Assembly: GCF_014205885.1 (NCBI RefSeq)
Contig: NZ_JACHFB010000002.1
Location: 283,965-347,964, forward strand
Length of the DNA stretch: 64,000 nt
Reading direction: 5' to 3'
Origin: Borreliella californiensis
GTDB taxonomy: Bacteria > Spirochaetota > Spirochaetia > Borreliales > Borreliaceae
Part shown: positions 1 through 64,000 of the stretch, piece by piece
How the letters are laid out: every line of letters begins with the position of its first letter
Position numbering within the stretch: position 1 is the first letter of the stretch
The notes under the pieces: generated by a model
What the model was told of the DNA's origin: nothing
What the model saw: only the letters and a program-made list of their open reading frames with translations
The model's database searches: none
Program-made: the position numbers and the translations under genes

Positions 1-345
1 TTTTATTGCTTCAACCATTTCGTCTATTGGTCTTGGATAAAGGGTTGGTAAAAATCCTACTACACCGTATTGTGCTAAATGTTCTGACATTTTAAGTATT
101 GATTCTGTTGAACACTGGTCTGTTCCATGCCCGTGAAATCCATGAATATGATTGTCGTAAAGTCCAGGAGTTATATAATTGCCTTTTGTGTCAATCATTT
201 GGTATTCTTTGAGATCCATTTTTTTAAGTCTATCAGATGTTACAATATCAAAAATTTTATCCTCTTTAATGAGAACCGCTGAATTATCGAGTTTATCATT
301 ACCAGTTAAAACGGATTTTGAGTTGAATAAGCAAAAATTTGGCAT
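1..345 (-). CDS. nagA: N-acetylglucosamine-6-phosphate deacetylase, N-terminal part (cut by window edge)
   Basis: This enzyme removes the acetyl group from GlcNAc-6-phosphate so that NagB can feed the sugar into glycolysis; in Borrelia it serves chitobiose and GlcNAc use. Only the first 115 residues are present and the frame runs off the left edge without a stop. The start ATG is at 345-343, preceded by an AAAAGGAA ribosome binding site (360-353). Residues 60-74 read PGLYDNHIHGFHGHG; the HxH pair at 66-68 is the metal-binding signature of the amidohydrolase fold. The gene is divergent from fliD. Identity is secure despite truncation. Confidence 0.9.
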   Translation of the reverse strand, partial: MPNFCLFNSKSVLTGNDKLDNSAVLIKEDKIFDIVTSDRLKKMDLKEYQMIDTKGNYITPGLYDNHIHGFHGHGTDQCSTESILKMSEHLAQYGVVGFLPTLYPRPIDEMVEAIK

Positions 346-520
346 TTTTATGTTCCTTTTAATTTATTTTACTATAAACATTAATTTTTTTTAAAGTTTT
401 TGCTTTTTATACTTTTTTATTTTAAATTGTTTAGATGCTTGAAGTTTATGTTTTTTTATTACATATTATGTTTTATTTTCAATTTTATTAATGATATAAT
501 TTATCCTGGAGGGCGTTATT
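346..520. promoter_or_regulatory. nagA-fliD divergent intergenic region with possible fliD -10 box
   Basis: This AT-rich gap separates the divergent nagA and fliD genes. On the plus strand a perfect TATAAT lies at 495-500, 21 bases before the fliD start, with a GGAGGG ribosome binding site at 508-513. No good -35 hexamer is seen 16-18 bases upstream, so the promoter assignment is tentative; the -10 lies so close to the binding site that the leader would be very short. Confidence 0.3.
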
Positions 521-2518
521 TTGGCATCAGGATTTTTTGTTCCTGGACTTGAGAGCAAATATAATACTAAAGAAGTTCGTGAATCCATGCTTAAGTCCGA
601 TAAAGCTAAAATCGATTCTTCTTTCAAAAAACTTGAATCTTTAGAGCAAGAGAAAAGTGCTTGGCAGTTAATTAATAGAAAAATCTCCACTTTAAATTCT
701 CTTGCAAAAGAAATTACATCGCTTAACAGTCCTTTTAATCTAATGTCAGGAAATTCTAGTAATAGTGAGGTTTTAACCTTGTCTACTAGATATGGATCTA
801 AGAATGAGACTCACAAATTAATTGTTGATCAAATAGCATCAGCCGATGTGTTTTTGTCTGCAAATTTTGATCCTAAAAAAGTTACAATTCCAGAGGGAGA
901 TTATATATTTTTAGTTGGCAAGAAGGAAATTAATATAAAAAGTAATGGTAACATTGATTTACTTGTAAGGGATATTAATAATAAGGGAAAGGGCTTTTTA
1001 TCTGCTAAAATAGTAAAAAGTGATAAAAGTGGAAATAGTCGTTTTGTTTTGCAATCCCTAAAAGAAGGCAAGGAAAACAAGCTTGTTATCAAAGGGGAGG
1101 GATTGTCTTTTGCTAAGCAAATTGGCATTTTAAGTGAACTTAAAACCAATTTTAATCCCAATCTTTCAGATATTGCTTTAAATCAATCTAGCAGTAACAA
1201 TAGACTTGCTTTTGAGAATAATAGTCTTGTTTTAAATCCTCTTTCAGAAGTATCAATTAAAATTCCTGAAGACATTGAAATTACATCTAGGAGTAAAATT
1301 AAATTTGAGGTTAAGTATTTTGATACAGGTTTAGAAGAGTCTGATAGCAGGATTATTTTTAATCCCGGAGGGGCTACATTTAAGGATGCAAAGGTTGACA
1401 GTGAAGATAGTGTAGTTGATCTTGGATCTGATTTTAAAACTCCTTTGGAAAAAAAATATGTTCAAATGAATATGGTTAAAATATATAGTAAGGAGGGTTC
1501 TTTAGATCTTCCTTTAATAAATATTTCAAATAATTTTGAAGAAGTTGAAGTTGATGTTGGAGCTTTTTCTAATCTAGAAGAAATAAATATTGAAAATAAA
1601 GCAAATAATAAGGTAATTGTTATTAGTAATGTTGAAATTTTTGATCCAAAAAATAGAGATGGTCATTTACCAATAAATGCTAAAAGTTTTGCTGAGAATG
1701 CAAAAATTAAATTTGATGGAGTAGATGTTGAGAGAGATTCAAATGTTATTAACGATTTAGTTCCAAATGTGACATTAAGTTTAAAAAAAGCCTCAAGTGA
1801 TATGGTTGAGGCTAAAGTTGAACCAGATTATGAGGGGATTAAGAGGGTTCTTTTGGATTTTATTGGTGCTTATAATGAGGTTCTTGCTGAGATTAATATT
1901 GTAAGCTCCAATGAAGATCAACCTGGCAATCAAAAGTCTAATATAGTTGAAGAGCTGACATATCTTAGTGATTCTCAAAAAGAAGAGGCATATAAAAATT
2001 TAGGTATTCTAAGGTCTGAATTTTTATTGAAAAATCTTAAGTCCAGACTAGAGTCAATAATTTTTAAGCCTTATGTTACTAGTGATCCCAATTTTTCAAT
2101 AATTAATCAGATAGGAGTGTTTACTAATTCCATTTCTTCTTCTGGTGGACTTTCTAGATATTTAAGACTTGATGAGAAAAAGTTTGATGAATCAATTCAT
2201 AATAACATTGATAATGTTAGAGAACTCTTTTTATTTGACCTTAATGGTGACAGAGTGTATGATAATGGAATTGCTAAAATGCTAGGAGATTGTCTGTCGC
2301 CCCTTGTAGCTTCCGGAGGAGTTATTTATAATAAATTAAAAAATTACGACTTGAAAATTTTTAATCAAAAAAATAAAGTTGAAGATTATAAAAAGAAGTA
2401 CGAAGATAGAGAGAGAAAAGTAGAAGGTGAGCTTAATACCTTGGATTTTACTGTTAAGCGCATGAAAGATCAGGAAAATACATTAAGAGCTTTTGATTTT
2501 AACCAAAGAAATAAATAA
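521..2518 (+). CDS. fliD: Flagellar hook-associated protein 2 (filament cap) FliD
   Basis: FliD caps the growing flagellar filament and helps flagellin subunits fold into place; in spirochetes the filament is periplasmic. The protein is 665 residues, clearly longer than the roughly 470 of enteric FliD. The N-terminal 70 residues form the FliD_N helical pattern and the last 60 or so are a charged coiled coil typical of FliD_C; the middle is beta-rich and variable. Start is TTG at 521 with GGAGGG at 508-513. It lies directly upstream of flaB, the protein it folds. A stretch near the 3' end (from about 2291) resembles the DNA that, from memory, begins the commonly used flaB promoter fragment. 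Confidence 0.93.
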   Translation: MASGFFVPGLESKYNTKEVRESMLKSDKAKIDSSFKKLESLEQEKSAWQLINRKISTLNSLAKEITSLNSPFNLMSGNSSNSEVLTLSTRYGSKNETHKLIVDQIASADVFLSANFDPKKVTIPEGDYIFLVGKKEINIKSNGNIDLLVRDINNKGKGFLSAKIVKSDKSGNSRFVLQSLKEGKENKLVIKGEGLSFAKQIGILSELKTNFNPNLSDIALNQSSSNNRLAFENNSLVLNPLSEVSIKIPEDIEITSRSKIKFEVKYFDTGLEESDSRIIFNPGGATFKDAKVDSEDSVVDLGSDFKTPLEKKYVQMNMVKIYSKEGSLDLPLINISNNFEEVEVDVGAFSNLEEINIENKANNKVIVISNVEIFDPKNRDGHLPINAKSFAENAKIKFDGVDVERDSNVINDLVPNVTLSLKKASSDMVEAKVEPDYEGIKRVLLDFIGAYNEVLAEINIVSSNEDQPGNQKSNIVEELTYLSDSQKEEAYKNLGILRSEFLLKNLKSRLESIIFKPYVTSDPNFSIINQIGVFTNSISSSGGLSRYLRLDEKKFDESIHNNIDNVRELFLFDLNGDRVYDNGIAKMLGDCLSPLVASGGVIYNKLKNYDLKIFNQKNKVEDYKKKYEDRERKVEGELNTLDFTVKRMKDQENTLRAFDFNQRNK

Positions 2519-2575
2519 TAATAATAATTTTTAATGCTATTGCTGTCTGTGTTTCTTTTTTTTAAATTTTTGTGC

Positions 2576-2581
2576 TATTCT
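2576..2581 (+). promoter_or_regulatory. Probable flaB -10 element (TATTCT, preceded by TGTGC)
   Basis: TATTCT at 2576-2581 is preceded by TGTGC, giving a near extended -10. Seventeen bases upstream is TTCTTT (2553-2558), a weak -35. It sits 62 bases before the flaB ATG, leaving a leader of about 55 nucleotides. flaB is known to be transcribed from a housekeeping (sigma-70) type promoter in Borrelia; the exact hexamers here are my reading. Confidence 0.5.
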
Positions 2582-2589
2582 TTTTAACA

Positions 2590-2605
2590 GGCAAAAGGAT
2601 TTGCC
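2590..2605 (+). promoter_or_regulatory. flaB leader hairpin with AGGA loop (candidate CsrA site)
   Basis: GGCAAA (2590-2595) and TTTGCC (2600-2605) form a perfect 6-bp stem around the loop AGGA (2596-2599). A GGA in a hairpin loop is the classic CsrA-binding arrangement. A second GGA lies in the flaB ribosome binding site ATGGAGGA at 2629-2636. Published work reports that Borrelia CsrA represses FlaB synthesis through the flaB leader; assigning this particular hairpin as one of the sites is my inference. Confidence 0.5.
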
Positions 2606-2643
2606 AAGAATAAATAACTAAATTTATCATGGAGGAATGATAT

Positions 2644-3654
2644 ATGATTATAAATCATAATACATCAGCTATTAATGCTTCAAGAAATAACGGTATTAAT
2701 GCTGCTAATCTTAGCAAAACTCAAGAAAAGCTTTCTAGTGGGTACAGAATTAATCGAGCTTCTGATGATGCTGCTGGCATGGGAGTTTCTGGTAAGATTA
2801 ATGCTCAAATAAGAGGCTTGTCACAAGCTTCTAGAAATACTTCAAAAGCCATTAATTTTATTCAGACAACAGAAGGGAATTTGAATGAAGTAGAAAAAGT
2901 TTTAGTAAGAATGAAAGAATTGGCAGTTCAATCAGGCAACGGCACATATTCAGATGCAGACAGAGGTTCTATACAAATTGAAATAGAGCAACTTACAGAC
3001 GAAATTAATAGAATTGCTGATCAAGCTCAATATAACCAAATGCACATGTTGTCAAATAAATCTGCTTCTCAAAATGTAAGAACAGCTGAAGAGCTTGGAA
3101 TGCAACCTGCAAAAATTAACACACCAGCATCACTTTCAGGGTCTCAGGCTTCTTGGACTTTAAGAGTTCATGTTGGAGCAAATCAAGATGAAGCTATTGC
3201 TGTAAATATTTATGCAGCCAATGTTGCAAATCTTTTCTCTGGTGAGGGAGCTCAAACTGCTCAGGCTGCACCTGTTCAAGAAGGTGTTCAACAAGAGGGA
3301 GCTCAACAGCCAGCGCCTGCTACAGCACCTTCTCAAGGCGGAGTTAATTCTCCTGTTAATGTTACAACCACAGTTGATGCTAATACATCACTTGCTAAAA
3401 TAGAAAATGCTATTAGAATGATAAGTGATCAAAGGGCAAATTTAGGTGCTTTCCAAAATAGACTTGAATCTATAAAGAATAGTACTGAGTATGCAATTGA
3501 AAATCTAAAAGCATCTTATGCTCAAATAAAAGATGCTACAATGACAGATGAGGTTGTGGCAGCAACAACTAATAGTATTTTAACACAATCTGCAATGGCA
3601 ATGATTGCACAGGCTAATCAAGTCCCTCAGTATGTTTTATCATTGCTTAGATAA
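2644..3654 (+). CDS. flaB: Flagellin FlaB (41-kDa core flagellar filament protein)
   Basis: This is the major subunit of the periplasmic flagellar filament, needed for motility and for the flat-wave cell shape. The 336 residues show the conserved flagellin N-terminal D0/D1 helices (starting MIINHNTSAINASRNN) and C-terminal D1/D0 helices (ending QVPQYVLSLLR). The short centre, about residues 200-240, is rich in Ala, Gln and Pro and replaces the large D2/D3 domains of enteric flagellins. ATG at 2644 follows GGAGGA with good spacing. The gene is monocistronic, with its own promoter and a strong terminator. As remembered, the protein matches B. burgdorferi, the basis for the genus call. Confidence 0.98.
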   Translation: MIINHNTSAINASRNNGINAANLSKTQEKLSSGYRINRASDDAAGMGVSGKINAQIRGLSQASRNTSKAINFIQTTEGNLNEVEKVLVRMKELAVQSGNGTYSDADRGSIQIEIEQLTDEINRIADQAQYNQMHMLSNKSASQNVRTAEELGMQPAKINTPASLSGSQASWTLRVHVGANQDEAIAVNIYAANVANLFSGEGAQTAQAAPVQEGVQQEGAQQPAPATAPSQGGVNSPVNVTTTVDANTSLAKIENAIRMISDQRANLGAFQNRLESIKNSTEYAIENLKASYAQIKDATMTDEVVAATTNSILTQSAMAMIAQANQVPQYVLSLLR

Positions 3655-3692
3655 GATTCTAATTTAATTGGTATAATTGGTACAAATTTTTA

Positions 3693-3726
3693 ACAAAAGA
3701 TCCTTTAAAGGGTCTTTTGTTTTTTA
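3693..3726 (+). terminator. Rho-independent terminator of flaB
   Basis: The arms ACAAAAGATCCT (3693-3704) and AGGGTCTTTTGT (3709-3720) pair over about 12 bp with one G-T pair around a short TTAA loop, followed by TTTTTT (3721-3726). It lies 39 bases after the flaB stop and isolates flaB from proV. Confidence 0.9.
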
Positions 3727-3813
3727 TTTCAGATCGGCAAAAATTAAATAATTTTAGTATAATTTATAATGATGTGTTATAAAGTATAATGCAGGCTTAT
3801 TAAGGAGTTTGCT

Positions 3814-4932
3814 TTGAGTAGGGTTACTGTTAAAATTAAAGATTGCTATAAAGTATTTTCATATTATGTTGACAAAAAGCGGATAAGTCAAGCTATAAAA
3901 GACTATGAAGATGGCAAAGATAGAATGCAAATCTATAAAGAATCTTCTATTTTTATTGCAAATGCCAATATTAATCTTGATGTTTATGAAAATGAAATTT
4001 TAGTTATTATGGGTATGTCAGGTTGTGGCAAGTCTACTTTAGTCAGGTGTTTAAATGGTATTTATAAAATAGATTCAGGATCTATTTTGGTAAATAATAT
4101 GGAAATGAATGCTATAAATCGCAAAGATCTTTCTAATTTGAGAAAAGATAAATTTGCAATGGTTTTTCAAAACTTTGGGCTTTTCCCCCATATGAATGTA
4201 TTGAGAAATGTTACTTATGGGCTTGAAGTTAAACATATTCCCAGGAAGATCAGAGAAGAGCGTGCTATTGAGGTATTAAACCTTGTAGGGCTTGAAGATT
4301 CAAAATATAAGTATATTAATGAGCTTTCTGGAGGAATGAAGCAAAGAGTTGGAATAGCAAGAGCATTAGTGGTTAATCCAGATATTCTTTTAATGGATGA
4401 AGCTTTTTCGGCACTTGATCCTTTAATTAAAGGAGAAATGCAGGAAGAACTTTTAAGGTTGGTAGCTAAACTTAAAAAAACAGTTGTGTTTATTACTCAC
4501 GATTTAATTGAAGCTTTTAAATTGGGACATAGAATTGCTTTTATGAGAGATGGAAAAATTATTCAAGTTGGTAAACCTTTAGAAATTTTAGCTAATCCTA
4601 GTACAGATTTTATATCTGATTTTATTAAAAATTTACCTGTTTTAAATATTTTAAAAATAAAAGATATTTTAAAAGATGATTTTGATTTAAACTCTGGTAG
4701 TGATAATGGTTTAAATGTTATTATTAAATGTCAAGGTGAAAATTTTAGTTTGTATGACAAAGTTCTAAATAAAAGGTATGATAATCTTGTATCTTTAAAT
4801 TTAGATCTAAATGATGAGATAAAAAAAATTGTTGAATATTTGAATAAGCAAGATTATTTAATAATAAAAGAAAAGGGAACTATTGTAGGCTATATTAGTT
4901 TAAATGAAATCTCCGATTTATTATCAAGATAG
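3814..4932 (+). CDS. proV: Glycine betaine/L-proline ABC transporter ATP-binding protein ProV
   Basis: This is the cytoplasmic ATPase of an osmoprotectant importer (OpuA/ProU class). The 372 residues contain Walker A GMSGCGKST (67-75), the signature LSGGMKQR (171-178), Walker B with MDEAFSALD (194-202) and the switch His in THD (about 229). The C-terminal 100 residues form a CBS-like regulatory region, as in ProV/OpuAA, where such domains sense ionic strength. Start is TTG at 3814 with AAGGAG at 3802-3807; a TATAAT at 3785-3790 may be its -10 box. proW follows after 6 bases and proX after that, forming one operon. Confidence 0.95.
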   Translation: MSRVTVKIKDCYKVFSYYVDKKRISQAIKDYEDGKDRMQIYKESSIFIANANINLDVYENEILVIMGMSGCGKSTLVRCLNGIYKIDSGSILVNNMEMNAINRKDLSNLRKDKFAMVFQNFGLFPHMNVLRNVTYGLEVKHIPRKIREERAIEVLNLVGLEDSKYKYINELSGGMKQRVGIARALVVNPDILLMDEAFSALDPLIKGEMQEELLRLVAKLKKTVVFITHDLIEAFKLGHRIAFMRDGKIIQVGKPLEILANPSTDFISDFIKNLPVLNILKIKDILKDDFDLNSGSDNGLNVIIKCQGENFSLYDKVLNKRYDNLVSLNLDLNDEIKKIVEYLNKQDYLIIKEKGTIVGYISLNEISDLLSR

Positions 4933-4938
4933 GAATTT

Positions 4939-5838
4939 ATGAATAAAGATTTTTTTATATTAAAAATAGATAATTTTTTTGATTTTTTAGTTGATAATTT
5001 TTCAATTTCTGATGGGGTAGGTTTTTCCAAAAGTATAATTTTTTTATATGAAAATTTGAAAAATTTATTTCTTTTTGTTAATCCACTTTTTTTTATTTTG
5101 ACTGTATGTTTGCTAAGTTTTGTTTTCTTAAAAAAGAGATTAATATTTTTAATTTTACCCGGATTCTTTTTTATTTTGTATTTTAATCTTTGGGAAGCTT
5201 CAATGGATACAATAGCTATTATATTTGTTTCTGTATTAGTTTCTGTTATTTTGGGAATTCCTATAGGTATTTTGGGGGGATATTTCCCAAAGTTTTATGT
5301 TTTTTTAAAACCCATTTTAGATTTAATGCAAGCCATGCCCCCTTTTATTTACTTGATTCCCGCTATTCCTTTTTTTGGAATGGGTACAGCTTCTGCTATT
5401 TTTGCTACAATAGTTTTTGCTATGCCTCCTGTTATTAGATATACAAGGCTTGGGATCGTTCAAGTTTCAGATGAAGTAATAGAGGCTGCGAAGTCTTTTG
5501 GTAGTAGTAATTTGCGCATTCTTTTTCAAGTTCAGCTTCCTCTTTCTCTTCAGAGTATAATTGAAGGTATTAATCAGTCAATAATGATGGCGATATCTAT
5601 GATAGTAATTGCTGCAATGGTTGGATCGTCTGGTTTGGGTAGGACTGTAATTTACTCTATAGAAAGATTAAATTTTGGTGAGGGTTTAATATCTGGATTG
5701 GCAGTTGTTATTATAGCTATTATTTTAGATAGGATTATGCAATCTATTTTTATTAAATTTAGCTATTTAAACACAGATCATTATAGTGGAAAGAGAGAAA
5801 ATAAATTTAAAAGATTTTTGGAAATATATAATAAATAA
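4939..5838 (+). CDS. proW: Glycine betaine/proline ABC transporter permease ProW
   Basis: This is the inner-membrane channel subunit of the ProVWX importer. In 299 residues there are several hydrophobic segments (about 45-85, 90-115, 125-165, 215-240 and 245-270). The EAA coupling loop EAAKSFGSSNLRILFQVQLP lies at about 182-201 and docks on the ProV ATPase. ATG at 4939 lies 6 bases after the proV stop, so translation is probably coupled. Confidence 0.94.
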   Translation: MNKDFFILKIDNFFDFLVDNFSISDGVGFSKSIIFLYENLKNLFLFVNPLFFILTVCLLSFVFLKKRLIFLILPGFFFILYFNLWEASMDTIAIIFVSVLVSVILGIPIGILGGYFPKFYVFLKPILDLMQAMPPFIYLIPAIPFFGMGTASAIFATIVFAMPPVIRYTRLGIVQVSDEVIEAAKSFGSSNLRILFQVQLPLSLQSIIEGINQSIMMAISMIVIAAMVGSSGLGRTVIYSIERLNFGEGLISGLAVVIIAIILDRIMQSIFIKFSYLNTDHYSGKRENKFKRFLEIYNK

Positions 5839-5852
5839 ACGGAGATTATTTT

Positions 5853-6728
5853 ATGAATAAATTATTAATTATCTTTTGTATTTTTCTAACTTTTTTGTCT
5901 TGTGATGAAAAAAAGAGTGCAAAGAATTTGAAATCGGTAAAAATTGGGTATGTGAATTGGGGCGGAGAAACAGCAGCTACAAATGTATTAAAGGTTGTTT
6001 TTGAAAAAATGGGCTATGATGCAGAAATATTTTCAGTTACTACATCTATAATGTATCAATACTTAGCATCTGGAAAGGTGGATGGCACGGTATCTTCTTG
6101 GGTTCCTACAGCCGACAAATTTTATTACGAAAAGCTAAAAACAAAATTTGTTGATCTTGGTGCAAATTATGAAGGAACCATTCAGGGTTTTGTGGTGCCA
6201 AGTTATGTTCCAATTTCTAGCATTAGTGAGCTTAAAGGTAAGGGTGCTAAGTTTAAAAACAAAATGATTGGCATAGATGCTGGTGCGGGAACTCAAATTG
6301 TTACAGAGCAAGCACTTGATTATTATGGATTAAGTAAAGAGTATGAGTTAGTTCCTTCAAGCGAGAGTGTTATGCTTACAAGCTTGGATTCTTCAATAAA
6401 GAGAAACGAGTGGATTTTGGTTCCTTTATGGAAGCCTCATTGGGCTTTTTCTAGGTATGATATTAAGTTTCTTGATGATCCTGATTTAATTATGGGGGGA
6501 ATTGAGAGTGTGCATACTCTTGTTAGGCTTGGTCTTGAAAATGACGATCTTGATGCATATTATGTTTTTGATCATTTTTATTGGAGTGATGATTTGATAT
6601 TGCCTTTAATGGATAGAAATGATAAAGAGCCAGGCAAAGAGTATCGTAATGCAGTTGAATTTGTTGAAAAGAATAAAGAAGTAGTAAAGACGTGGGTTCC
6701 AGAAAAATATAAGACTTTATTTGATTAA
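5853..6728 (+). CDS. proX: Glycine betaine/proline ABC transporter substrate-binding lipoprotein ProX
   Basis: This is the extracytoplasmic binding component (OpuAC/ProX family). The first 17 residues form a lipoprotein signal, [17 protein letters not shown], with lipidation expected at Cys17. Tryptophans in [14 protein letters not shown] and PLWKPHW are the kind that build the cation-pi cage for quaternary ammonium ligands. It has 291 residues, is preceded by CGGAGA and lies 14 bases after proW. Its 3' end overlaps the convergent yidD by 12 bases. Betaine versus proline specificity cannot be read from sequence alone. Confidence 0.93.
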
Positions 6729-7007
6729 TCTTTTTTTAAATTCTTTTAAAGATTTTGAAATAGGTTTGTATTTAGGAATAAAATCGTTTCCTCCTTTGAA
6801 TAATGCGTTACATCTTATTATTCTTAATGTCATTAATATGAGGGCCGTTAAAAAGTTATATTTTTTAAGGCATTCAATTGAATATTTTGAGCAAGTAGGT
6901 TTGTATATGCATTGTAGCCCAAATATTTTGGATAAAGTATTTTGGTAAATTTTTATTAAAAAAATTAGAGTATAATTTAAGATAAATAAAATCTTGAAAA
7001 TGTTCAT
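6717..7007 (-). CDS. yidD: Membrane protein insertion efficiency factor YidD
   Basis: YidD is a small membrane-associated protein that aids YidC/Sec-dependent insertion. The 96-residue product has an N-terminal hydrophobic segment and the family core: [13 protein letters not shown] with the conserved Cys, then [19 protein letters not shown]. In most bacteria yidD sits between rnpA and yidC; here it stands alone, convergent to proX with a 12-base overlap and divergent from the efflux operon. The family call is strong from motifs; its role in Borrelia is inferred. Confidence 0.88.
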
Positions 7008-7110
7008 ACTTAGAATTGTATTATATTATAATAATTAATCAAATGGATTGAAAATATTAATTAAGTTTTATAACTTTAAAGTTTTGATTTTTATTATAAG
7101 GGGGCTTCAA

Positions 7111-9329
<2,219 letters not shown>

Positions 9330-9347
9330 TTTATTGGGGGATGTGTT

Positions 9348-12300
9348 ATGTTGGTAAAGAGAATAGTTGGCAAGCCAATAACAATGTTAATTTTGTTTTC
9401 ATTGTTAATGATGATAAGTTTATACACCTTTTCAAGATTAAAAGTAGACCTTTTGCCAGGAATTGATATTCCCCAAATAAGCATTCTCACTGTTTATCCT
9501 GGCGCTTCTCCTAGGGAAGTTGAAGAGAGTGTTTCTAGAATTCTTGAGAGTGGCTTGAGTTCGGTAAAAAATTTAAAAAATATATATAGCGTATCTTCTA
9601 AAGAAAGCAGCACCGTTTCACTTGAATTTTATCATGGAACCGATTTAGATTTAGTTTTAAATGAAATTAGAGATGCTCTTGAATTGGTAAAATCTTCATT
9701 GCCCAGTAAATCACAGACACCTAGAATTTTTAGATACAATCTTAAAAATATTCCTGTAATGGAAATTGTTATTAATTCTGTAAGGCCAGTTTCTGAGCTT
9801 AAAAGATATGCTGATGATATTATTAAACCTGGGCTTGAAAGGCTTGATGGAGTTGCAATTGTTACTGTTAATGGTGGAAGTAAAAAGCGTGTTTTAGTTG
9901 AAGTTTCTCAAAATAGATTGGAGTCTTATGGGCTTTCTTTGTCAAGAATATCTTCAATTATAGCATCTCAAAATTTGGAACTTTCAGCCGGCAATATATT
10001 GGAGAGCAACTTGGAATATTTGGTTGAAGTTTCTGGAAAATTTAAATCAATTGAAGAGATAGGCAATGTGGTTATAGCTTATAAGATTCCCGACATTTCT
10101 TCTGGCATAAATTCATCTCCTATTGAGATAAAGCTAAAAGATATTGCTAATATTAAAACCGATTTTGAAGATTTGTCAGAATATGTTGAATATAATGGGT
10201 TGCCTTCAATTTCTTTGTCGGTTCAAAAACGTAGTGATGCCAATTCTATTGCCGTTTCTAATGTTGTTATGAGGGAAATAGAAAAATTGAAATTATCTAT
10301 GCCTAAAGATATGAGATTAGAGATTGCTTCTGATAGTACTGATTTTATTAAAGCGTCCATCTCAACTGTTGTAAATTCAGCCTATTTTGGAGCCATGCTT
10401 GCAATATTTGTTATTTTTTTCTTTTTAAGAAGCTTTAGGGCTACAATAATCATTGGAATTTCTATTCCAATAGCAATTGTTTTGACCTTTTGTTTAATGT
10501 ATTTTGCAAATATTTCTCTTAATATCATGAGTCTTGCAGGGCTTGCACTTGGAATTGGGATGGTTGTTGATTGTTCAATTGTTGTAATAGACAATATATA
10601 TAAATATAGACAAAAAGGGGCAAAGCTTATTTCATCTTCCATTCTCGGAGCCCAAGAAATGATGCTGCCTATTACATCCTCAACTTTTACTTCTATTTGT
10701 GTTTTTGGGCCATTTCTTATTTTCAAATCAGAACTTGGAGTATATGGAGATTTTTTTAAAGACTTTTCATTTACGATTGTTATTTCCTTGGGGGTTTCTC
10801 TTTTAGTTGCAATTTTTTTGGTTCCTGTTTTATCAAGCCATTATGTTGGTTTGTACACGAGTTTTCAAAAAAATATTAAGAATGCTTTTATTAGGAAAAT
10901 TGATGCTTTTTTTGCTAGCATTTATTATTTTTTAGAATTTTTGTATATCAATTTATTAAATATAGTTTTAAATCACAAATTGATTTTTGGGTTAATTGTG
11001 TTTTTTAGTTTTGTTGGTAGTTTGCTTTTAGGATTATTGCTAGATGTGACAACTTTTGCTAGAGGCAAAGAGAACTCAATTACTATTAATTTAAATTTTC
11101 CTCATAAAACTAATTTGGAATATGTAAAATTTTATTCTAATAGATTTTTAGAAATTGTAAAAAGTGAGGCTAAGGGATATAAAAGCATTATTGCCACTTT
11201 ACATGCTGATAGAATAATGTTTAATGTATTGTTTCCTCTTAAAGAAGAATCAAGAGATAAGTTAACTCAAAGCATAGATTACGATGCTATTAAATATAAA
11301 ATTATGAATCGTATTGGAAATCTTTATCCTGAATTTAATATTGAGCCATCTAGTGGCAATGCTTTAGGTGGTGGAGATTCTATTAAAATTAAAATTTCGG
11401 CCAATGATTTCGAATATATAAAAGATTATGGAAAAATTTTAGTTTCCATGTTAAAAAAGGAAATTCCTGAACTTGTAAATCCAAGACTTAGTATAAGTGA
11501 TTTTCAACTTCAAATTGGTGTTGAGATAGATAGAGCTCTAGCTTATAATTATGGCATTGATATGAACACCATTTTAAATGAGTTAAAAGCCAATATTAAT
11601 GGTGTTGTTGCTGGGCAATATGTAGAGAATGGACTTAATTATGATATTGTGCTTAAGCTTGATAGAATGGATGTTAAAAATTTAAAAGATTTAGAAAAAA
11701 TATTTATTACAAATTCATCTGGGGTTAAAATTCCTTTTTCATCAATAGCTACCTTTGAAAAAACCAATAAAGCCGAATCTATTTACAGAGAAAATCAAGC
11801 TTTAACTGTTTATCTTAATGCAGGTATTTCTCCAAATGATAATTTAACCCAAATAACCGCAAAAGTTATAGATTTTATTGATAATAAGGTGCCTCATAAA
11901 GAAGGCATAGTGCTTAAGGTTGAAGGGGAATATAATGAATTTTCAAATATCATGAATCAGTTTAAAATAATCATTATGATGGCTATTATTGTTGTGTTTG
12001 GTATTATGGCTTCTCAATTTGAATCTTTTTTAAAGCCTTTTATTATTATTTTTACAATTCCTTTAACGGCAATAGGGGTTGTGCTTATACATTTTCTTGC
12101 AGGAGAAAAACTTTCTATTTTTGCTGCAATTGGCATGCTTATGCTTGTTGGTGTTGTGGTAAATACGGGAATTGTTCTTGTAGACTATACTGGTTTATTG
12201 ATCAAGAGGGGATTTGGCCTAAGAGAAGCAATTATTGAATCTTGTCGTTCAAGGCTTAGGCCAATTTTAATGTCTTCTTTGACCTCAATAATAGGGCTTA

Positions 12301-12560
12301 TTCCAATGGCATTTTCTAGTGGAAGTGGAAATGAACTTCTTAAACCGATTGCATTTACTTTTATTGGCGGAATGACAGCCAGCACATTTCTTACTTTGTT
12401 TTTTATTCCCATGCTTTTTGAAATTTTTTCTAACATTGTTTCAAGTTTCAAATCCAGGTTAAAAAAAGTGACGTCCAATGTAGATGTTGAAAAATCATCC
12501 AAAATTAATAATTTAGATAAAAGTAGTTATGATAATTTATTTGAAGAAGATGGGGAATGA
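9348..12560 (+). CDS. besB: RND efflux transporter BesB (AcrB/HAE family)
   Basis: This is the proton-driven inner-membrane pump of the BesABC system. The 1070 residues have the duplicated RND architecture: TM1 near residue 10-28, a large periplasmic loop, TM2-6 (about 335-495), TM7 (about 545), a second periplasmic loop and TM8-12 (about 870-1030). TM4 reads GMVVDCSIVVIDN, so it keeps one of the two adjacent aspartates of AcrB (the second is Cys). The TM10 equivalent reads GVVVNTGIVLVDY, with Asn where AcrB has the key Lys. Such variants are common in non-AcrB RND groups. GGGGGA precedes the ATG. The next gene starts one base after its stop. Confidence 0.95.
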   Translation: MLVKRIVGKPITMLILFSLLMMISLYTFSRLKVDLLPGIDIPQISILTVYPGASPREVEESVSRILESGLSSVKNLKNIYSVSSKESSTVSLEFYHGTDLDLVLNEIRDALELVKSSLPSKSQTPRIFRYNLKNIPVMEIVINSVRPVSELKRYADDIIKPGLERLDGVAIVTVNGGSKKRVLVEVSQNRLESYGLSLSRISSIIASQNLELSAGNILESNLEYLVEVSGKFKSIEEIGNVVIAYKIPDISSGINSSPIEIKLKDIANIKTDFEDLSEYVEYNGLPSISLSVQKRSDANSIAVSNVVMREIEKLKLSMPKDMRLEIASDSTDFIKASISTVVNSAYFGAMLAIFVIFFFLRSFRATIIIGISIPIAIVLTFCLMYFANISLNIMSLAGLALGIGMVVDCSIVVIDNIYKYRQKGAKLISSSILGAQEMMLPITSSTFTSICVFGPFLIFKSELGVYGDFFKDFSFTIVISLGVSLLVAIFLVPVLSSHYVGLYTSFQKNIKNAFIRKIDAFFASIYYFLEFLYINLLNIVLNHKLIFGLIVFFSFVGSLLLGLLLDVTTFARGKENSITINLNFPHKTNLEYVKFYSNRFLEIVKSEAKGYKSIIATLHADRIMFNVLFPLKEESRDKLTQSIDYDAIKYKIMNRIGNLYPEFNIEPSSGNALGGGDSIKIKISANDFEYIKDYGKILVSMLKKEIPELVNPRLSISDFQLQIGVEIDRALAYNYGIDMNTILNELKANINGVVAGQYVENGLNYDIVLKLDRMDVKNLKDLEKIFITNSSGVKIPFSSIATFEKTNKAESIYRENQALTVYLNAGISPNDNLTQITAKVIDFIDNKVPHKEGIVLKVEGEYNEFSNIMNQFKIIIMMAIIVVFGIMASQFESFLKPFIIIFTIPLTAIGVVLIHFLAGEKLSIFAAIGMLMLVGVVVNTGIVLVDYTGLLIKRGFGLREAIIESCRSRLRPILMSSLTSIIGLIPMAFSSGSGNELLKPIAFTFIGGMTASTFLTLFFIPMLFEIFSNIVSSFKSRLKKVTSNVDVEKSSKINNLDKSSYDNLFEEDGE

Positions 12561-12561
12561 T

Positions 12562-12870
12562 ATGACTAAATTTTATAGTTATAGGATTGAAATAGTTTCT
12601 AACTTATCTTTAGAGCTTGATGTTTTTGAATGTATAGAAAAAATAGAGCAAGAGCTAGGAGAGCCCATATATTATTCTAGGATAGAAAATGTTTATGGAA
12701 AAGGCAAGAAGGGAGAAAAGCATGGTAATGGTGTTTGGCCTGAAGAAAATTTTATTTTGATTATTTATACCTCTAATCAATTTATTGTTAATCGATTAAA
12801 GGATATTGTAGATGATTTGAATCGTTCTTATCCTACAGAAGGGATTAATTTTTTTGTTTTGAGAAATTAA
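12562..12870 (+). CDS. Small PII-like protein linked to the efflux operon
   Basis: This 102-residue soluble protein is the last gene of the bes operon. ATG at 12562 starts one base after the besB stop, with TGGGGA inside the end of besB as binding site; an upstream in-frame ATG (12550) is less well placed. The pattern resembles PII-like proteins of the transporter-associated PG0541 group: a leading beta strand, a loop NVYGKGKKGEKHGNGVWPEE, a strand FILIIY, a helix RLKDIVDDLN and a closing GINFFVL. Those proteins are also found beside RND transporters. I infer a regulatory or sensing role for BesABC; ligand unknown. The family assignment is from memory of the pattern and is moderate. Confidence 0.6.
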   Translation: MTKFYSYRIEIVSNLSLELDVFECIEKIEQELGEPIYYSRIENVYGKGKKGEKHGNGVWPEENFILIIYTSNQFIVNRLKDIVDDLNRSYPTEGINFFVLRN

Positions 12871-12921
12871 TTCTTAAAGTCAAAATTTTATTTGCTGTTT
12901 TGATTAACAAAGGAGTAGTTA

Positions 12922-13236
12922 ATGCTTTTTTTGAAGTTATTAATACGAGAAGCAAAAGGTGGTAATACTTCAAAAAAACTTAGAATATTATAGATAAGCA
13001 ATCAAATTCATGTTGATAGGTCTTGGGCATTTTGTTTTAAATGAATTAATTTTATTTTAAAGACTATGAAAAATGTATTTCTTCTATTTATTAAGAAAAA
13101 ATAAGAAGATTTTCCAGAAGAAATAGTGACTAATTGTTTTAAAGGATATAAAATAGGCTCCAAACACCGTTTTTATATTTGTGAAAATAATTGGGTAATA
13201 TTTAATGTTTTAGGTATTTTGAGAAAAAAATATTAA
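12922..13236 (+). pseudogene. Decayed small gene with three in-frame stops
   Basis: An ATG at 12922 follows a perfect AAAGGAG (12909-12915), then the frame reads MLFLKLLIREAKGGNTSKKL and stops at TAG 12991. Reading on without changing frame gives protein-like sequence interrupted by a TGA and a TAA, ending in KHRFYICENNWVIFNVLGIL and RKKY at TAA 13234-13236. About 104 codons stay in one frame. I take this as a recently inactivated gene. The family is not recognised. The alternative is a genuine 23-residue peptide at 12922-12993 followed by non-coding DNA. Confidence 0.45.
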
Positions 13237-13375
13237 TTGCTAAAATATTAAAATTGAGACTTGCTGTTAGATTTTTAATTATTTTTTTATTAAATAATTT
13301 TTTTAAACTTTGTTTTGATTTTTTGGAGTGTTATTTTCATTGGCTTTCTATATGCTTTTTACAGCAGGAGGCTTT

Positions 13376-13414
13376 ATGAATAATCTTTATGAATTTATGT
13401 TAATAATGATATAA
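13376..13414 (+). CDS. Possible 12-residue leader peptide before the acyl-CoA ligase gene
   Basis: ATG at 13376 is preceded by CAGGAGG (13365-13371) with ideal spacing and encodes MNNLYEFMLIMI, then TAA. A TATAAT overlaps its last codons (13410-13415), so if that is the ligase promoter the mini-ORF lies upstream of the transcript start. It has no run of any one amino acid that would mark attenuation. The ribosome binding site is the main evidence, and chance is possible. Confidence 0.2.
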   Translation: MNNLYEFMLIMI

Positions 13415-13448
13415 TAAACTATGTTAACTTTGTTAAAAGGAGGATTAT

Positions 13449-15341
13449 ATGTCAATAGCAAAGGCATTCTTTGAAGTGGCTGATCAGCAAAAAGATGAAA
13501 TTGCTCAAATGTATAAAGTTTGCAATGGATATGCCCATGTTACTTATGGCGACTTAAAAAACAATGTTTTAAAGCTTGCTTCCTTTTTAAAGTCAATCAA
13601 TGTTAAGCATCAAGATAAAATATTTATTTGCTCTGAGAATAGAGCCGAGTGGACCGTGATAGATTTTGCAATTTTATCTTTAGGTGCCGTTGATGTTCCA
13701 AAGGGTTCTGATGTTACTCTTTTTGAAGCTGAAATTATTTTTAATTCCGTTCTTCCAAGTGTAGTTGTTTTAGAAAATTTAAATCTTCTTGATATGTTTG
13801 TTCAAATTAAATTTACAGTAAAGCCAATATTTATTATTATTGAAAATTTAAATCAAGAAGATAGATTAAAATATAATGATTTTGAAATTTATACTTATAG
13901 CGATTGTATTTTATTTGGAGACAACTTAAGAAAAGATTCAGAAATTATTGAGATTGCAAGCAAAGTTGATTTTAATGATATGGCAACAATAATATATACT
14001 TCTGGAACAACAGGCCATCCAAAGGGGGTAATGCTCAGCCATGCTAATCTTCTTTATCAGGTTTCTAGTTTTAGTTTAATGGTTGATACGCAGGTGGGAC
14101 AAATATTTATGTGTATTTTGCCAATCTGGCATTCTTTTCAAAGGTCTTTTTCTTACAATATTTTCCTTAAGGGTATGGTTTGTTTGTTTTCTACCATTGT
14201 TCCAAGGGCAATGCTTGATGATATTAAAAATATTAATCCTCATTATATTGCAGCTGTTCCTAGGCTTTGGATTGCAATAAGACAAAATATTTACAAGGAG
14301 GTTTCTAAAAAACCGTTTATTTCTAGAATGATTTTTCATTTTTTTGTAAAATCGGCATTTCTTAGTGATATTTGCTATAGGGTGGTAATGGGACTTTATC
14401 CGGACAACGGGTTTAGTTTATTTTTCCCTATAAAGAAAATTTTAGGAATATTTGGATTAATCTGTTTATTCCCTTTTAAGGCTTTGGGGAATGTTTTAAT
14501 TTTTAATAAAATAAATAAGATCTTGGGCAATAATTTTGTTGTTGGGATTACTGGTGGTGGGAGTATGCCATTGTCTGCTGTTAGATTTTTTAATTCAATT
14601 GGCATTGAACTTGCCAATGCTTATGGATTGACAGAAACTTCACCCGGAGTAGCTTCTAATAAGCATAAAAAAGTGATTATTGGGACTTGTGGTAAAATTT
14701 TACCTGGAACTGTCGCTGAGATTAGAGATGCCGATGGGAATAATCTTAAAAAACCCGGAAAGGGAATTTTGTTTGTAAAAGGGCCTCAAGTAATGCTTGG
14801 ATATTACAAGGATAAAGAAGCAACTTGTAGGATTATTGGTTCTGATGGGTTTTTAAATACAGGTGATATTGCAAAATTGTCTAAGGATAATGTTGTTCAA
14901 ATTATTGGTCGGGAAAAAGATACAATTGTTTTAAATAATGGAGAGAATGTTGAGCCTGCTCCAATTGAGATTAAGCTTGAAGAATCAGCATTAATAGAAA
15001 AAGCGGTTGTTGTAGGCCAAGATCAAAAATTCTTAGGCGCTCTTATTCTTCCAAATTTTGAAGAAATAAATAAATATCTAGAAAGTGTTGGGCAAAAAAT
15101 TTTTGATGCTAATAATAGGCGTCAAATTATTGTAAATAATATTGTTCTTAAGGCTATAAATGATGAAATAAAAAAATTAATCAATAAAGCTAATGGATTT
15201 AAGCCTTTTGAGCAGATATTAAAGTTTGCTCTTTTAGAAAAACCATTTGAAGTTGGTAAAGAAATGTCGATTAAAATGGACATTAAGCGAAGCTATATTT
15301 TGAATTTTTATAAAAATGAAATTAAAAATTTATTTATTTAA
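13449..15341 (+). CDS. fadD: Long-chain fatty-acid--CoA ligase (AMP-forming)
   Basis: The enzyme activates fatty acids to acyl-CoA through an acyl-AMP intermediate. Borrelia cannot make fatty acids and takes them from the host, so it likely primes them for lipid synthesis rather than oxidation. The 630 residues contain the P-loop YTSGTTGHPKG (183-193), the A5 motif YGLTETSP and the hinge region with TGDIAKL and GREKDTIVLNNGENVEP. ATG at 13449 follows AAAAGGAGG. A downstream convergent PBP gene ends 9 bases away. The symbol fadD reflects the family; a second paralogue is known elsewhere in the genus. Confidence 0.9.
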   Translation: MSIAKAFFEVADQQKDEIAQMYKVCNGYAHVTYGDLKNNVLKLASFLKSINVKHQDKIFICSENRAEWTVIDFAILSLGAVDVPKGSDVTLFEAEIIFNSVLPSVVVLENLNLLDMFVQIKFTVKPIFIIIENLNQEDRLKYNDFEIYTYSDCILFGDNLRKDSEIIEIASKVDFNDMATIIYTSGTTGHPKGVMLSHANLLYQVSSFSLMVDTQVGQIFMCILPIWHSFQRSFSYNIFLKGMVCLFSTIVPRAMLDDIKNINPHYIAAVPRLWIAIRQNIYKEVSKKPFISRMIFHFFVKSAFLSDICYRVVMGLYPDNGFSLFFPIKKILGIFGLICLFPFKALGNVLIFNKINKILGNNFVVGITGGGSMPLSAVRFFNSIGIELANAYGLTETSPGVASNKHKKVIIGTCGKILPGTVAEIRDADGNNLKKPGKGILFVKGPQVMLGYYKDKEATCRIIGSDGFLNTGDIAKLSKDNVVQIIGREKDTIVLNNGENVEPAPIEIKLEESALIEKAVVVGQDQKFLGALILPNFEEINKYLESVGQKIFDANNRRQIIVNNIVLKAINDEIKKLINKANGFKPFEQILKFALLEKPFEVGKEMSIKMDIKRSYILNFYKNEIKNLFI

Positions 15342-15350
15342 TTAACCCAA

Positions 15351-17240
15351 TTATTTTAAATACAGTTCAAGCTCTGCTATATCTTCTAATTTTGTATTGG
15401 GGGATATGCTTTGCTTGTAAACAAATCCTTCGCCATTTATTTTTATTTTCATAGTATTTTCATAGTATTTTAGTATTTCTATTACTTCTCTTTTGGAAAG
15501 GTTGATAAAATTTGGCAAATATGTTTTGTTTTTATAATTAGTTTCAGTTTTAGGGATCTTAATTTTTGATGGCATTTTAATTTTTTTATATGCCATTGTA
15601 TTTTGTTGGTGCTCAATAAATTCTATTATTTCTTTTGCCATTGGAGCCGCTATTCTTGTTCCGTATATTATTTTTTTTGGGTATCTGTATACAATATAAA
15701 TAATATATTTTGGTTGTTCTGTAGGGTATATTGCCAATATAGAGGATGTATAGTCTTCTTCTGAGTATTTGCCCGTTTTCCTATCAATAGCTTGAGATGT
15801 TCCGCTTTTTGCAGAAATATCAAGATTTTTAATTTTAAGATTTGGAATTCCACCTTTATTTACAACTTCTCTCATCATTTTTAAAACTTTTTGTGCTGAA
15901 CTTTTGGATATTACTCTTCTTATTTCTTCTTTATCAAATTCTTTAATATTTTCTTCTTTATCGTTGCTTATTTTTTTTATTATTCTAGGTTTTAACATTA
16001 TTCCATTATTGCCTAGTATACTTGCAGCTTGTAATATTTGAATCGCTGACACTCCTATTTCTTGTCCAAATCCAATTGTAGCTTTACTTCGTCCTGACCA
16101 TTTTAAATAATGATTTAAAAGTCCCTTTGTTTCTCCGGGGAATGGAAATCCAACTTTTTCTCCAAACCCAAAATCTAAAAGTTTTTTATAAAAGTATTCA
16201 TTGCTAACTTTTTCAGTAATGTAAGCTATTCCAACATTTGATGAATAAATTAAAATCTCTGTAGAGTTGATATATTTATAGGGAGGATTTAATGTTTTGA
16301 TTGTAATTTTTTCTCCTGATGGAAATTGTTTTTGATATATTCCATTGTCTAAAAATTTTTCTTCTAAATTTAATTTTCCACTTTCTAATATTATTGCAAC
16401 TGTAAAAATTTTATTAATGCTTCCAGGCTCATAGGTTAGAGATGATGAAAGGTTTTTTCGTATTTCTTCAGGATATTCAGAATAAAAGTTTGCATCGTAT
16501 TGAGGAAATTGAACCATGGACAATATTTCTCCATTTTGGGAGTTCATTACTAAAGTAATTAAACTTTCAGGATTATTTTCTTTAAAGTATTTTTTAGCTA
16601 TTTTGCTAACACCTTGTTGTAGATTCATATCTATTGTTAAGTAGATATTATTTGTTTCTAGCTCTTGATTTAAAAATTGTTGTTTTGTTTTATCTTTTCC
16701 CAATATGCTATTTAGAGAAAATTCAATGCCCTCAAGGCCAAGATTATCTGTTCCTACAAAACCGGTAATATTGCTTGTGGTATGTCTAAAGGGATAAATT
16801 CTTGTATAATCAGGATATAAAGCAATGTTAGAAAGTCTACCCTCGGCTTGGATTCTTTTTATTAAATCTGATTCTTCCCTTTTTATTTTTCTTTTTATAT
16901 ATAAAAATCCTTTGTTAGAAGAAAGCTTTTCCTTTAAAATTCTTGAATCAATTTGGAGTATTGCTCCAAGAGTTTCAGATGTGCTTACAATATTTTCTAT
17001 TTTTTGAGGATTTGTTCCGATTGAGTAGGACTTTGAAGAGAATGCTATTGGTTTGCCATTTCTATCGTAAATTGCTCCTCTTTTGGCAATATCATTTGAC
17101 TTTAAAGATATCATGTTGTCTGGACTGTTATTGAAAACCATTAGTGTGAAATATTTGTAAATAGTTAACAAAGTTATTCCTAAGAAGATTGTTAATATTG
17201 TTTTTGCTCGATACTTGTTATTAAGTATTCTTTTGGTCAT
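15351..17240 (-). CDS. ftsI: Class B penicillin-binding protein (FtsI/PBP2 type) with C-terminal PASTA-like domain
   Basis: This is a peptidoglycan transpeptidase, the target of beta-lactams. The 629 residues show a signal anchor (about 14-35), a PBP dimer domain (50-190) and a transpeptidase domain carrying all three motifs: SINK (Ser274, Lys277), SSN (333-335) and KSGT (478-481). A PASTA-like region covers the last 60 residues. There is no glycosyltransferase domain. PASTA-bearing class B enzymes are usually division-specific FtsI, so I favour septal synthesis; an elongation role is not excluded. AGAGG precedes the ATG. It is divergent from hisS. Confidence 0.85.
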   Translation of the reverse strand: MTKRILNNKYRAKTILTIFLGITLLTIYKYFTLMVFNNSPDNMISLKSNDIAKRGAIYDRNGKPIAFSSKSYSIGTNPQKIENIVSTSETLGAILQIDSRILKEKLSSNKGFLYIKRKIKREESDLIKRIQAEGRLSNIALYPDYTRIYPFRHTTSNITGFVGTDNLGLEGIEFSLNSILGKDKTKQQFLNQELETNNIYLTIDMNLQQGVSKIAKKYFKENNPESLITLVMNSQNGEILSMVQFPQYDANFYSEYPEEIRKNLSSSLTYEPGSINKIFTVAIILESGKLNLEEKFLDNGIYQKQFPSGEKITIKTLNPPYKYINSTEILIYSSNVGIAYITEKVSNEYFYKKLLDFGFGEKVGFPFPGETKGLLNHYLKWSGRSKATIGFGQEIGVSAIQILQAASILGNNGIMLKPRIIKKISNDKEENIKEFDKEEIRRVISKSSAQKVLKMMREVVNKGGIPNLKIKNLDISAKSGTSQAIDRKTGKYSEEDYTSSILAIYPTEQPKYIIYIVYRYPKKIIYGTRIAAPMAKEIIEFIEHQQNTMAYKKIKMPSKIKIPKTETNYKNKTYLPNFINLSKREVIEILKYYENTMKIKINGEGFVYKQSISPNTKLEDIAELELYLK

Positions 17241-17301
17241 GAATTTTGGACCTCTTAAATTATTTTATGACTATATAAAAGAAAAAATTATTCATTTTTT
17301 T

Positions 17302-17329
17302 TTGCATCTATATTATTATATGTTATTAT
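17302..17329 (+). promoter_or_regulatory. Candidate hisS promoter
   Basis: TTGCAT (17302-17307) and TATTAT (17324-17329) are separated by 16 bases in the gap between the divergent PBP gene and hisS. The hexamers are reasonable but the region is so AT-rich that a -10 match alone means little. Confidence 0.35.
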
Positions 17330-17372
17330 ATTCTGAAAAAGTAAATTACTATATAGCAGAGGGCACAATATA

Positions 17373-18743
17373 ATGGATATTAAAACTTTAAAAGGCTTTA
17401 AAGATTATTTACCTAAGGATTCTTTGATTCGAATTCATATTGTTAGGCAGATATTTAGCGTTCTTAATTCTTATAATTTTGACTTAATAGATACTCCAGT
17501 TCTTGAATATTCAGATTTGCTTTTGAAAAAGAGTGGGGATGAAACCGAAAAGCAAATTTATAGGTTTAAGGATAATGGAGGTAGAGATGTTTCCATGCGA
17601 TTTGATTTAACCGTGCCTTTTGCCAGATTTGTTGCTACAAATATTTCTAATTTAAAATTCCCTTTCAGACGTTCTCAATTTGGAAAAGTTTTCAGAGGAG
17701 AAAATTCTCAAAAGGGTAGATACAGAGAGTTTATGCAATTCGATTTTGATATAGTTGGAGAGGATAGTTTTAGGGGCGATGCTGAGATTCTTTCTGTTGT
17801 ATATTATGGTCTTGAAGAGATTTTTTTGAATTTTATAGAAGGCATTAATAAAAAATTTATTATTCATTATTCTCATCTTGGTATATTGAATTCTTTTTTT
17901 GAAAAATTGGGACTTAAAGAAAAATCTATTTTTATTTTAAGAAATATTGATAAAATAGATAAAATAGGAATTGACAAGGTTAAAGAAGCGTTGCTTCTTG
18001 AGATTGAAAAAGAAGCAGTAGATTCAATCTTAAGTTTAGTGAGCTTGCGAGGCGCTTTTAAAGACAAAATACAAGCTTTAAAAAGTATTTTAGGCGATAA
18101 TGAGGCTGTCAAGAGAGTAGAAGATGTTTTCCAGCATCTTAGTTTGTTAAAAATTCAAGATTCTTTTAACCTAAATCTTAAAATATCGAGGGGGCTTGAT
18201 TATTATACAGGGATTGTTTTTGAATCTGAGGTGTTTGGTAGCAATATGGGTAGTGTTTGTAGTGGGGGAAGATATGATAATTTGGTTTCTTCGTTTTCAA
18301 CCTCTATTCAAAAAGTTTCAGGAGTTGGGGGATCTTTTGGTGTTGACAGAATAAAGGATATAATTGATCTTGAAAAGTTTAGTTATATTAAAATATTTGT
18401 CACTAAGGCTAGATCTAAAGTTTTGATTGTAAATTTAGACAGTGCTTTGCAAAATTATTATTATGAACTTGCTACTAGGTTTAGAAATCATGATTATTCC
18501 AAGGTTAAAAATATTTCTTGTGAAGTTTATTTTAAAAATAAAAATGGTAAAAATATTAAAGAGCAAATAGAATATGCTTTAAGCAAAGAAATAAGATTTT
18601 TAATTTTTGTTGGTCAAGAAGAATATAAAGAAAATAAAATGAAAGTAAGAGATTTAACAAAAAAAGAAGAGTTGCTACTTTCTTTTGAAGAATCAATAAA
18701 TCTTATTAAATGTAATGAAAAGTTATTGTGCACCCCTTTTTAA
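17373..18743 (+). CDS. hisS: Histidine--tRNA ligase
   Basis: The enzyme charges tRNA-His. It has 456 residues and is a class II synthetase: motif 2 region FRGENSQKGRYREFMQFDFD near residues 108-127, the histidine A motif GLDYYTGIVFE at about 273, and GGRYDNL near 300, followed by an anticodon-binding domain. ATG at 17373 follows AGAGGG. The gene is monocistronic between the divergent PBP and a convergent TPR gene. Confidence 0.96.
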   Translation: MDIKTLKGFKDYLPKDSLIRIHIVRQIFSVLNSYNFDLIDTPVLEYSDLLLKKSGDETEKQIYRFKDNGGRDVSMRFDLTVPFARFVATNISNLKFPFRRSQFGKVFRGENSQKGRYREFMQFDFDIVGEDSFRGDAEILSVVYYGLEEIFLNFIEGINKKFIIHYSHLGILNSFFEKLGLKEKSIFILRNIDKIDKIGIDKVKEALLLEIEKEAVDSILSLVSLRGAFKDKIQALKSILGDNEAVKRVEDVFQHLSLLKIQDSFNLNLKISRGLDYYTGIVFESEVFGSNMGSVCSGGRYDNLVSSFSTSIQKVSGVGGSFGVDRIKDIIDLEKFSYIKIFVTKARSKVLIVNLDSALQNYYYELATRFRNHDYSKVKNISCEVYFKNKNGKNIKEQIEYALSKEIRFLIFVGQEEYKENKMKVRDLTKKEELLLSFEESINLIKCNEKLLCTPF

Positions 18744-18789
18744 TCTTAAATGTTAATTATTTTTTAAAATTTTGGCAAAGATATTAGGA

Positions 18790-19938
18790 TCAATTTGCAT
18801 TTTTATCTATTTTTCTAATTGTTATTGCATTTAGGGTAAGTTTATTCTTTTTGTATTCTATTTGTCCAAGTATTTCAACATGGTCTTTAAAATCAATATC
18901 AATATCAAAGGTTGTTTTTGCTGGAATAATTCCCGAGAGTACATTTTTGTTGTATCCTACATAAAAGTCAAATTGAATTATGTTGTCTTTTTTTTCAATG
19001 TTATTTACTACTCCTTCCCATTTTACATATACGTTTGAATATATTGATGGATCTTTTTTAATATCTTTTAGGTTTAGATGTTCATTGAAGCTAATGAAAT
19101 CTGGTCTTGAGATAAAACTTGCAAGATTTTTGGCTTTTAGTTTAATAGATTCTGATGCATTTGAATTTAATATTTTATTTATTTCTACTCTTGCAAAATT
19201 ATCTTTTCCTTTTTTCAAATAAATTTTTATTTTTTCGAAAGAATTTTTAATTTCGTCGCTGGTTAGTATTAATATGAATTGGCCTTCTTCATTTTTTATT
19301 TTTTCTTTGTTATTTATTTTAATGTCATCAATGTAAGCAGCAATATTGTTTAAATTTTTGTTTATTTCTGCTTTTAGATTTGCAGATGTTGTTGTTTTTT
19401 GTTCATAAAAAATAAAATAGATTGCTAACATTGAAATAAATATAATTCCCCCCATGATAATTATTATGATTAACTTTGTTAAATTTTTATCAGGCATTGC
19501 TTTAATTGTTGGGAACAATTTTTCATATAGGTTGTTATTTTTTAAAAAGGCAGAACCTTTGATAGGATTTTTTCTAATAATTTCAAGAGACAGCTCTGAC
19601 CTATCTACTTCTTGATTTTCTTCTATCATTTTAAGCCATATCTGAATAGCTTTTTCTTCTTTTCCTTGGCTTACTAAAAGTATAGCAATAGCCTGCTTTA
19701 TATTTGGTTCACTTGGATTTAAAGTGTAAGCTTTTTTAAGATATGTTTGAGCATTGCCAAGGTTTCCAATACGAAGATAAGACATTCCCAAGACATAGTG
19801 ATACAAATAGTAATTTTTGTAGAAAAAAATTTCTTTTTCAAGGAGTTTTATTGCTTGTGAATATTTTTTTGAATTATAGTAATAAATAGACTTATTGATA
19901 ATTTTATTAGGTTCCATATAGCTAGAATTTGACCCCAC
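18790..19938 (-). CDS. TPR-containing single-pass membrane protein
   Basis: No enzymatic role is recognised. About 150 N-terminal residues are tetratricopeptide repeats (for example KYSQAIKLLEKEI and GNAQTYLKKAYTLNPSEPNI). A single membrane span lies at about 155-177. The rest is a probable extracytoplasmic part that ends in a beta-rich, OB-fold-like stretch beginning VYVKWEGVVNNIEKKDNI. The start is GTG at 19938 with only a weak binding site; ATG at 19917 is an alternative. With TPRs on one side of the membrane and a beta domain on the other, it probably scaffolds an envelope complex. This is an inference from layout. Confidence 0.75.
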   Translation of the reverse strand: MGSNSSYMEPNKIINKSIYYYNSKKYSQAIKLLEKEIFFYKNYYLYHYVLGMSYLRIGNLGNAQTYLKKAYTLNPSEPNIKQAIAILLVSQGKEEKAIQIWLKMIEENQEVDRSELSLEIIRKNPIKGSAFLKNNNLYEKLFPTIKAMPDKNLTKLIIIIIMGGIIFISMLAIYFIFYEQKTTTSANLKAEINKNLNNIAAYIDDIKINNKEKIKNEEGQFILILTSDEIKNSFEKIKIYLKKGKDNFARVEINKILNSNASESIKLKAKNLASFISRPDFISFNEHLNLKDIKKDPSIYSNVYVKWEGVVNNIEKKDNIIQFDFYVGYNKNVLSGIIPAKTTFDIDIDFKDHVEILGQIEYKKNKLTLNAITIRKIDKNAN

Positions 19939-20022
19939 AATTTTCTTTTTAATATTATAATATAAGATTTTATTTTAAAAGAATAATAAATAAAATATTG
20001 TTATTTTGCCCTAATTTCTTGT

Positions 20023-20050
20023 TTGACTAAAAATTGATAAATGATATAAT
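20023..20050 (+). promoter_or_regulatory. Strong promoter for the TPR-greA-recA gene run
   Basis: TTGACT (20023-20028) and a perfect TATAAT (20045-20050) are 16 bases apart, the best sigma-70 match in this part of the window. The next gene starts at 20101. No terminator is visible for about 10 kb, so transcription may continue through greA, recA and beyond. Confidence 0.7.
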
Positions 20051-20100
20051 TGTATAAAGTGTAACGGGGGTTTTTATATATTGTTTAAAATGGTGGGGAT

Positions 20101-21045
20101 GTGTCATCAGAAAGAATCGTTGAATTGATTAAAGAGATTTATTTAGATTTTAGAAGAGGCAATTTCAAAGAAGCTTTAGTAAAATCCGAAGAGGCCCATT
20201 CTCTTGATTTTGATAATATTGAAATTCTAACAGCTTTGAAAAGTTCTGTGTATTGGAATGGTCAAGTTGAAAGCCTTGATAGGATAGGGCAAGATTATGA
20301 AAAGGCAGAGTTTTTAATAAGAGAGTGGAATAATTTTGCAGGACGATATTTGAAAAAGATGGGCTTTAATTTTTTACAAGGTCGCAATTCTATAAAATAT
20401 TTTGTGTTTCAGACCTGTCTTTATATATATAAAAATATATACAAAATGCATCCAGAAAATTTGGATCTTTTAATAAAAATTGCTAAGTCTTATAAAGGTA
20501 TGGGAAATTACGAGAGAGCAATAAATGTTTTTTTGCAAATATTAGGAGATTTTAAAGATAATTCAGATGTTGTTGCAGAGCTTGCTGATTCTTATGCGTT
20601 GGTTGATGAAATTAAAGAGGCTAAAGTCTTATTCAGAGAAGCTTTTTTTATCAATCCTCAAAAGATAGATATATATTCTCTTGAGTCTGATATGATTTTA
20701 AAATTAATAGATCTTATTAAGTCTGACAGAGATATTTCAGATGATCTTATAAAAGAATGGATTCCTGTTTATGGCTCTCTTAATGGTGTTTTTAATATTA
20801 AAAGAGAGTTAAGGCCTATAGAGCTTGGACAGCTAAAGCAGTCTGTTTACAGTTTGCGTAATGAACTTAAAGAAAAGTCTTATAGATCAATAAATGAGAG
20901 CATATTGCTTCCTAGGCTTATTAATAAATATTTTTGGCTTATTGATCATTATGTAAGGATAAAAGAAGATAGAGCACGTATTGATGAGATTTTGTTATAT
21001 ATAAAAGAAATAGACCTGGGTATTTATCAACAGTATGTAAATTAG
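20101..21045 (+). CDS. TPR repeat protein, cytoplasmic
   Basis: A 314-residue protein with no signal or membrane span. TPR-like units are visible, for example NFKEALVKSEEAHSLDFDNI and NYERAINVFLQILGDFKDNS. GTG at 20101 is the only start in the open frame near the promoter; a GTGGGG lies only 2 bases before it, closer than usual, so the start is not certain. It is directly upstream of the long GreA fusion, whose N-terminal part is also TPR-like; a shared job in transcription is possible but unproven. Confidence 0.7.
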   Translation: MSSERIVELIKEIYLDFRRGNFKEALVKSEEAHSLDFDNIEILTALKSSVYWNGQVESLDRIGQDYEKAEFLIREWNNFAGRYLKKMGFNFLQGRNSIKYFVFQTCLYIYKNIYKMHPENLDLLIKIAKSYKGMGNYERAINVFLQILGDFKDNSDVVAELADSYALVDEIKEAKVLFREAFFINPQKIDIYSLESDMILKLIDLIKSDRDISDDLIKEWIPVYGSLNGVFNIKRELRPIELGQLKQSVYSLRNELKEKSYRSINESILLPRLINKYFWLIDHYVRIKEDRARIDEILLYIKEIDLGIYQQYVN

Positions 21046-21082
21046 TTGCTTGATGCTAAAAAATCGATATTAGGAGAGTTTG

Positions 21083-23788
21083 ATGTCTAATATTACTACC
21101 ATAGAGAAATTAGATAGTATTTTACAAGAAGATAAGTGGACAAGAATAGTTGTTAATAATTATTCTCTTGCCAAAATAAAAGAATTGGATGATTTGATAG
21201 ACAATATAATTGATGAGGGGTTAACAGAGGATGTGCTTGATATTTGCGGCAGGCATTTAAAGGACGTTAAAAAAAGCATAGCAGGTCTTTATATTTCTGG
21301 AATGCTCATATATAGTAGGCGACCTTTAAATGATATGAATTTGCTTGCTGTTATTGATTTGTTTTCTCAAAATTTAAAATGGGCTCTTGTTGAGCATATA
21401 TGCAATGAAATGCTTTTAATTTCTGAGAATAAGCACGCTCTTTATACTCTTGCAAAAATATATGCTCAGAACAATGAAAATGATAAGCTTCCAAGTATTT
21501 GGACTAGAATTATTGAAGCAGATATTGATGACACTGTGTTTGTTAGACAACTTGCTACTTATTATGAAACTATTGATTTGCAAAAGTCAATTTTCTATTT
21601 TAGAAAAGCTATTTATCGTTTTATTGATAAAAAACAAATGTCGGGAATCAGGGAAGTATGGGCTAAGCTTATTCATTATGTTTCAGGTGATTTTGATTCT
21701 TTTTTGCTTATTTTACAAAAAATTGAAAAAGATCTTGGATTTAAAAAGGCTATAGTTCTTTATGAGGATTTATTTGATCATTATTCTTTGACTGATAATG
21801 TTGATGAGACAATAGAAATTTTAAAAGGTATTTTAAAGCTTGATAACAAAAATCATAAGGCAAGAGAAAATTTAGTTAAATTTTTAAGAGAAAGGTATAA
21901 AGATGTTAAAAATATTGAGGATTATCTTTTAAAGTCTGATATTGAAAACTTAGATAAAAATTTTGTTGATGTATATTTAGACTTTGAAAAATATTTGTTT
22001 TTTGCAAAGGGTAATTTTGTTTATCATCAGACTTGGTCTGTTGGAATAGTAAGGGATGTAAATGACAATGGCATTATGGTTGATTTTGTTTCCAAAAGAG
22101 GCCATTTTATTGGGTTTGATATGGCTATGTCGGCTTTGTCTCCTCTTGGCAGAGAAGATATTAGAGTATTAAAGGCTGTAACGCCTAGAGAGGAACTTGC
22201 AGATAGAGTAAAAAAAGATATTGAGTGGGCTATAAAGGTTATTATAAAAAGTTATAAAGCTATTGATTTAAAGGGAATAAAAAAAGAGTTGGTGCCAAGC
22301 TTGATGACTCAAAGTTCGTGGAATTCATGGAGTTTGAAAGCAAAGCAAATTTTAAAGGATAATCCCCATTTTGTTATGGATTCTGGCAAGCTTGATTGCT
22401 ATATATATAATGAGAGATCTTCCAATTTAAATGAAAAAATGTATGATAAATTTAAGATTGAGAAAGATTTTTATAAAAGATACGAGATATTTATAAACTA
22501 TTGTAATGTTAAGGGAATTGTTAAGGATTTACATATTGAAGAAGAGATGCTTAACTATTTTTTAATTTATGTTAACAATTTTACAAAAGTCGATCATCAT
22601 GTTATAAGCTCTTACGTTATTCTTAAATCTTTAGGTAATTTTTCTGAAGAATTGTCATCAAAAGTTAATATAGAAAAAGATGTTAATTTAGAATCTCTTT
22701 TAAAAGAGTATCCAAAAGGGATAGTGGATCTTTTTAATTCAATTTTGAATGCAGAAATCAAAAAAGAATTAGTTGCTTTAATTAAAAAAGAGCTTAGCAA
22801 TTGGATTTTGTACTACAAAGAACTTTTTCCTCATTCTGTTAATAAGAGATTGGTTGAATCACTTTATAAAGAAGATCCCAGAGAAGTGGAAAAATTATTT
22901 AATTATGTTATAAAAAATTATAAGATCTATAAAGATGCTTATATTTGGATTTTGAAGCACTGTAAAACTTATTCTATAGAACTGAGTTATTCAGATTCAG
23001 ATCTTTTATCTAATTTGATTAAAATTTTAACAGATAGTGTTATCAAAATTAATAATAAAAATAATTCTGTTGCAAGTAAAAGAATTTATAAAATGGTAAT
23101 TAATCTTTTAGTTAAAGATGGATATCTTAAATCGGTCTTAGAGGTTGCAAGAGATGAAGAATTTGCAAAAAGAGTTTATATGACTTGTTTTTATGTAAAA
23201 GATTTCCCCCCAAAGGATCTTTTAGAGATTAAATCAATAATAAGGCAATTATTTGATTCGGTTGAGTTTGAAGATGAAAAGATGCAGCTTGCAGGCGAGA
23301 GAATGGAAATTGGATTTTTAACCATATTAAGTTCTTTGAACAAAAAGCAAAAAGAGCTTAAGCATTTAAAGGAAGTTGAAATTCCAGAAAATTCAAAAGA
23401 AATTGGAAAAGCTCGTGAACTTGGTGATTTAAAAGAAAATGCTGAATATCATTCTGCTAAGGAAAAACAACAGTTTTTGACAAAAAGATTAAACTCCTTA
23501 ATGTTGGAAATAGAGAATGCGAAAGTTATAGATACTAAGGATCTTCAAAGTTCTGTTGTTGGTTTTGGGACGAAGGTTATCATTTTAAATGAAGCTACAG
23601 GTAAAGATGAATCTTATTTGATACTTGGACCTTGGGAATCAAACCCCGATGAAGGCATTATTTCATATAAATCGCCTTTTGGAGAAAATTTACTTGATTC
23701 TAAGGAAGGGGATAGTCTCAATTTTGTTATAAATAATACTAACTTTAAATATTTTGTAAAGAAAATAGAACCTATAAAATTTAGCTAG
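21083..23788 (+). CDS. greA: Transcription elongation factor GreA fused to a long N-terminal helical domain
   Basis: GreA stimulates transcript cleavage in backtracked RNA polymerase. Here only the last 160 of 901 residues are GreA: the coiled-coil hairpin with the acidic tip [19 protein letters not shown], then the C-terminal FKBP-like domain. The preceding 740 residues are mostly alpha-helical, with TPR-like units and an internal beta segment near 310-360 ([20 protein letters not shown]). Normal GreA is about 158 residues. From memory, B. burgdorferi GreA is annotated at a similar length, so this is lineage-typical rather than an error. ATG at 21083 suits AGGAGA (21072-21077) better than the TTG at 21080. 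Confidence 0.92.
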
Positions 23789-23801
23789 GAAAAATTTAAG
23801 A

Positions 23802-24899
23802 ATGTCAAAGTTAAAAGAAAAAAGGGAAAAAGTTGTTGTTGGCACAGAAAGAGCAAATAAAGAGGAAGCTATTGAGCTTGCAAGAGTTCAAATAGAAAAA
23901 GCTTTTGGAAAGGGAAGTCTTATTAAGATGGGAGAATCTCCTGTCGGAAAGGGTATAAAGATTATGTCAAGTGGATCTATTGTATTAGATGAGGCTCTTG
24001 GCATTGGTGGATATCCTAGGGGGCGCATAATAGAAATTTTTGGTCCCGAGTCGTCTGGCAAAACTACTTTGACTCTTCAAGCGATTGCCGAGGTACAAAA
24101 AGAGGGGGGGATAGCTGCTTTTATTGACGCTGAGCATGCTCTTGATCCTGTTTATGCAAAAGCCTTAGGAGTTAATGTTGCAGAACTTTGGCTTAGTCAG
24201 CCCGATACTGGAGAGCAAGCCCTTGAAATTGCTGAGCATTTAATCAGAAGTGGTGGTGTTGATTTAATTGTAGTTGATTCTGTAGCAGCTTTAACTCCTA
24301 AATTAGAGATAGATGGAGAAATGGGAGATTCTCAGATTGGTCTTCAAGCGAGGCTAATGAGTAAAGCTCTTAGGAAGATTACTGGTATACTTTCCAAATC
24401 CAATGCTTGCATTATGTTTATTAATCAAATAAGGATGAGGATTGGTGTTATGTTTGGCAATCCCGAGACTACTACTGGCGGGAATGCTTTAAAGTTTTAT
24501 GCATCTCTTAGGCTTGAGGTTCGAAAGATCGAACAAGTAACCAGATCAAGCTCAAGTGATGATGTTATTGGCAATAAGATTAGAGTTAAGATTGTGAAGA
24601 ATAAGGTTGCTCCACCTTTTCGTAAAGTAGAATTGATAATTTATTTTGGGAAAGGTATTTCAAGAGAAGCTGGTATTTTAGATGCCGCTATTAAGCATAA
24701 TTTAATACAAAAAACAGGTTCTTGGTATTCATTGGGAGATAATAAGTTGGGACAGGGGAGAGAGAGTGTTATTGAGTATCTTAGTAAAGAAGTAGCACTT
24801 GCAAATGATTTGGATAAGAGACTTAGAGAAATAATTTTTAATAATTTTGATCAAGAGGATGATAATTTTATTGAATTTAAAGAAGATAAATCTGAGTAA
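23802..24899 (+). CDS. recA: Recombinase RecA
   Basis: RecA is the strand-exchange ATPase of homologous recombination. In 365 residues it has Walker [10 protein letters not shown] (81-89), the DNA-binding loop regions ([39 protein letters not shown]) and the family C-terminal acidic tail. The N-terminus is about 15-20 residues longer than in E. coli. No recX follows and no LexA-type operator is evident upstream; recA lies 13 bases after greA and is probably co-transcribed, rather than SOS-controlled. Confidence 0.97.
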
Positions 24900-24913
24900 T
24901 ATGGAAAATTTAA

Positions 24914-25681
24914 ATGTCTGAATTGGATAGTTACTCTATCAGTCTTGATAATTTTACAGGCGGAATAGAGCTTTTTTTTGAATATGTTAGTATGAATAGG
25001 CATATTCTGAGGACTTTGAGTTTAAATCCAATAATTGAAGAATTTATAGCTGTTTCAGATGACCTTAACATAAGCATTAGGGGATTGCTTGATTTTTTTT
25101 GTCTTGCCAATGATTTGTTTTATTGGAAAACTCAAATTTTATTTCCACTGAAGCTTGAATACAAAGATAAAGTTGAGCGCAAAGTTATTCAAAGCTTAGT
25201 ATTTTATAGCAAAAATAGAGAAAATGAAAAATTACAATTAAATCAAACAAAGAATTTTAAATTCTATGACTCAAAAATTATTGAAGAGTTTATTTCTGGT
25301 GATAGTGATAATTTTGTTAAAAATATTAATTCTATTGCTAATGATAATAATAAAAAGAAAAATTTGAAGAGAAAGTCTGGCGCATTAAAGAAAAAAGTTA
25401 TTAATAAAAATTTTTTGTGTGATGAAAAATTTAAAGTTGTTTACAATAAATATGAATTGAAAATTTTTGAAAAAAAGATGAAAATTATTTCTATTTTAAA
25501 TAAAGAGAGCAGTGTAATTTTTGATTCTCTTTTAGATTTTAATGCCGATAATTATTCTTTTGAGAGATTTTCTTATTTTTTAGTATCTCTTGAGTGCAAA
25601 ATGCTTAATATTGTAAATTTAGGATATTTGAATCATAAATTAGTATTGTATCGAGGTTGTAAAATTAATGATTGCACTTAA
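24914..25681 (+). CDS. scpA: Divergent ScpA-like segregation and condensation protein
   Basis: ScpA is the kleisin that bridges SMC heads in chromosome condensation. The 255-residue product begins with a pattern matching ScpA: SISLDNFTGGIELFFEYV (family: F-x-G-P-x-D-L-L-L) and LLDFFCLANDLFYWKTQILF (family: FLVMAATLLEIKSRMLLP). The C-terminal 60 residues resemble its winged helix (FERFSYFLVSLECKMLN). The middle is Lys/Asn-rich. rluB follows with a 14-base overlap; in many bacteria the order is scpA-scpB-rluB, which supports the call. No scpB is present here. It is commonly left as hypothetical. Confidence 0.7.
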   Translation: MSELDSYSISLDNFTGGIELFFEYVSMNRHILRTLSLNPIIEEFIAVSDDLNISIRGLLDFFCLANDLFYWKTQILFPLKLEYKDKVERKVIQSLVFYSKNRENEKLQLNQTKNFKFYDSKIIEEFISGDSDNFVKNINSIANDNNKKKNLKRKSGALKKKVINKNFLCDEKFKVVYNKYELKIFEKKMKIISILNKESSVIFDSLLDFNADNYSFERFSYFLVSLECKMLNIVNLGYLNHKLVLYRGCKINDCT

Positions 25682-26417
25682 AACCCTAAGAGTTCACGTT
25701 TTTTTAGCTGAAAAGGGAGTAGGGTCAAGAAGATTTTGTGAGGAGCTGATAAGAAAGAAGCTTATAAGAGTTAATAACGCTATTGCTAAGCTTGGAGATA
25801 AAGTAGCTTTAGGAGATAGAATAATTTATAAAAAACAGATATTTGTTTTTAAAGATTTACAAAGTAATAATAAAATTTATTTAGCTCTTAATAAGCCTAG
25901 AAATTATTTATGTTCTAATTTTGATGTTAATGGGAGAAAGTTGGCAATATCTTTGGTTCAGCCTTTATTTAAAGAGCGTGTTTTTTCAATTGGAAGACTT
26001 GATTTTAAAAGTTCTGGACTTTTATTATTCACCAATGATGGTAAATTTGCAAATGATATTATTCATCCTAGGCAAAAAGTTGAAAGAGAATATATTATTG
26101 AGTCAAAAAAAGATATTGATGAAAATTTGCTTGTTTCTTTTAAATCGGGTATAAAGGTAAAAAAAGAATTTTTTAAATTAAAATCTTATGAAATTTTAAA
26201 TAAAAATTCTGCTAGATTGATTTTAGACGAAGGGAAAAATAGAGAAATAAGAAAAGTGTTTTTGAGTAAAAATATTTTTTTAAAAAAAATACATAGAATT
26301 AGAATTGGCAATATTAATTTGGATAGTTTAAGGGAAGGTCAAGTAAAAATTGTTCCTTTATCTAAGATAAATAGTTTGAAATCCAAGCTGGAGAAATTAA
26401 ATGATAATAGGAATTGA
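25668..26417 (+). CDS. rluB: 23S rRNA pseudouridine synthase, RluB/RsuA family
   Basis: The enzyme isomerises uridine in rRNA. An N-terminal S4 RNA-binding domain (about residues 6-55) precedes the catalytic domain with GRLDFKSSGLLLFTNDG, whose Asp is catalytic; KPRNYLCSNFD and EGKNREIRKVF are further family motifs. It has 249 residues. ATG at 25668 overlaps the end of the scpA-like gene. RluB (23S U2605) is more likely than RsuA given the neighbours, but the exact uridine is inferred. Confidence 0.85.
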   Translation: MIALKTLRVHVFLAEKGVGSRRFCEELIRKKLIRVNNAIAKLGDKVALGDRIIYKKQIFVFKDLQSNNKIYLALNKPRNYLCSNFDVNGRKLAISLVQPLFKERVFSIGRLDFKSSGLLLFTNDGKFANDIIHPRQKVEREYIIESKKDIDENLLVSFKSGIKVKKEFFKLKSYEILNKNSARLILDEGKNREIRKVFLSKNIFLKKIHRIRIGNINLDSLREGQVKIVPLSKINSLKSKLEKLNDNRN

Positions 26418-27066
26418 TGGGCCTTCAGCATCAGGAAAAAGCTCAATTGCAAGAGAGCTTGGTGTAAGGCTGAACTATAAATTTATCAGTTCTGGACATC
26501 TTTATAGAATAATAACTTTAATTGCTCAAAGATCTCTTATGGGTGGCAGCGATTTTATTAGTGAGAATAGTCTTTTAAATTTGATTCTTGAGAATGATAT
26601 AAGTTTTAACAATTCTACCTTTTTGCTTAATGGGGAGAATGTTGAAAATCAAATTTTAAACGATAAGATTGATTTTCAAGTTTCTTTTTATTCTTCTTAT
26701 ATTAGAATAAGAAACATTGTGAATAAAAAATTAAGAGAGGTTGTTAAATTTAGCGATGATAATTATATAATAGAAGGTAGAGATATTACTACTGTAGTTT
26801 TTCCAGAATCTGAATTTAAAATATATCTTGATGCTTCTGTTAAAGTTCGAGCTTTAAGGCGATATAAGCAAAGAAATGGGAATGAGACTTTAGAAGAATT
26901 AGAGCGTACTCTTAAAAGAAGAGATGATGTTGACAAGAAAAAACAATATGGTAAGTTAAAATTATCAAAAGGGGTTTTTTACCTTGATACAAGCTACAAA
27001 GGATTAGACGATGTGTGTAATATTATAATAGAAAAGTTTAATTTGAAAAAAGTAAGAGAGAGGTGA
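26401..27066 (+). CDS. cmk: Cytidylate kinase
   Basis: Phosphorylates CMP and dCMP. In 221 residues the P-loop DGPSASGKSS lies near the N-terminus (6-15), with GRDITTVVFPE and a lid region containing RRDDVDKKK. It overlaps rluB by 17 bases and is followed by rpsA, the widespread cmk-rpsA pairing. Translation is likely coupled on both sides. Confidence 0.94.
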   Translation: MIIGIDGPSASGKSSIARELGVRLNYKFISSGHLYRIITLIAQRSLMGGSDFISENSLLNLILENDISFNNSTFLLNGENVENQILNDKIDFQVSFYSSYIRIRNIVNKKLREVVKFSDDNYIIEGRDITTVVFPESEFKIYLDASVKVRALRRYKQRNGNETLEELERTLKRRDDVDKKKQYGKLKLSKGVFYLDTSYKGLDDVCNIIIEKFNLKKVRER

Positions 27067-27068
27067 GA

Positions 27069-28724
27069 ATGGAAAATCAAAAAGATTTACAAGAAAATTA
27101 TTTGAAAGTACTTGAAAAAGTAGAACTTGGAAGTCGTGTTTCTGGGACGGTTGTTAACATTATGAAGGATTATATTCTAGTAGATATTGGTTATAAATCG
27201 GAAGGCTTTATCAAGATTGAAGAATTTGAAAATGTTCCCAAAATTGGTGATAAACTTGAAGCAATTGTTGTAAGAATTGGTGGAGAATTGGGCCTTATTT
27301 TAAGTGTTGAAAAGCTTGATTCTTTAAATTTTAAAGATAAAGTGTATGAATATATTCAAAATAAAAAAATAATTAAAGGCAAAGTGTTGGTTGAACTTCC
27401 AAATGGCTATAAGATTCAAATTAATGAAAATGTTTCTGGCTTTATGCCTTTTTATTTAAGCTCTAAATCTAAGGATGAGAAATTAAAGAGAGGGACTGTT
27501 GTTGAATTTTATATCCTTGAAGCAAGCGAAACGGATGGTTTGAGACTTATTCTTGATAGGCGCACTTTAGAAAAAGAAAGAGATCTTGCTAAGAGAATAG
27601 AGCTAGTAAGTTATTACAACGAAGAAGATGTTGTTGATGGTGTTGTTGAGCGTATTACAGAATATGGTGCTATTGTAAAAATTAAAAATTTTGTTACAGG
27701 AATTTTGCATAAAAGAAATATTGCCTTTAATCAAGTTGAAAATATTGAAGATTTTGTTAGAGTTGGTGATAAGTTAAAGTTGAAAATTATTAAGATAAGC
27801 CCACAAACAGGCAAGATGGAATTGTCTCTTAAGGCTTTAAAAGCAAATCCTTGGGATTCTGTAGATGTTAAATATAAAATTGATAGCATTGTAAAAGGGA
27901 AAGTTGTAAAAATTTTGCCCTTTGGAGCTGTTATTGAGCTTGACAGCGAATTATCAGGATTTTTGCATATAAGTAATTTTTCTTGGATAAGAGTAATAAA
28001 AAGCCCTCAAGAATTAATAAAACTTGGCCAGATTGTAGAAGTTAAGATTTTAGAGATAGATAAAGAAAATCAAAAAATATCGCTAGGTATTAAACAAATT
28101 AATGAAAATCCTTGGGAGAGATTGACTGAGAAATATCCTATTGGAAGAGTTGTTCAAGGAGTTGTTACTAATATTACAAAAGCGGGCGCTTTTGTAAATA
28201 TTGAAGAAGGTATAGATGCTTATGTTAGTAAGTTTGATATTTCTTGGCTTGAGGAGATTGATCCTGAAGAATATTTCAAGATAGGTGATTTAATTAATGG
28301 TAAAGTGCTTGAGGTTGACAGGCGCAAAAGAAATGTTAGATTAGGAATTAAACAGCTAGAAGAGAGTCCTTGGGAAGATTTTTCTAAAAGCTATAAAAAA
28401 GGCGATGCTATTGAGGTTGAGATTGTAGAGAAAAAATCAAAAGGCTTTCAAGTAAGAGTTTATAATAAAATAATGGGATTTATTAGTAAAATTCAACTAG
28501 GGGATACAAAAGAATCTAGTTTAGAAACTTTCGAAAAATTAAATGTTGGAGACAAGCTTAAAGTGGTAATAACAAGTATTGATTCTAAGGATAAATCAGT
28601 ACTGCTTTCTTATAGGGAGTATGAAAATCAAAGATCAAGAGAAGAGATTTCTTCTTATTTATTTAAGGGTAATGATGAGGAATCGTATAAGCCATTTGAA
28701 AATTTGCTAAAGAGGGATAAATGA
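27069..28724 (+). CDS. rpsA: 30S ribosomal protein S1
   Basis: S1 helps bind mRNA to the 30S subunit. The 551 residues contain six S1 RNA-binding repeats; clear ones begin near GSRVSGTVVNIMKDYILVDI, DVVDGVVERITEYGAIVKI, SIVKGKVVKILPFGAVIEL, GRVVQGVVTNITKAGAFVNI and DAIEVEIVEKKSKGFQVRV. ATG at 27069 is better placed relative to AGAGGTGA than the GTG at 27063. The next gene overlaps the stop as ATGA. Confidence 0.94.
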   Translation: MENQKDLQENYLKVLEKVELGSRVSGTVVNIMKDYILVDIGYKSEGFIKIEEFENVPKIGDKLEAIVVRIGGELGLILSVEKLDSLNFKDKVYEYIQNKKIIKGKVLVELPNGYKIQINENVSGFMPFYLSSKSKDEKLKRGTVVEFYILEASETDGLRLILDRRTLEKERDLAKRIELVSYYNEEDVVDGVVERITEYGAIVKIKNFVTGILHKRNIAFNQVENIEDFVRVGDKLKLKIIKISPQTGKMELSLKALKANPWDSVDVKYKIDSIVKGKVVKILPFGAVIELDSELSGFLHISNFSWIRVIKSPQELIKLGQIVEVKILEIDKENQKISLGIKQINENPWERLTEKYPIGRVVQGVVTNITKAGAFVNIEEGIDAYVSKFDISWLEEIDPEEYFKIGDLINGKVLEVDRRKRNVRLGIKQLEESPWEDFSKSYKKGDAIEVEIVEKKSKGFQVRVYNKIMGFISKIQLGDTKESSLETFEKLNVGDKLKVVITSIDSKDKSVLLSYREYENQRSREEISSYLFKGNDEESYKPFENLLKRDK

Positions 28725-29335
28725 TGGCTAAAAATAAACTTTTATTTTTCTTTATTGCTATTATTTTTGTGTTTGTATCTGTTATTGTTGTTTTTTATAA
28801 TTTTTTAAGTAAAGATTATGTGAAAAGTGGTGGAGAAATAGTAGAAAATCTTGAAAAAGATTTAAATGATTATTTAAAAGAAAATGATGTCAAAGAGAGA
28901 GAAAGAATATTTCTTAGGATAAGGGAACTTATTTCAAAGGAAAAAGAAATTTCATCTTATTTTATTTCAAGGTTTTATTTGGCCAGAGCTGCTTATTTCC
29001 AAAGCCAAGCACAGTATGATGAAGCTATTAAAAATTTAGATATTGTCATTAAAGCAAAGGGTATTGAAAGTGACATTGCTTTTCTTAATAAAGCTGTAGT
29101 TTATGAAAAAATGGGATTAAAAGAAGATGCTTTGTTAGTTTATGAAGATCTTATCAATAGTACTAGTTTGGGCTTTTTAAAGGTAAGAGCCCTTTTGAGT
29201 AAGGCAATATTGATTGAGGAAAAAGATAAGGATCTTGCTGTGAAAGTATATGAAGAGATTGTTAAGTTTCCATATGAAAATAATTTATATATAAACATAG
29301 CAAATAATAAAATTTTAGAACTTAAACAAAATTAA
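28721..29335 (+). CDS. Membrane-anchored TPR protein
   Basis: A 204-residue protein with an N-terminal membrane anchor (about 6-28) and TPR units such as QYDEAIKNLDIVIKAKGIES and GLKEDALLVYEDLINSTS. It resembles the TPR_21/YfgM type layout (anchor plus TPRs) but I do not claim that family. The ATG overlaps the rpsA stop; a second ATG at 28724 is also usable. Function unknown; probably an envelope scaffold. Confidence 0.75.
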   Translation: MMAKNKLLFFFIAIIFVFVSVIVVFYNFLSKDYVKSGGEIVENLEKDLNDYLKENDVKERERIFLRIRELISKEKEISSYFISRFYLARAAYFQSQAQYDEAIKNLDIVIKAKGIESDIAFLNKAVVYEKMGLKEDALLVYEDLINSTSLGFLKVRALLSKAILIEEKDKDLAVKVYEEIVKFPYENNLYINIANNKILELKQN

Positions 29336-29365
29336 TAATTTGTATATTTTGGGGGAGGTTTTATA

Positions 29366-30118
29366 ATTTTTTTTATTTTTTATTTTATATTTTGTATGGG
29401 GTTTTTTGGATGTGGTCTTGACAATATTTTAATACTTCCTTCACCAGAAAAGGTTGACAGTCGAATTTCAAGAGATTCTTTGGCTTTTTTTTTACCAGCA
29501 GGCTATTTTTCCAATCAAGCAGCTGATAAATTAAGAGGTTTTGATATATATTACAAGTTTTATCCAGAAGGTGCTAATTATCACATAAGTAGTTTCCAAA
29601 AAAGCGTAGAAAAAGATTTTGAAGCCTTAAAGGGTGTTTTTGACAATGTTAGTGAATTTAATAATAGAGGGTTTTATAAGATAAATTTGAGTTCTACTAT
29701 TTATTCAGGTAAACCTGTTTTTAAATTAAATAAAGAATGGGTAGATAGCAAATTGCCTTTATATTTTGAAATAAATTTTGGAGAATTAAGAAAGGATGTT
29801 CCTGGTGAAGCTATTATTATTGTGAGAAATGGAAGTACTGCTTCATCTGATATTCTTGAGAAGAAAAACATATATAGGTCCTATATTGACAAAGGAGAAT
29901 ATGTGGGTTTTTCAAAATCTATTAAAAAGTTCAATTTTTCAGACAAAGAGAAAAGGCCAATTGATCTAAAACATATAAATGAGGATTTTTTTACAAAAGA
30001 TATTGCCCCCAAGTATAATTTGGCAATTTTTGTTATGGGTGTGGGCAGTATTGTTGATGATGCTTATAGCGTTCTTATTAATCTTGGGGATTTGTCAGGA
30101 TTTAGTTTATCTAATTAG
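29366..30118 (+). CDS. Putative lipoprotein of unknown function; probable AUU or AUA start
   Basis: The first ATG in frame (29396) gives MGFFGCGLDN, too short for a signal, and lies 37 bases from any binding site. A perfect GGGGGAGG (29351-29358) instead points to ATA 29363 or ATT 29366. No ATG, GTG or TTG lies in frame between the upstream stop (29336) and 29396. Starting at 29366 gives (M)FFIFYFIFCMGFFGC, a lipoprotein-like signal, although without the usual basic residues. The mature part (about 235 residues) has no domain I recognise. It probably belongs to the same transcript as the preceding TPR gene. Confidence 0.7.
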   Translation: MFFIFYFIFCMGFFGCGLDNILILPSPEKVDSRISRDSLAFFLPAGYFSNQAADKLRGFDIYYKFYPEGANYHISSFQKSVEKDFEALKGVFDNVSEFNNRGFYKINLSSTIYSGKPVFKLNKEWVDSKLPLYFEINFGELRKDVPGEAIIIVRNGSTASSDILEKKNIYRSYIDKGEYVGFSKSIKKFNFSDKEKRPIDLKHINEDFFTKDIAPKYNLAIFVMGVGSIVDDAYSVLINLGDLSGFSLSN

Positions 30119-30138
30119 TTCTTTTTAAGAGGGGGAGT

Positions 30139-30417
30139 ATGATAGTATTTTTTTCTCATTTGATTTTAACAAACATTGTTATTTCTTTTCTTGTAAGCTT
30201 TTTTGTTATGTTTTTAAACATATTGAATTTTAAGTTTTTAGTAGTTTATTTAATAAGCTTTTTAGGTGGTATTGTATTTTTGTTTTTTATTCCTTTTTTT
30301 TATTCTGATTATTATGAAAGGCAAATAGATTTTGTTCTTTATTTATTTCCTATTTTGGGGTCAGTTATTTTAATAGGTTTGATTAAATTCTCTGAAAGAA
30401 ATAAGAATGATTTGTGA
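30139..30417 (+). CDS. Small integral membrane protein, unknown
   Basis: A 92-residue, very hydrophobic protein with three probable membrane spans (about 5-28, 32-55 and 65-83) and a short charged tail (FSERNKNDL). GAGGGGGAG precedes the ATG. It lies 20 bases after the lipoprotein gene and likely shares its transcript. No family recognised. Confidence 0.65.
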   Translation: MIVFFSHLILTNIVISFLVSFFVMFLNILNFKFLVVYLISFLGGIVFLFFIPFFYSDYYERQIDFVLYLFPILGSVILIGLIKFSERNKNDL

Positions 30418-30580
30418 AAGAATGATTTTTAAAAGAGTTGGATATTAACTTAGCTTTTAATATTTTTATTAATATAATTTGTTGATAATTTTATTAAAGA
30501 GAATAATGTTTATTTTTAATGAGATGGACTTATTAATTGGATTGTTTTATTATTATTCTTATAAAAGAAGGGATAATTTC

Positions 30581-30600
30581 CGCCGTGTGTTTTCATGGTG
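30581..30600 (+). promoter_or_regulatory. Hairpin in the rpsB leader (candidate S2 autoregulatory element)
   Basis: CGCCGTG (30581-30587) pairs with CATGGTG (30594-30600) over 7 bp, including two G-T pairs, around the loop TGTTTT. It is among the most GC-rich patches in this intergenic region and lies 31 bases before the rpsB start. No T-run follows, so it is not a terminator. In other bacteria S2 represses its own operon through the leader; applying that here is inference. Confidence 0.4.
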
Positions 30601-30630
30601 AGTAAAAGAGAAGGATAATAGGAGGTTGAT

Positions 30631-31413
30631 TTGGCAATTGTTACGATGAAGAGCCTATTGGAGGCCGGAGTTCATTTTGGTCATCAAGTAAAAAGACTTG
30701 ATCCTAGAATGAAAAGATTTATTTTTTCGGAGAGAAATGAAATACATATTTTAGATCTTCAAAAGACTTTGCAAGGCATTAAAGATTCTTATGAGCTTGT
30801 TCAAAAGGTAATAAAAGATGGTAAAAAGGTACTTTTTATTGGAACCAAAAAGCAAGCTAGCGAGATAATAGAACAAGAAGCAAGAAGAAGTGATATGCCA
30901 TATGTAAACAATAGATGGCTTGGGGGTATGCTTTCTAATTTTAATACGATTAGAAAATCTGTTCAAAAATTAAAAAAGCTAGAAAAGATGGAAGTTGATG
31001 GAACTTTTGATATGATAAGTAAAAAAGAGATTTCGCAACTTAATCGTGAAAAATCAAAATTAGCAAAAAATTTAACAGGTATCAAGGATATGGAAACACT
31101 TCCTGGTGCTATTTTTATCATTGATCCTAAGCGAGAGCAGATAGCTATTAATGAAGCTAGAAAATTAAAAATCCCCATTATTTCTGTGGTTGATACGAAT
31201 TGTAATCCAGATGTTATTGATTGTCCAATTCCTGGTAATGATGATGCAATTCGTTCTGTTGCTTTGTTTACTAAAATAATATCTGATGCTATTTTAGAAA
31301 GTGATAAAGAGGTTGGTATTCAAATAATTGAAAATTTAAATGAAGAAGATTTGATGAAAGAAATTGAAATTAAAAATGATAAAAGTGATTCTATTCAAGA
31401 AAGGGGAGAGTAA
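30631..31413 (+). CDS. rpsB: 30S ribosomal protein S2
   Basis: S2 is a late-assembling 30S protein. The 260 residues include the family motifs [11 protein letters not shown] near the start, [12 protein letters not shown] at about 90 and [21 protein letters not shown] charged C-terminal tail extends past the usual end. Start is TTG at 30631 with AGGAGG at 30620-30625. First gene of rpsB-tsf-frr-uppS-cdsA-rseP. Confidence 0.96.
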
Positions 31414-31416
31414 TTT

Positions 31417-32256
31417 ATGAGCATTATTAGTCCTCAAGATGTAAAAAAGCTTCGAGAAGAAACCAATGCTGGTTTTGGAGATTGTAAAAAAGCTTTGTCT
31501 GCTGTCGGTGGAGACTTTGAATTGGCTAAAAAGAAACTTAGAGAAATGGGAATTGCATCTGCTGAGAAAAGACTTGATCGAGATGCAAAAGAAGGCAGAG
31601 TATTCTCATATTCAAATAATATTCATGCTGGGCTTTTACTTGTTTCTTGTGAAACAGACTTTGTTGCTTTAAATCATAATTTTGTTAATTTTGGCAGCTC
31701 TTTGATTAAGGAATTGGTAGAAAGTGGAAGAGATTCTTTAACTACTTCTCAAGAGTTAGAGCTTAAAAATTTAGCAGCTACAATAAAAGAAAATATTCAG
31801 GTTAAAAAAATTTTTATTACCGAAATTCAATCTAATGAGTTTGTAAAAATTTATTTGCATGGCGAACAATCCAAGATAGGTGTTTTAGTTAAATTAAAGG
31901 TAGATGATTTTTCTAAAACTGAAGATAAAATGTTTCAAAATTTTGCTATGGATTTAGCTTTGCACGTGGCTGCTTTTGCTCCTGTTTATTTGAGAAATGA
32001 AGATGTTTGTCCAAATTATATTAAAGAACAAGAGGAAATATTTGCTAAACAATTAGAATCTAGCGGCAAGTCAGAAAGTATAGTCAAAGGTATAGTTGCA
32101 GGAAAAATCAAAAAACATCTTGCTGAGATTTCTCTTATTGAACAAAGTTTTGTGAAGAATGATAAAATCACTGTAAGGGAAATGCTTGAAGAGATTTCAA
32201 AATCAATTTCAAGTAAGATAGAAATAGTTGAGTTTAAATATTTAAGAATAGGGTAA
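31417..32256 (+). CDS. tsf: Elongation factor Ts
   Basis: EF-Ts recharges EF-Tu with GTP. It has 279 residues; the N-terminal UBA-like helix region [19 protein letters not shown] and the core [11 protein letters not shown] are diagnostic. ATG at 31417 lies 3 bases after rpsB with AGGGGAGAG as binding site. In most bacteria pyrH comes next; here it is missing and frr follows. Confidence 0.96.
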
Positions 32257-32293
32257 GTAATGTACTGCTTTTTATCAGCAAGGAGTAGTTTAT

Positions 32294-32848
32294 ATGGAAG
32301 ATTATAAGGCTTTTCTAGATGAAAAGTTGAGCAAAGTTCTTTTATCACTTGATAATGAATATAAAACGTTAAGAACAGGCAGAATTAGTAGTAATATTTT
32401 TGATAAAATTTTTATTCAATACCATGGCCAAAGAACACCTATAACTCAGGTGTCAAGTATTAGAATTCCTGAAGCAAGGCTTGTTGTTATTCAACCTTGG
32501 GATAAAAGTATTTTGAATAAAATAGAACAAGCCATACTTAATTCTGATCTTTCTATGAATCCTTCAAGTGATGGTTCAGTTATTAGAATTAAAGTTCCGA
32601 CTTTAACTAGTGAAAGGCGGCAAGACATTGTAAAGCATGCTAAAAAAATAGCAGAAGAGCATAAAATTTCAACTAGAAATATACGGCAGGATTTAAACAA
32701 TAGAGTTAAAAAGCAAGAAAAAGAATCAGAAATTACAGAGGACAGTTTAAAAAGAATTTTAGATGATATTCAAAAATCTACAGATATTTATATTAAAAAG
32801 ATAGATTCTATTTTAGAATCTAAAATTCAAGCAATAATGGAAGCTTAA
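32294..32848 (+). CDS. frr: Ribosome recycling factor
   Basis: With EF-G it splits post-termination ribosomes. In 184 residues it has the typical three-helix bundle pattern, the N-terminal [20 protein letters not shown] and [18 protein letters not shown], and the C-terminal [23 protein letters not shown] at 32294 follows AAGGAG. uppS begins 4 bases after its stop. Confidence 0.96.
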
Positions 32849-32852
32849 ATTC

Positions 32853-33545
32853 ATGAATAAAGGTTCTCTTCCAAGTCATGTTGGAATCATTATGGATGGC
32901 AATAGAAGGTGGGCTTTAAGTAAAGGATTGTCTTCTTTGGAGGGTTATGAAGAGGGTCTTAAAAGAGCAAAAGAAATAGTTAAGCATTCTTTAAGGATAG
33001 GTATTAAGTATTTATCCTTTTATGTATTTTCTACTGAGAATTGGAAAAGGGATGATTGTGAGATAGAAAAGTTAATGTTTTTAATTGCTAACTATTTGAG
33101 AGCTGAATTTAATTTTTACAAAAAAAATGGAATAAAAATAATAGCTTCAGGAGATGTTGAGTCTTTAAGCGAGGAAGTAAAAAGTTCTATAAAAGATTCT
33201 ATTAGCTTTTCTAAAAATTTCAACAACCTTATTTTAAATTTAGCAATCAATTATGGGGGTCGCAATGAAATACTTAGAGCTGTTAAAAAATTTGTTTTAA
33301 GTGATTTTGATTTAGAGTCTTTAAATGAGAATGCTTTTTCCAGTTTTTTGGACAATCCAGAGCTGCCTGATCTTGATCTTTTAATACGTACAGGTGGAAA
33401 TATTAGAATAAGTAATTTTTTCTTGTGGAGAATTGCTTATTCTGAATTGATTTTTTCAAATGTTTTGTGGCCTGAATATTATGACGATAGATATAGTAAG
33501 GATTTGGAATGTTTCCAATTTAGAAGAAGAAATTTTGGGAGATGA
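32853..33545 (+). CDS. uppS: Isoprenyl (undecaprenyl) diphosphate synthase
   Basis: Makes the polyprenyl diphosphate carrier used for peptidoglycan. The 230 residues carry the cis-prenyltransferase signature [10 protein letters not shown] (catalytic Asp15), [14 protein letters not shown] and the C-terminal [20 protein letters not shown]. It is preceded by no strong binding site and is probably translationally coupled to frr. Substrates in Borrelia come from the mevalonate pathway. Confidence 0.93.
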
Positions 33546-33549
33546 TTTA

Positions 33550-34398
33550 TTGAGTAAGATTAATAGATTTGCTTTTTTTGCAAGGTTGGGAACATTTCTA
33601 TTTTTTGTTCCTTTGATTTTATTTTTAATATTTTTAGATTTTAAAAATTATTTATTCCTTAATGTTTTAATTTTTATATTTAGTGGTTTTGCGGCAAAAG
33701 AGGTTAATGATTTATTAAAATTAAAATTCAAATCGTCAGGACTTTCAAGCATATTATCTTTTTTTTTGGGGTTTGTTCCTCCAATTTTAACCTATATTCA
33801 TTTTAATGTTTTTTATTTAGGCATGAATGTAATATATTATTTGGTTATAGCTTTAGTTTTTAGCAATTGGATTGTTAATTTGGTGTTTATTAAAGAACAT
33901 GAGATTGGAAACTTTTTGTCTCAAGCAACTTCAATACTTTTTATACTTATATATCCGGGAACATTAATGTCTTTTACAGTTTCTATTACAACTTTACCTA
34001 AGGCGCCATTTTTAATGTTAATACTTTTTGCTATGGTAAGTGGAAATGATACTTTTGCATATCTTTTTGGTTATTTTTTAGGTAAAAACAGTTATCGTCC
34101 CACTATTATTAGCCCAAATAAAACATTAATGGGGTTTTTGGGTGGCATTTTGTTTTCTGTGTTTACTGCTATATTTGCGGCAGGTTTTAGATTAATAAAT
34201 TTAAGCTATGGAGAGTCTGTTATTTTGGGCATTTTAATTGGAGTTTTTACCATTATTGGCGACTTGTTTGAATCTGGATTAAAGCGAAGTGCTGGAGTAA
34301 AAGATTCTGGGAAAATTATTCCTGGTAGGGGTGGGGCTCTTGATTCTATTGACTCTTTTCTTTTGACAGGTCCGATATTTTATTTATACTTATCTTAG
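33550..34398 (+). CDS. cdsA: Phosphatidate cytidylyltransferase
   Basis: Makes CDP-diacylglycerol for phospholipid synthesis. From TTG 33550 (GGGAG at 33537-33541) it has 282 residues; the frame is open further upstream inside uppS but that start has no binding site. Several membrane spans are evident. The C-terminal signature reads KRSAGVKDSGKIIPGRGGAL followed by DSID, with Arg where many CdsA proteins have His and Ser where many have Arg. Normally dxr would follow; here rseP does. Confidence 0.92.
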   Translation: MSKINRFAFFARLGTFLFFVPLILFLIFLDFKNYLFLNVLIFIFSGFAAKEVNDLLKLKFKSSGLSSILSFFLGFVPPILTYIHFNVFYLGMNVIYYLVIALVFSNWIVNLVFIKEHEIGNFLSQATSILFILIYPGTLMSFTVSITTLPKAPFLMLILFAMVSGNDTFAYLFGYFLGKNSYRPTIISPNKTLMGFLGGILFSVFTAIFAAGFRLINLSYGESVILGILIGVFTIIGDLFESGLKRSAGVKDSGKIIPGRGGALDSIDSFLLTGPIFYLYLS

Positions 34399-34417
34399 TG
34401 GTTTTTGGAGGGAATTT

Positions 34418-35719
34418 ATGTATATTCTTTTTAGTGTGCTGGCTCTTAGTTTTATAATATTTATTCACGAGCTAGGTCACTTTTTATTTGCTAAACTTTT
34501 CAAAGTTAAAGTTGAAGTTTTTTCTGTGGGCATAGGTCCTAGCATATTAAAGTTTAAAATTAATAATACTGAATATAGACTTTCTCCAATTCTTCTAGGA
34601 GGATATTGTAAACTTAAGGGATTTGATCACTTAGAAAAGGAGCTTAAAGCAAATAAAGAATTAGAAGCAGATAAAGATTCTTTGTTTGGAATTTCACATT
34701 TTAAAAAAATTTTAATATATTTTGCAGGTCCTTTATTTAATTTGATTTTTTCATTTGTTGTTTTCATTTTCATAAGTATGGTGGGTGTTATATATTTTGA
34801 TTATTCTGCAAGGATTAGTGTTTTAAATAAAGATTCTTTTTTAAAAGATAAATTTAGAGACGGTGATGTTATATTAAAGGTTAATAATAACAAAGTCGAA
34901 TATTTTTCTGATTTAGGGAAAGTTATTCCTGAGGAAAAATCTACGGTTACATTTGATGTTTTAAGGGGAAAAGAAAATATTATTTTTAAAGAGACCGTTA
35001 GTTTGCAATCTTTTTTAAAAGAAATTGGCCCTTGGATTGATCTTGTGATAGCAGATGTGGTTTTAAATTCGCCTGCTAAGATTGCGGGAATGAAGTCGGG
35101 TGACGAAATAATTAGCATTGATAATATTCTTTTGAGAAATAAAAGAGATTTAGATGATCTTCTTAAGAATTTAAATTCGGATGTTGTGGAGATTAAGTTT
35201 TCTAGAAATGGAGAGATTTTTTCTTCAAAATTGGTATTTCATGATAAAAATAAGATGATTGGTATATATTTTTCGCCACCTTTAAAACGGGTAGTTAAAG
35301 TAGAAAATGTTTCAAGTGCCATTAAAAATTCTTTTTTTAAGATTGTAAATGCTTTGCAAGACATTTTGTATTCTATTTTTTTCTTACTCACAAATTTTTT
35401 AAATACTTCTAAGAGTGTATCAGGCCCTGTTGGAATTGTGAGCATTCTCTCTTCATCTTATTCTTTAGGGCTATTGTATTGGATCAATAGCATTTCTTTC
35501 TTGAGCTTAATTCTTGCTAGTATGAATCTGTTTTTTATTGTAATACCTATTTTTGACGGAGGACAAATTTTTATCAGCTTTGTTGAACTTTTACGTGGAA
35601 AAAGATTTAAGGCAAAAACCATTTATTCTTTTTATAGCTTTGGCATTTTTTTGGGGCTGTTTCTTTTTGTCTTAGGCCTTTTTAACGATTTGAAAGGTCT
35701 TTTAAATATATTTAATTAA
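34418..35719 (+). CDS. rseP: Site-2 type zinc metalloprotease RseP
   Basis: An intramembrane protease that cleaves membrane-embedded substrates such as anti-sigma factors or signal peptides. The 433 residues have HELGH (17-21) in the first membrane span, a periplasmic PDZ domain (about 190-270, including [20 protein letters not shown]) and a second metal-site motif IPIFDGGQ near residue 385. GGAGGG precedes the ATG. The 3' end overlaps the convergent hemolysin III family gene by 4 bases. Confidence 0.93.
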
Positions 35720-36417
35720 AAATTAGAAATGTATTTTAGCATAAGCCAAAAGTGAGACGCTGATGCGATTATTATTAATATATGAAATACATCATGCATT
35801 TTCATGTTAATTGTTGGATTAAATTTTTTACTTAATGCGTATACTATTCCTCCTATTGTATATACGATTCCACCAAAAACTAGCCAAAAAAATCCTTTTC
35901 CATTAAGAGCTTTGTAAATGGGGTTAATTTTAAAAATGATGATCCATCCCATGATTATAAATATGGATCCATTAAACCATCCGGGGCTATTTGTAAATAT
36001 TGCTTTAAAAATGATTCCAATTATAGCCACACCCCATACTATACATAAGATTATTAGTCCTGATTTGTTTGGTACAAGGATTGCACATGCAGGAGTATAT
36101 GTTCCTGCTATTAGGATAAATATTGAAATATGATCAAATTTTCTAAATATTTTTTTTATTTTACTTCCTTTTGGAAATATGTGGTAAAGAGTGCTCATTA
36201 CATATAATAGGGTCATTGAAAATCCGTAAATAAAAAATACAAGTATATGTAAATCTTTTTTCTTAAGAGTAGATACTGTAACAAGAATTGTTGTTCCAAT
36301 GATAGACAAAATAATTCCAAAAAGATGCGATATTGAACTGAAAAGTTCATTTTTTGGTATTTTGCTTGTATTAACATCGCTTAATGAGTAATTTTTATGT
36401 TTGGTTTCTCTGGGCAC
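35716..36417 (-). CDS. Hemolysin III / YqfA family seven-span membrane protein
   Basis: A 233-residue member of the PAQR-related hemolysin III family. Seven hydrophobic segments are present, with family motifs [46 protein letters not shown] and [17 protein letters not shown]; the His and Asp/Ser residues form the likely metal site. Start is GTG at 36417 with TGGAGG seven bases upstream. The hemolysin label is historical; a membrane hydrolase or lipid-sensing role is possible. Confidence 0.85.
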
Positions 36418-36619
36418 AACTTTGCCTCCATTTTATCATTTATTTATAAAAAATATATAATACATTACTTTAATTGTAAGTTTTTCACAAGATCAAATTA
36501 AATCTTACTTGATTTATTTAATCTTATTATTAGGCTTGTTTGGTAAGTAAAGTTTTTTTTTTCAAAAAAAGCTTTATAATGAATAGTGTTTGCTGAAATT
36601 AGCATTGGAGAGGCTTAGC

Positions 36620-38317
36620 ATGATTAATTTTATTAAAATAATTAACTTTTCAAGTTTGCAAAAATTTTCTAAAGCACTACGAGTACCTATTTCTATTTTA
36701 CCAGTTTCATGTATATTGATTGGTGTTGGATCTGTATTTTCAAATTCTTCTAGTGTTCTTTATGTTGATAAAATTTTTATTCAAGATGTTTTAGGTTTAA
36801 TGAAGGCTATAGGCAATGCTATTCTTCTCAATATGCCTTTAATTTTTTCTATTGGAATTTCTATTGGAGTTGCAAGAATGGGGCAAGGAACAGCGGCTTT
36901 AGGGGGTCTTATTGGCTATTTAACATTTAATATTACTGGAAATTATTTTATTGAGACTTTCTCAGGAGGACTTGTTGAAGCAGAGACAATGTCTTCTGTG
37001 GGGCGTATAAATTTTTTTGGTGTTCAAACTTTAAATACGGGAATTGCAGGTTCTTTAGCAGTAGGCCTTGTAGTTGGCTATTTGCATAACAAATTTTATA
37101 ATATGAAGCTGCCCAAGCCTTTTATATTTTTTTCAGAGTGTCATTTTGTTCCCATAGTAATAATTTTGCCTTTTTGTATTATTTTGGCTATATTTTTTTG
37201 TTTGATTTGGTCAAGTTTTGACAAGTTGATTGCATCTTTAGGTGTGTTTGTCTTTAAGTTTGAATATTTTGGTAGTTTTCTTTATGGATTTTTAAATAGG
37301 CTTTTATTGCCTTTGGGATTGCATTCTATTTTATCTTTTCCTTTTGAGTTTACTTCTTTGGGGGGAGTGGAGATAGTTAATGGCAATACTGTTAGAGGGC
37401 TTAAGAATATATTTTATGAGCAGTTGTTAGACCCATCACTTGTTAAATTTTCATCAGGTTTTGCCAAGATTGGTAGTGGATTTTATCTCTCTATTATGTT
37501 TGGACTGCCTGGAGCAGCATTAGGAGTTTACAAGGGCATTGTTCATGAAGATAAGGATAAGGTTTCAGCACTTCTTTTATCTGGGGCTTTGACAGCTTTT
37601 TTAACAGGAATAACTGAGCCTTTAGAATTTTTATTTATTTTTACAGCGCCTTTGCTTTATTTTGTTCATGCTGCTTATTCGGGATTTGCATTGTTGCTTG
37701 CTAATTTTTTTGATGTTACTATTGGCAATACCTTTTCTACTGGGTTTTTGGATTTTTTCATGTTTGGAATACTTCAAGGAAATTCTAAGACAAATTGGAT
37801 TAGTATAGTACCTTTAGGGGCAATATTTTTTGCTCTTTATTATTTTACTTTTAGTTGGCTTTATAGATATTTTGATTTTCAGATATTTGTTACAGACGAT
37901 CCATTTTTTGAAGGACAAGAAGGCAAGCTAGAGGGTCTCGGGATTGCTCATCTTTTAATTCAGGGGCTTGGTGGATTTGATAATATTGTAAAGCTTGATG
38001 TTTGTTCTACAAGATTGCATGTAGATGTTGTTAATACTGAGCTTGTTGATAATGATTTACTTAAAGAAGCTGGAGTTCTTAAAGTGGTGCTTGTTAATGG
38101 CAAGGTTCAGCTCTTTTACGGATCTAATGTTTATTATATTAAAAAGGCCATTGATACCTATTCTCCAAAGAGTCTTTTTGAAGCTAGTGTTATGGTTGCA
38201 GTTGATAATGTAAAAAAAGGCTTTAAGACTTATATTGAAATGAAAGAAGATAAAAAACTTGAAAAGCAAGGCAAATCGGGAAAAGCCTATAAGCTTAGTG
38301 AATTAGAAGAAGATTAA
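36620..38317 (+). CDS. malX: PTS glucose/maltose-type EIICB component (MalX family)
   Basis: This permease imports and phosphorylates a sugar. From ATG 36620 (GGAGAGG at 36607-36613) it has 565 residues: an EIIC membrane domain (about 1-420) with the GITEPLEFLFIF motif, then an EIIB domain with the phosphorylatable Cys462 in KLDVCSTRLHVDV. There is no EIIA domain, so a separate EIIA is needed. Fit is best to the glucose/maltose/GlcNAc group; substrate not proven. A TATAAT sits at 36575-36580 without a clear -35. Confidence 0.88.
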   Translation: MINFIKIINFSSLQKFSKALRVPISILPVSCILIGVGSVFSNSSSVLYVDKIFIQDVLGLMKAIGNAILLNMPLIFSIGISIGVARMGQGTAALGGLIGYLTFNITGNYFIETFSGGLVEAETMSSVGRINFFGVQTLNTGIAGSLAVGLVVGYLHNKFYNMKLPKPFIFFSECHFVPIVIILPFCIILAIFFCLIWSSFDKLIASLGVFVFKFEYFGSFLYGFLNRLLLPLGLHSILSFPFEFTSLGGVEIVNGNTVRGLKNIFYEQLLDPSLVKFSSGFAKIGSGFYLSIMFGLPGAALGVYKGIVHEDKDKVSALLLSGALTAFLTGITEPLEFLFIFTAPLLYFVHAAYSGFALLLANFFDVTIGNTFSTGFLDFFMFGILQGNSKTNWISIVPLGAIFFALYYFTFSWLYRYFDFQIFVTDDPFFEGQEGKLEGLGIAHLLIQGLGGFDNIVKLDVCSTRLHVDVVNTELVDNDLLKEAGVLKVVLVNGKVQLFYGSNVYYIKKAIDTYSPKSLFEASVMVAVDNVKKGFKTYIEMKEDKKLEKQGKSGKAYKLSELEED

Positions 38318-38370
38318 GGATTAAGAATATTTTTTAGTTACCTTTTGTATATTATAAAAAGTTTTTATTG

Positions 38371-38399
38371 TTGAAAAAAATTGGTCTCTTTTATATACT
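38371..38399 (+). promoter_or_regulatory. Promoter of the rpsF-ssb-rpsR-rplI-dnaB operon
   Basis: TTGAAA (38371-38376), a 17-base spacer and TATACT (38394-38399) form a near-consensus sigma-70 promoter. It is followed by a leader of about 55 nucleotides before the rpsF ATG. Confidence 0.7.
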
Positions 38400-38409
38400 A
38401 ACTAAGTAG

Positions 38410-38449
38410 CCTTTGTTGCATGTTTTGCAATGCGATAGACCATAAGGAG
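38410..38449 (+). promoter_or_regulatory. rpsF leader structure that can mask the ribosome binding site
   Basis: TTGCA (38416-38420) and TGCAA (38426-38430) form a small hairpin. Flanking CCTT (38410-38413) can pair with AAGG (38444-38447), part of the AAGGAG binding site of rpsF. S6 and S18 repress this operon through its leader in several bacteria; that this element does so is inference and the pairing is short. Confidence 0.3.
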
Positions 38450-38459
38450 TTTTAGAGTA

Positions 38460-38879
38460 ATGATTAAAAGATATGAGGCATGTTTTTTGTTTAAAAGTGA
38501 AGAAATTGAATATAAGGGTTCTTTAGAAGAGGTTAAAAAATCTTTAGAATTTTTTGGTGCAACCGATATTATTAGCAATTTTATTGGAGAGAGGGCCTTA
38601 GAATATCCCATCAAAAAGCAGGCTAGAGGTCGTTATGAAATAATAGAGTTTAGTATGGAAAGTAATAATTTAAAAGAATTTGAATCAGGGCTTAAGTTAA
38701 TTAAAAATTTGCTTAGGTATATGATTTTGGTTAAGATAGTTAGAAAGATTAATACTAAAAAAATCAAAAGAAGAAATTTTAGAGAATTTAGAGACAATTC
38801 TGACAAAGACAGTCTTAAAGGCGCCTCTAAAGTTGAAACAATAACAGGTTCTGAAAGCACAGATATTCAGGAAAAATAA
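38460..38879 (+). CDS. rpsF: 30S ribosomal protein S6
   Basis: S6 binds the 30S platform with S18. The 139 residues start with IKRYEACFLFKSEEIEYKGS and include GERALEYPIKKQARGRYEII. The tail beyond residue 100 is basic and then acidic, longer than in compact S6 proteins. ATG at 38460 is 10 bases after AAGGAG. First gene of a conserved ribosomal-replication operon. Confidence 0.93.
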   Translation: MIKRYEACFLFKSEEIEYKGSLEEVKKSLEFFGATDIISNFIGERALEYPIKKQARGRYEIIEFSMESNNLKEFESGLKLIKNLLRYMILVKIVRKINTKKIKRRNFREFRDNSDKDSLKGASKVETITGSESTDIQEK

Positions 38880-38890
38880 GAGGGTTTTGA

Positions 38891-39340
38891 ATGGCTGATA
38901 TTAATTCGTTGGTATTGTCTGGCAGGCTTACAAGAGATTCTGAGCTTTCTTATACAGAAAGTGGCATGGCTGTTCTTAGGTTTTCTGTAGCTAATAATAG
39001 AAGAATGAAGAAAAATGATGAATGGATTGATTATCCACAATATTTTGATTGTGTTATTTTTTCAAAAAGAGCCGAAAGTCTCAACGATTATTTGAAAAAG
39101 GGCAAACAAGTTGTGGTAAGTGGATCTCTTAAATATGAAAGCTGGCAAGATAGGAATACTGGTGATAAGAAGAGTAAAGTAAATATATTTGTAGATAATT
39201 TGCAAATGTTTAGTTCAGGTTCTAATACTGTGCAAATGCAAGATTCAGATATTAATAGTTTAACAAATTATAAAAAAGAAGACGTAGTCAAGGATATTGA
39301 TATTGTTGATGATAAATTTAACGAAGATATACCTTTTTAA
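38891..39340 (+). CDS. ssb: Single-stranded DNA-binding protein
   Basis: SSB coats single-stranded DNA and recruits repair proteins. It has 149 residues: an OB fold (about 1-110) with [13 protein letters not shown] and [20 protein letters not shown], and the acidic tail ending EDIPF, which binds partner proteins. It lies between rpsF and rpsR, the usual arrangement. Confidence 0.96.
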
Positions 39341-39354
39341 TGGAGTTTAAGCTT

Positions 39355-39645
39355 ATGTATAAAGATAGAGATGCAAATCAAAGAGATTCAAGATTTGAAA
39401 GTCAGCAGGATGGTTTTAAGAAAAATTCAAATTTTAGATTTTTTAAGAGAAAGTCATGTAAATTTTGTGATTCTGGCAAACATCCTGATTATAAGGATTT
39501 TGATTTTCTTAAAAAGTTTATTACTGAGCAAGGTAAAATTTTACCCAAAAGAATTACTGGAACTTCTGCTAAACATCAAAGGCGTTTGGCATTAGAAATT
39601 AAACGGGCAAGATATATGGCTTTGTTGCCTTTTGTAAAAAAATAA
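39355..39645 (+). CDS. rpsR: 30S ribosomal protein S18
   Basis: S18 pairs with S6 on the 30S platform. From ATG 39355 (GGAG at 39342-39345) it has 96 residues: a hydrophilic N-terminal part with CKFC and the conserved [20 protein letters not shown] core. An upstream in-frame ATG at 39340, touching the ssb stop, is less well placed. Confidence 0.95.
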
Positions 39646-39662
39646 TTATTTGGGGGGTAATT

Positions 39663-40160
39663 ATGAAAGTGATTTTAAAGGAAGATTTTATCAATCTTGG
39701 AAAAGAAGGAGATGCCGTAGAGGTAAGAGATGGATTTGCAAGAAACTATTTATTGCCCAAAGGTTTTGCAGTTTTTTCAAATAAACATAATGTTGAGATT
39801 TTTAATCAAAAAAGAAGATCAATATTAAAAAAACAAGAAACAAAAAAGCAAATGGCCAACGATTTGAAATCTAAGCTTGATCTTGTCAAATTAGAATTTT
39901 TTATGAAATCTAATGATTCTGGAAAATTGTTTCATAGTGTTAACAGTTTAAATATTGCTGATGAACTTTTAAAACTTGGCTTTGACATAGAGAGAAGAAA
40001 AATAGATATACATCATGGAACTTTAAAGACTTTTGGAACTTATGATGTGACAATCAAGCTTTATGAGGGTATTAGTTCTATTATTAAAGTAGAGATAAAA
40101 AAAGAGAAAAAGCAAGAGGATAAAAAGTCTTTAAATAAGTTAAATAATACGGATGAGTAG
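39663..40160 (+). CDS. rplI: 50S ribosomal protein L9
   Basis: L9 binds 23S rRNA near the L1 stalk. It has 165 residues with the N-terminal signature [20 protein letters not shown], a long connecting helix and the C-terminal domain; a Lys/Glu-rich tail extends the usual length. GGGGGG lies just before the ATG at 39663. dnaB follows. Confidence 0.96.
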
Positions 40161-40184
40161 GCTTAGAAAGAAAGGGTGTAGTTT

Positions 40185-41552
40185 GTGGCTTTAGCAGCTT
40201 TTTCAAATTCTGCACTTCTTTTTAATGATGGTGCAGAAAAAGCAGTAATTTCTAGTATATTTTATAATTCAGATAAATTAGAGCAAATTGCTTTTCATGT
40301 AAGAGCCGATGATTTTTACAATGAAACTCATAGGTTAATTTTTAAAGCAATGGTTTCGCTTTATGAAAAAAGGGAAAATATTGACCCTATTACCGTTTTT
40401 GAAGAAGTATCTAAGAATGTTTCAAAAAGTCAACTATTGATTAAAAAAGATTTAATCAATTTGCCAGATTATTTGGATTCACTTTCAGTTTATTTGCCAA
40501 CAGATAGAACTATAAATGTTTATGCGAAAATTGTAAAAGAGCAGAGTGTTCGTAGAGGCATTTTAAATGTGTCTAAAGAGCTTAATGACTATATTAATGA
40601 TTCTACAAAATCTATTAATGAGATTGTTGAAGAATCTCAACAAAAGATTCTTTCAATTGAGTTAGATTATTCTAGTAAAAACCTCTATCATGCTAAAGTT
40701 ATTGCAGAACGTGTTCATAATGAGATATATGAGCGTAGTATGAAGAAAAAAGAAGCAAACTTTGGCATTCCAAGTGGCTTTAGAAAGGTCGACTCTCTTA
40801 TTGGGGGATTTAGAAACAGTGATTTTATTATAGTTGGTGCTCGTCCTAGCATCGGTAAAACGGCATTTGCTTTAAATATTGCTTCTGCTATAGCATTGAG
40901 AAAAGAAGGAAAGAAAAAAGTAGGATTTTTTTCTCTTGAAATGACAGCAGATGCTTTAATAAAAAGAATAATATCTTCTCAATCTTGTATTGATAGCTTT
41001 AAAGTTCAAAATAGCATTTTATCTGGGCAAGAGATAAAATCACTAAATGATATTGTAAATGAGATTAGTGATTCTGAGCTTTATATTGAAGATACTCCCA
41101 ATATTAGTTTACTAACTTTAGCAACTCAAGCTAGAAAACTTAAGCGATTTTATGGTATAGATATAATATTTGTTGATTATATTAGTCTGATTTCTTTTGA
41201 AACAAAAAATCTTCCAAGGCATGAACAAGTTGCTTCGATTAGTAAATCTCTCAAGGAGCTTGCTAGAGAGCTTGAGATTCCTATTGTTGCATTATCTCAG
41301 CTTACAAGAGATACAGAAGGACGTGAGCCCAATCTTGCCAGTCTAAGGGAATCAGGAGCGTTAGAGCAAGATGCCGATATTGTAATTTTGCTTCACAGGG
41401 ATAAGGATTTTAAATTTGAGTCTTCTGCTGAGATAGAGCCAATAGAAACTAAGGTTATTGTAGCGAAACATAGAAATGGTCCTACAGGTAGAGCAGATAT
41501 ATTATTTTTGCCGCACATTACTAAGTTTGTTAACAAAGATCATCAGTATTAA
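40185..41552 (+). CDS. dnaB: Replicative DNA helicase DnaB
   Basis: The hexameric helicase of the replication fork. The 455 residues have an N-terminal DnaG-interacting domain (about 1-160) and a RecA-like domain with Walker A GARPSIGKT (218-226), IDIIFVDYISLI (Walker B) and the LSQLTRDTEGR motif. Start is GTG at 40185 with AAAGGGTG at 40171-40178. No intein. It ends 3 bases before a convergent gene. Confidence 0.95.
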   Translation: MALAAFSNSALLFNDGAEKAVISSIFYNSDKLEQIAFHVRADDFYNETHRLIFKAMVSLYEKRENIDPITVFEEVSKNVSKSQLLIKKDLINLPDYLDSLSVYLPTDRTINVYAKIVKEQSVRRGILNVSKELNDYINDSTKSINEIVEESQQKILSIELDYSSKNLYHAKVIAERVHNEIYERSMKKKEANFGIPSGFRKVDSLIGGFRNSDFIIVGARPSIGKTAFALNIASAIALRKEGKKKVGFFSLEMTADALIKRIISSQSCIDSFKVQNSILSGQEIKSLNDIVNEISDSELYIEDTPNISLLTLATQARKLKRFYGIDIIFVDYISLISFETKNLPRHEQVASISKSLKELARELEIPIVALSQLTRDTEGREPNLASLRESGALEQDADIVILLHRDKDFKFESSAEIEPIETKVIVAKHRNGPTGRADILFLPHITKFVNKDHQY

Positions 41553-41555
41553 TTG

Positions 41556-42920
41556 TTATTTAACGACCAATCCAATTCCTAAATAATTAAAGTTAATAGA
41601 ATGTTTTTCTAATTTTTTTTCGTCTAAGTTATAAGCTAGAGGGATATAACTAACTTTTGAATATATTTTGAAAATATACTCGGTGTTGCGGTATTTTAGC
41701 ATTTTGAACAAAAATCCTAATTCATTTTCAATTCCAACCTGAAGAATATTTTTTATTCTTATTGGTCTGAAGATGCTTTTAATGTCTTGGTTGTTTTGAT
41801 TATAGGCAAAAAACAATCCCGAAATTATGTAAGGATTGAATGTTTTTTGTGGTAAAAATTCATACATGATGCCTGATGATAATTGATTTGTAAAGCTATT
41901 AGTTTCATTATAATTAGTGTAATAATTTGTTGATATTGAAAAGTAATTGTTGATGTTTTCATTTATTTTATAAAATAATGAATTTCTTATTTTTAATGGG
42001 ATCATAATGTCAAATCCAAAATAAAAATTATTACTTACAACATTAAATTCATTATTTGATTCTGATATTTTTTTGCATTCTTCAGGTGTAATTATTATTC
42101 CAAATCCTCCAACGCTTAAGAAATTTTCTTTAGTTGAAAAATTTTTAATGTTTAAATTATTGGTTATGAAAAAATTTTTAGAGTAAAATTGATAATTTAT
42201 TCCAATTCCTGTTTCTGCTTCTTGTGTTTTTGAATATGTTTTAAGGATTTTGATTTGATTTTGAATTTGGGAGTAAATTTTTATATCAAATCCAATATTT
42301 TCATTTTTTAAAGTAATTCCAATACTATTTTTGATAAAATAATCTGCAAAATAAGATAAATCCATATAATTTTCTAAATTTAAGAAATTCATGTATGAGT
42401 AATTGAGAGCAAAGCTTAAAAATCCTCTATAATTGTAGCTGTCATAGCTTTTTATACTTGGAATTGGGCGGCGTTGATTTAAAATGAGATGAATTATATT
42501 TTGCATTAAGTGCCCTCCCCAGTCGCCAAATAATAAGTTTTTAATCCCAGTTCCCAAGTCTATTTCTCCAAAATTTTTTCCATTAATTATCAATAAGATT
42601 GGAAAATAATACATGAAACCTATTTCAATTAAGTCTGTTCTACTAATTAAAGATTTTGGTGAGTCTTTGTAGCCTCTATAAGTTAACATGTGTGCTTCTA
42701 GATTGATTATAAAATTGTATTTTGAGGCATAGGTAAAAATTAGAGATCCACTTCTCAAATCATCAAAAAAATCGCTTAATGAAAATCCGAATCCGTCATT
42801 TAGTATTTCAAAATAATATTTATCAATACCTTCATTTTTGTATTGAATTGCATAATTATAAGAATAAGCTTTTAAAGCAGAAATTATAAATATTATTAAA
42901 ATTTTTTTTTTAAACTGCAT
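41556..42920 (-). CDS. Exported protein, possible outer-membrane beta-barrel, unknown function
   Basis: A 454-residue protein with a Sec signal (about 1-20, MQFKKKILIIFIISALKAYS). The mature part is rich in Tyr, Asn and Phe in alternating patterns (for example YKINENINNYFSISTNYYTN and NFFITNNLNIKNFST) typical of antiparallel beta strands. The C-terminus ends GIGLVVK, lacking the terminal aromatic of classic barrels, so outer-membrane location is not certain. No family recognised. It is convergent with dnaB and divergent from the thiolase gene. Confidence 0.7.
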   Translation of the reverse strand: MQFKKKILIIFIISALKAYSYNYAIQYKNEGIDKYYFEILNDGFGFSLSDFFDDLRSGSLIFTYASKYNFIINLEAHMLTYRGYKDSPKSLISRTDLIEIGFMYYFPILLIINGKNFGEIDLGTGIKNLLFGDWGGHLMQNIIHLILNQRRPIPSIKSYDSYNYRGFLSFALNYSYMNFLNLENYMDLSYFADYFIKNSIGITLKNENIGFDIKIYSQIQNQIKILKTYSKTQEAETGIGINYQFYSKNFFITNNLNIKNFSTKENFLSVGGFGIIITPEECKKISESNNEFNVVSNNFYFGFDIMIPLKIRNSLFYKINENINNYFSISTNYYTNYNETNSFTNQLSSGIMYEFLPQKTFNPYIISGLFFAYNQNNQDIKSIFRPIRIKNILQVGIENELGFLFKMLKYRNTEYIFKIYSKVSYIPLAYNLDEKKLEKHSINFNYLGIGLVVK

Positions 42921-43057
42921 TTTAAAATTATAGCATTTTAGTTTATTTATTAAATAATTTAAGTTAAATAGTTTATTTAATAAAAATAAACTTAGTTTTT
43001 ATAGTGATTATTGTATTGTATAATTCAATATAGTTTAATAAGACTTTAGGAGTAATT

Positions 43058-44254
43058 GTGATAAAAAAGGTAGCTATTATTGGTGGACTTAGAACCCCTA
43101 ATTTTAAGTTTGGAGGTTCTTTTAGGGGTTTGAATATTGTTGATGAATCTTCAAAAGTTGTTAAAGCTTTACTTGAAAGAAATAAGTTATGCGAAGTGGA
43201 TGAGGTTATTATTGGCAATGTAATATCTGCAGGGCTTGGCCAAAATATTGCAAGGCAAATTGCTTTAAAGTCTGGTTTGGGCGATACTGTACCTGCATTT
43301 AGCGTTAATAAAGTTTGTGGTTCTGGTCTTAAGGCTTTGGAGCTTGCATTTAATTCTATTGCTCTTGGGGATAATGATATTGTTTTGGCTGGAGGGGTGG
43401 AAGATCTAACCAATTCTCCTTATTTATTGCCCAGAAAGATTAGATTTGATGGCCTTAAATTTGGTAATTTTGGACTTGAAGATTCAATCCAAAAAGATGC
43501 TTTAATAGATTCTCTAAATTTTATTTCCATGGGGCTTACGGCAGAAAATCTCTCAGAAAAATATAAAATTACAAGGGAAATGCAAGATGAATTTGCATAT
43601 AATTCTCATAAAAAGGCATTAAAGGCAAGAGAACTTGGATATTTTGAAGATGAAATTTATCCTCTGGCTGTTTTTGATAAGAAGACCAACTCTAGCCGGA
43701 TTGTCTCAAGTGATGAGGAAATAAGAGATAATTTAACTTTAAATAAGCTAGCATCTCTTAATTCTGTTTTTAAAGAATCGGGTACAATAACTGCTGGAAA
43801 TTCCTCTAGTTTAAATGATGGAGCTTGTTTTTTAATTTTGGCAAGCGAGGAAAGAACAAAAAGCTTAGGGATAAGCCCATTAGCTTATATTGGGGGATTT
43901 AAAAGCGTTGGTCTTGATCCGCTTTATATGGGTTTTGGAGCTTATATGGCTATTGAAGGCATTATTAGTAAATTAAGTTTAAACCCTAGCGAAATAGATT
44001 TGATTGAGGTTAACGAAGCGTTTGCGGCTCAAGCATTAAGCATTGAAAAGGCCTTGTTTAAAAAATATAATATAACCAGCGATATTATTAATGTAAATGG
44101 CGGTGCTATTGCTTTGGGACATCCATTTGCAGTTAGTGGTTCAAGAATTTTATTAACACTTTCTCGTTCTATGAAAATGAAGAATAAAACAAAAGGAATA
44201 GTATCTATTTGTATTGGCGGCGGACAAGGAATTTCTAGTTTTTTGTATAGATGA
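43058..44254 (+). CDS. fadA: Acetyl-CoA C-acetyltransferase (thiolase)
   Basis: Condenses two acetyl-CoA to acetoacetyl-CoA. The 398 residues have the nucleophile Cys87 in NKVCGSG, NEAFAAQAL, GGAIALGHPFAVSGSRI (catalytic His) and CIGGGQG (second Cys). Borrelia lacks beta-oxidation, so the biosynthetic direction, as first step of the mevalonate pathway, is the likely role; atoB would fit the function better than the family name fadA. Start is GTG at 43058 with AGGAG. A TATAAT at 43018-43023 is a possible -10. Confidence 0.92.
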   Translation: MIKKVAIIGGLRTPNFKFGGSFRGLNIVDESSKVVKALLERNKLCEVDEVIIGNVISAGLGQNIARQIALKSGLGDTVPAFSVNKVCGSGLKALELAFNSIALGDNDIVLAGGVEDLTNSPYLLPRKIRFDGLKFGNFGLEDSIQKDALIDSLNFISMGLTAENLSEKYKITREMQDEFAYNSHKKALKARELGYFEDEIYPLAVFDKKTNSSRIVSSDEEIRDNLTLNKLASLNSVFKESGTITAGNSSSLNDGACFLILASEERTKSLGISPLAYIGGFKSVGLDPLYMGFGAYMAIEGIISKLSLNPSEIDLIEVNEAFAAQALSIEKALFKKYNITSDIINVNGGAIALGHPFAVSGSRILLTLSRSMKMKNKTKGIVSICIGGGQGISSFLYR

Positions 44255-44333
44255 AAATTTTTTATTAACTAGATTTAAATGTAAAATTTTGTTAAATTAG
44301 TGGGTAAGTGATTCTTTAATAAGAGGTTATGTT

Positions 44334-45344
44334 ATGAAGAGTTTTTTATTTTGGGTAATATTGGGAATTGTGGGGATTAACTCTTTTGCTCAAAATACTC
44401 CTGTTGCTATTATTAATTTATATAAGAATGAAATTATTACTAAAACCGGTTTTGATTCTAAGGTTGATATATTTAAAAAGACTCAAGGTAGAGATTTGAC
44501 TGCTGCTGAGAAAAAGCAAGTTTTGCAAGTTTTAATAGCAGATGTTCTTTTTAGCCAAGAGGCTTCAAAACAAGGAATTAAAATTTCAGATGATGAGGTT
44601 ATGCAAACAATTAGAACTCAATTTGGACTTGTAAATTTTACTGATGAGCAAATCAAGCAGATGATAGAAAAACAAGGTACAAATTGGGGTGAGCTTTTGT
44701 CTTCAATGAAAAGATCTCTGTCTTCTCAAAAACTTGTTTTAAAGCAAGCTCAGCCAAAGTTTTCTGAAATTAAAACCCCTAGTGAGAAAGAAATTGTTGA
44801 GTATTATGAGGCCAATAAAACTAAATTTGTAAATCCTGATATTTCAAGAGTTAGTCATGTATTTTTTTCTACTAAAGATAAAAAAAGATCAGATGTTCTC
44901 GATCAAGCAAAAAATATTTTAAGCCAAATAAGATCAAAAAAAATTACTTTTGAAGAAGCTGTAAGAAAATATTCAAATGATGAGTCTTCTAAGGCTAAAA
45001 ATGGCGATCTTGGGTTTTTGTCAAGGGGTGATCAAGGTGCTCAAAATCTTCTTGGTGCCGATTTTGTGAAAGAGGTTTTTAATTTTAATAAGGGTGATAT
45101 ATCTTCGCCTATTGCTTCAAAGGAAGGGTTTCATATTATTAAGGTTACAGAAAAATATGCTCAGAGATTTTTAGGCTTGAATGACAAAGTGTCTCCTACT
45201 GCAGATTTGATTGTCAAAGATGCAATAAGAAATAACATGATTAATGTTCAACAACAGCAAATTGTTGTTCAAGTGCAGCAAGATATGTATGGCAAGCTTA
45301 ACAAGTCTGCAAATATACAAATCTTGGATGCTAATCTAAAATAA
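44334..45344 (+). CDS. Exported parvulin-type peptidyl-prolyl isomerase (SurA/PrsA-like)
   Basis: A periplasmic folding helper. The 336 residues start with a signal peptide (MKSFLFWVILGIVGINSFAQ), then a SurA-like helical domain (to about 150) and one parvulin domain (about 160-275) with RVSHVFFSTKDKK, KYSNDESSKAKNGDLGFLSR and KEGFHIIKVTE. E. coli SurA has two parvulin domains; this has one. AAGAGG precedes the ATG. It likely aids folding of exported or outer-membrane proteins. Confidence 0.88.
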   Translation: MKSFLFWVILGIVGINSFAQNTPVAIINLYKNEIITKTGFDSKVDIFKKTQGRDLTAAEKKQVLQVLIADVLFSQEASKQGIKISDDEVMQTIRTQFGLVNFTDEQIKQMIEKQGTNWGELLSSMKRSLSSQKLVLKQAQPKFSEIKTPSEKEIVEYYEANKTKFVNPDISRVSHVFFSTKDKKRSDVLDQAKNILSQIRSKKITFEEAVRKYSNDESSKAKNGDLGFLSRGDQGAQNLLGADFVKEVFNFNKGDISSPIASKEGFHIIKVTEKYAQRFLGLNDKVSPTADLIVKDAIRNNMINVQQQQIVVQVQQDMYGKLNKSANIQILDANLK

Positions 45345-45372
45345 AACATATTTTTATTTATATAATTTTATT

Positions 45373-45813
45373 ATGGACTTAATGCATGAAGTTAGAGTTT
45401 TGGCTTTTCAAAAGATTTATAGCATTGATATTAATCAAAGTGCAATGAATGATATTTTTGATATTTTTAATATTGAAGATAGTAAAGGATTGGACATAAA
45501 AGATGAATCTATTAAGTCGTTTTATTCTTCTTTAGTAAATGGCACTTTCAATAATTTAGAGCATATTGATAGCTTGATTAGGGATATTTCTTTGAATTGG
45601 TCTTTAGATCGCATGGATAAGGTTGATCTTGCAATACTTAGAATGAGTGTCTATTCTTTAAAGTTCCAAAATTTTGAAAATTCAAAACGTGTTGTAATTG
45701 ATGAGGCAATTTTGATTGCCAAGAAATATGGCGGTAAAAACTCTTATAAGTTTATAAATGGCATACTTGATGCTTTACTTAAAAATATGGAGAGTTATAT
45801 TGAAAAAAAATAA
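45373..45813 (+). CDS. nusB: Transcription antitermination factor NusB
   Basis: NusB binds boxA RNA with S10 in rRNA antitermination. The 146-residue, all-helical product carries the family patterns VRVLAFQKIYSIDIN, WSLDRMDKVDLAILRMSVYS and DEAILIAKKYGGKNSYKFIN followed by GILDALL. ATG at 45373 lies 28 bases after the parvulin stop. The next gene overlaps by 14 bases. Confidence 0.93.
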   Translation: MDLMHEVRVLAFQKIYSIDINQSAMNDIFDIFNIEDSKGLDIKDESIKSFYSSLVNGTFNNLEHIDSLIRDISLNWSLDRMDKVDLAILRMSVYSLKFQNFENSKRVVIDEAILIAKKYGGKNSYKFINGILDALLKNMESYIEKK

Positions 45814-47467
45814 AACTTTAGTGTTCATTTTATTATTCTTAGTATCAGTTTTTTTAGGGGGTTTTTATTTATATTTTGATCCCAATATTTTATACCTTTT
45901 AAAAGGTGAGAAAGATTTTAGCAAGCTTATTATGGGAATTGATTTTTATATTGATAAAAAAAAATTCACTGACGCTAAAAAAGCAATGCTATTTTCATCA
46001 TATTATGCTAATACTGAATTTAAATGGTTAGCCCTTGTTAAAAGAGCTAAGCTTTGGGCTTTAAATACAGGTAATTATCGTCTTATGGGGGAGATAGTAA
46101 ATCTTGGTGTTAAAGCTTTGCCGGGGAATTTGAAACTAAGGGCTTTAGAAGTTTATTCTAAACTTAAAATTGGACTTTTAAAAGACGCTTATAGAATTGC
46201 AAATCAATATCTTTTAAATAGCGAAGAGTATCAAGGTCTTTACGATGAAGTTTTTATTAAAAATTTAAGTGCAGATAATGGGATTTTAGATTTTAACAAA
46301 TTTATTGATAAAATTTATAAAGAAAAGGATGCTCGTATTTTTGAAGAAATAGGTTTAAATCTTAAAAATAATGCATTTTTAGTAAATGCAATGCTTTTGT
46401 ATATAGAGAAAAAAAACATGGATGCTGCTAGGCGCATACTTTTTAAAATTAAAGAAGACAAAAATTTTTTAAAAGAGCTTGCATATATTTCATATAATCT
46501 TAATGATTTAGATTTTGCAATTTCCAATCTCAAGTCCATTAAAAATGAGGAAGACCCTACTTTACTTTTTTTGCTTGCTGATGCTTATTTTAAAAAAGGA
46601 GATATTAAGAATGCTAAGAATGAATATTTAAAGCTTTATACAAGATTTCCTGATTACAATGTTCTTGTTTATTTAAATCTTGCGCTCATAGCTAATAGTG
46701 AGAATGATCATAAAAGAGCAATTTCTTATTTAAATAAGGCCAATGAGGTCTTTAAAGATAATAAGATAATAAGTTATTATTTAGCAAGCATATATTTTAG
46801 AATTAAAAATTATTTGAAAGCTAATGAAATTATAGCTAATTACAAGGAAGATCCGTTATTTTTTAAACTTTATTTTGCATTAAATTATACAAATTCTAAG
46901 TATGAGGCAAAAAAATCTTATTTGTGGCGACTATTTTATAAGACAGAATACAATTCTAGTATTGCTCAATTTTTGGCTTGGAATTTGCTACTTTATTCAG
47001 ATTTAAAGGATTTGGATTTATTTTTTAGAATTTATAATTTTTCTGAAAATAAACAAGATTGGTATGATTTTTATAAATTTTATTATTTTTTTCTTAAAAG
47101 AGATTTTATTAGTTCAAAAAGGATAATTTTTGACAATAAATCCCCAAAATATATGTTTGGAATTTATTATAATCTTGGAGTTTTGAGCTTTTCTGAAAAA
47201 GATTATAAAGAAGCGGAAAAATATTTTAATAAAGGAATATCTTTGTTGCCTAGTAGTTTTTATGATAAAGATTCTAGTACTCACTATGAACGTGAGCTTG
47301 TATCAAAAATCTACTTAAAACAAGGAATTAATTATCTTTATTTGGGGAAAATGGAAAAAGGTAAAGAGTCTATTTTGGCTTCTTATTCTTTTTGCGAAAC
47401 TGATGAAGGAAGACTTTATAAAAATATGATAGATACACTTAGAGAAAGGAAGTTGAATTTTGACTAA
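45800..47467 (+). CDS. Membrane-anchored TPR protein
   Basis: From TTG 45800 (GGAGAG at 45789-45794) it has 555 residues, starting MKKNKTLVFILLFL with a single N-terminal span (about 6-27). The rest is a string of helical repeats, several of clear TPR type (KKGDIKNAKNEYLKLYTRFP, NDHKRAISYLNKANEVFKDN, SEKDYKEAEKYFNKGISLLP). It overlaps nusB upstream and map downstream. No enzymatic domain. Presumed envelope scaffold; function unknown. Confidence 0.78.
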   Translation: MKKNKTLVFILLFLVSVFLGGFYLYFDPNILYLLKGEKDFSKLIMGIDFYIDKKKFTDAKKAMLFSSYYANTEFKWLALVKRAKLWALNTGNYRLMGEIVNLGVKALPGNLKLRALEVYSKLKIGLLKDAYRIANQYLLNSEEYQGLYDEVFIKNLSADNGILDFNKFIDKIYKEKDARIFEEIGLNLKNNAFLVNAMLLYIEKKNMDAARRILFKIKEDKNFLKELAYISYNLNDLDFAISNLKSIKNEEDPTLLFLLADAYFKKGDIKNAKNEYLKLYTRFPDYNVLVYLNLALIANSENDHKRAISYLNKANEVFKDNKIISYYLASIYFRIKNYLKANEIIANYKEDPLFFKLYFALNYTNSKYEAKKSYLWRLFYKTEYNSSIAQFLAWNLLLYSDLKDLDLFFRIYNFSENKQDWYDFYKFYYFFLKRDFISSKRIIFDNKSPKYMFGIYYNLGVLSFSEKDYKEAEKYFNKGISLLPSSFYDKDSSTHYERELVSKIYLKQGINYLYLGKMEKGKESILASYSFCETDEGRLYKNMIDTLRERKLNFD

Positions 47468-48215
47468 ACTAAGATTGAAATCCAAAGATGAGATTAAAAA
47501 AATAAAAGCTTCAGCAAACTTGTTGGCGCTTACTTTGTTAGAAGTCGAGAGGAATATTGTTCCTGGTATTAGTACTAAGGAACTTGATTTGATAGCCTAT
47601 GATTTTATTATTAAAAATAGAGCTAAGCCTGCTTTTAAGGGATATCGTGGGTTTAAGGGCACTATTTGTGCGTCTGTTAATGAAGAGGTTATTCACGGCA
47701 TTCCCGGAAAAAGAAAATTAGCTGTTGGGGATATTGTTGGTATTGATTGTGGGGTTATTCTTGATGGGTTTTATAGCGATATGGCAAAAACTTTTAAAGT
47801 GGGAAATGTGGATCCTAGTATTGATAAACTTTTAGAAGTTACAAATGCTTCTCTTTACAAAGGTATTGCTGAGATGAAAGTGGGAAATAGAATTTTAGAT
47901 ATATCAAAAGCAATAGAAGATTATATAAAACCGTTTGGTTTTGGAATAGTTAAAGAATATACAGGTCATGGTGTTGGATTCCAACTTCACGAAGAACCAA
48001 GTGTTCCTAATTATTATGCACCTTTTTTAAAAAATATTAGAATACAAGAGGGTATGGTTTTGGCTATTGAGCCTATGGTAAACTTAAAGGGGCATGAGGT
48101 TTCAATAAAAAGTGATGGTTGGACTGTTTTTGCATCTGATTTTAGTTGTTCTGCACATTTTGAACATACTGTTGCTGTTGTTGATGGATTGCCTTTAATT
48201 TTAAGCGAAGTTTAA
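47460..48215 (+). CDS. map: Methionine aminopeptidase
   Basis: Removes the initiator Met from nascent proteins. The 251 residues are a type I enzyme with ligands in GIDCGVILDGFYSDMAKTF (two Asp), EYTGHGVGFQLHEEPSVPNY (His), AIEPMVN (Glu) and SAHFEHTVAV (Glu). Start is TTG at 47460 with AAAGGAAG upstream inside the preceding gene, which overlaps by 8 bases. Confidence 0.95.
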   Translation: MTKLRLKSKDEIKKIKASANLLALTLLEVERNIVPGISTKELDLIAYDFIIKNRAKPAFKGYRGFKGTICASVNEEVIHGIPGKRKLAVGDIVGIDCGVILDGFYSDMAKTFKVGNVDPSIDKLLEVTNASLYKGIAEMKVGNRILDISKAIEDYIKPFGFGIVKEYTGHGVGFQLHEEPSVPNYYAPFLKNIRIQEGMVLAIEPMVNLKGHEVSIKSDGWTVFASDFSCSAHFEHTVAVVDGLPLILSEV

Positions 48216-48281
48216 ATTTTAAATTAATCAAATATTTAAATATTATTAGTAAAATTGAGTAATTATGTGGAGGTTATAAAA

Positions 48282-49706
48282 GTGGAAAAAAAGTTTTTTT
48301 CTGGATTTCTTCTTAGTTTTTTGGCTTTGGGTATTGGGTTTTTTGTTGGAATGCATTATTTGGATTCTAATAGAAGCAATATTGTTTTTGCAGAAGAAAA
48401 GGACAATACAGTACGAGCCTTACAAGATTCTTTTAGAGAAGTTTCCAAGAAAATTTTACCATCATCTGTGGAAGTTCATGCAACAGGGGTAATCAAGCAG
48501 AGTTTTCCTATTCCATTTTTCTTTTTTGATATGCCAGAATTTGATTCTGAGAGAAAAAGCAATTGGGCAGGGTCTGGAGTAATAATTGGTAGAGATTCTC
48601 AAAAAAGGTCATTATTTTATGTGGTTACAAATAGTCATGTAGTAGATAAGGCAACTGAACTTGAAGTTGTATCTTACGACAAGAAAAAGCATAAGGCTAA
48701 GTTAATTGGCAAAGATGAAAAAAAAGATATCGCTCTTATTAGCTTTGAAAGTGATGATGCCACTATTAAAGTAGCTGATCTTGGAGATAGTGATAAGCTT
48801 GAAATAGGTGATTGGGTTATGGCTGTAGGCAGTCCTTTTCAATTTAGTTTTACAGTTACAGCAGGTATTGTAAGTGGTTTGCAACGTTCTGCAAATCCTA
48901 ATTTGCAATCAAGAAATTTGTTTATTCAAACCGATGCTGCAATCAATAGAGGTAATTCAGGTGGTCCTCTTGTAAATATAAAGGGTGAGGTTATTGGAAT
49001 TAATGCTTGGATAGCTTCAAATTCTGGTGGAAATATTGGGTTAGGTTTTGCAATTCCTGTTAACAATATTAAAAGCACTGTGGATTTTTTCCTTAAAGGT
49101 AAAAAAATTGAATCGGCTTGGCTTGGAATTTCTTTTTATCCGTTAAAGACAAGAGATTCTGAGGTGCTAAAAAGCTTGGGGGTTGAAGGTAATGATGTTT
49201 CAGCTGCAATTATTGCTTCTCTTTATCCAGGTTCACCTGCTGTTAAGTCGGGGCTTAGGGCAGGGGATATTATTACTAAGGTTAATGGGGTGTCCATGAG
49301 CGTTTTTCAAGATGTTACGTCATATATTAGTGATTTTTATGCGGGTGAGAAAGTAAATGTAGAAATTTTAAGAGGTAATGTCAAAAAAAATATTGAGATT
49401 GTTCTTGCTGTTAGACCTAAGGATAAAGAGCTTTCTTCTTCAAAGATGCTTCCAGGTTTTGTTGTATATCCATTAGTTGATGATATTAAAGCTCAGCTTA
49501 ATTTAAGAAATTGGATTAAAGGTGTTGTTGTTGATTATATTGATAAAAATTTAGCATCAAATATTAAGATGAAGTCGGGAGATGTAATTCTTTCTGTAAA
49601 TTCAAAAAGTGTTTCTAATTTAAGAGAATTTTATGATGCTCTTGAGGTTGGAAAAAATACTTATAAAATTTTAAGAGGAAACGATTCTTTTAAAATTTCA
49701 TTTTAG
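48282..49706 (+). CDS. htrA: Periplasmic serine protease HtrA (DegP family)
   Basis: BbHtrA is a heat-shock type protease and chaperone of the periplasm, reported to act on lipoproteins, P66, chemotaxis proteins and host matrix when released. From GTG 48282 (TGGAGG at 48268-48273) it has 474 residues: an N-terminal signal or anchor, then the trypsin-like domain with His119, Asp149 and Ser226 (GNSGGP), then two PDZ domains (about 270-370 and 390-474). Ser226 agrees with the number I recall from published mutants and supports this start over the TTG at 48255. A terminator follows. Confidence 0.96.
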
Positions 49707-49720
49707 TAAGTTTTAGTTTT

Positions 49721-49749
49721 GGGTTAAGAGTTGATCTTAGCCCTTTTTT
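49721..49749 (+). terminator. Rho-independent terminator after htrA
   Basis: GGGTTAAGA (49721-49729) pairs with TCTTAGCCC (49735-49743) over 9 bp with one G-T pair around the loop GTTGA, followed by six T (49744-49749). It lies 14 bases after the htrA stop. Confidence 0.9.
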
Positions 49750-49890
49750 GTTTTATGTATAGTTGCAAAGCTTTTAGATTTTAATGTTTTTATTTTATGT
49801 AAATATCTATTTATTAATTTGCAATTAAAATATTTTGATTAAATAGATTTTATTGTTATTAAGAAAGAGTAAAGGGAATAAGTTTTAATT

Positions 49891-50484
49891 ATGAAGAAAT
49901 ATGTTTCTTATGAAGAGATAAGAATTAATGGATTTAAGCTTGCTTATAAGATTTATAAAGATGGATTTATTCCAGATATTATGTATGTTTCTTTGAGAGG
50001 AGGAGCCTATCTTGGCAATATTATTAGCGAATTTTTTAAATTTGTAAAAGTAGATAAACCTCTTTTATATGCTGCTGTTGTTGCTAGATCTTATGATATT
50101 TTTAATGAGCAAAAAAAGATAATGATAGATGGTTGGACATATGATCCTAAATATTTAAGGGCAGGCGATAAAGTTTTATTTGTTGATGACATTTTTGATA
50201 CGGGTCGTACTATTGTTTATTTGAGAAGTGAAGTTTTAAAAAAAGGTATAGAGAGTAAAAATGTTAAAATAGCAGTTTACGATTATAAGGATCATGGATT
50301 TGTAGATTATATTCCCGATTATTATGTTAATAAATATTCTAACCAAGAAGAATTAAATACTTGGATTCATTATGGAAATCACGAGCTGACAGGATTAAAT
50401 GAAAGTGAATATAAGAATAGTTTTAAATACATAGATGATGAGTTTAATGAGATTTTAAAATTTTTGGCAAAAAATAAATCTTAA
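49891..50484 (+). CDS. Phosphoribosyltransferase of the purine/xanthine type
   Basis: A 197-residue type I PRTase. The PRPP-binding loop is VLFVDDIFDTGRT (about 96-108), with the early MYVSLRGGAYLGNIIS loop. The fold and length suit xanthine/guanine/hypoxanthine salvage enzymes, and the WTYDPKYLRAGDKVLF segment resembles archaeal-type family members. Substrate is not readable. Borrelia depends on purine salvage but is reported to lack a standard HGPRT, so this gene is a candidate. No -35/-10 stands out upstream. Its end overlaps a convergent gene by 4 bases. Confidence 0.8.
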   Translation: MKKYVSYEEIRINGFKLAYKIYKDGFIPDIMYVSLRGGAYLGNIISEFFKFVKVDKPLLYAAVVARSYDIFNEQKKIMIDGWTYDPKYLRAGDKVLFVDDIFDTGRTIVYLRSEVLKKGIESKNVKIAVYDYKDHGFVDYIPDYYVNKYSNQEELNTWIHYGNHELTGLNESEYKNSFKYIDDEFNEILKFLAKNKS

Positions 50485-51002
50485 TTATTGTTCTCTATAT
50501 ATTCTATTAAAGTGTATCCCTTTGTTTTTAACATTTTAATTATTATTCCTAGATTATCTTTTAATATTGGGCCTATTAGCATGTGAGTTTTTTCGGTTTT
50601 AACTGGAAATTTATTATCATTTTTAATTTCTTGAAAGTTATCATCTTTATAGCTAGGATAAACTTTAACATAACTAGTTGTTGTAAAATTTAGACCATTT
50701 TCAGTTTTTTGATTTATATTATTTCCTAAATTTCTGTTAGGGTAATTAATTTTTTTTGATTTTTGTATGTATATATTGAAATTTGTATTTTTTTTATTGT
50801 TTGTATCTCTTTTTAAAATTGAATTTTTTTGGATCTTTTTGCTGTTTAAATTTGAATTGTAAGTCTTAGAATTTTTTTTTATTTTTGTTTCTACGTTTGA
50901 AAATAATTCCAATTTATTGTTTAATTTTTCATCTTTTGCTGAAAATAATCTTGTTGCAAAAAGAATGAGCAGTATTAATTTGTAAAGTTTTGTTAATTTC
51001 AT
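50481..51002 (-). CDS. Exported protein with possible SPOR-like C-terminus
   Basis: A 173-residue protein with a Sec signal (about 1-22, ending RLFSA) and a Lys/Asn/Ser-rich, probably disordered middle (30-105). The last 60 residues read YVKVYPSYKDDNFQEI, then HMLIGPILKDNLGIIIKMLK and TKGYTLIEYIE, which resembles a SPOR peptidoglycan-binding repeat (strand, helix, G-Y, strand). This is a weak pattern match. It lies 22 bases after asnS on the same strand, so it is probably co-transcribed with it. Confidence 0.65.
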   Translation of the reverse strand: MKLTKLYKLILLILFATRLFSAKDEKLNNKLELFSNVETKIKKNSKTYNSNLNSKKIQKNSILKRDTNNKKNTNFNIYIQKSKKINYPNRNLGNNINQKTENGLNFTTTSYVKVYPSYKDDNFQEIKNDNKFPVKTEKTHMLIGPILKDNLGIIIKMLKTKGYTLIEYIENNN

Positions 51003-51024
51003 CTTATTGGTTCCTTTAGTTTGA

Positions 51025-52413
51025 TTAAAAATAAAGATTTTTAGGAGTCCTTGGAAATGGTATTGAATCTCTTATATTGGATATTCCTGTTGAGTATTGC
51101 ACCAATCTTTCAAGTCCAAGTCCAAAACCAGAATGAGGAGTCGAGCCAAATCTTCTTAGATCAAGATACCAGTTTAGATGTTCAATGTTTAGGTTTAATT
51201 CTTTTATTCTATTTTCTAATTTTTGAAGGTCATCTTCTCTTTCGCTTCCCCCTATAATCTCTCCAATTCTTGGAACAAGTATATCCATTGCTTTAACGGT
51301 TTTGTTGTCTTTATTTGTTTTCATGTAAAATGCTTTGAAATTTTTTGGATAATCAATGACCACTACCGGTTTTTTAAAAATTTCTTCTGTTAGGTATCTT
51401 TCATGATCTGTTTGCAAATCTATTCCCCAGTAAGGCCTTATTTCAAAATTTTTTTTTGAGTTTTCAAGAATTTCAATTGCTTTAGTATAGGCAATAACCT
51501 CAAAATTTGAATTTATTACATTTTCTAGTTTTTTAATCAAACCTTTTTCAATGTAATTTTCCAAAAAATCCATATCTTGTGAGCATTCGTTTAAAATTGA
51601 ACTTAAAAGATATTTCAAAAGATCTTCTGCTAGTGTAATATTGTCGTTAAGCTTATAAAAAGCCATTTCTGGTTCTATCATCCAAAATTCTGAAGCGTGT
51701 CGTGTAGTGTTAGAATTTTCTGCCCGAAATGTTGGGCCGAATGTATATATTTTAGATAAAGCCATAGCATATGCTTCCCCGTGTAATTGACCAGTGACAG
51801 ATAGAAAAGCTTCTTTTCCAAAAAAATCATCTTTAAAATCAATATTGCTAAGCGCATTGTTTGGTGTATTAAATTTTAGTGTGGAAACTCTAAACAGTTC
51901 TCCAGCACCTTCTCCATCATTTGATGTAATTATTGGTGTATTAATATAAAAAAAACCATTTTTTTGGAAATATTCATGAATTTTGTATGAAATTTTGTTT
52001 CTTACCCTAGCAATGGCTCCAAATGTGTTGGTTCGTATTCTTAAATGAGGTATTTCTCTTAAAAATTCAAAAGAATGTCTTTTCTTTTGCAATGGGTAAG
52101 TTTCCGGGTTTGTTTCTCCGATTACGTTAAAACTATGTGTTTTTATTTCATAATTTTGCCCTTTTGCGGGACTTTCCACTAATAGGCCCGTCAACGATAT
52201 GCTTGCTCCTGTTGTTAATTTTTTTAGATCTTTTTCACTAAATTGATTTTCTTCTTCGTTTATTACAGCTTGAATTCCTTTAAGTGTTGAGCCGTCATTA
52301 ATTTCTATAAATCCAATCTTACCATTACTTCTTTTTGTTCTAATCCAGCCGTTTATTGTAACATTGCTGTTTAAAATTGGCTTTTTTAAAATATCTTTAA
52401 TGCTTGCAAACAT
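51025..52413 (-). CDS. asnS: Asparagine--tRNA ligase
   Basis: Charges tRNA-Asn. From ATG 52413 it has 462 residues; an ATG four codons earlier (52425) overlaps the AGGA binding site and is less likely. The N-terminal OB-fold anticodon domain (about 10-110) is followed by the class II core: motif 2 in TFGPTFRAENSNTTRHASEF and motif 3 in GFGLGLERLVQYSTGISNIR. AsnRS rather than AspRS follows from the overall pattern and length. Divergent from murI. Confidence 0.95.
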   Translation of the reverse strand: MFASIKDILKKPILNSNVTINGWIRTKRSNGKIGFIEINDGSTLKGIQAVINEEENQFSEKDLKKLTTGASISLTGLLVESPAKGQNYEIKTHSFNVIGETNPETYPLQKKRHSFEFLREIPHLRIRTNTFGAIARVRNKISYKIHEYFQKNGFFYINTPIITSNDGEGAGELFRVSTLKFNTPNNALSNIDFKDDFFGKEAFLSVTGQLHGEAYAMALSKIYTFGPTFRAENSNTTRHASEFWMIEPEMAFYKLNDNITLAEDLLKYLLSSILNECSQDMDFLENYIEKGLIKKLENVINSNFEVIAYTKAIEILENSKKNFEIRPYWGIDLQTDHERYLTEEIFKKPVVVIDYPKNFKAFYMKTNKDNKTVKAMDILVPRIGEIIGGSEREDDLQKLENRIKELNLNIEHLNWYLDLRRFGSTPHSGFGLGLERLVQYSTGISNIRDSIPFPRTPKNLYF

Positions 52414-52442
52414 TTTATTTATCATCCTAAATACTTATTAAT

Positions 52443-52500
52443 ATTGTTAAATCAATTTTATTATAGCTTGAAACTTTTTTCAAAAAAAACATTTAACAAT
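52443..52500. repeat. Nested inverted repeats between asnS and murI
   Basis: ATTGTTAAAT (52443-52452) and ATTTAACAAT (52491-52500) form a perfect 10-bp inverted repeat spaced by 38 bases. Inside it, TTGAAA (52468-52473) and TTTCAA (52478-52483) form a second, smaller one. The block sits just upstream of asnS and about 20 bases before the murI promoter, so it could be an operator or part of the asnS promoter region. Being AT-rich, chance is possible. Confidence 0.4.
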
Positions 52501-52517
52501 TTTTATTATTTTAATTC

Positions 52518-52546
52518 TTGATATTAACTTTGTTAATATTTATACT
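52518..52546 (+). promoter_or_regulatory. Promoter of the murI-rsgA-mutS2 operon
   Basis: TTGATA (52518-52523), a 17-base spacer and TATACT (52541-52546) match the sigma-70 consensus well. The spacer contains the palindrome TTAACTTTGTTAA (52524-52536), which also occurs before the acyl-CoA ligase gene. AGGGGTGA (52556-52563) is the probable murI binding site, 13 bases from the ATG. Confidence 0.65.
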
Positions 52547-52576
52547 TTACTTTTTAGGGGTGATTATTATTTTGTA

Positions 52577-53359
52577 ATGAAAAATTTCAAAGAAGTAATA
52601 ATTGTTTTTGATTCAGGAATAGGGGGACTTTCTTATTTTAAATATATTAAAAGTAAAATAGGGGGATGCCAATATGTTTATGTTGCCGATAATAAAAACT
52701 TTCCTTATGGAGAAAAAAGTCCTGAATATCTTTTAGAAGTAGTTTTATTTTTACTTGAAAAACTTAAAAAAATCTATAATATTGGTGCATTAATTTTGGC
52801 TTGTAATACAATTTCTGTCAGTGTATACAACAAATTAAATTTTGTTTTTCCAGTAGTCTATACTTTGCCAGAGATAAGTTCAGTCTCAGATCTTGCTTTA
52901 AAAAGAGTTCTTTTAATTGCAACAAATACTACCCTTGAAAGCAAATTTGTTAAGGATCAAGTAAATATACACAATGATTTGATTGCAAAATCTGCTGGAG
53001 AGCTTGTTAATTTTGTTGAGTATGGAGAGAGGTACAAAAAAGATGCTCTTAGATGTTTGGAAGATTTAAAATTTGAAGTTATAAATACTGGTAGAGAAAT
53101 TGTTTTTCTTGGATGCACGCATTATTTACATCTTAAGGTAATGATAGAAGATTTTTTAAAAATTCCTGTTTATGAGAATCGTGAATTAGTGGTACAAAAT
53201 CTTATTAGATCAATGAATTTCTCTGAACGTAAGGGTAATTATTATAAAAATGATGTTGATTTTGTAGATGAGTTTTATTTGACCGAAAATAAAAATTTGA
53301 CTTTTTATCAAAATTTTTGCAAAAAATATAATCTCCGCTTTAAAGGAATGATAGTTTGA
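52577..53359 (+). CDS. murI: Glutamate racemase
   Basis: Makes D-glutamate for peptidoglycan. The 260 residues carry the two catalytic cysteines, Cys76 in LACNTIS and Cys180 in LGCTHY, with Asp12 in FDSGIGGLS and the substrate loop [12 protein letters not shown] at 52577 is the only start in frame. The last bases overlap the rsgA start (TTGA arrangement). Confidence 0.94.
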
Positions 53360-54279
53360 ATTATCTTGAATTTGAAGTTATTTGGGGAGTGAATAATATA
53401 TACTCTATTTTAGAACTTAACAGCAAGTTAATTTATGAAGGAATTTTTAAGGGTAAAGTATTAGAAACAAGGTGCAAGGAGTATAGTCCTTTAGTTCCAG
53501 GGGATATAGTCTTAGGGAATATTTATGGTTCTCGCAAAGTGTATATTGATAAGCGATTAAATAGGAAAAATATTCTGTGGCGTTACAACAAAAAAGCAGA
53601 TCTTAGACAGACAATTGTTTCTAACATTGATAATGTTTTGATTATAAGTTCTGCTAATTTTCCCGAGATGAAAAATTTTTTTATTGACAGAGTTCTTGTT
53701 GTTGCAGAAGAGCAAAATATTGTTCCTGTTATTGTGATTAATAAAGTTGACAAAGGAATAAGCCAAAGGGCGCAAGAATTTTCTGAAATTTATGAAAATC
53801 TAGGGTACAAGGTTTTAAAAACTTCTGTTAAAACTTATGAGGGGATTAAAGAAGTAAAAGAGGTTTTGAAAAATTCAAGAACTTCTTTTATTGGCCAGTC
53901 TGGTGTTGGCAAATCTTCTTTGATAAATTTGATTGATTCAAGAGCTTCTCAATCGGTAAATGAAATTTCACATAAGTATTCTAGGGGAAAGCATACCACC
54001 GTTTATTCAATATCATTTCATTCTGAGAGTGGAATAATAGTTGATACTCCAGGAATAAAGGAGTTTGGAATTGAAACATTGCCCTTTGAAAATCTTAAGT
54101 ATTATTTTAAGGAGTTTGAAAATTTTGCTAGTTTTTGTAAATATAAATCCTGTTTACATGTTAGCGAACCTTGTTGTTCTGTTATAAGTTCTTTGGGCAA
54201 TGGGATTTCTAAACTTAGATACGAAAGCTATTTAAAGATTTTAGCAGAGCTTAAAAATTATAAAAATTATGCAAGATAA
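53356..54279 (+). CDS. rsgA: Small ribosomal subunit biogenesis GTPase RsgA
   Basis: A circularly permuted GTPase that checks 30S maturation. The 307 residues have an OB fold (about 1-75), then G motifs in permuted order: NKVD (129-132), GQSGVGKS (180-187) and DTPG (230-233), followed by the zinc finger with [15 protein letters not shown] near 255. Start is TTG at 53356 overlapping the murI stop. mutS2 begins 11 bases before its end. Confidence 0.95.
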
Positions 54280-56611
54280 GCAAGATAAATATTTAAAAAA
54301 TATTGACTTTTATGAAATTTTATCTTTAGTATCTAAATACGTTTCTAATCCAGACACTGTTAATTTACTAAGTAATCAAAAAATATTAAAAACAAGAGAA
54401 AGTTTAGAGAAAATGTTCTCCTCTGTAAGTCTGATTAGGACGCTTTTTGAGGGTTTTAAAGGATGTCCAAACTCTTTTATAAATAGTTTAAAATATCCCA
54501 TTTCATTATTATCAAAAGAAAATTCAAGAGTTTCTATTGAAAATTTGAAAGATATTATAGTGTTTTTAGATGAGGTTTTAAGAATAAATTTATTTTTACA
54601 TAAAAATAGTGATATCAAGCATCTTAATGTTCAAATTTTATCTGATTTATTGTTTTTAAACCCAGATTTAAAAAATTTGCTTAATGAATTGAAAGAGCAT
54701 ATAGATGTTGATGCTCTTGAATTGAAAAGTGGTGTTGTAAAAGAATATGATTCGATTGAATTTGAAATTAAAAATTTAAATAGGCGAGTTGAGAATCGGA
54801 TAAAAAGAATAATTAGTTTGAATGCAGAATATTTGACTTCTAATTTTGTTTATTATAAATCGAATAAATATACCCTGGCCCTTAAGTCTAATTTTAAAGG
54901 CAAAATTAAGGGCAATATTATTTCTATTTCGTCATCGGGTGAAACATTATATATTGAACCAAATGATATTATAAATGATAGTAACAGGATAAATTATTTA
55001 AGTTTAGAAAAAGAAAGAATAATTTTAAAAATTTTACAAAATCTTTCTGCTAAAGTTCATAGCAACATTGTTCTTTTAGATAATCTTTATAATAATTTTT
55101 TGTATTATGATTCTTTAAAAGCACGAGCGATTTATGGAATCAAAACTAAAGGGGTATTTCCTGAGATTTCAAATGTATTAAATATTTTTGATGCACATCA
55201 TCCTTTGTTAAAGAATTCAAAGGCAATAACTTTTACTCCTTCTGAGAATCGTGTTGTAATTATTACTGGTCCTAATGCTGGTGGAAAAACGGTAACTTTA
55301 AAGACAATTGGACTACTTAGTGCAATGTTTCAATTTGGGATTCCTATTACTGTTGGTGAGTCTAGCACTTTTAAAATTTTTGATAACATTTTTATTGACA
55401 TTGGTGATGAGCAGTCAATTTCTAATTCCCTTTCAACTTTTTCAAGCCACATGAGTAATATTTCTTATATTTTAAAATATACTACAAAAAATAGCCTTGT
55501 AATATTTGATGAATTTTGTTCAGGGACAGACATTGATCAGGGTCAGGCGCTTGCTATTTCAATTCTTGAATATTTAATCAATATTAATTCTTATGTTTTA
55601 ATATCAACTCATTATAATGCTCTTAAATATTTTGCATATACTCATAAAGGTGTTGTTAATGCTTCTATGCGGATGGATTTAGAAACGATGCAGCCCAATT
55701 ATAATTTAATTTTTTCCATTCCTGGTGAAAGTTACGCGTTTAATGTTGCTAATAGGGTTTTGATTGACAGCAGCATAGTAATTCGTGCTAATGAAATTTA
55801 TTCATCTCAAAAAACAGAAATAAATAAAATTTTAGAAAAATTAATAGAAAAAGAAAAAGATTTACTTTTAATTAAAGAAAGTATGAATAAGAAATTAATC
55901 CAAATAGAATTGCGAGAAAAAGAGATAGAAAATTTTTATCAGGATCTTTTATTAAAGGGAAAAAATATTGAGACAGAGCTTTTAAATGAGCAGAATGAAT
56001 TTTTAAAAAGTTCAAGAAAAGTTTTAGAAAATTTGGTTAGAGAGATAAAAGAGGGCAATATTAATGTTGCAAAGAATAAAGCTTTTATATCAGATTTGGA
56101 AAAAAATGTAGACTTCAAGTTAAATAAAGTAAATTCTCTTAACAATAAGAGGAATATGGTTTCAGATTTTAAAATAGGAGACAGGGTTAGGATAGTTAAT
56201 TCTAATGCAAAAGGAAAAATAGTCGGGATATCAAAAAAGAAGATTACTGTTAATGTAGGTGCTTTTAATGTTAGTGTTTCTAGCTCAGAGATATCTTTGG
56301 AAAACTTTAAAGAAAAAAAAGAGGGTGGTAAAAATTTTAACTTTTCAATTGATTATAATAAGGAAAATTTATTAAGTTTTACTATTGATATTAGGGGCAT
56401 GAGGGCTGTTGATGCTCTAGACTTTTTGAATAAGAAAATAGATAATATTATATTAAATGGTATTAATAAATTTGAAATCATTCATGGAAAAGGGGAGGGC
56501 CATCTTATGAAAGAAGTTCACAATTTGCTAAAAGAATTGAAGTTTATTAGAAAATATTATTTTGCTCATCCCGGTGATGGAGGGGCTGGAAAAACTATAG
56601 TTGAGATTTAA
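54269..56611 (+). CDS. mutS2: Endonuclease MutS2
   Basis: A MutS-family ATPase with nuclease and ribosome-rescue roles in other bacteria. The 780 residues lack the mismatch-recognition domain. A helical core is followed by the ATPase domain with Walker A GPNAGGKT (about 334) and [11 protein letters not shown], a coiled coil (about 515-600) and a C-terminal Smr domain with [22 protein letters not shown] and [14 protein letters not shown]. The Smr HGKG motif is intact. The ATG overlaps the end of rsgA. Confidence 0.95.
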
Positions 56612-56616
56612 TTTAA

Positions 56617-57003
56617 ATGAATATATCAAAATTTAATGAATTTGAAAATGTATTGTTTCACATTTGCCTTGATGTTGATTTTGTTCTTGAGAATGAATTT
56701 GGCAATTCTTATGATATTCATCCCAACAGACCTTTTAGGGGTAAGGCTGCGAATGGTCTTTTAGATGGCCTTTTTAGTGTTACAACAACTTTTACATCAG
56801 GTTATGGATCTAATTTTGGAAGAGGTTATTTGATTATTATTGAGATATTAACTTTAAATTTTGTTAGTAGTGAATTTTGGGATAAGATAAATAAAAGAGG
56901 TATTGAAATCTTTAGAGAAGGACTTAAAAATAAATTTCCAAGCAAAAATCTTGATATAGTGCTTGACGGCAATGTTTATAAAATTATTGGGTCATTTTTT
57001 TAA
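56617..57003 (+). CDS. Conserved-looking 128-residue protein, unknown
   Basis: A soluble protein, MNISKFNEFENVLFHICLDV at the start, with no signal or span. A central stretch PNRPFRGKAANGLLDGLFSV followed by TTTFTSGYGSNFGRGYLI looks like a conserved active or binding surface rather than filler. It starts 5 bases after mutS2 and ends before the V-ATPase operon. No family recognised; because it is tightly spaced behind mutS2 it is probably translated from the same transcript. Confidence 0.7.
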   Translation: MNISKFNEFENVLFHICLDVDFVLENEFGNSYDIHPNRPFRGKAANGLLDGLFSVTTTFTSGYGSNFGRGYLIIIEILTLNFVSSEFWDKINKRGIEIFREGLKNKFPSKNLDIVLDGNVYKIIGSFF

Positions 57004-57191
57004 TGGTTGTATTATTTCTAATAATTGAGAGTAAATATATTCTTGAAAGAAGTATTATTGCGTCAACTTGATATCTTTTTTAAGATTTTAAAATTTTTGA
57101 TATTAAAAAATTTATTGCATGTTTTTTAAAAGGCTTTGCTTGCTAATAAGTGTTAAGTTATTATTTTTATGTTGTATGATAAGGAGTTTTA

Positions 57192-57791
57192 ATGCAATTT
57201 GAAGTAAAGGATCTGATAAATAAAATTAAAAAAGATGGGCTTGAAGAAGCTGAGAGAGCATCTAATGATATTATTTTGAAGGCTAAAAGAGAGGCGGAAG
57301 AAATAGTTGCTAGAGCAGAAGAAGCTGCTAGAGTGTTAAAGGCAAAATCAGAAAAAGAAGCTAATGATTATAAATGTCATGCCCTTGAAGCTTCTCGTCA
57401 GGCTATTAGAGATTTAATTATTGGCGTTGAAAAGAATCTTAAATCTCTTTTTGAAAATGTTTTAAAAGATAATGTATCAGAAGTTTTTAGTGATAATAAT
57501 TTCTTAGCAGATCTTATAATTAAAATAACGGATTCATGGGCTAAGGGAGAAAAATTAGTTGTTCAATTAAATGAATCTGATTTTTCTAGTTTAGAGCAGA
57601 TATTAAAATTAAAGCTTAGCAATAAGTTTAAGGAAGGGGTGGAACTTAGGCCTTTCAGGGGCATAAGCAAAGGTTTTAAGATTCAAAAAAAGAATATTGG
57701 TTTGCATTATGATTTTTCAGCTGAAACTATTGCAGATATTCTTTTTGATTATCTTAATCCAAGATTTAAGGAAGTTATAAAAGTGGTCTAG
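57192..57791 (+). CDS. atpE: V/A-type ATP synthase subunit E
   Basis: Subunit E forms the peripheral stalk. The 199 residues open with a long charged coiled coil (about 5-80, rich in EEAERA, REAEEIVARAEEAA) and end in a globular alpha/beta domain (FRGISKGFKIQ, FSAETIADILFDYL). AAGGAG precedes the ATG. First gene of the V-type ATPase operon. The 188-base gap upstream has a TATGAT (57176-57181) but no clear -35. Confidence 0.9.
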   Translation: MQFEVKDLINKIKKDGLEEAERASNDIILKAKREAEEIVARAEEAARVLKAKSEKEANDYKCHALEASRQAIRDLIIGVEKNLKSLFENVLKDNVSEVFSDNNFLADLIIKITDSWAKGEKLVVQLNESDFSSLEQILKLKLSNKFKEGVELRPFRGISKGFKIQKKNIGLHYDFSAETIADILFDYLNPRFKEVIKVV

Positions 57792-57800
57792 GAGACTTTT

Positions 57801-58346
57801 GTGTTGGATTCATATTATTATGTTTTATCTTCTTTGCCTTATATTGATTTAAAATCTTTGAAAAATTATAGTGTTTCAGACTTCTTGAATAATGTCGAAA
57901 TTTCTTTAAGTAAAAAGGACTTCGATTTTTTAAAAGATTTGTTAGAATTTAAGGTAGATAGGGGTAAGTCAAGGGTTATTGATCTTTTTCTTGATTTTGA
58001 AGATACAATAAGATATACACTTGCGGCTTTACGGGCAGAAAAATTGGGGTTGTCTAGGGATTTTTATTTAGAATCCACTTATTTTTCAAGTTACTATTTA
58101 AGTATTTTGAAAAACATCTGCTTGAAAGAAAATTCTTTTGAAATAGAATTAAGTTTTGACCTTCTTAAGTGGCAATTTTTAACTGATCTTGAGGTTGGGC
58201 ATGAATTTGATTTTGAGAAATTAATAATTTACTTTTTAAAGTTAAGGTTATTTTTAAGGCATAATTTATTTAAAGAAAAATTGGGTATTCAAAATTTTGA
58301 CAATATTTGTAAAAATTTAATTGATAGCACTAATGAAAAAGTTTAG
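57801..58346 (+). CDS. V-type ATPase operon protein of the DUF2764 type
   Basis: A 181-residue, helix-rich soluble protein, starting at GTG 57801 (TTG 57804 is possible; AGGAGA at 57790-57795). Patterns such as [20 protein letters not shown] and [14 protein letters not shown] match the small protein found between subunits E and A in spirochete, chlamydial and Bacteroidetes V-type operons. It may replace subunit C, which is otherwise absent; that is inference. Confidence 0.75.
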
Positions 58347-58359
58347 AAAAGGAATTTAA

Positions 58360-60087
58360 ATGAATACAAAAGGAAAAGTCGTTGGAGTTACTGGAAACTT
58401 AGTTACCATTGAGGTGGAAGGTTCAGTTTCTATGAATGAAGTTTTATTTGTAAAGACGGCTGGTAGAAATTTAAAAGCAGAAGTAATTCGTATTAGAGGC
58501 AATGAAGTTGATGCACAAATTTTTGAATTGACAAAAGGGATATCTGTTGGAGATCTAGTTGAATTTACAGACAAGCTTTTAACAGTTGAACTTGGACCAG
58601 GTCTTTTAACTCAAGTGTATGACGGGCTTCAAAATCCTTTGCCTGAATTGGCTATTCAGTGTGGATTTTTTTTAGAAAGGGGAGTATACTTAAGGCCCTT
58701 GAATAAAGATAAAAAGTGGAATTTTAAAAGAACCTCCAAGGTTGGAGACACCGTTATTGCGGGAGATTTTTTAGGTTTTGTGATTGAGGGAACTGTTCAC
58801 CATCAAATAATGATTCCATTTTATAAAAGAGATTCTTATAAAATTGTGGAGATTGTAAATGATGGTGACTATTCGATTGATGAGCAAATTGCTGTAATTG
58901 AAGATGATTCTGGCATGAAGCATGATATTACAATGTCTTTTCATTGGCCTGTTAAAATCCCTATTACTAATTATAAGGAACGACTTATCCCTAGTGAGCC
59001 TATGTTGACTCAAACTAGGATTATAGATACATTTTTCCCAGTTGCCAAGGGTGGAACTTTTTGCATTCCAGGGCCTTTTGGAGCTGGAAAAACGGTTCTT
59101 CAACAGGTTACAAGTCGAAATGCTGATGTTGATGTGGTGATTATTGCAGCTTGTGGTGAGCGAGCAGGAGAGGTGGTAGAAACTCTTAAGGAATTCCCTG
59201 AATTGATAGATCCAAAAACAGGTAAATCTTTAATGGATAGGACTTGTATTATTTGTAATACATCTTCAATGCCAGTTGCAGCCAGAGAAGCTTCTGTTTA
59301 TACTGCTATTACTATTGGTGAGTATTACAGGCAAATGGGACTTGATATTCTTCTTTTGGCAGATTCAACTTCAAGATGGGCGCAAGCTATGAGAGAAATG
59401 TCTGGGCGTCTTGAGGAAATTCCGGGTGAAGAGGCTTTTCCGGCGTATCTTGAATCTATTATTGCTTCTTTTTATGAAAGGGCAGGCATTGTAGTTCTTA
59501 ATAATGGTGATATTGGATCTGTAACAGTTGGTGGTTCTGTAAGTCCTGCTGGTGGTAATTTTGAAGAGCCAGTTACTCAAGCAACTTTAAAGGTTGTAGG
59601 AGCATTTCACGGGCTTACAAGAGAAAGGTCTGATGCTAGGAAATTTCCAGCGATTAGCCCTCTTGAATCTTGGAGTAAATATAAAGGCGTTATTGATTCT
59701 GAAAAGACCGAATATGCAAGATCTTTTTTGGCAAAAGGTAACGAAATTAATCAAATGATGAAAGTTGTTGGAGAGGAGGGCATAAGTAATGAGGATTTTT
59801 TAATTTATTTAAAATCTGAACTTCTTGATTCATGCTATTTACAACAAAATTCATTTGATTCTGTTGATGCTGCTGTAAATTCTGAGCGTCAAAATTATAT
59901 GTTTGATATAATTTACAACATTCTTAAAACCAACTTTGAGTTTCCCGATAAGCTTCAAGCAAGAGATTTTATAAATGAATTAAGGCAAAATCTTTTAGAT
60001 ATGAATCTTTCTTCTTTTAAAGATTATAAGTTTAATAAATTGGAGCATGCTTTGAGTGAATTGATAAATTTTAAAAAGGTAATTTAG
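58360..60087 (+). CDS. atpA: V/A-type ATP synthase subunit A (catalytic)
   Basis: The catalytic head subunit. The 575 residues have the N-terminal barrel, the A-type insertion (about 110-190) that marks V/A catalytic subunits, the P-loop GPFGAGKT (238-245), the catalytic ACGERAGEV and ADSTSRWAQAMREMSGRLEE. No intein. In Borrelia the enzyme may run as a proton or sodium pump driven by glycolytic ATP, since there is no respiratory chain; the ion is not determined here. Confidence 0.96.
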   Translation: MNTKGKVVGVTGNLVTIEVEGSVSMNEVLFVKTAGRNLKAEVIRIRGNEVDAQIFELTKGISVGDLVEFTDKLLTVELGPGLLTQVYDGLQNPLPELAIQCGFFLERGVYLRPLNKDKKWNFKRTSKVGDTVIAGDFLGFVIEGTVHHQIMIPFYKRDSYKIVEIVNDGDYSIDEQIAVIEDDSGMKHDITMSFHWPVKIPITNYKERLIPSEPMLTQTRIIDTFFPVAKGGTFCIPGPFGAGKTVLQQVTSRNADVDVVIIAACGERAGEVVETLKEFPELIDPKTGKSLMDRTCIICNTSSMPVAAREASVYTAITIGEYYRQMGLDILLLADSTSRWAQAMREMSGRLEEIPGEEAFPAYLESIIASFYERAGIVVLNNGDIGSVTVGGSVSPAGGNFEEPVTQATLKVVGAFHGLTRERSDARKFPAISPLESWSKYKGVIDSEKTEYARSFLAKGNEINQMMKVVGEEGISNEDFLIYLKSELLDSCYLQQNSFDSVDAAVNSERQNYMFDIIYNILKTNFEFPDKLQARDFINELRQNLLDMNLSSFKDYKFNKLEHALSELINFKKVI

Positions 60088-60108
60088 GGGGTTTGGAGAA
60101 ATATATAT

Positions 60109-61413
60109 ATGAAAAGAGTCTATAGTAAAATAGAGTCTATAGCAGGCAATGTAATAACTGTTACAGCTCAAGGTATTAAGTATGGTGAGCTTGCTATTGT
60201 AAAAGCAAAAGATACAAGTTCTCTAGCCGAAGTAATTAAACTTGATCGAGAAAAAGTTTCTCTTCAGGTTTATGGTGGTACAAGAGGTGTTTCCACATCA
60301 GACGAAATAAAGTTTTTGGGGCATTCAATGCAGGTTTCATTTTCTGATAATTTGTTAGGCAGAATTTTTGATGGTTCTGGAAATCCTAGAGATGGGGGTC
60401 CTACTCTTGATGATAGTTTGATTGAGATTGGGGGGCCTTCTGCAAATCCTACAAAACGTATTGTTCCTAGAAATATGATAAGGACAGGGCTTCCAATGAT
60501 AGATGTTTTTAACACTCTTGTTGAATCTCAAAAATTACCAATTTTTTCTGTTTCTGGGGAGCCTTATAATGAATTGCTTGTGAGAATTGCACTTCAAGCA
60601 GAAGTTGATTTAATAATTCTTGGTGGAATGGGGCTTAAGAATGATGATTATTTGACTTTTAAAGATTCTTTGGAAAAAGGAGGTGCTTTAAGTAGGGCAA
60701 TTTTTTTTGTTCATACTGCTAATGATTCTGTTGTTGAATCTTTAACTGTTCCTGATATTTCGCTTTCTGTTGCTGAAAAGTTTGCTCTTAAAGGTAAAAA
60801 AGTTTTAGTGCTTCTTACGGACATGACGAATTTTGCCGATGCGATGAAAGAAATATCTATTACAATGGAACAAGTGCCTTCTAACAGAGGTTATCCTGGA
60901 GATTTATATTCTCAGCTTGCATATCGTTATGAGAAAGCTATTGATTTTGAAGGTGCAGGATCGATTACAATACTTGCGGTTACAACAATGCCGGGTGACG
61001 ATGTTACTCATCCTGTTCCTGATAATACTGGGTATATTACAGAAGGTCAGTATTATTTAAAAGGTGGCAGAATAGAACCTTTTGGGTCGCTTTCAAGACT
61101 TAAGCAAATGGTAAATAGTAGAACTAGAGACGATCATAGAACTATAATGGATTCAATGATCAAGCTTTATGCGTCTTCAAAAGAGTCTGTAGAAAAAAAG
61201 GCTATGGGATTTAATATGACTAAGTGGGATGAAAAATTGCTTAAGTATAGCAATATGTTTGAAAACAAGATGATGGATTTATCTGTTAATATTCCTCTAG
61301 AAGAGGCTTTAGATTTGGGTTGGGATATTCTTGCTAGTTGTTTTAGCCCAAAAGAAACGGGAATAAAAACAGACCTTATTGAAAAATATTGGCCTAAAAA
61401 AGAGACTTATTGA
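60109..61413 (+). CDS. atpB: V/A-type ATP synthase subunit B (regulatory)
   Basis: The non-catalytic head subunit. The 434 residues lack a canonical P-loop ([13 protein letters not shown] in its place), as expected for subunit B, and carry the conserved [15 protein letters not shown] and [16 protein letters not shown] and [23 protein letters not shown] at 60109. Its TGA overlaps the region of the next start. Confidence 0.95.
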
Positions 61414-61415
61414 TT

Positions 61416-62024
61416 ATGTCTAAAATTAAATTGACAAAAAATGATCTTAAAAAGCAAAAAGACGAACTTAAAATGTTTAAAAGATATTTACCTACTTTGC
61501 AGCTTAAGAAGCAACAACTTTATATGGAAATTGTTAAAATTGAGAATGCTTACAGAATTAAAAATCTTGAGCAACAAAAACTTAAAGAGAGTATTTCTAA
61601 TTGGATTGCTCTTTTTAGCGAAAAATTTCCTTTTGAGAGTTGGATTCAAGTAAAAACAGTAGTCAAAAAGTCTTTAAATATTGCAGGGGTTGCAATTCCT
61701 ATATTCGATTCTATTGAATATGAAGACATAAGGCATGATTTACTTTTTTCTCCTTATTGGGTAGATAAGGGGATTGAAGTTCTTAAAATTGTGATTCAAA
61801 TTGATGTAGAACTTAAAATTTTAAAAAAACAGATTGATTTGCTTTTAAAAGAGTTTCGAATAACATCTCAGAGAGTTAATTTATTTGAGAAAGTTATGAT
61901 ACCAACAGCTAAGACTAATATAAAAAAAATTAATATATATCTTGGAGATCAGCAAACTGCAGCTGTTGTAAGAGGTAAAATTGCTAAATCTAGTTTGATT
62001 AAAAAAAATAGGAATAGCTTATGA
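61416..62024 (+). CDS. atpD: V/A-type ATP synthase subunit D (central stalk)
   Basis: The rotor shaft that links the head to the membrane ring. From ATG 61416 it has 202 residues as two long antiparallel helices (starts SKIKLTKNDLKKQKDELKMF; C-terminal RRVN-like segment ITSQRVNLFEKVMIPTAKTN). A TTG at 61410 is also in frame. It overlaps atpI as ATGA. Confidence 0.92.
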   Translation: MSKIKLTKNDLKKQKDELKMFKRYLPTLQLKKQQLYMEIVKIENAYRIKNLEQQKLKESISNWIALFSEKFPFESWIQVKTVVKKSLNIAGVAIPIFDSIEYEDIRHDLLFSPYWVDKGIEVLKIVIQIDVELKILKKQIDLLLKEFRITSQRVNLFEKVMIPTAKTNIKKINIYLGDQQTAAVVRGKIAKSSLIKKNRNSL

Positions 62025-63847
62025 TTGTAAAAATGAAAAAAGTTTTACTTTTGACTTTATCAAAATATAAAAAAGAATCATTAGAGATTTTAAGAGATTT
62101 TGGAGCAGTTCACATTAATTCTTGCAATAAAAATTCAGATTCTTTAAAAAAAAGCATTGATAATAGGCGAATTTTAATACAAGCTTTTTCCCTGCTTAGA
62201 GAAGATGGAGGTGTTAAAGCTTTAAAATCTTCTAATGGAAATTTTTTAGATATTGCAAAAAGCATAGTCAATTTAGGCAATGAAATTAAAGAATTTCAAG
62301 ATATTAAACGATCTTTATTGCATGAAAGGAATTTGATTTCTGTTTGGGGAAATTTTTCTTTAGAGCATGTTGACAAATTGAAAGAGTCTAACATTTATAT
62401 TCAATTTTTTAAAATCCAAAAAAGTGAATATAAAAATTTATTAAGAGATTCTAGTGTTAATGTATTTTTGATTAAAAATGTAAAAAACACTTCTTATTTT
62501 GTGAGTGTTGGTGAGTTTGAGCAAAAAATTGAAATTGCTGATGAGTTTAAGTTTAATTTTGATCTTGATTATATTAATAATAAATTAAAGGTTGTTGATG
62601 AGATTTTAGATCAAAAATTGACTCAAATTTCTCTTTTTAATAAATATATTGATATTTTAAGAGATGAGATAAAAAATTACGATCAAATAGTAGAGTTTGA
62701 GCAAGTTTTAGCTGATATGCAAACTGATTTTGATGATTTTTCGTATATTACAGGATTTGTTCCAGCAGAAAGTCAAGAATCTCTTAAAAGCGCAGTTTTA
62801 AAAGCAGGTTTTGCAGCTCAATTTGCAGATCCCGAAGAAAATGATATTATTCCAACTTATATAAAAAGAAAAGGAATTGCCAATTTATCTGCACCTATTT
62901 TTAATATTTTAGAGACAATTCCCGGGTATAAAGAAAGGGATATAAGTTTTATCTTTATGTTATTTTTCTTTGTGTTTTTTGGTATGATAATAGGTGATGC
63001 GGCTTATGGAGTGATATTTTTTTTGATAGGAATTTTACTTAGTTTAAGTTTTCTTATTAAAGGCAAGCCCCTAACATCAGTTCATGGGTTAATATTTTAT
63101 CTAAGCGTATCATCGATACTTTATGGTGCTATGACTGGGACTTGGTTTGGTAGCCCTTTAATTCTTGAAATGTTTCCTATTTTAAATTCATTTAAAGTTA
63201 GTTATTTGACAGAGAAAAATAGTGTGCAAAATATTATCTTTATCTGTTTTTCAATAGGAGTTTTGCAAATTTCATTAGCGCATGCTTGGAATTTTTTAAG
63301 ACAAGTAAAAGAAAAGCCTTATATTCATTCAATTGCACAGATTGGTTGGCTTATGTGTATATTTGGACTTTATTATCTTGTTTTGAATTTAATACTAAGT
63401 CAATCTCGATTTCCCATGTATAATGCTGTTTATAATGTAATATATTTTGGTGTTGCACTTGTATTTGTTTTTAGCAAACAAGATGGTTCAAATTTTTTCA
63501 AGTGTATATTGAAAAGTTTTGGGGGTATTATAGAGCAATTTTTAACCACTGTTTCGGGGTTCGCAGATATAATATCTTATATTAGGCTTTTTGCAGTTGG
63601 ACTTGCAGGACTTTCAATCTCAGCAAGTTTTAATACCATGTCAATACCTTTGTTAAAATCTTCTAATATTGGTCTTGTAGTAGCTGGAATTATTGTTATA
63701 CTTTTTGGGCATGTTTTAAATATAATGTTATCTTTACTTTCAGTAATTGTTCATGGAGTAAGGCTTAATATGCTTGAATTTTCAAACCATTTAGGGCAAG
63801 AATGGAGCGGATATGCTTATAAGCCTTTTAGAAAAATTAAAAAATAA
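62021..63847 (+). CDS. atpI: V/A-type ATP synthase subunit I (membrane stator, a subunit)
   Basis: Conducts ions against the K ring. The 608 residues comprise a cytoplasmic half with coiled coils (about 1-305) and a membrane half of seven or eight spans (about 310-590). The essential Arg is in SYIRLFAVGLAGLSISASF; GMIIGDAAYG marks the first spans. ATG at 62021 overlaps the atpD stop; ATG 62033 is an alternative start. Confidence 0.94.
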   Translation: MIVKMKKVLLLTLSKYKKESLEILRDFGAVHINSCNKNSDSLKKSIDNRRILIQAFSLLREDGGVKALKSSNGNFLDIAKSIVNLGNEIKEFQDIKRSLLHERNLISVWGNFSLEHVDKLKESNIYIQFFKIQKSEYKNLLRDSSVNVFLIKNVKNTSYFVSVGEFEQKIEIADEFKFNFDLDYINNKLKVVDEILDQKLTQISLFNKYIDILRDEIKNYDQIVEFEQVLADMQTDFDDFSYITGFVPAESQESLKSAVLKAGFAAQFADPEENDIIPTYIKRKGIANLSAPIFNILETIPGYKERDISFIFMLFFFVFFGMIIGDAAYGVIFFLIGILLSLSFLIKGKPLTSVHGLIFYLSVSSILYGAMTGTWFGSPLILEMFPILNSFKVSYLTEKNSVQNIIFICFSIGVLQISLAHAWNFLRQVKEKPYIHSIAQIGWLMCIFGLYYLVLNLILSQSRFPMYNAVYNVIYFGVALVFVFSKQDGSNFFKCILKSFGGIIEQFLTTVSGFADIISYIRLFAVGLAGLSISASFNTMSIPLLKSSNIGLVVAGIIVILFGHVLNIMLSLLSVIVHGVRLNMLEFSNHLGQEWSGYAYKPFRKIKK

Positions 63848-63863
63848 ATAAAAAGGAGTACTT

Positions 63864-64000
63864 ATGGATATAGGTTTAATAGGGGTTAATTCAGCTTTAA
63901 CAATCTCAGCAATAGGTTCTGCGTTGGGTATGGGAGCAGCAGGTAGTGCTGCTATTGGAGCATGGAAGAGATGCTATATGCAAGGAAAGCCAGCACCATT
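63864..64000 (+). CDS. atpK: V/A-type ATP synthase subunit K (membrane ring), N-terminal part (cut by window edge)
   Basis: The proteolipid of the rotor ring. ATG at 63864 follows AAGGAG (63853-63858); the 45 visible codons read MDIGLIGVNSALTISAIGSA, then LGMGAAGSAAIGAWKRCYMQ and GKPAP. The glycine-rich helix and the GAWKRC loop are typical of the first hairpin. The ion-binding Glu lies beyond the window. Confidence 0.92.
   Translation, partial: MDIGLIGVNSALTISAIGSALGMGAAGSAAIGAWKRCYMQGKPAP

Follow-up and report, generated by a model that had tools for sequence, protein, structure and literature searches.

The Borreliella ortholog of BB_0125 appears to be translated from a non-canonical start codon that is selected by a strong Shine-Dalgarno (SD) sequence, most likely the AUA at position 29363, and we assign this reading a probability of about 0.86. 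The gene lies within the 64,000-nucleotide stretch of Borreliella californiensis DNA analysed here (the window), which comes from a 435-kb Borreliella contig; the nearest sampled relative is G023 (96% protein identity). A first-pass annotation of positions 29339-29410 had proposed an AUU or AUA start behind a strong SD together with a lipoprotein-type signal, and this proposal fits an alignment of 18 Borreliella species, in which AUA is the conserved codon. Homologue searches and comparison of loci indicate orthology with BB_0125, which is predicted to encode a lipoprotein and is uncharacterised.

We infer from this alignment that initiation takes place at AUA or AUU. In the proposed mechanism, fMet-tRNA would be set on one of these codons, and the SD duplex would offset the poor codon-anticodon match, so that low, IF3-sensitive expression would be expected; this expectation of yield derives from the start codon only. 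At its N-terminus the product would carry a hydrophobic export signal that ends in FFG-C, and it is probably lipidated.

Layout and conservation of the BB_0125 start region

The gene order around BB_0125 (names per B31) is one that we take to be cmk, rpsA, BB_0126, BB_0125, BB_0124, rpsB and tsf. Between the in-frame TAA stop and the ATG at 29396, the window sequence contains no in-frame ATG, GTG or TTG, and no ATG in any frame lies between BB_0126 and 29396. The first-pass annotation had placed the stop, the SD, the two candidate codons and this ATG exactly to the base, and had correctly noted that no canonical start lies between. Its spacings from the SD (4 nt to ATA 29363 and 7 nt to ATT 29366) also hold, and both are common among genes with an SD and an ATG.

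Table 1. Positions of the features discussed, in the window and, where marked, on the G022 chromosome
Feature	Positions	Strand	Basis or remark
SD AAGGGGG of besC	7098..7104	+	Sequence, cross-genome comparison
besC, BB_0142 ortholog, outer membrane efflux protein (PF02321), start ATT 7111	7111..8370	+	ATT in 29/30 genomes
Upstream gene, BB_0126 ortholog	28721..29335	+	ORF list; stop ends 27 nt 5' of AUA
In-frame TAA stop 5' of BB_0125 ortholog	29336..29338	+	Sequence, comparison of loci
Shine-Dalgarno GGGGGAGG	29351..29358	+	GGAG core invariant in 18/18 Borreliella
TTTTATA, spacer plus AUA codon	29359..29365	+	7 adjoining columns invariant in 18/18 Borreliella
AUA, likeliest start codon	29363..29365	+	18/18 species; inference
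AUU, alternative start codon	29366..29368	+	15/18 species; AUA, AAU, GUU in the remaining three
Hydrophobic signal segment without basic n-region	29363..29410	+	Translation, alignment
First in-frame ATG, without SD	29396..29398	+	ATG 6, GTG 1, TTG 1 of 18 species
Lipobox Cys codon	29411..29413	+	Kept in 36/36 Borreliaceae
Proposed complete CDS, BB_0125 ortholog	29363..30118	+	ORF list, homologue search, locus comparison
lepA	G022 84044-85867	-	
nanE (PF04131)	G022 682640-683377	+	
Memo-like gene (PF01875)	G022 358377-359198	+	
Secreted ORF near 815 kb	G022 814871-815515	-	
clpC-like gene	G022 884231-886483	-	
infC	G022 189302-189862	-	

Within a single genome, an SD followed by ATT or ATA is weak evidence because the pattern is frequent in AT-rich DNA. 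For example, GGAGG with ATT or ATA 4-9 nt further on, and with no canonical start, occurs at 8 of the 37 GGAGG sites in the window and at 144 of 529 on the G022 chromosome. Judged from the alignment of start regions, it is conservation across 18 Borreliella genomes that lifts the BB_0125 pattern above chance. No species deviates at positions -9 to -6 (GGAG) or -4 to +2 (TTTTATA), and between these two blocks there is a single deviation in one species. Indels 5' of the SD shift the frame among the Borreliella loci, whereas none occurs between the SD and the lipobox Cys in any of the 18 genomes. The SD is normally spaced and is kept together with the proposed start codon, and no canonical start fits the conserved protein: ATG, GTG and TTG are absent 12-30 codons 5' of the lipobox Cys in 15 species, and the other three carry only a stray in-frame TTG at or just before the SD.

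The local RNA fold around the SD is weak (z -1.6), and a promoter scan of the locus returned sites no more numerous than in shuffled sequences. Another match to the start region, elsewhere in the genome, was set aside as a chance T-rich stretch within another gene.

Translation confirms the earlier claim that a start at ATT or ATA yields a hydrophobic segment ending FFGC, and that a start at 29396 leaves none. The predicted protein reads [M](I)FFIFYFIFCMGFFG-C from 29363 or 29366, and MGFFG alone precedes the Cys from 29396. This Cys would be residue 17 (AUA start) or 16 (AUU start), within the 15-35 expected for SPase II substrates, and a hydrophobic segment followed by a lipobox Cys, the hallmark used for spirochaete lipoproteins, is present. 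The n-region of the window protein contains no Lys or Arg, unlike that of most relapsing-fever orthologs. This point weakens the lipoprotein assignment most, and we therefore describe the protein as lipoprotein-like rather than as a certain SPase II substrate.

The protein was detected with an intact ORF in all 36 Borreliaceae genomes, and no relative of it was found in Pfam, NCBIfam or PDB. Its AlphaFold model is unreliable (pLDDT 43.6) and too poor for a structure search. Matches in other spirochaetes are weak, distant and N-terminal only; they mostly cover the first 60-80 positions of the profile, signal region included, as would fit a family of exported proteins.

Most orthologs in Borrelia sensu stricto have ATG or GTG and a signal peptide at the aligned place, with weak SDs, and many of the relapsing-fever signal peptides carry Lys or Arg (MKK, MKR). 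A canonical start is missing in three relapsing-fever genomes too. G003 and G004 have ATT CAA GGA GGA at the place where G009 has ATG CAA and G006 has GTG CAA, and the G001 ortholog has an out-of-frame ATG only. When aligned by eye, the Borreliella SD coincides with the codons for Lys in the signal peptide of the relapsing-fever orthologs (ATGAAAAAGGTTTATAG versus GGGGGAGGTTTTATAAT). Occupation of this place by the SD may be the reason why both the ATG and the basic n-region are missing in Borreliella.

Candidate initiation sites for BB_0125

The alignment favours AUA 29363 over AUU 29366 by roughly two to one, because the former codon is ATA in all 18 species and the latter is ATT in 15. An AUU start, with AUA serving only as spacer, is a variant inside the main explanation rather than a competitor to it, and we consider it the less likely of the two. 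Its 7-nt spacing resembles that of besC and lepA, where AUU lies at 6-7 nt, and is the most frequent one among genes with an SD and an ATG on one related chromosome (40/229). However, a spacing of 4 nt is as common (39/229), and thus spacing does not discriminate between the two codons. The ATT is replaced by AAT in G029, GTT in G024 and ATA in G021, whereas the preceding ATA is invariant.

Initiation at ATG 29396, which is the earliest canonical codon in the window genome and would give a cytoplasmic protein without a signal, is very improbable. No SD precedes this codon, the position is ATG in only six of the 18 species (GTG in one, TTG in one, and CTA, TTA or CTG in ten), and the protein would begin five codons before a Cys that is kept in 36/36 genomes. 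An origin farther 5', by read-through or frameshifting from BB_0126 or from a TTG before the SD, is slightly less probable still. The BB_0126 and BB_0125 frames do coincide in the window (stops 29333 and 29336), but read-through is excluded because species-specific indels before the SD alter how the two frames relate, and G031 has a stop codon immediately 5' of GGA GGT TTT ATA. The in-frame TTG at or before the SD, which would speak for such an origin, is confined to three of the 18 species.

Long T-tracts 3' of the SD bring to mind a decayed gene, or a start created by transcript slippage, with no true initiation site. This too is very improbable, given that no ATG in any frame is available from BB_0126 to 29396 and that all 36 genomes retain an intact, conserved ORF. 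The first-pass annotation had named lack of expression as a ground for rejecting its proposal. Published data do not bear this out: a BB_0125 transcript is listed in RNA-seq, and BB0125 is listed among the proteins from outer-membrane complexes (PMC4939628). Both entries also speak against a decayed gene.

Probable AUU and AUA starts elsewhere in Borreliaceae

A companion gene in the window, besC, encodes a TolC-like efflux channel and is a stronger candidate for an AUU start than BB_0125. Its predicted start reads ATT AAA AAA after AAGGGGG. Across 30 genomes, drawn from both genera, the codon is ATT in 29 and ATC in one, and a stop codon lies directly 5' of the ATT in four species. The window species also has an internal ATG, which is not conserved.

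A set of 771 conserved genes was compared among two Borreliella chromosomes and a relapsing-fever one, and 628 of these genes have an ordinary SD and a canonical start. Among SD-supported positions in the remaining genes, ATT and ATA account for 11 of 43 against 13.9% expected (p ~0.03), a modest excess. Looser scans gave too many false positions, and these counts come from a stricter one. Single genes give a clearer picture than this overall excess.

Among these genes, lepA has ATT behind strong SDs in all three chromosomes, and the clpC-like gene has ATT AAY ATA after GGAG in all three, with its earliest canonical codon nine codons later in G022. For nanE, the Borreliella ATT lies 10 nt after GGAGG and aligns with the ATG of the relapsing-fever ortholog in G007. 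The Memo-like gene has ATA behind AAGGA or AAGGGG in two Borreliella chromosomes, and in both a canonical start is absent near the N-terminus. The secreted ORF near 815 kb has ATA AAA AAA AGA TTA after AAAAGG in two Borreliella, and its relapsing-fever ortholog has GTG. Four G022 genes lacking a start (near 532473, 422315, 75014 and 668526) were rejected as AUU candidates since they look frameshifted or interrupted. Their reading frames are broken relative to G024 and G007.

These comparisons suggest that AUU and AUA starts behind SDs are a real and recurrent feature in Borreliaceae. The earlier suggestion that two envelope genes share such starts holds for besC and for the recurrence, but not for the link to the envelope, because lepA, nanE, the Memo-like gene and pncA are not envelope genes.

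If these assignments are correct, gene calling restricted to ATG, GTG and TTG gives BB_0125 a wrong N-terminus and hides its export signal. The protein could therefore drop off lipoprotein lists and be wrongly expressed as a recombinant protein. The N-terminus of besC would likewise be wrong in species where an internal ATG would be called. The AUA/AUU family would also offer natural, phylogenetically deep test cases for the upkeep of such initiation outside infC. A more speculative idea, and one we think unlikely, is that these starts behind strong SDs form a maintained regulatory device in Borreliaceae. It would act on a small set, comprising besC, BB_0125, lepA, nanE, pncA, the Memo-like gene and perhaps clpC and the 815-kb secreted ORF, whose output would depend on IF3 level. 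On this idea, start-codon fidelity would tune the efflux channel, the lipoprotein and NAD salvage jointly.

Comparison with known non-canonical starts

In E. coli, infC and pcnB start with AUU, their expression is limited by the poor codon, and IF3 discriminates against AUU. Whereas infC begins with AUU or AUA in many bacteria, Borrelia infC has an ATG, located directly after a stop codon, and autoregulation as in E. coli is not apparent in it. Classical IF3 autoregulation may therefore be absent in Borrelia.

The S. aureus genes infC (AUA), cvfC1 (AUU) and ccpN (AUA) carry their starts behind extended SDs, and reporters yield ~10-30% of AUG (PMC13009471). Their conserved non-canonical starts with extended SDs match what is proposed for BB_0125. 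Unlike BB_0125, these Firmicute genes encode regulators and IF3, and their attenuation, supported by ribosome profiling and reporters (PMC13009471), has a partly known function.

Closer parallels come from B. burgdorferi. An AUU start has been inferred for lepA (PMC1780047), which resembles BB_0125 in having a strong SD and no canonical start, with ATT in Borreliella and a relapsing-fever genome. However, lepA encodes a cytosolic translation GTPase and has its AUU in both genera; for BB_0125, by contrast, ATG or GTG is found in most relapsing-fever orthologs. For pncA (bbe22), an AUU start has been proven experimentally (PMC13398362). As would be the case for BB_0125, a rare start in the same bacterial family was missed by annotation, leaving a truncated database protein without its N-terminus (PMC13398362), which in pncA is essential. 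In contrast to BB_0125, pncA is a plasmid gene for a soluble enzyme; BB_0125 has AUA as its better candidate and would lose an export signal. Considered together with these systems, BB_0125 fits the pattern of a strong SD directing AUU or AUA initiation with reduced yield, and very probably adds to the already known class of bacterial genes with starts other than AUG, GUG and UUG.
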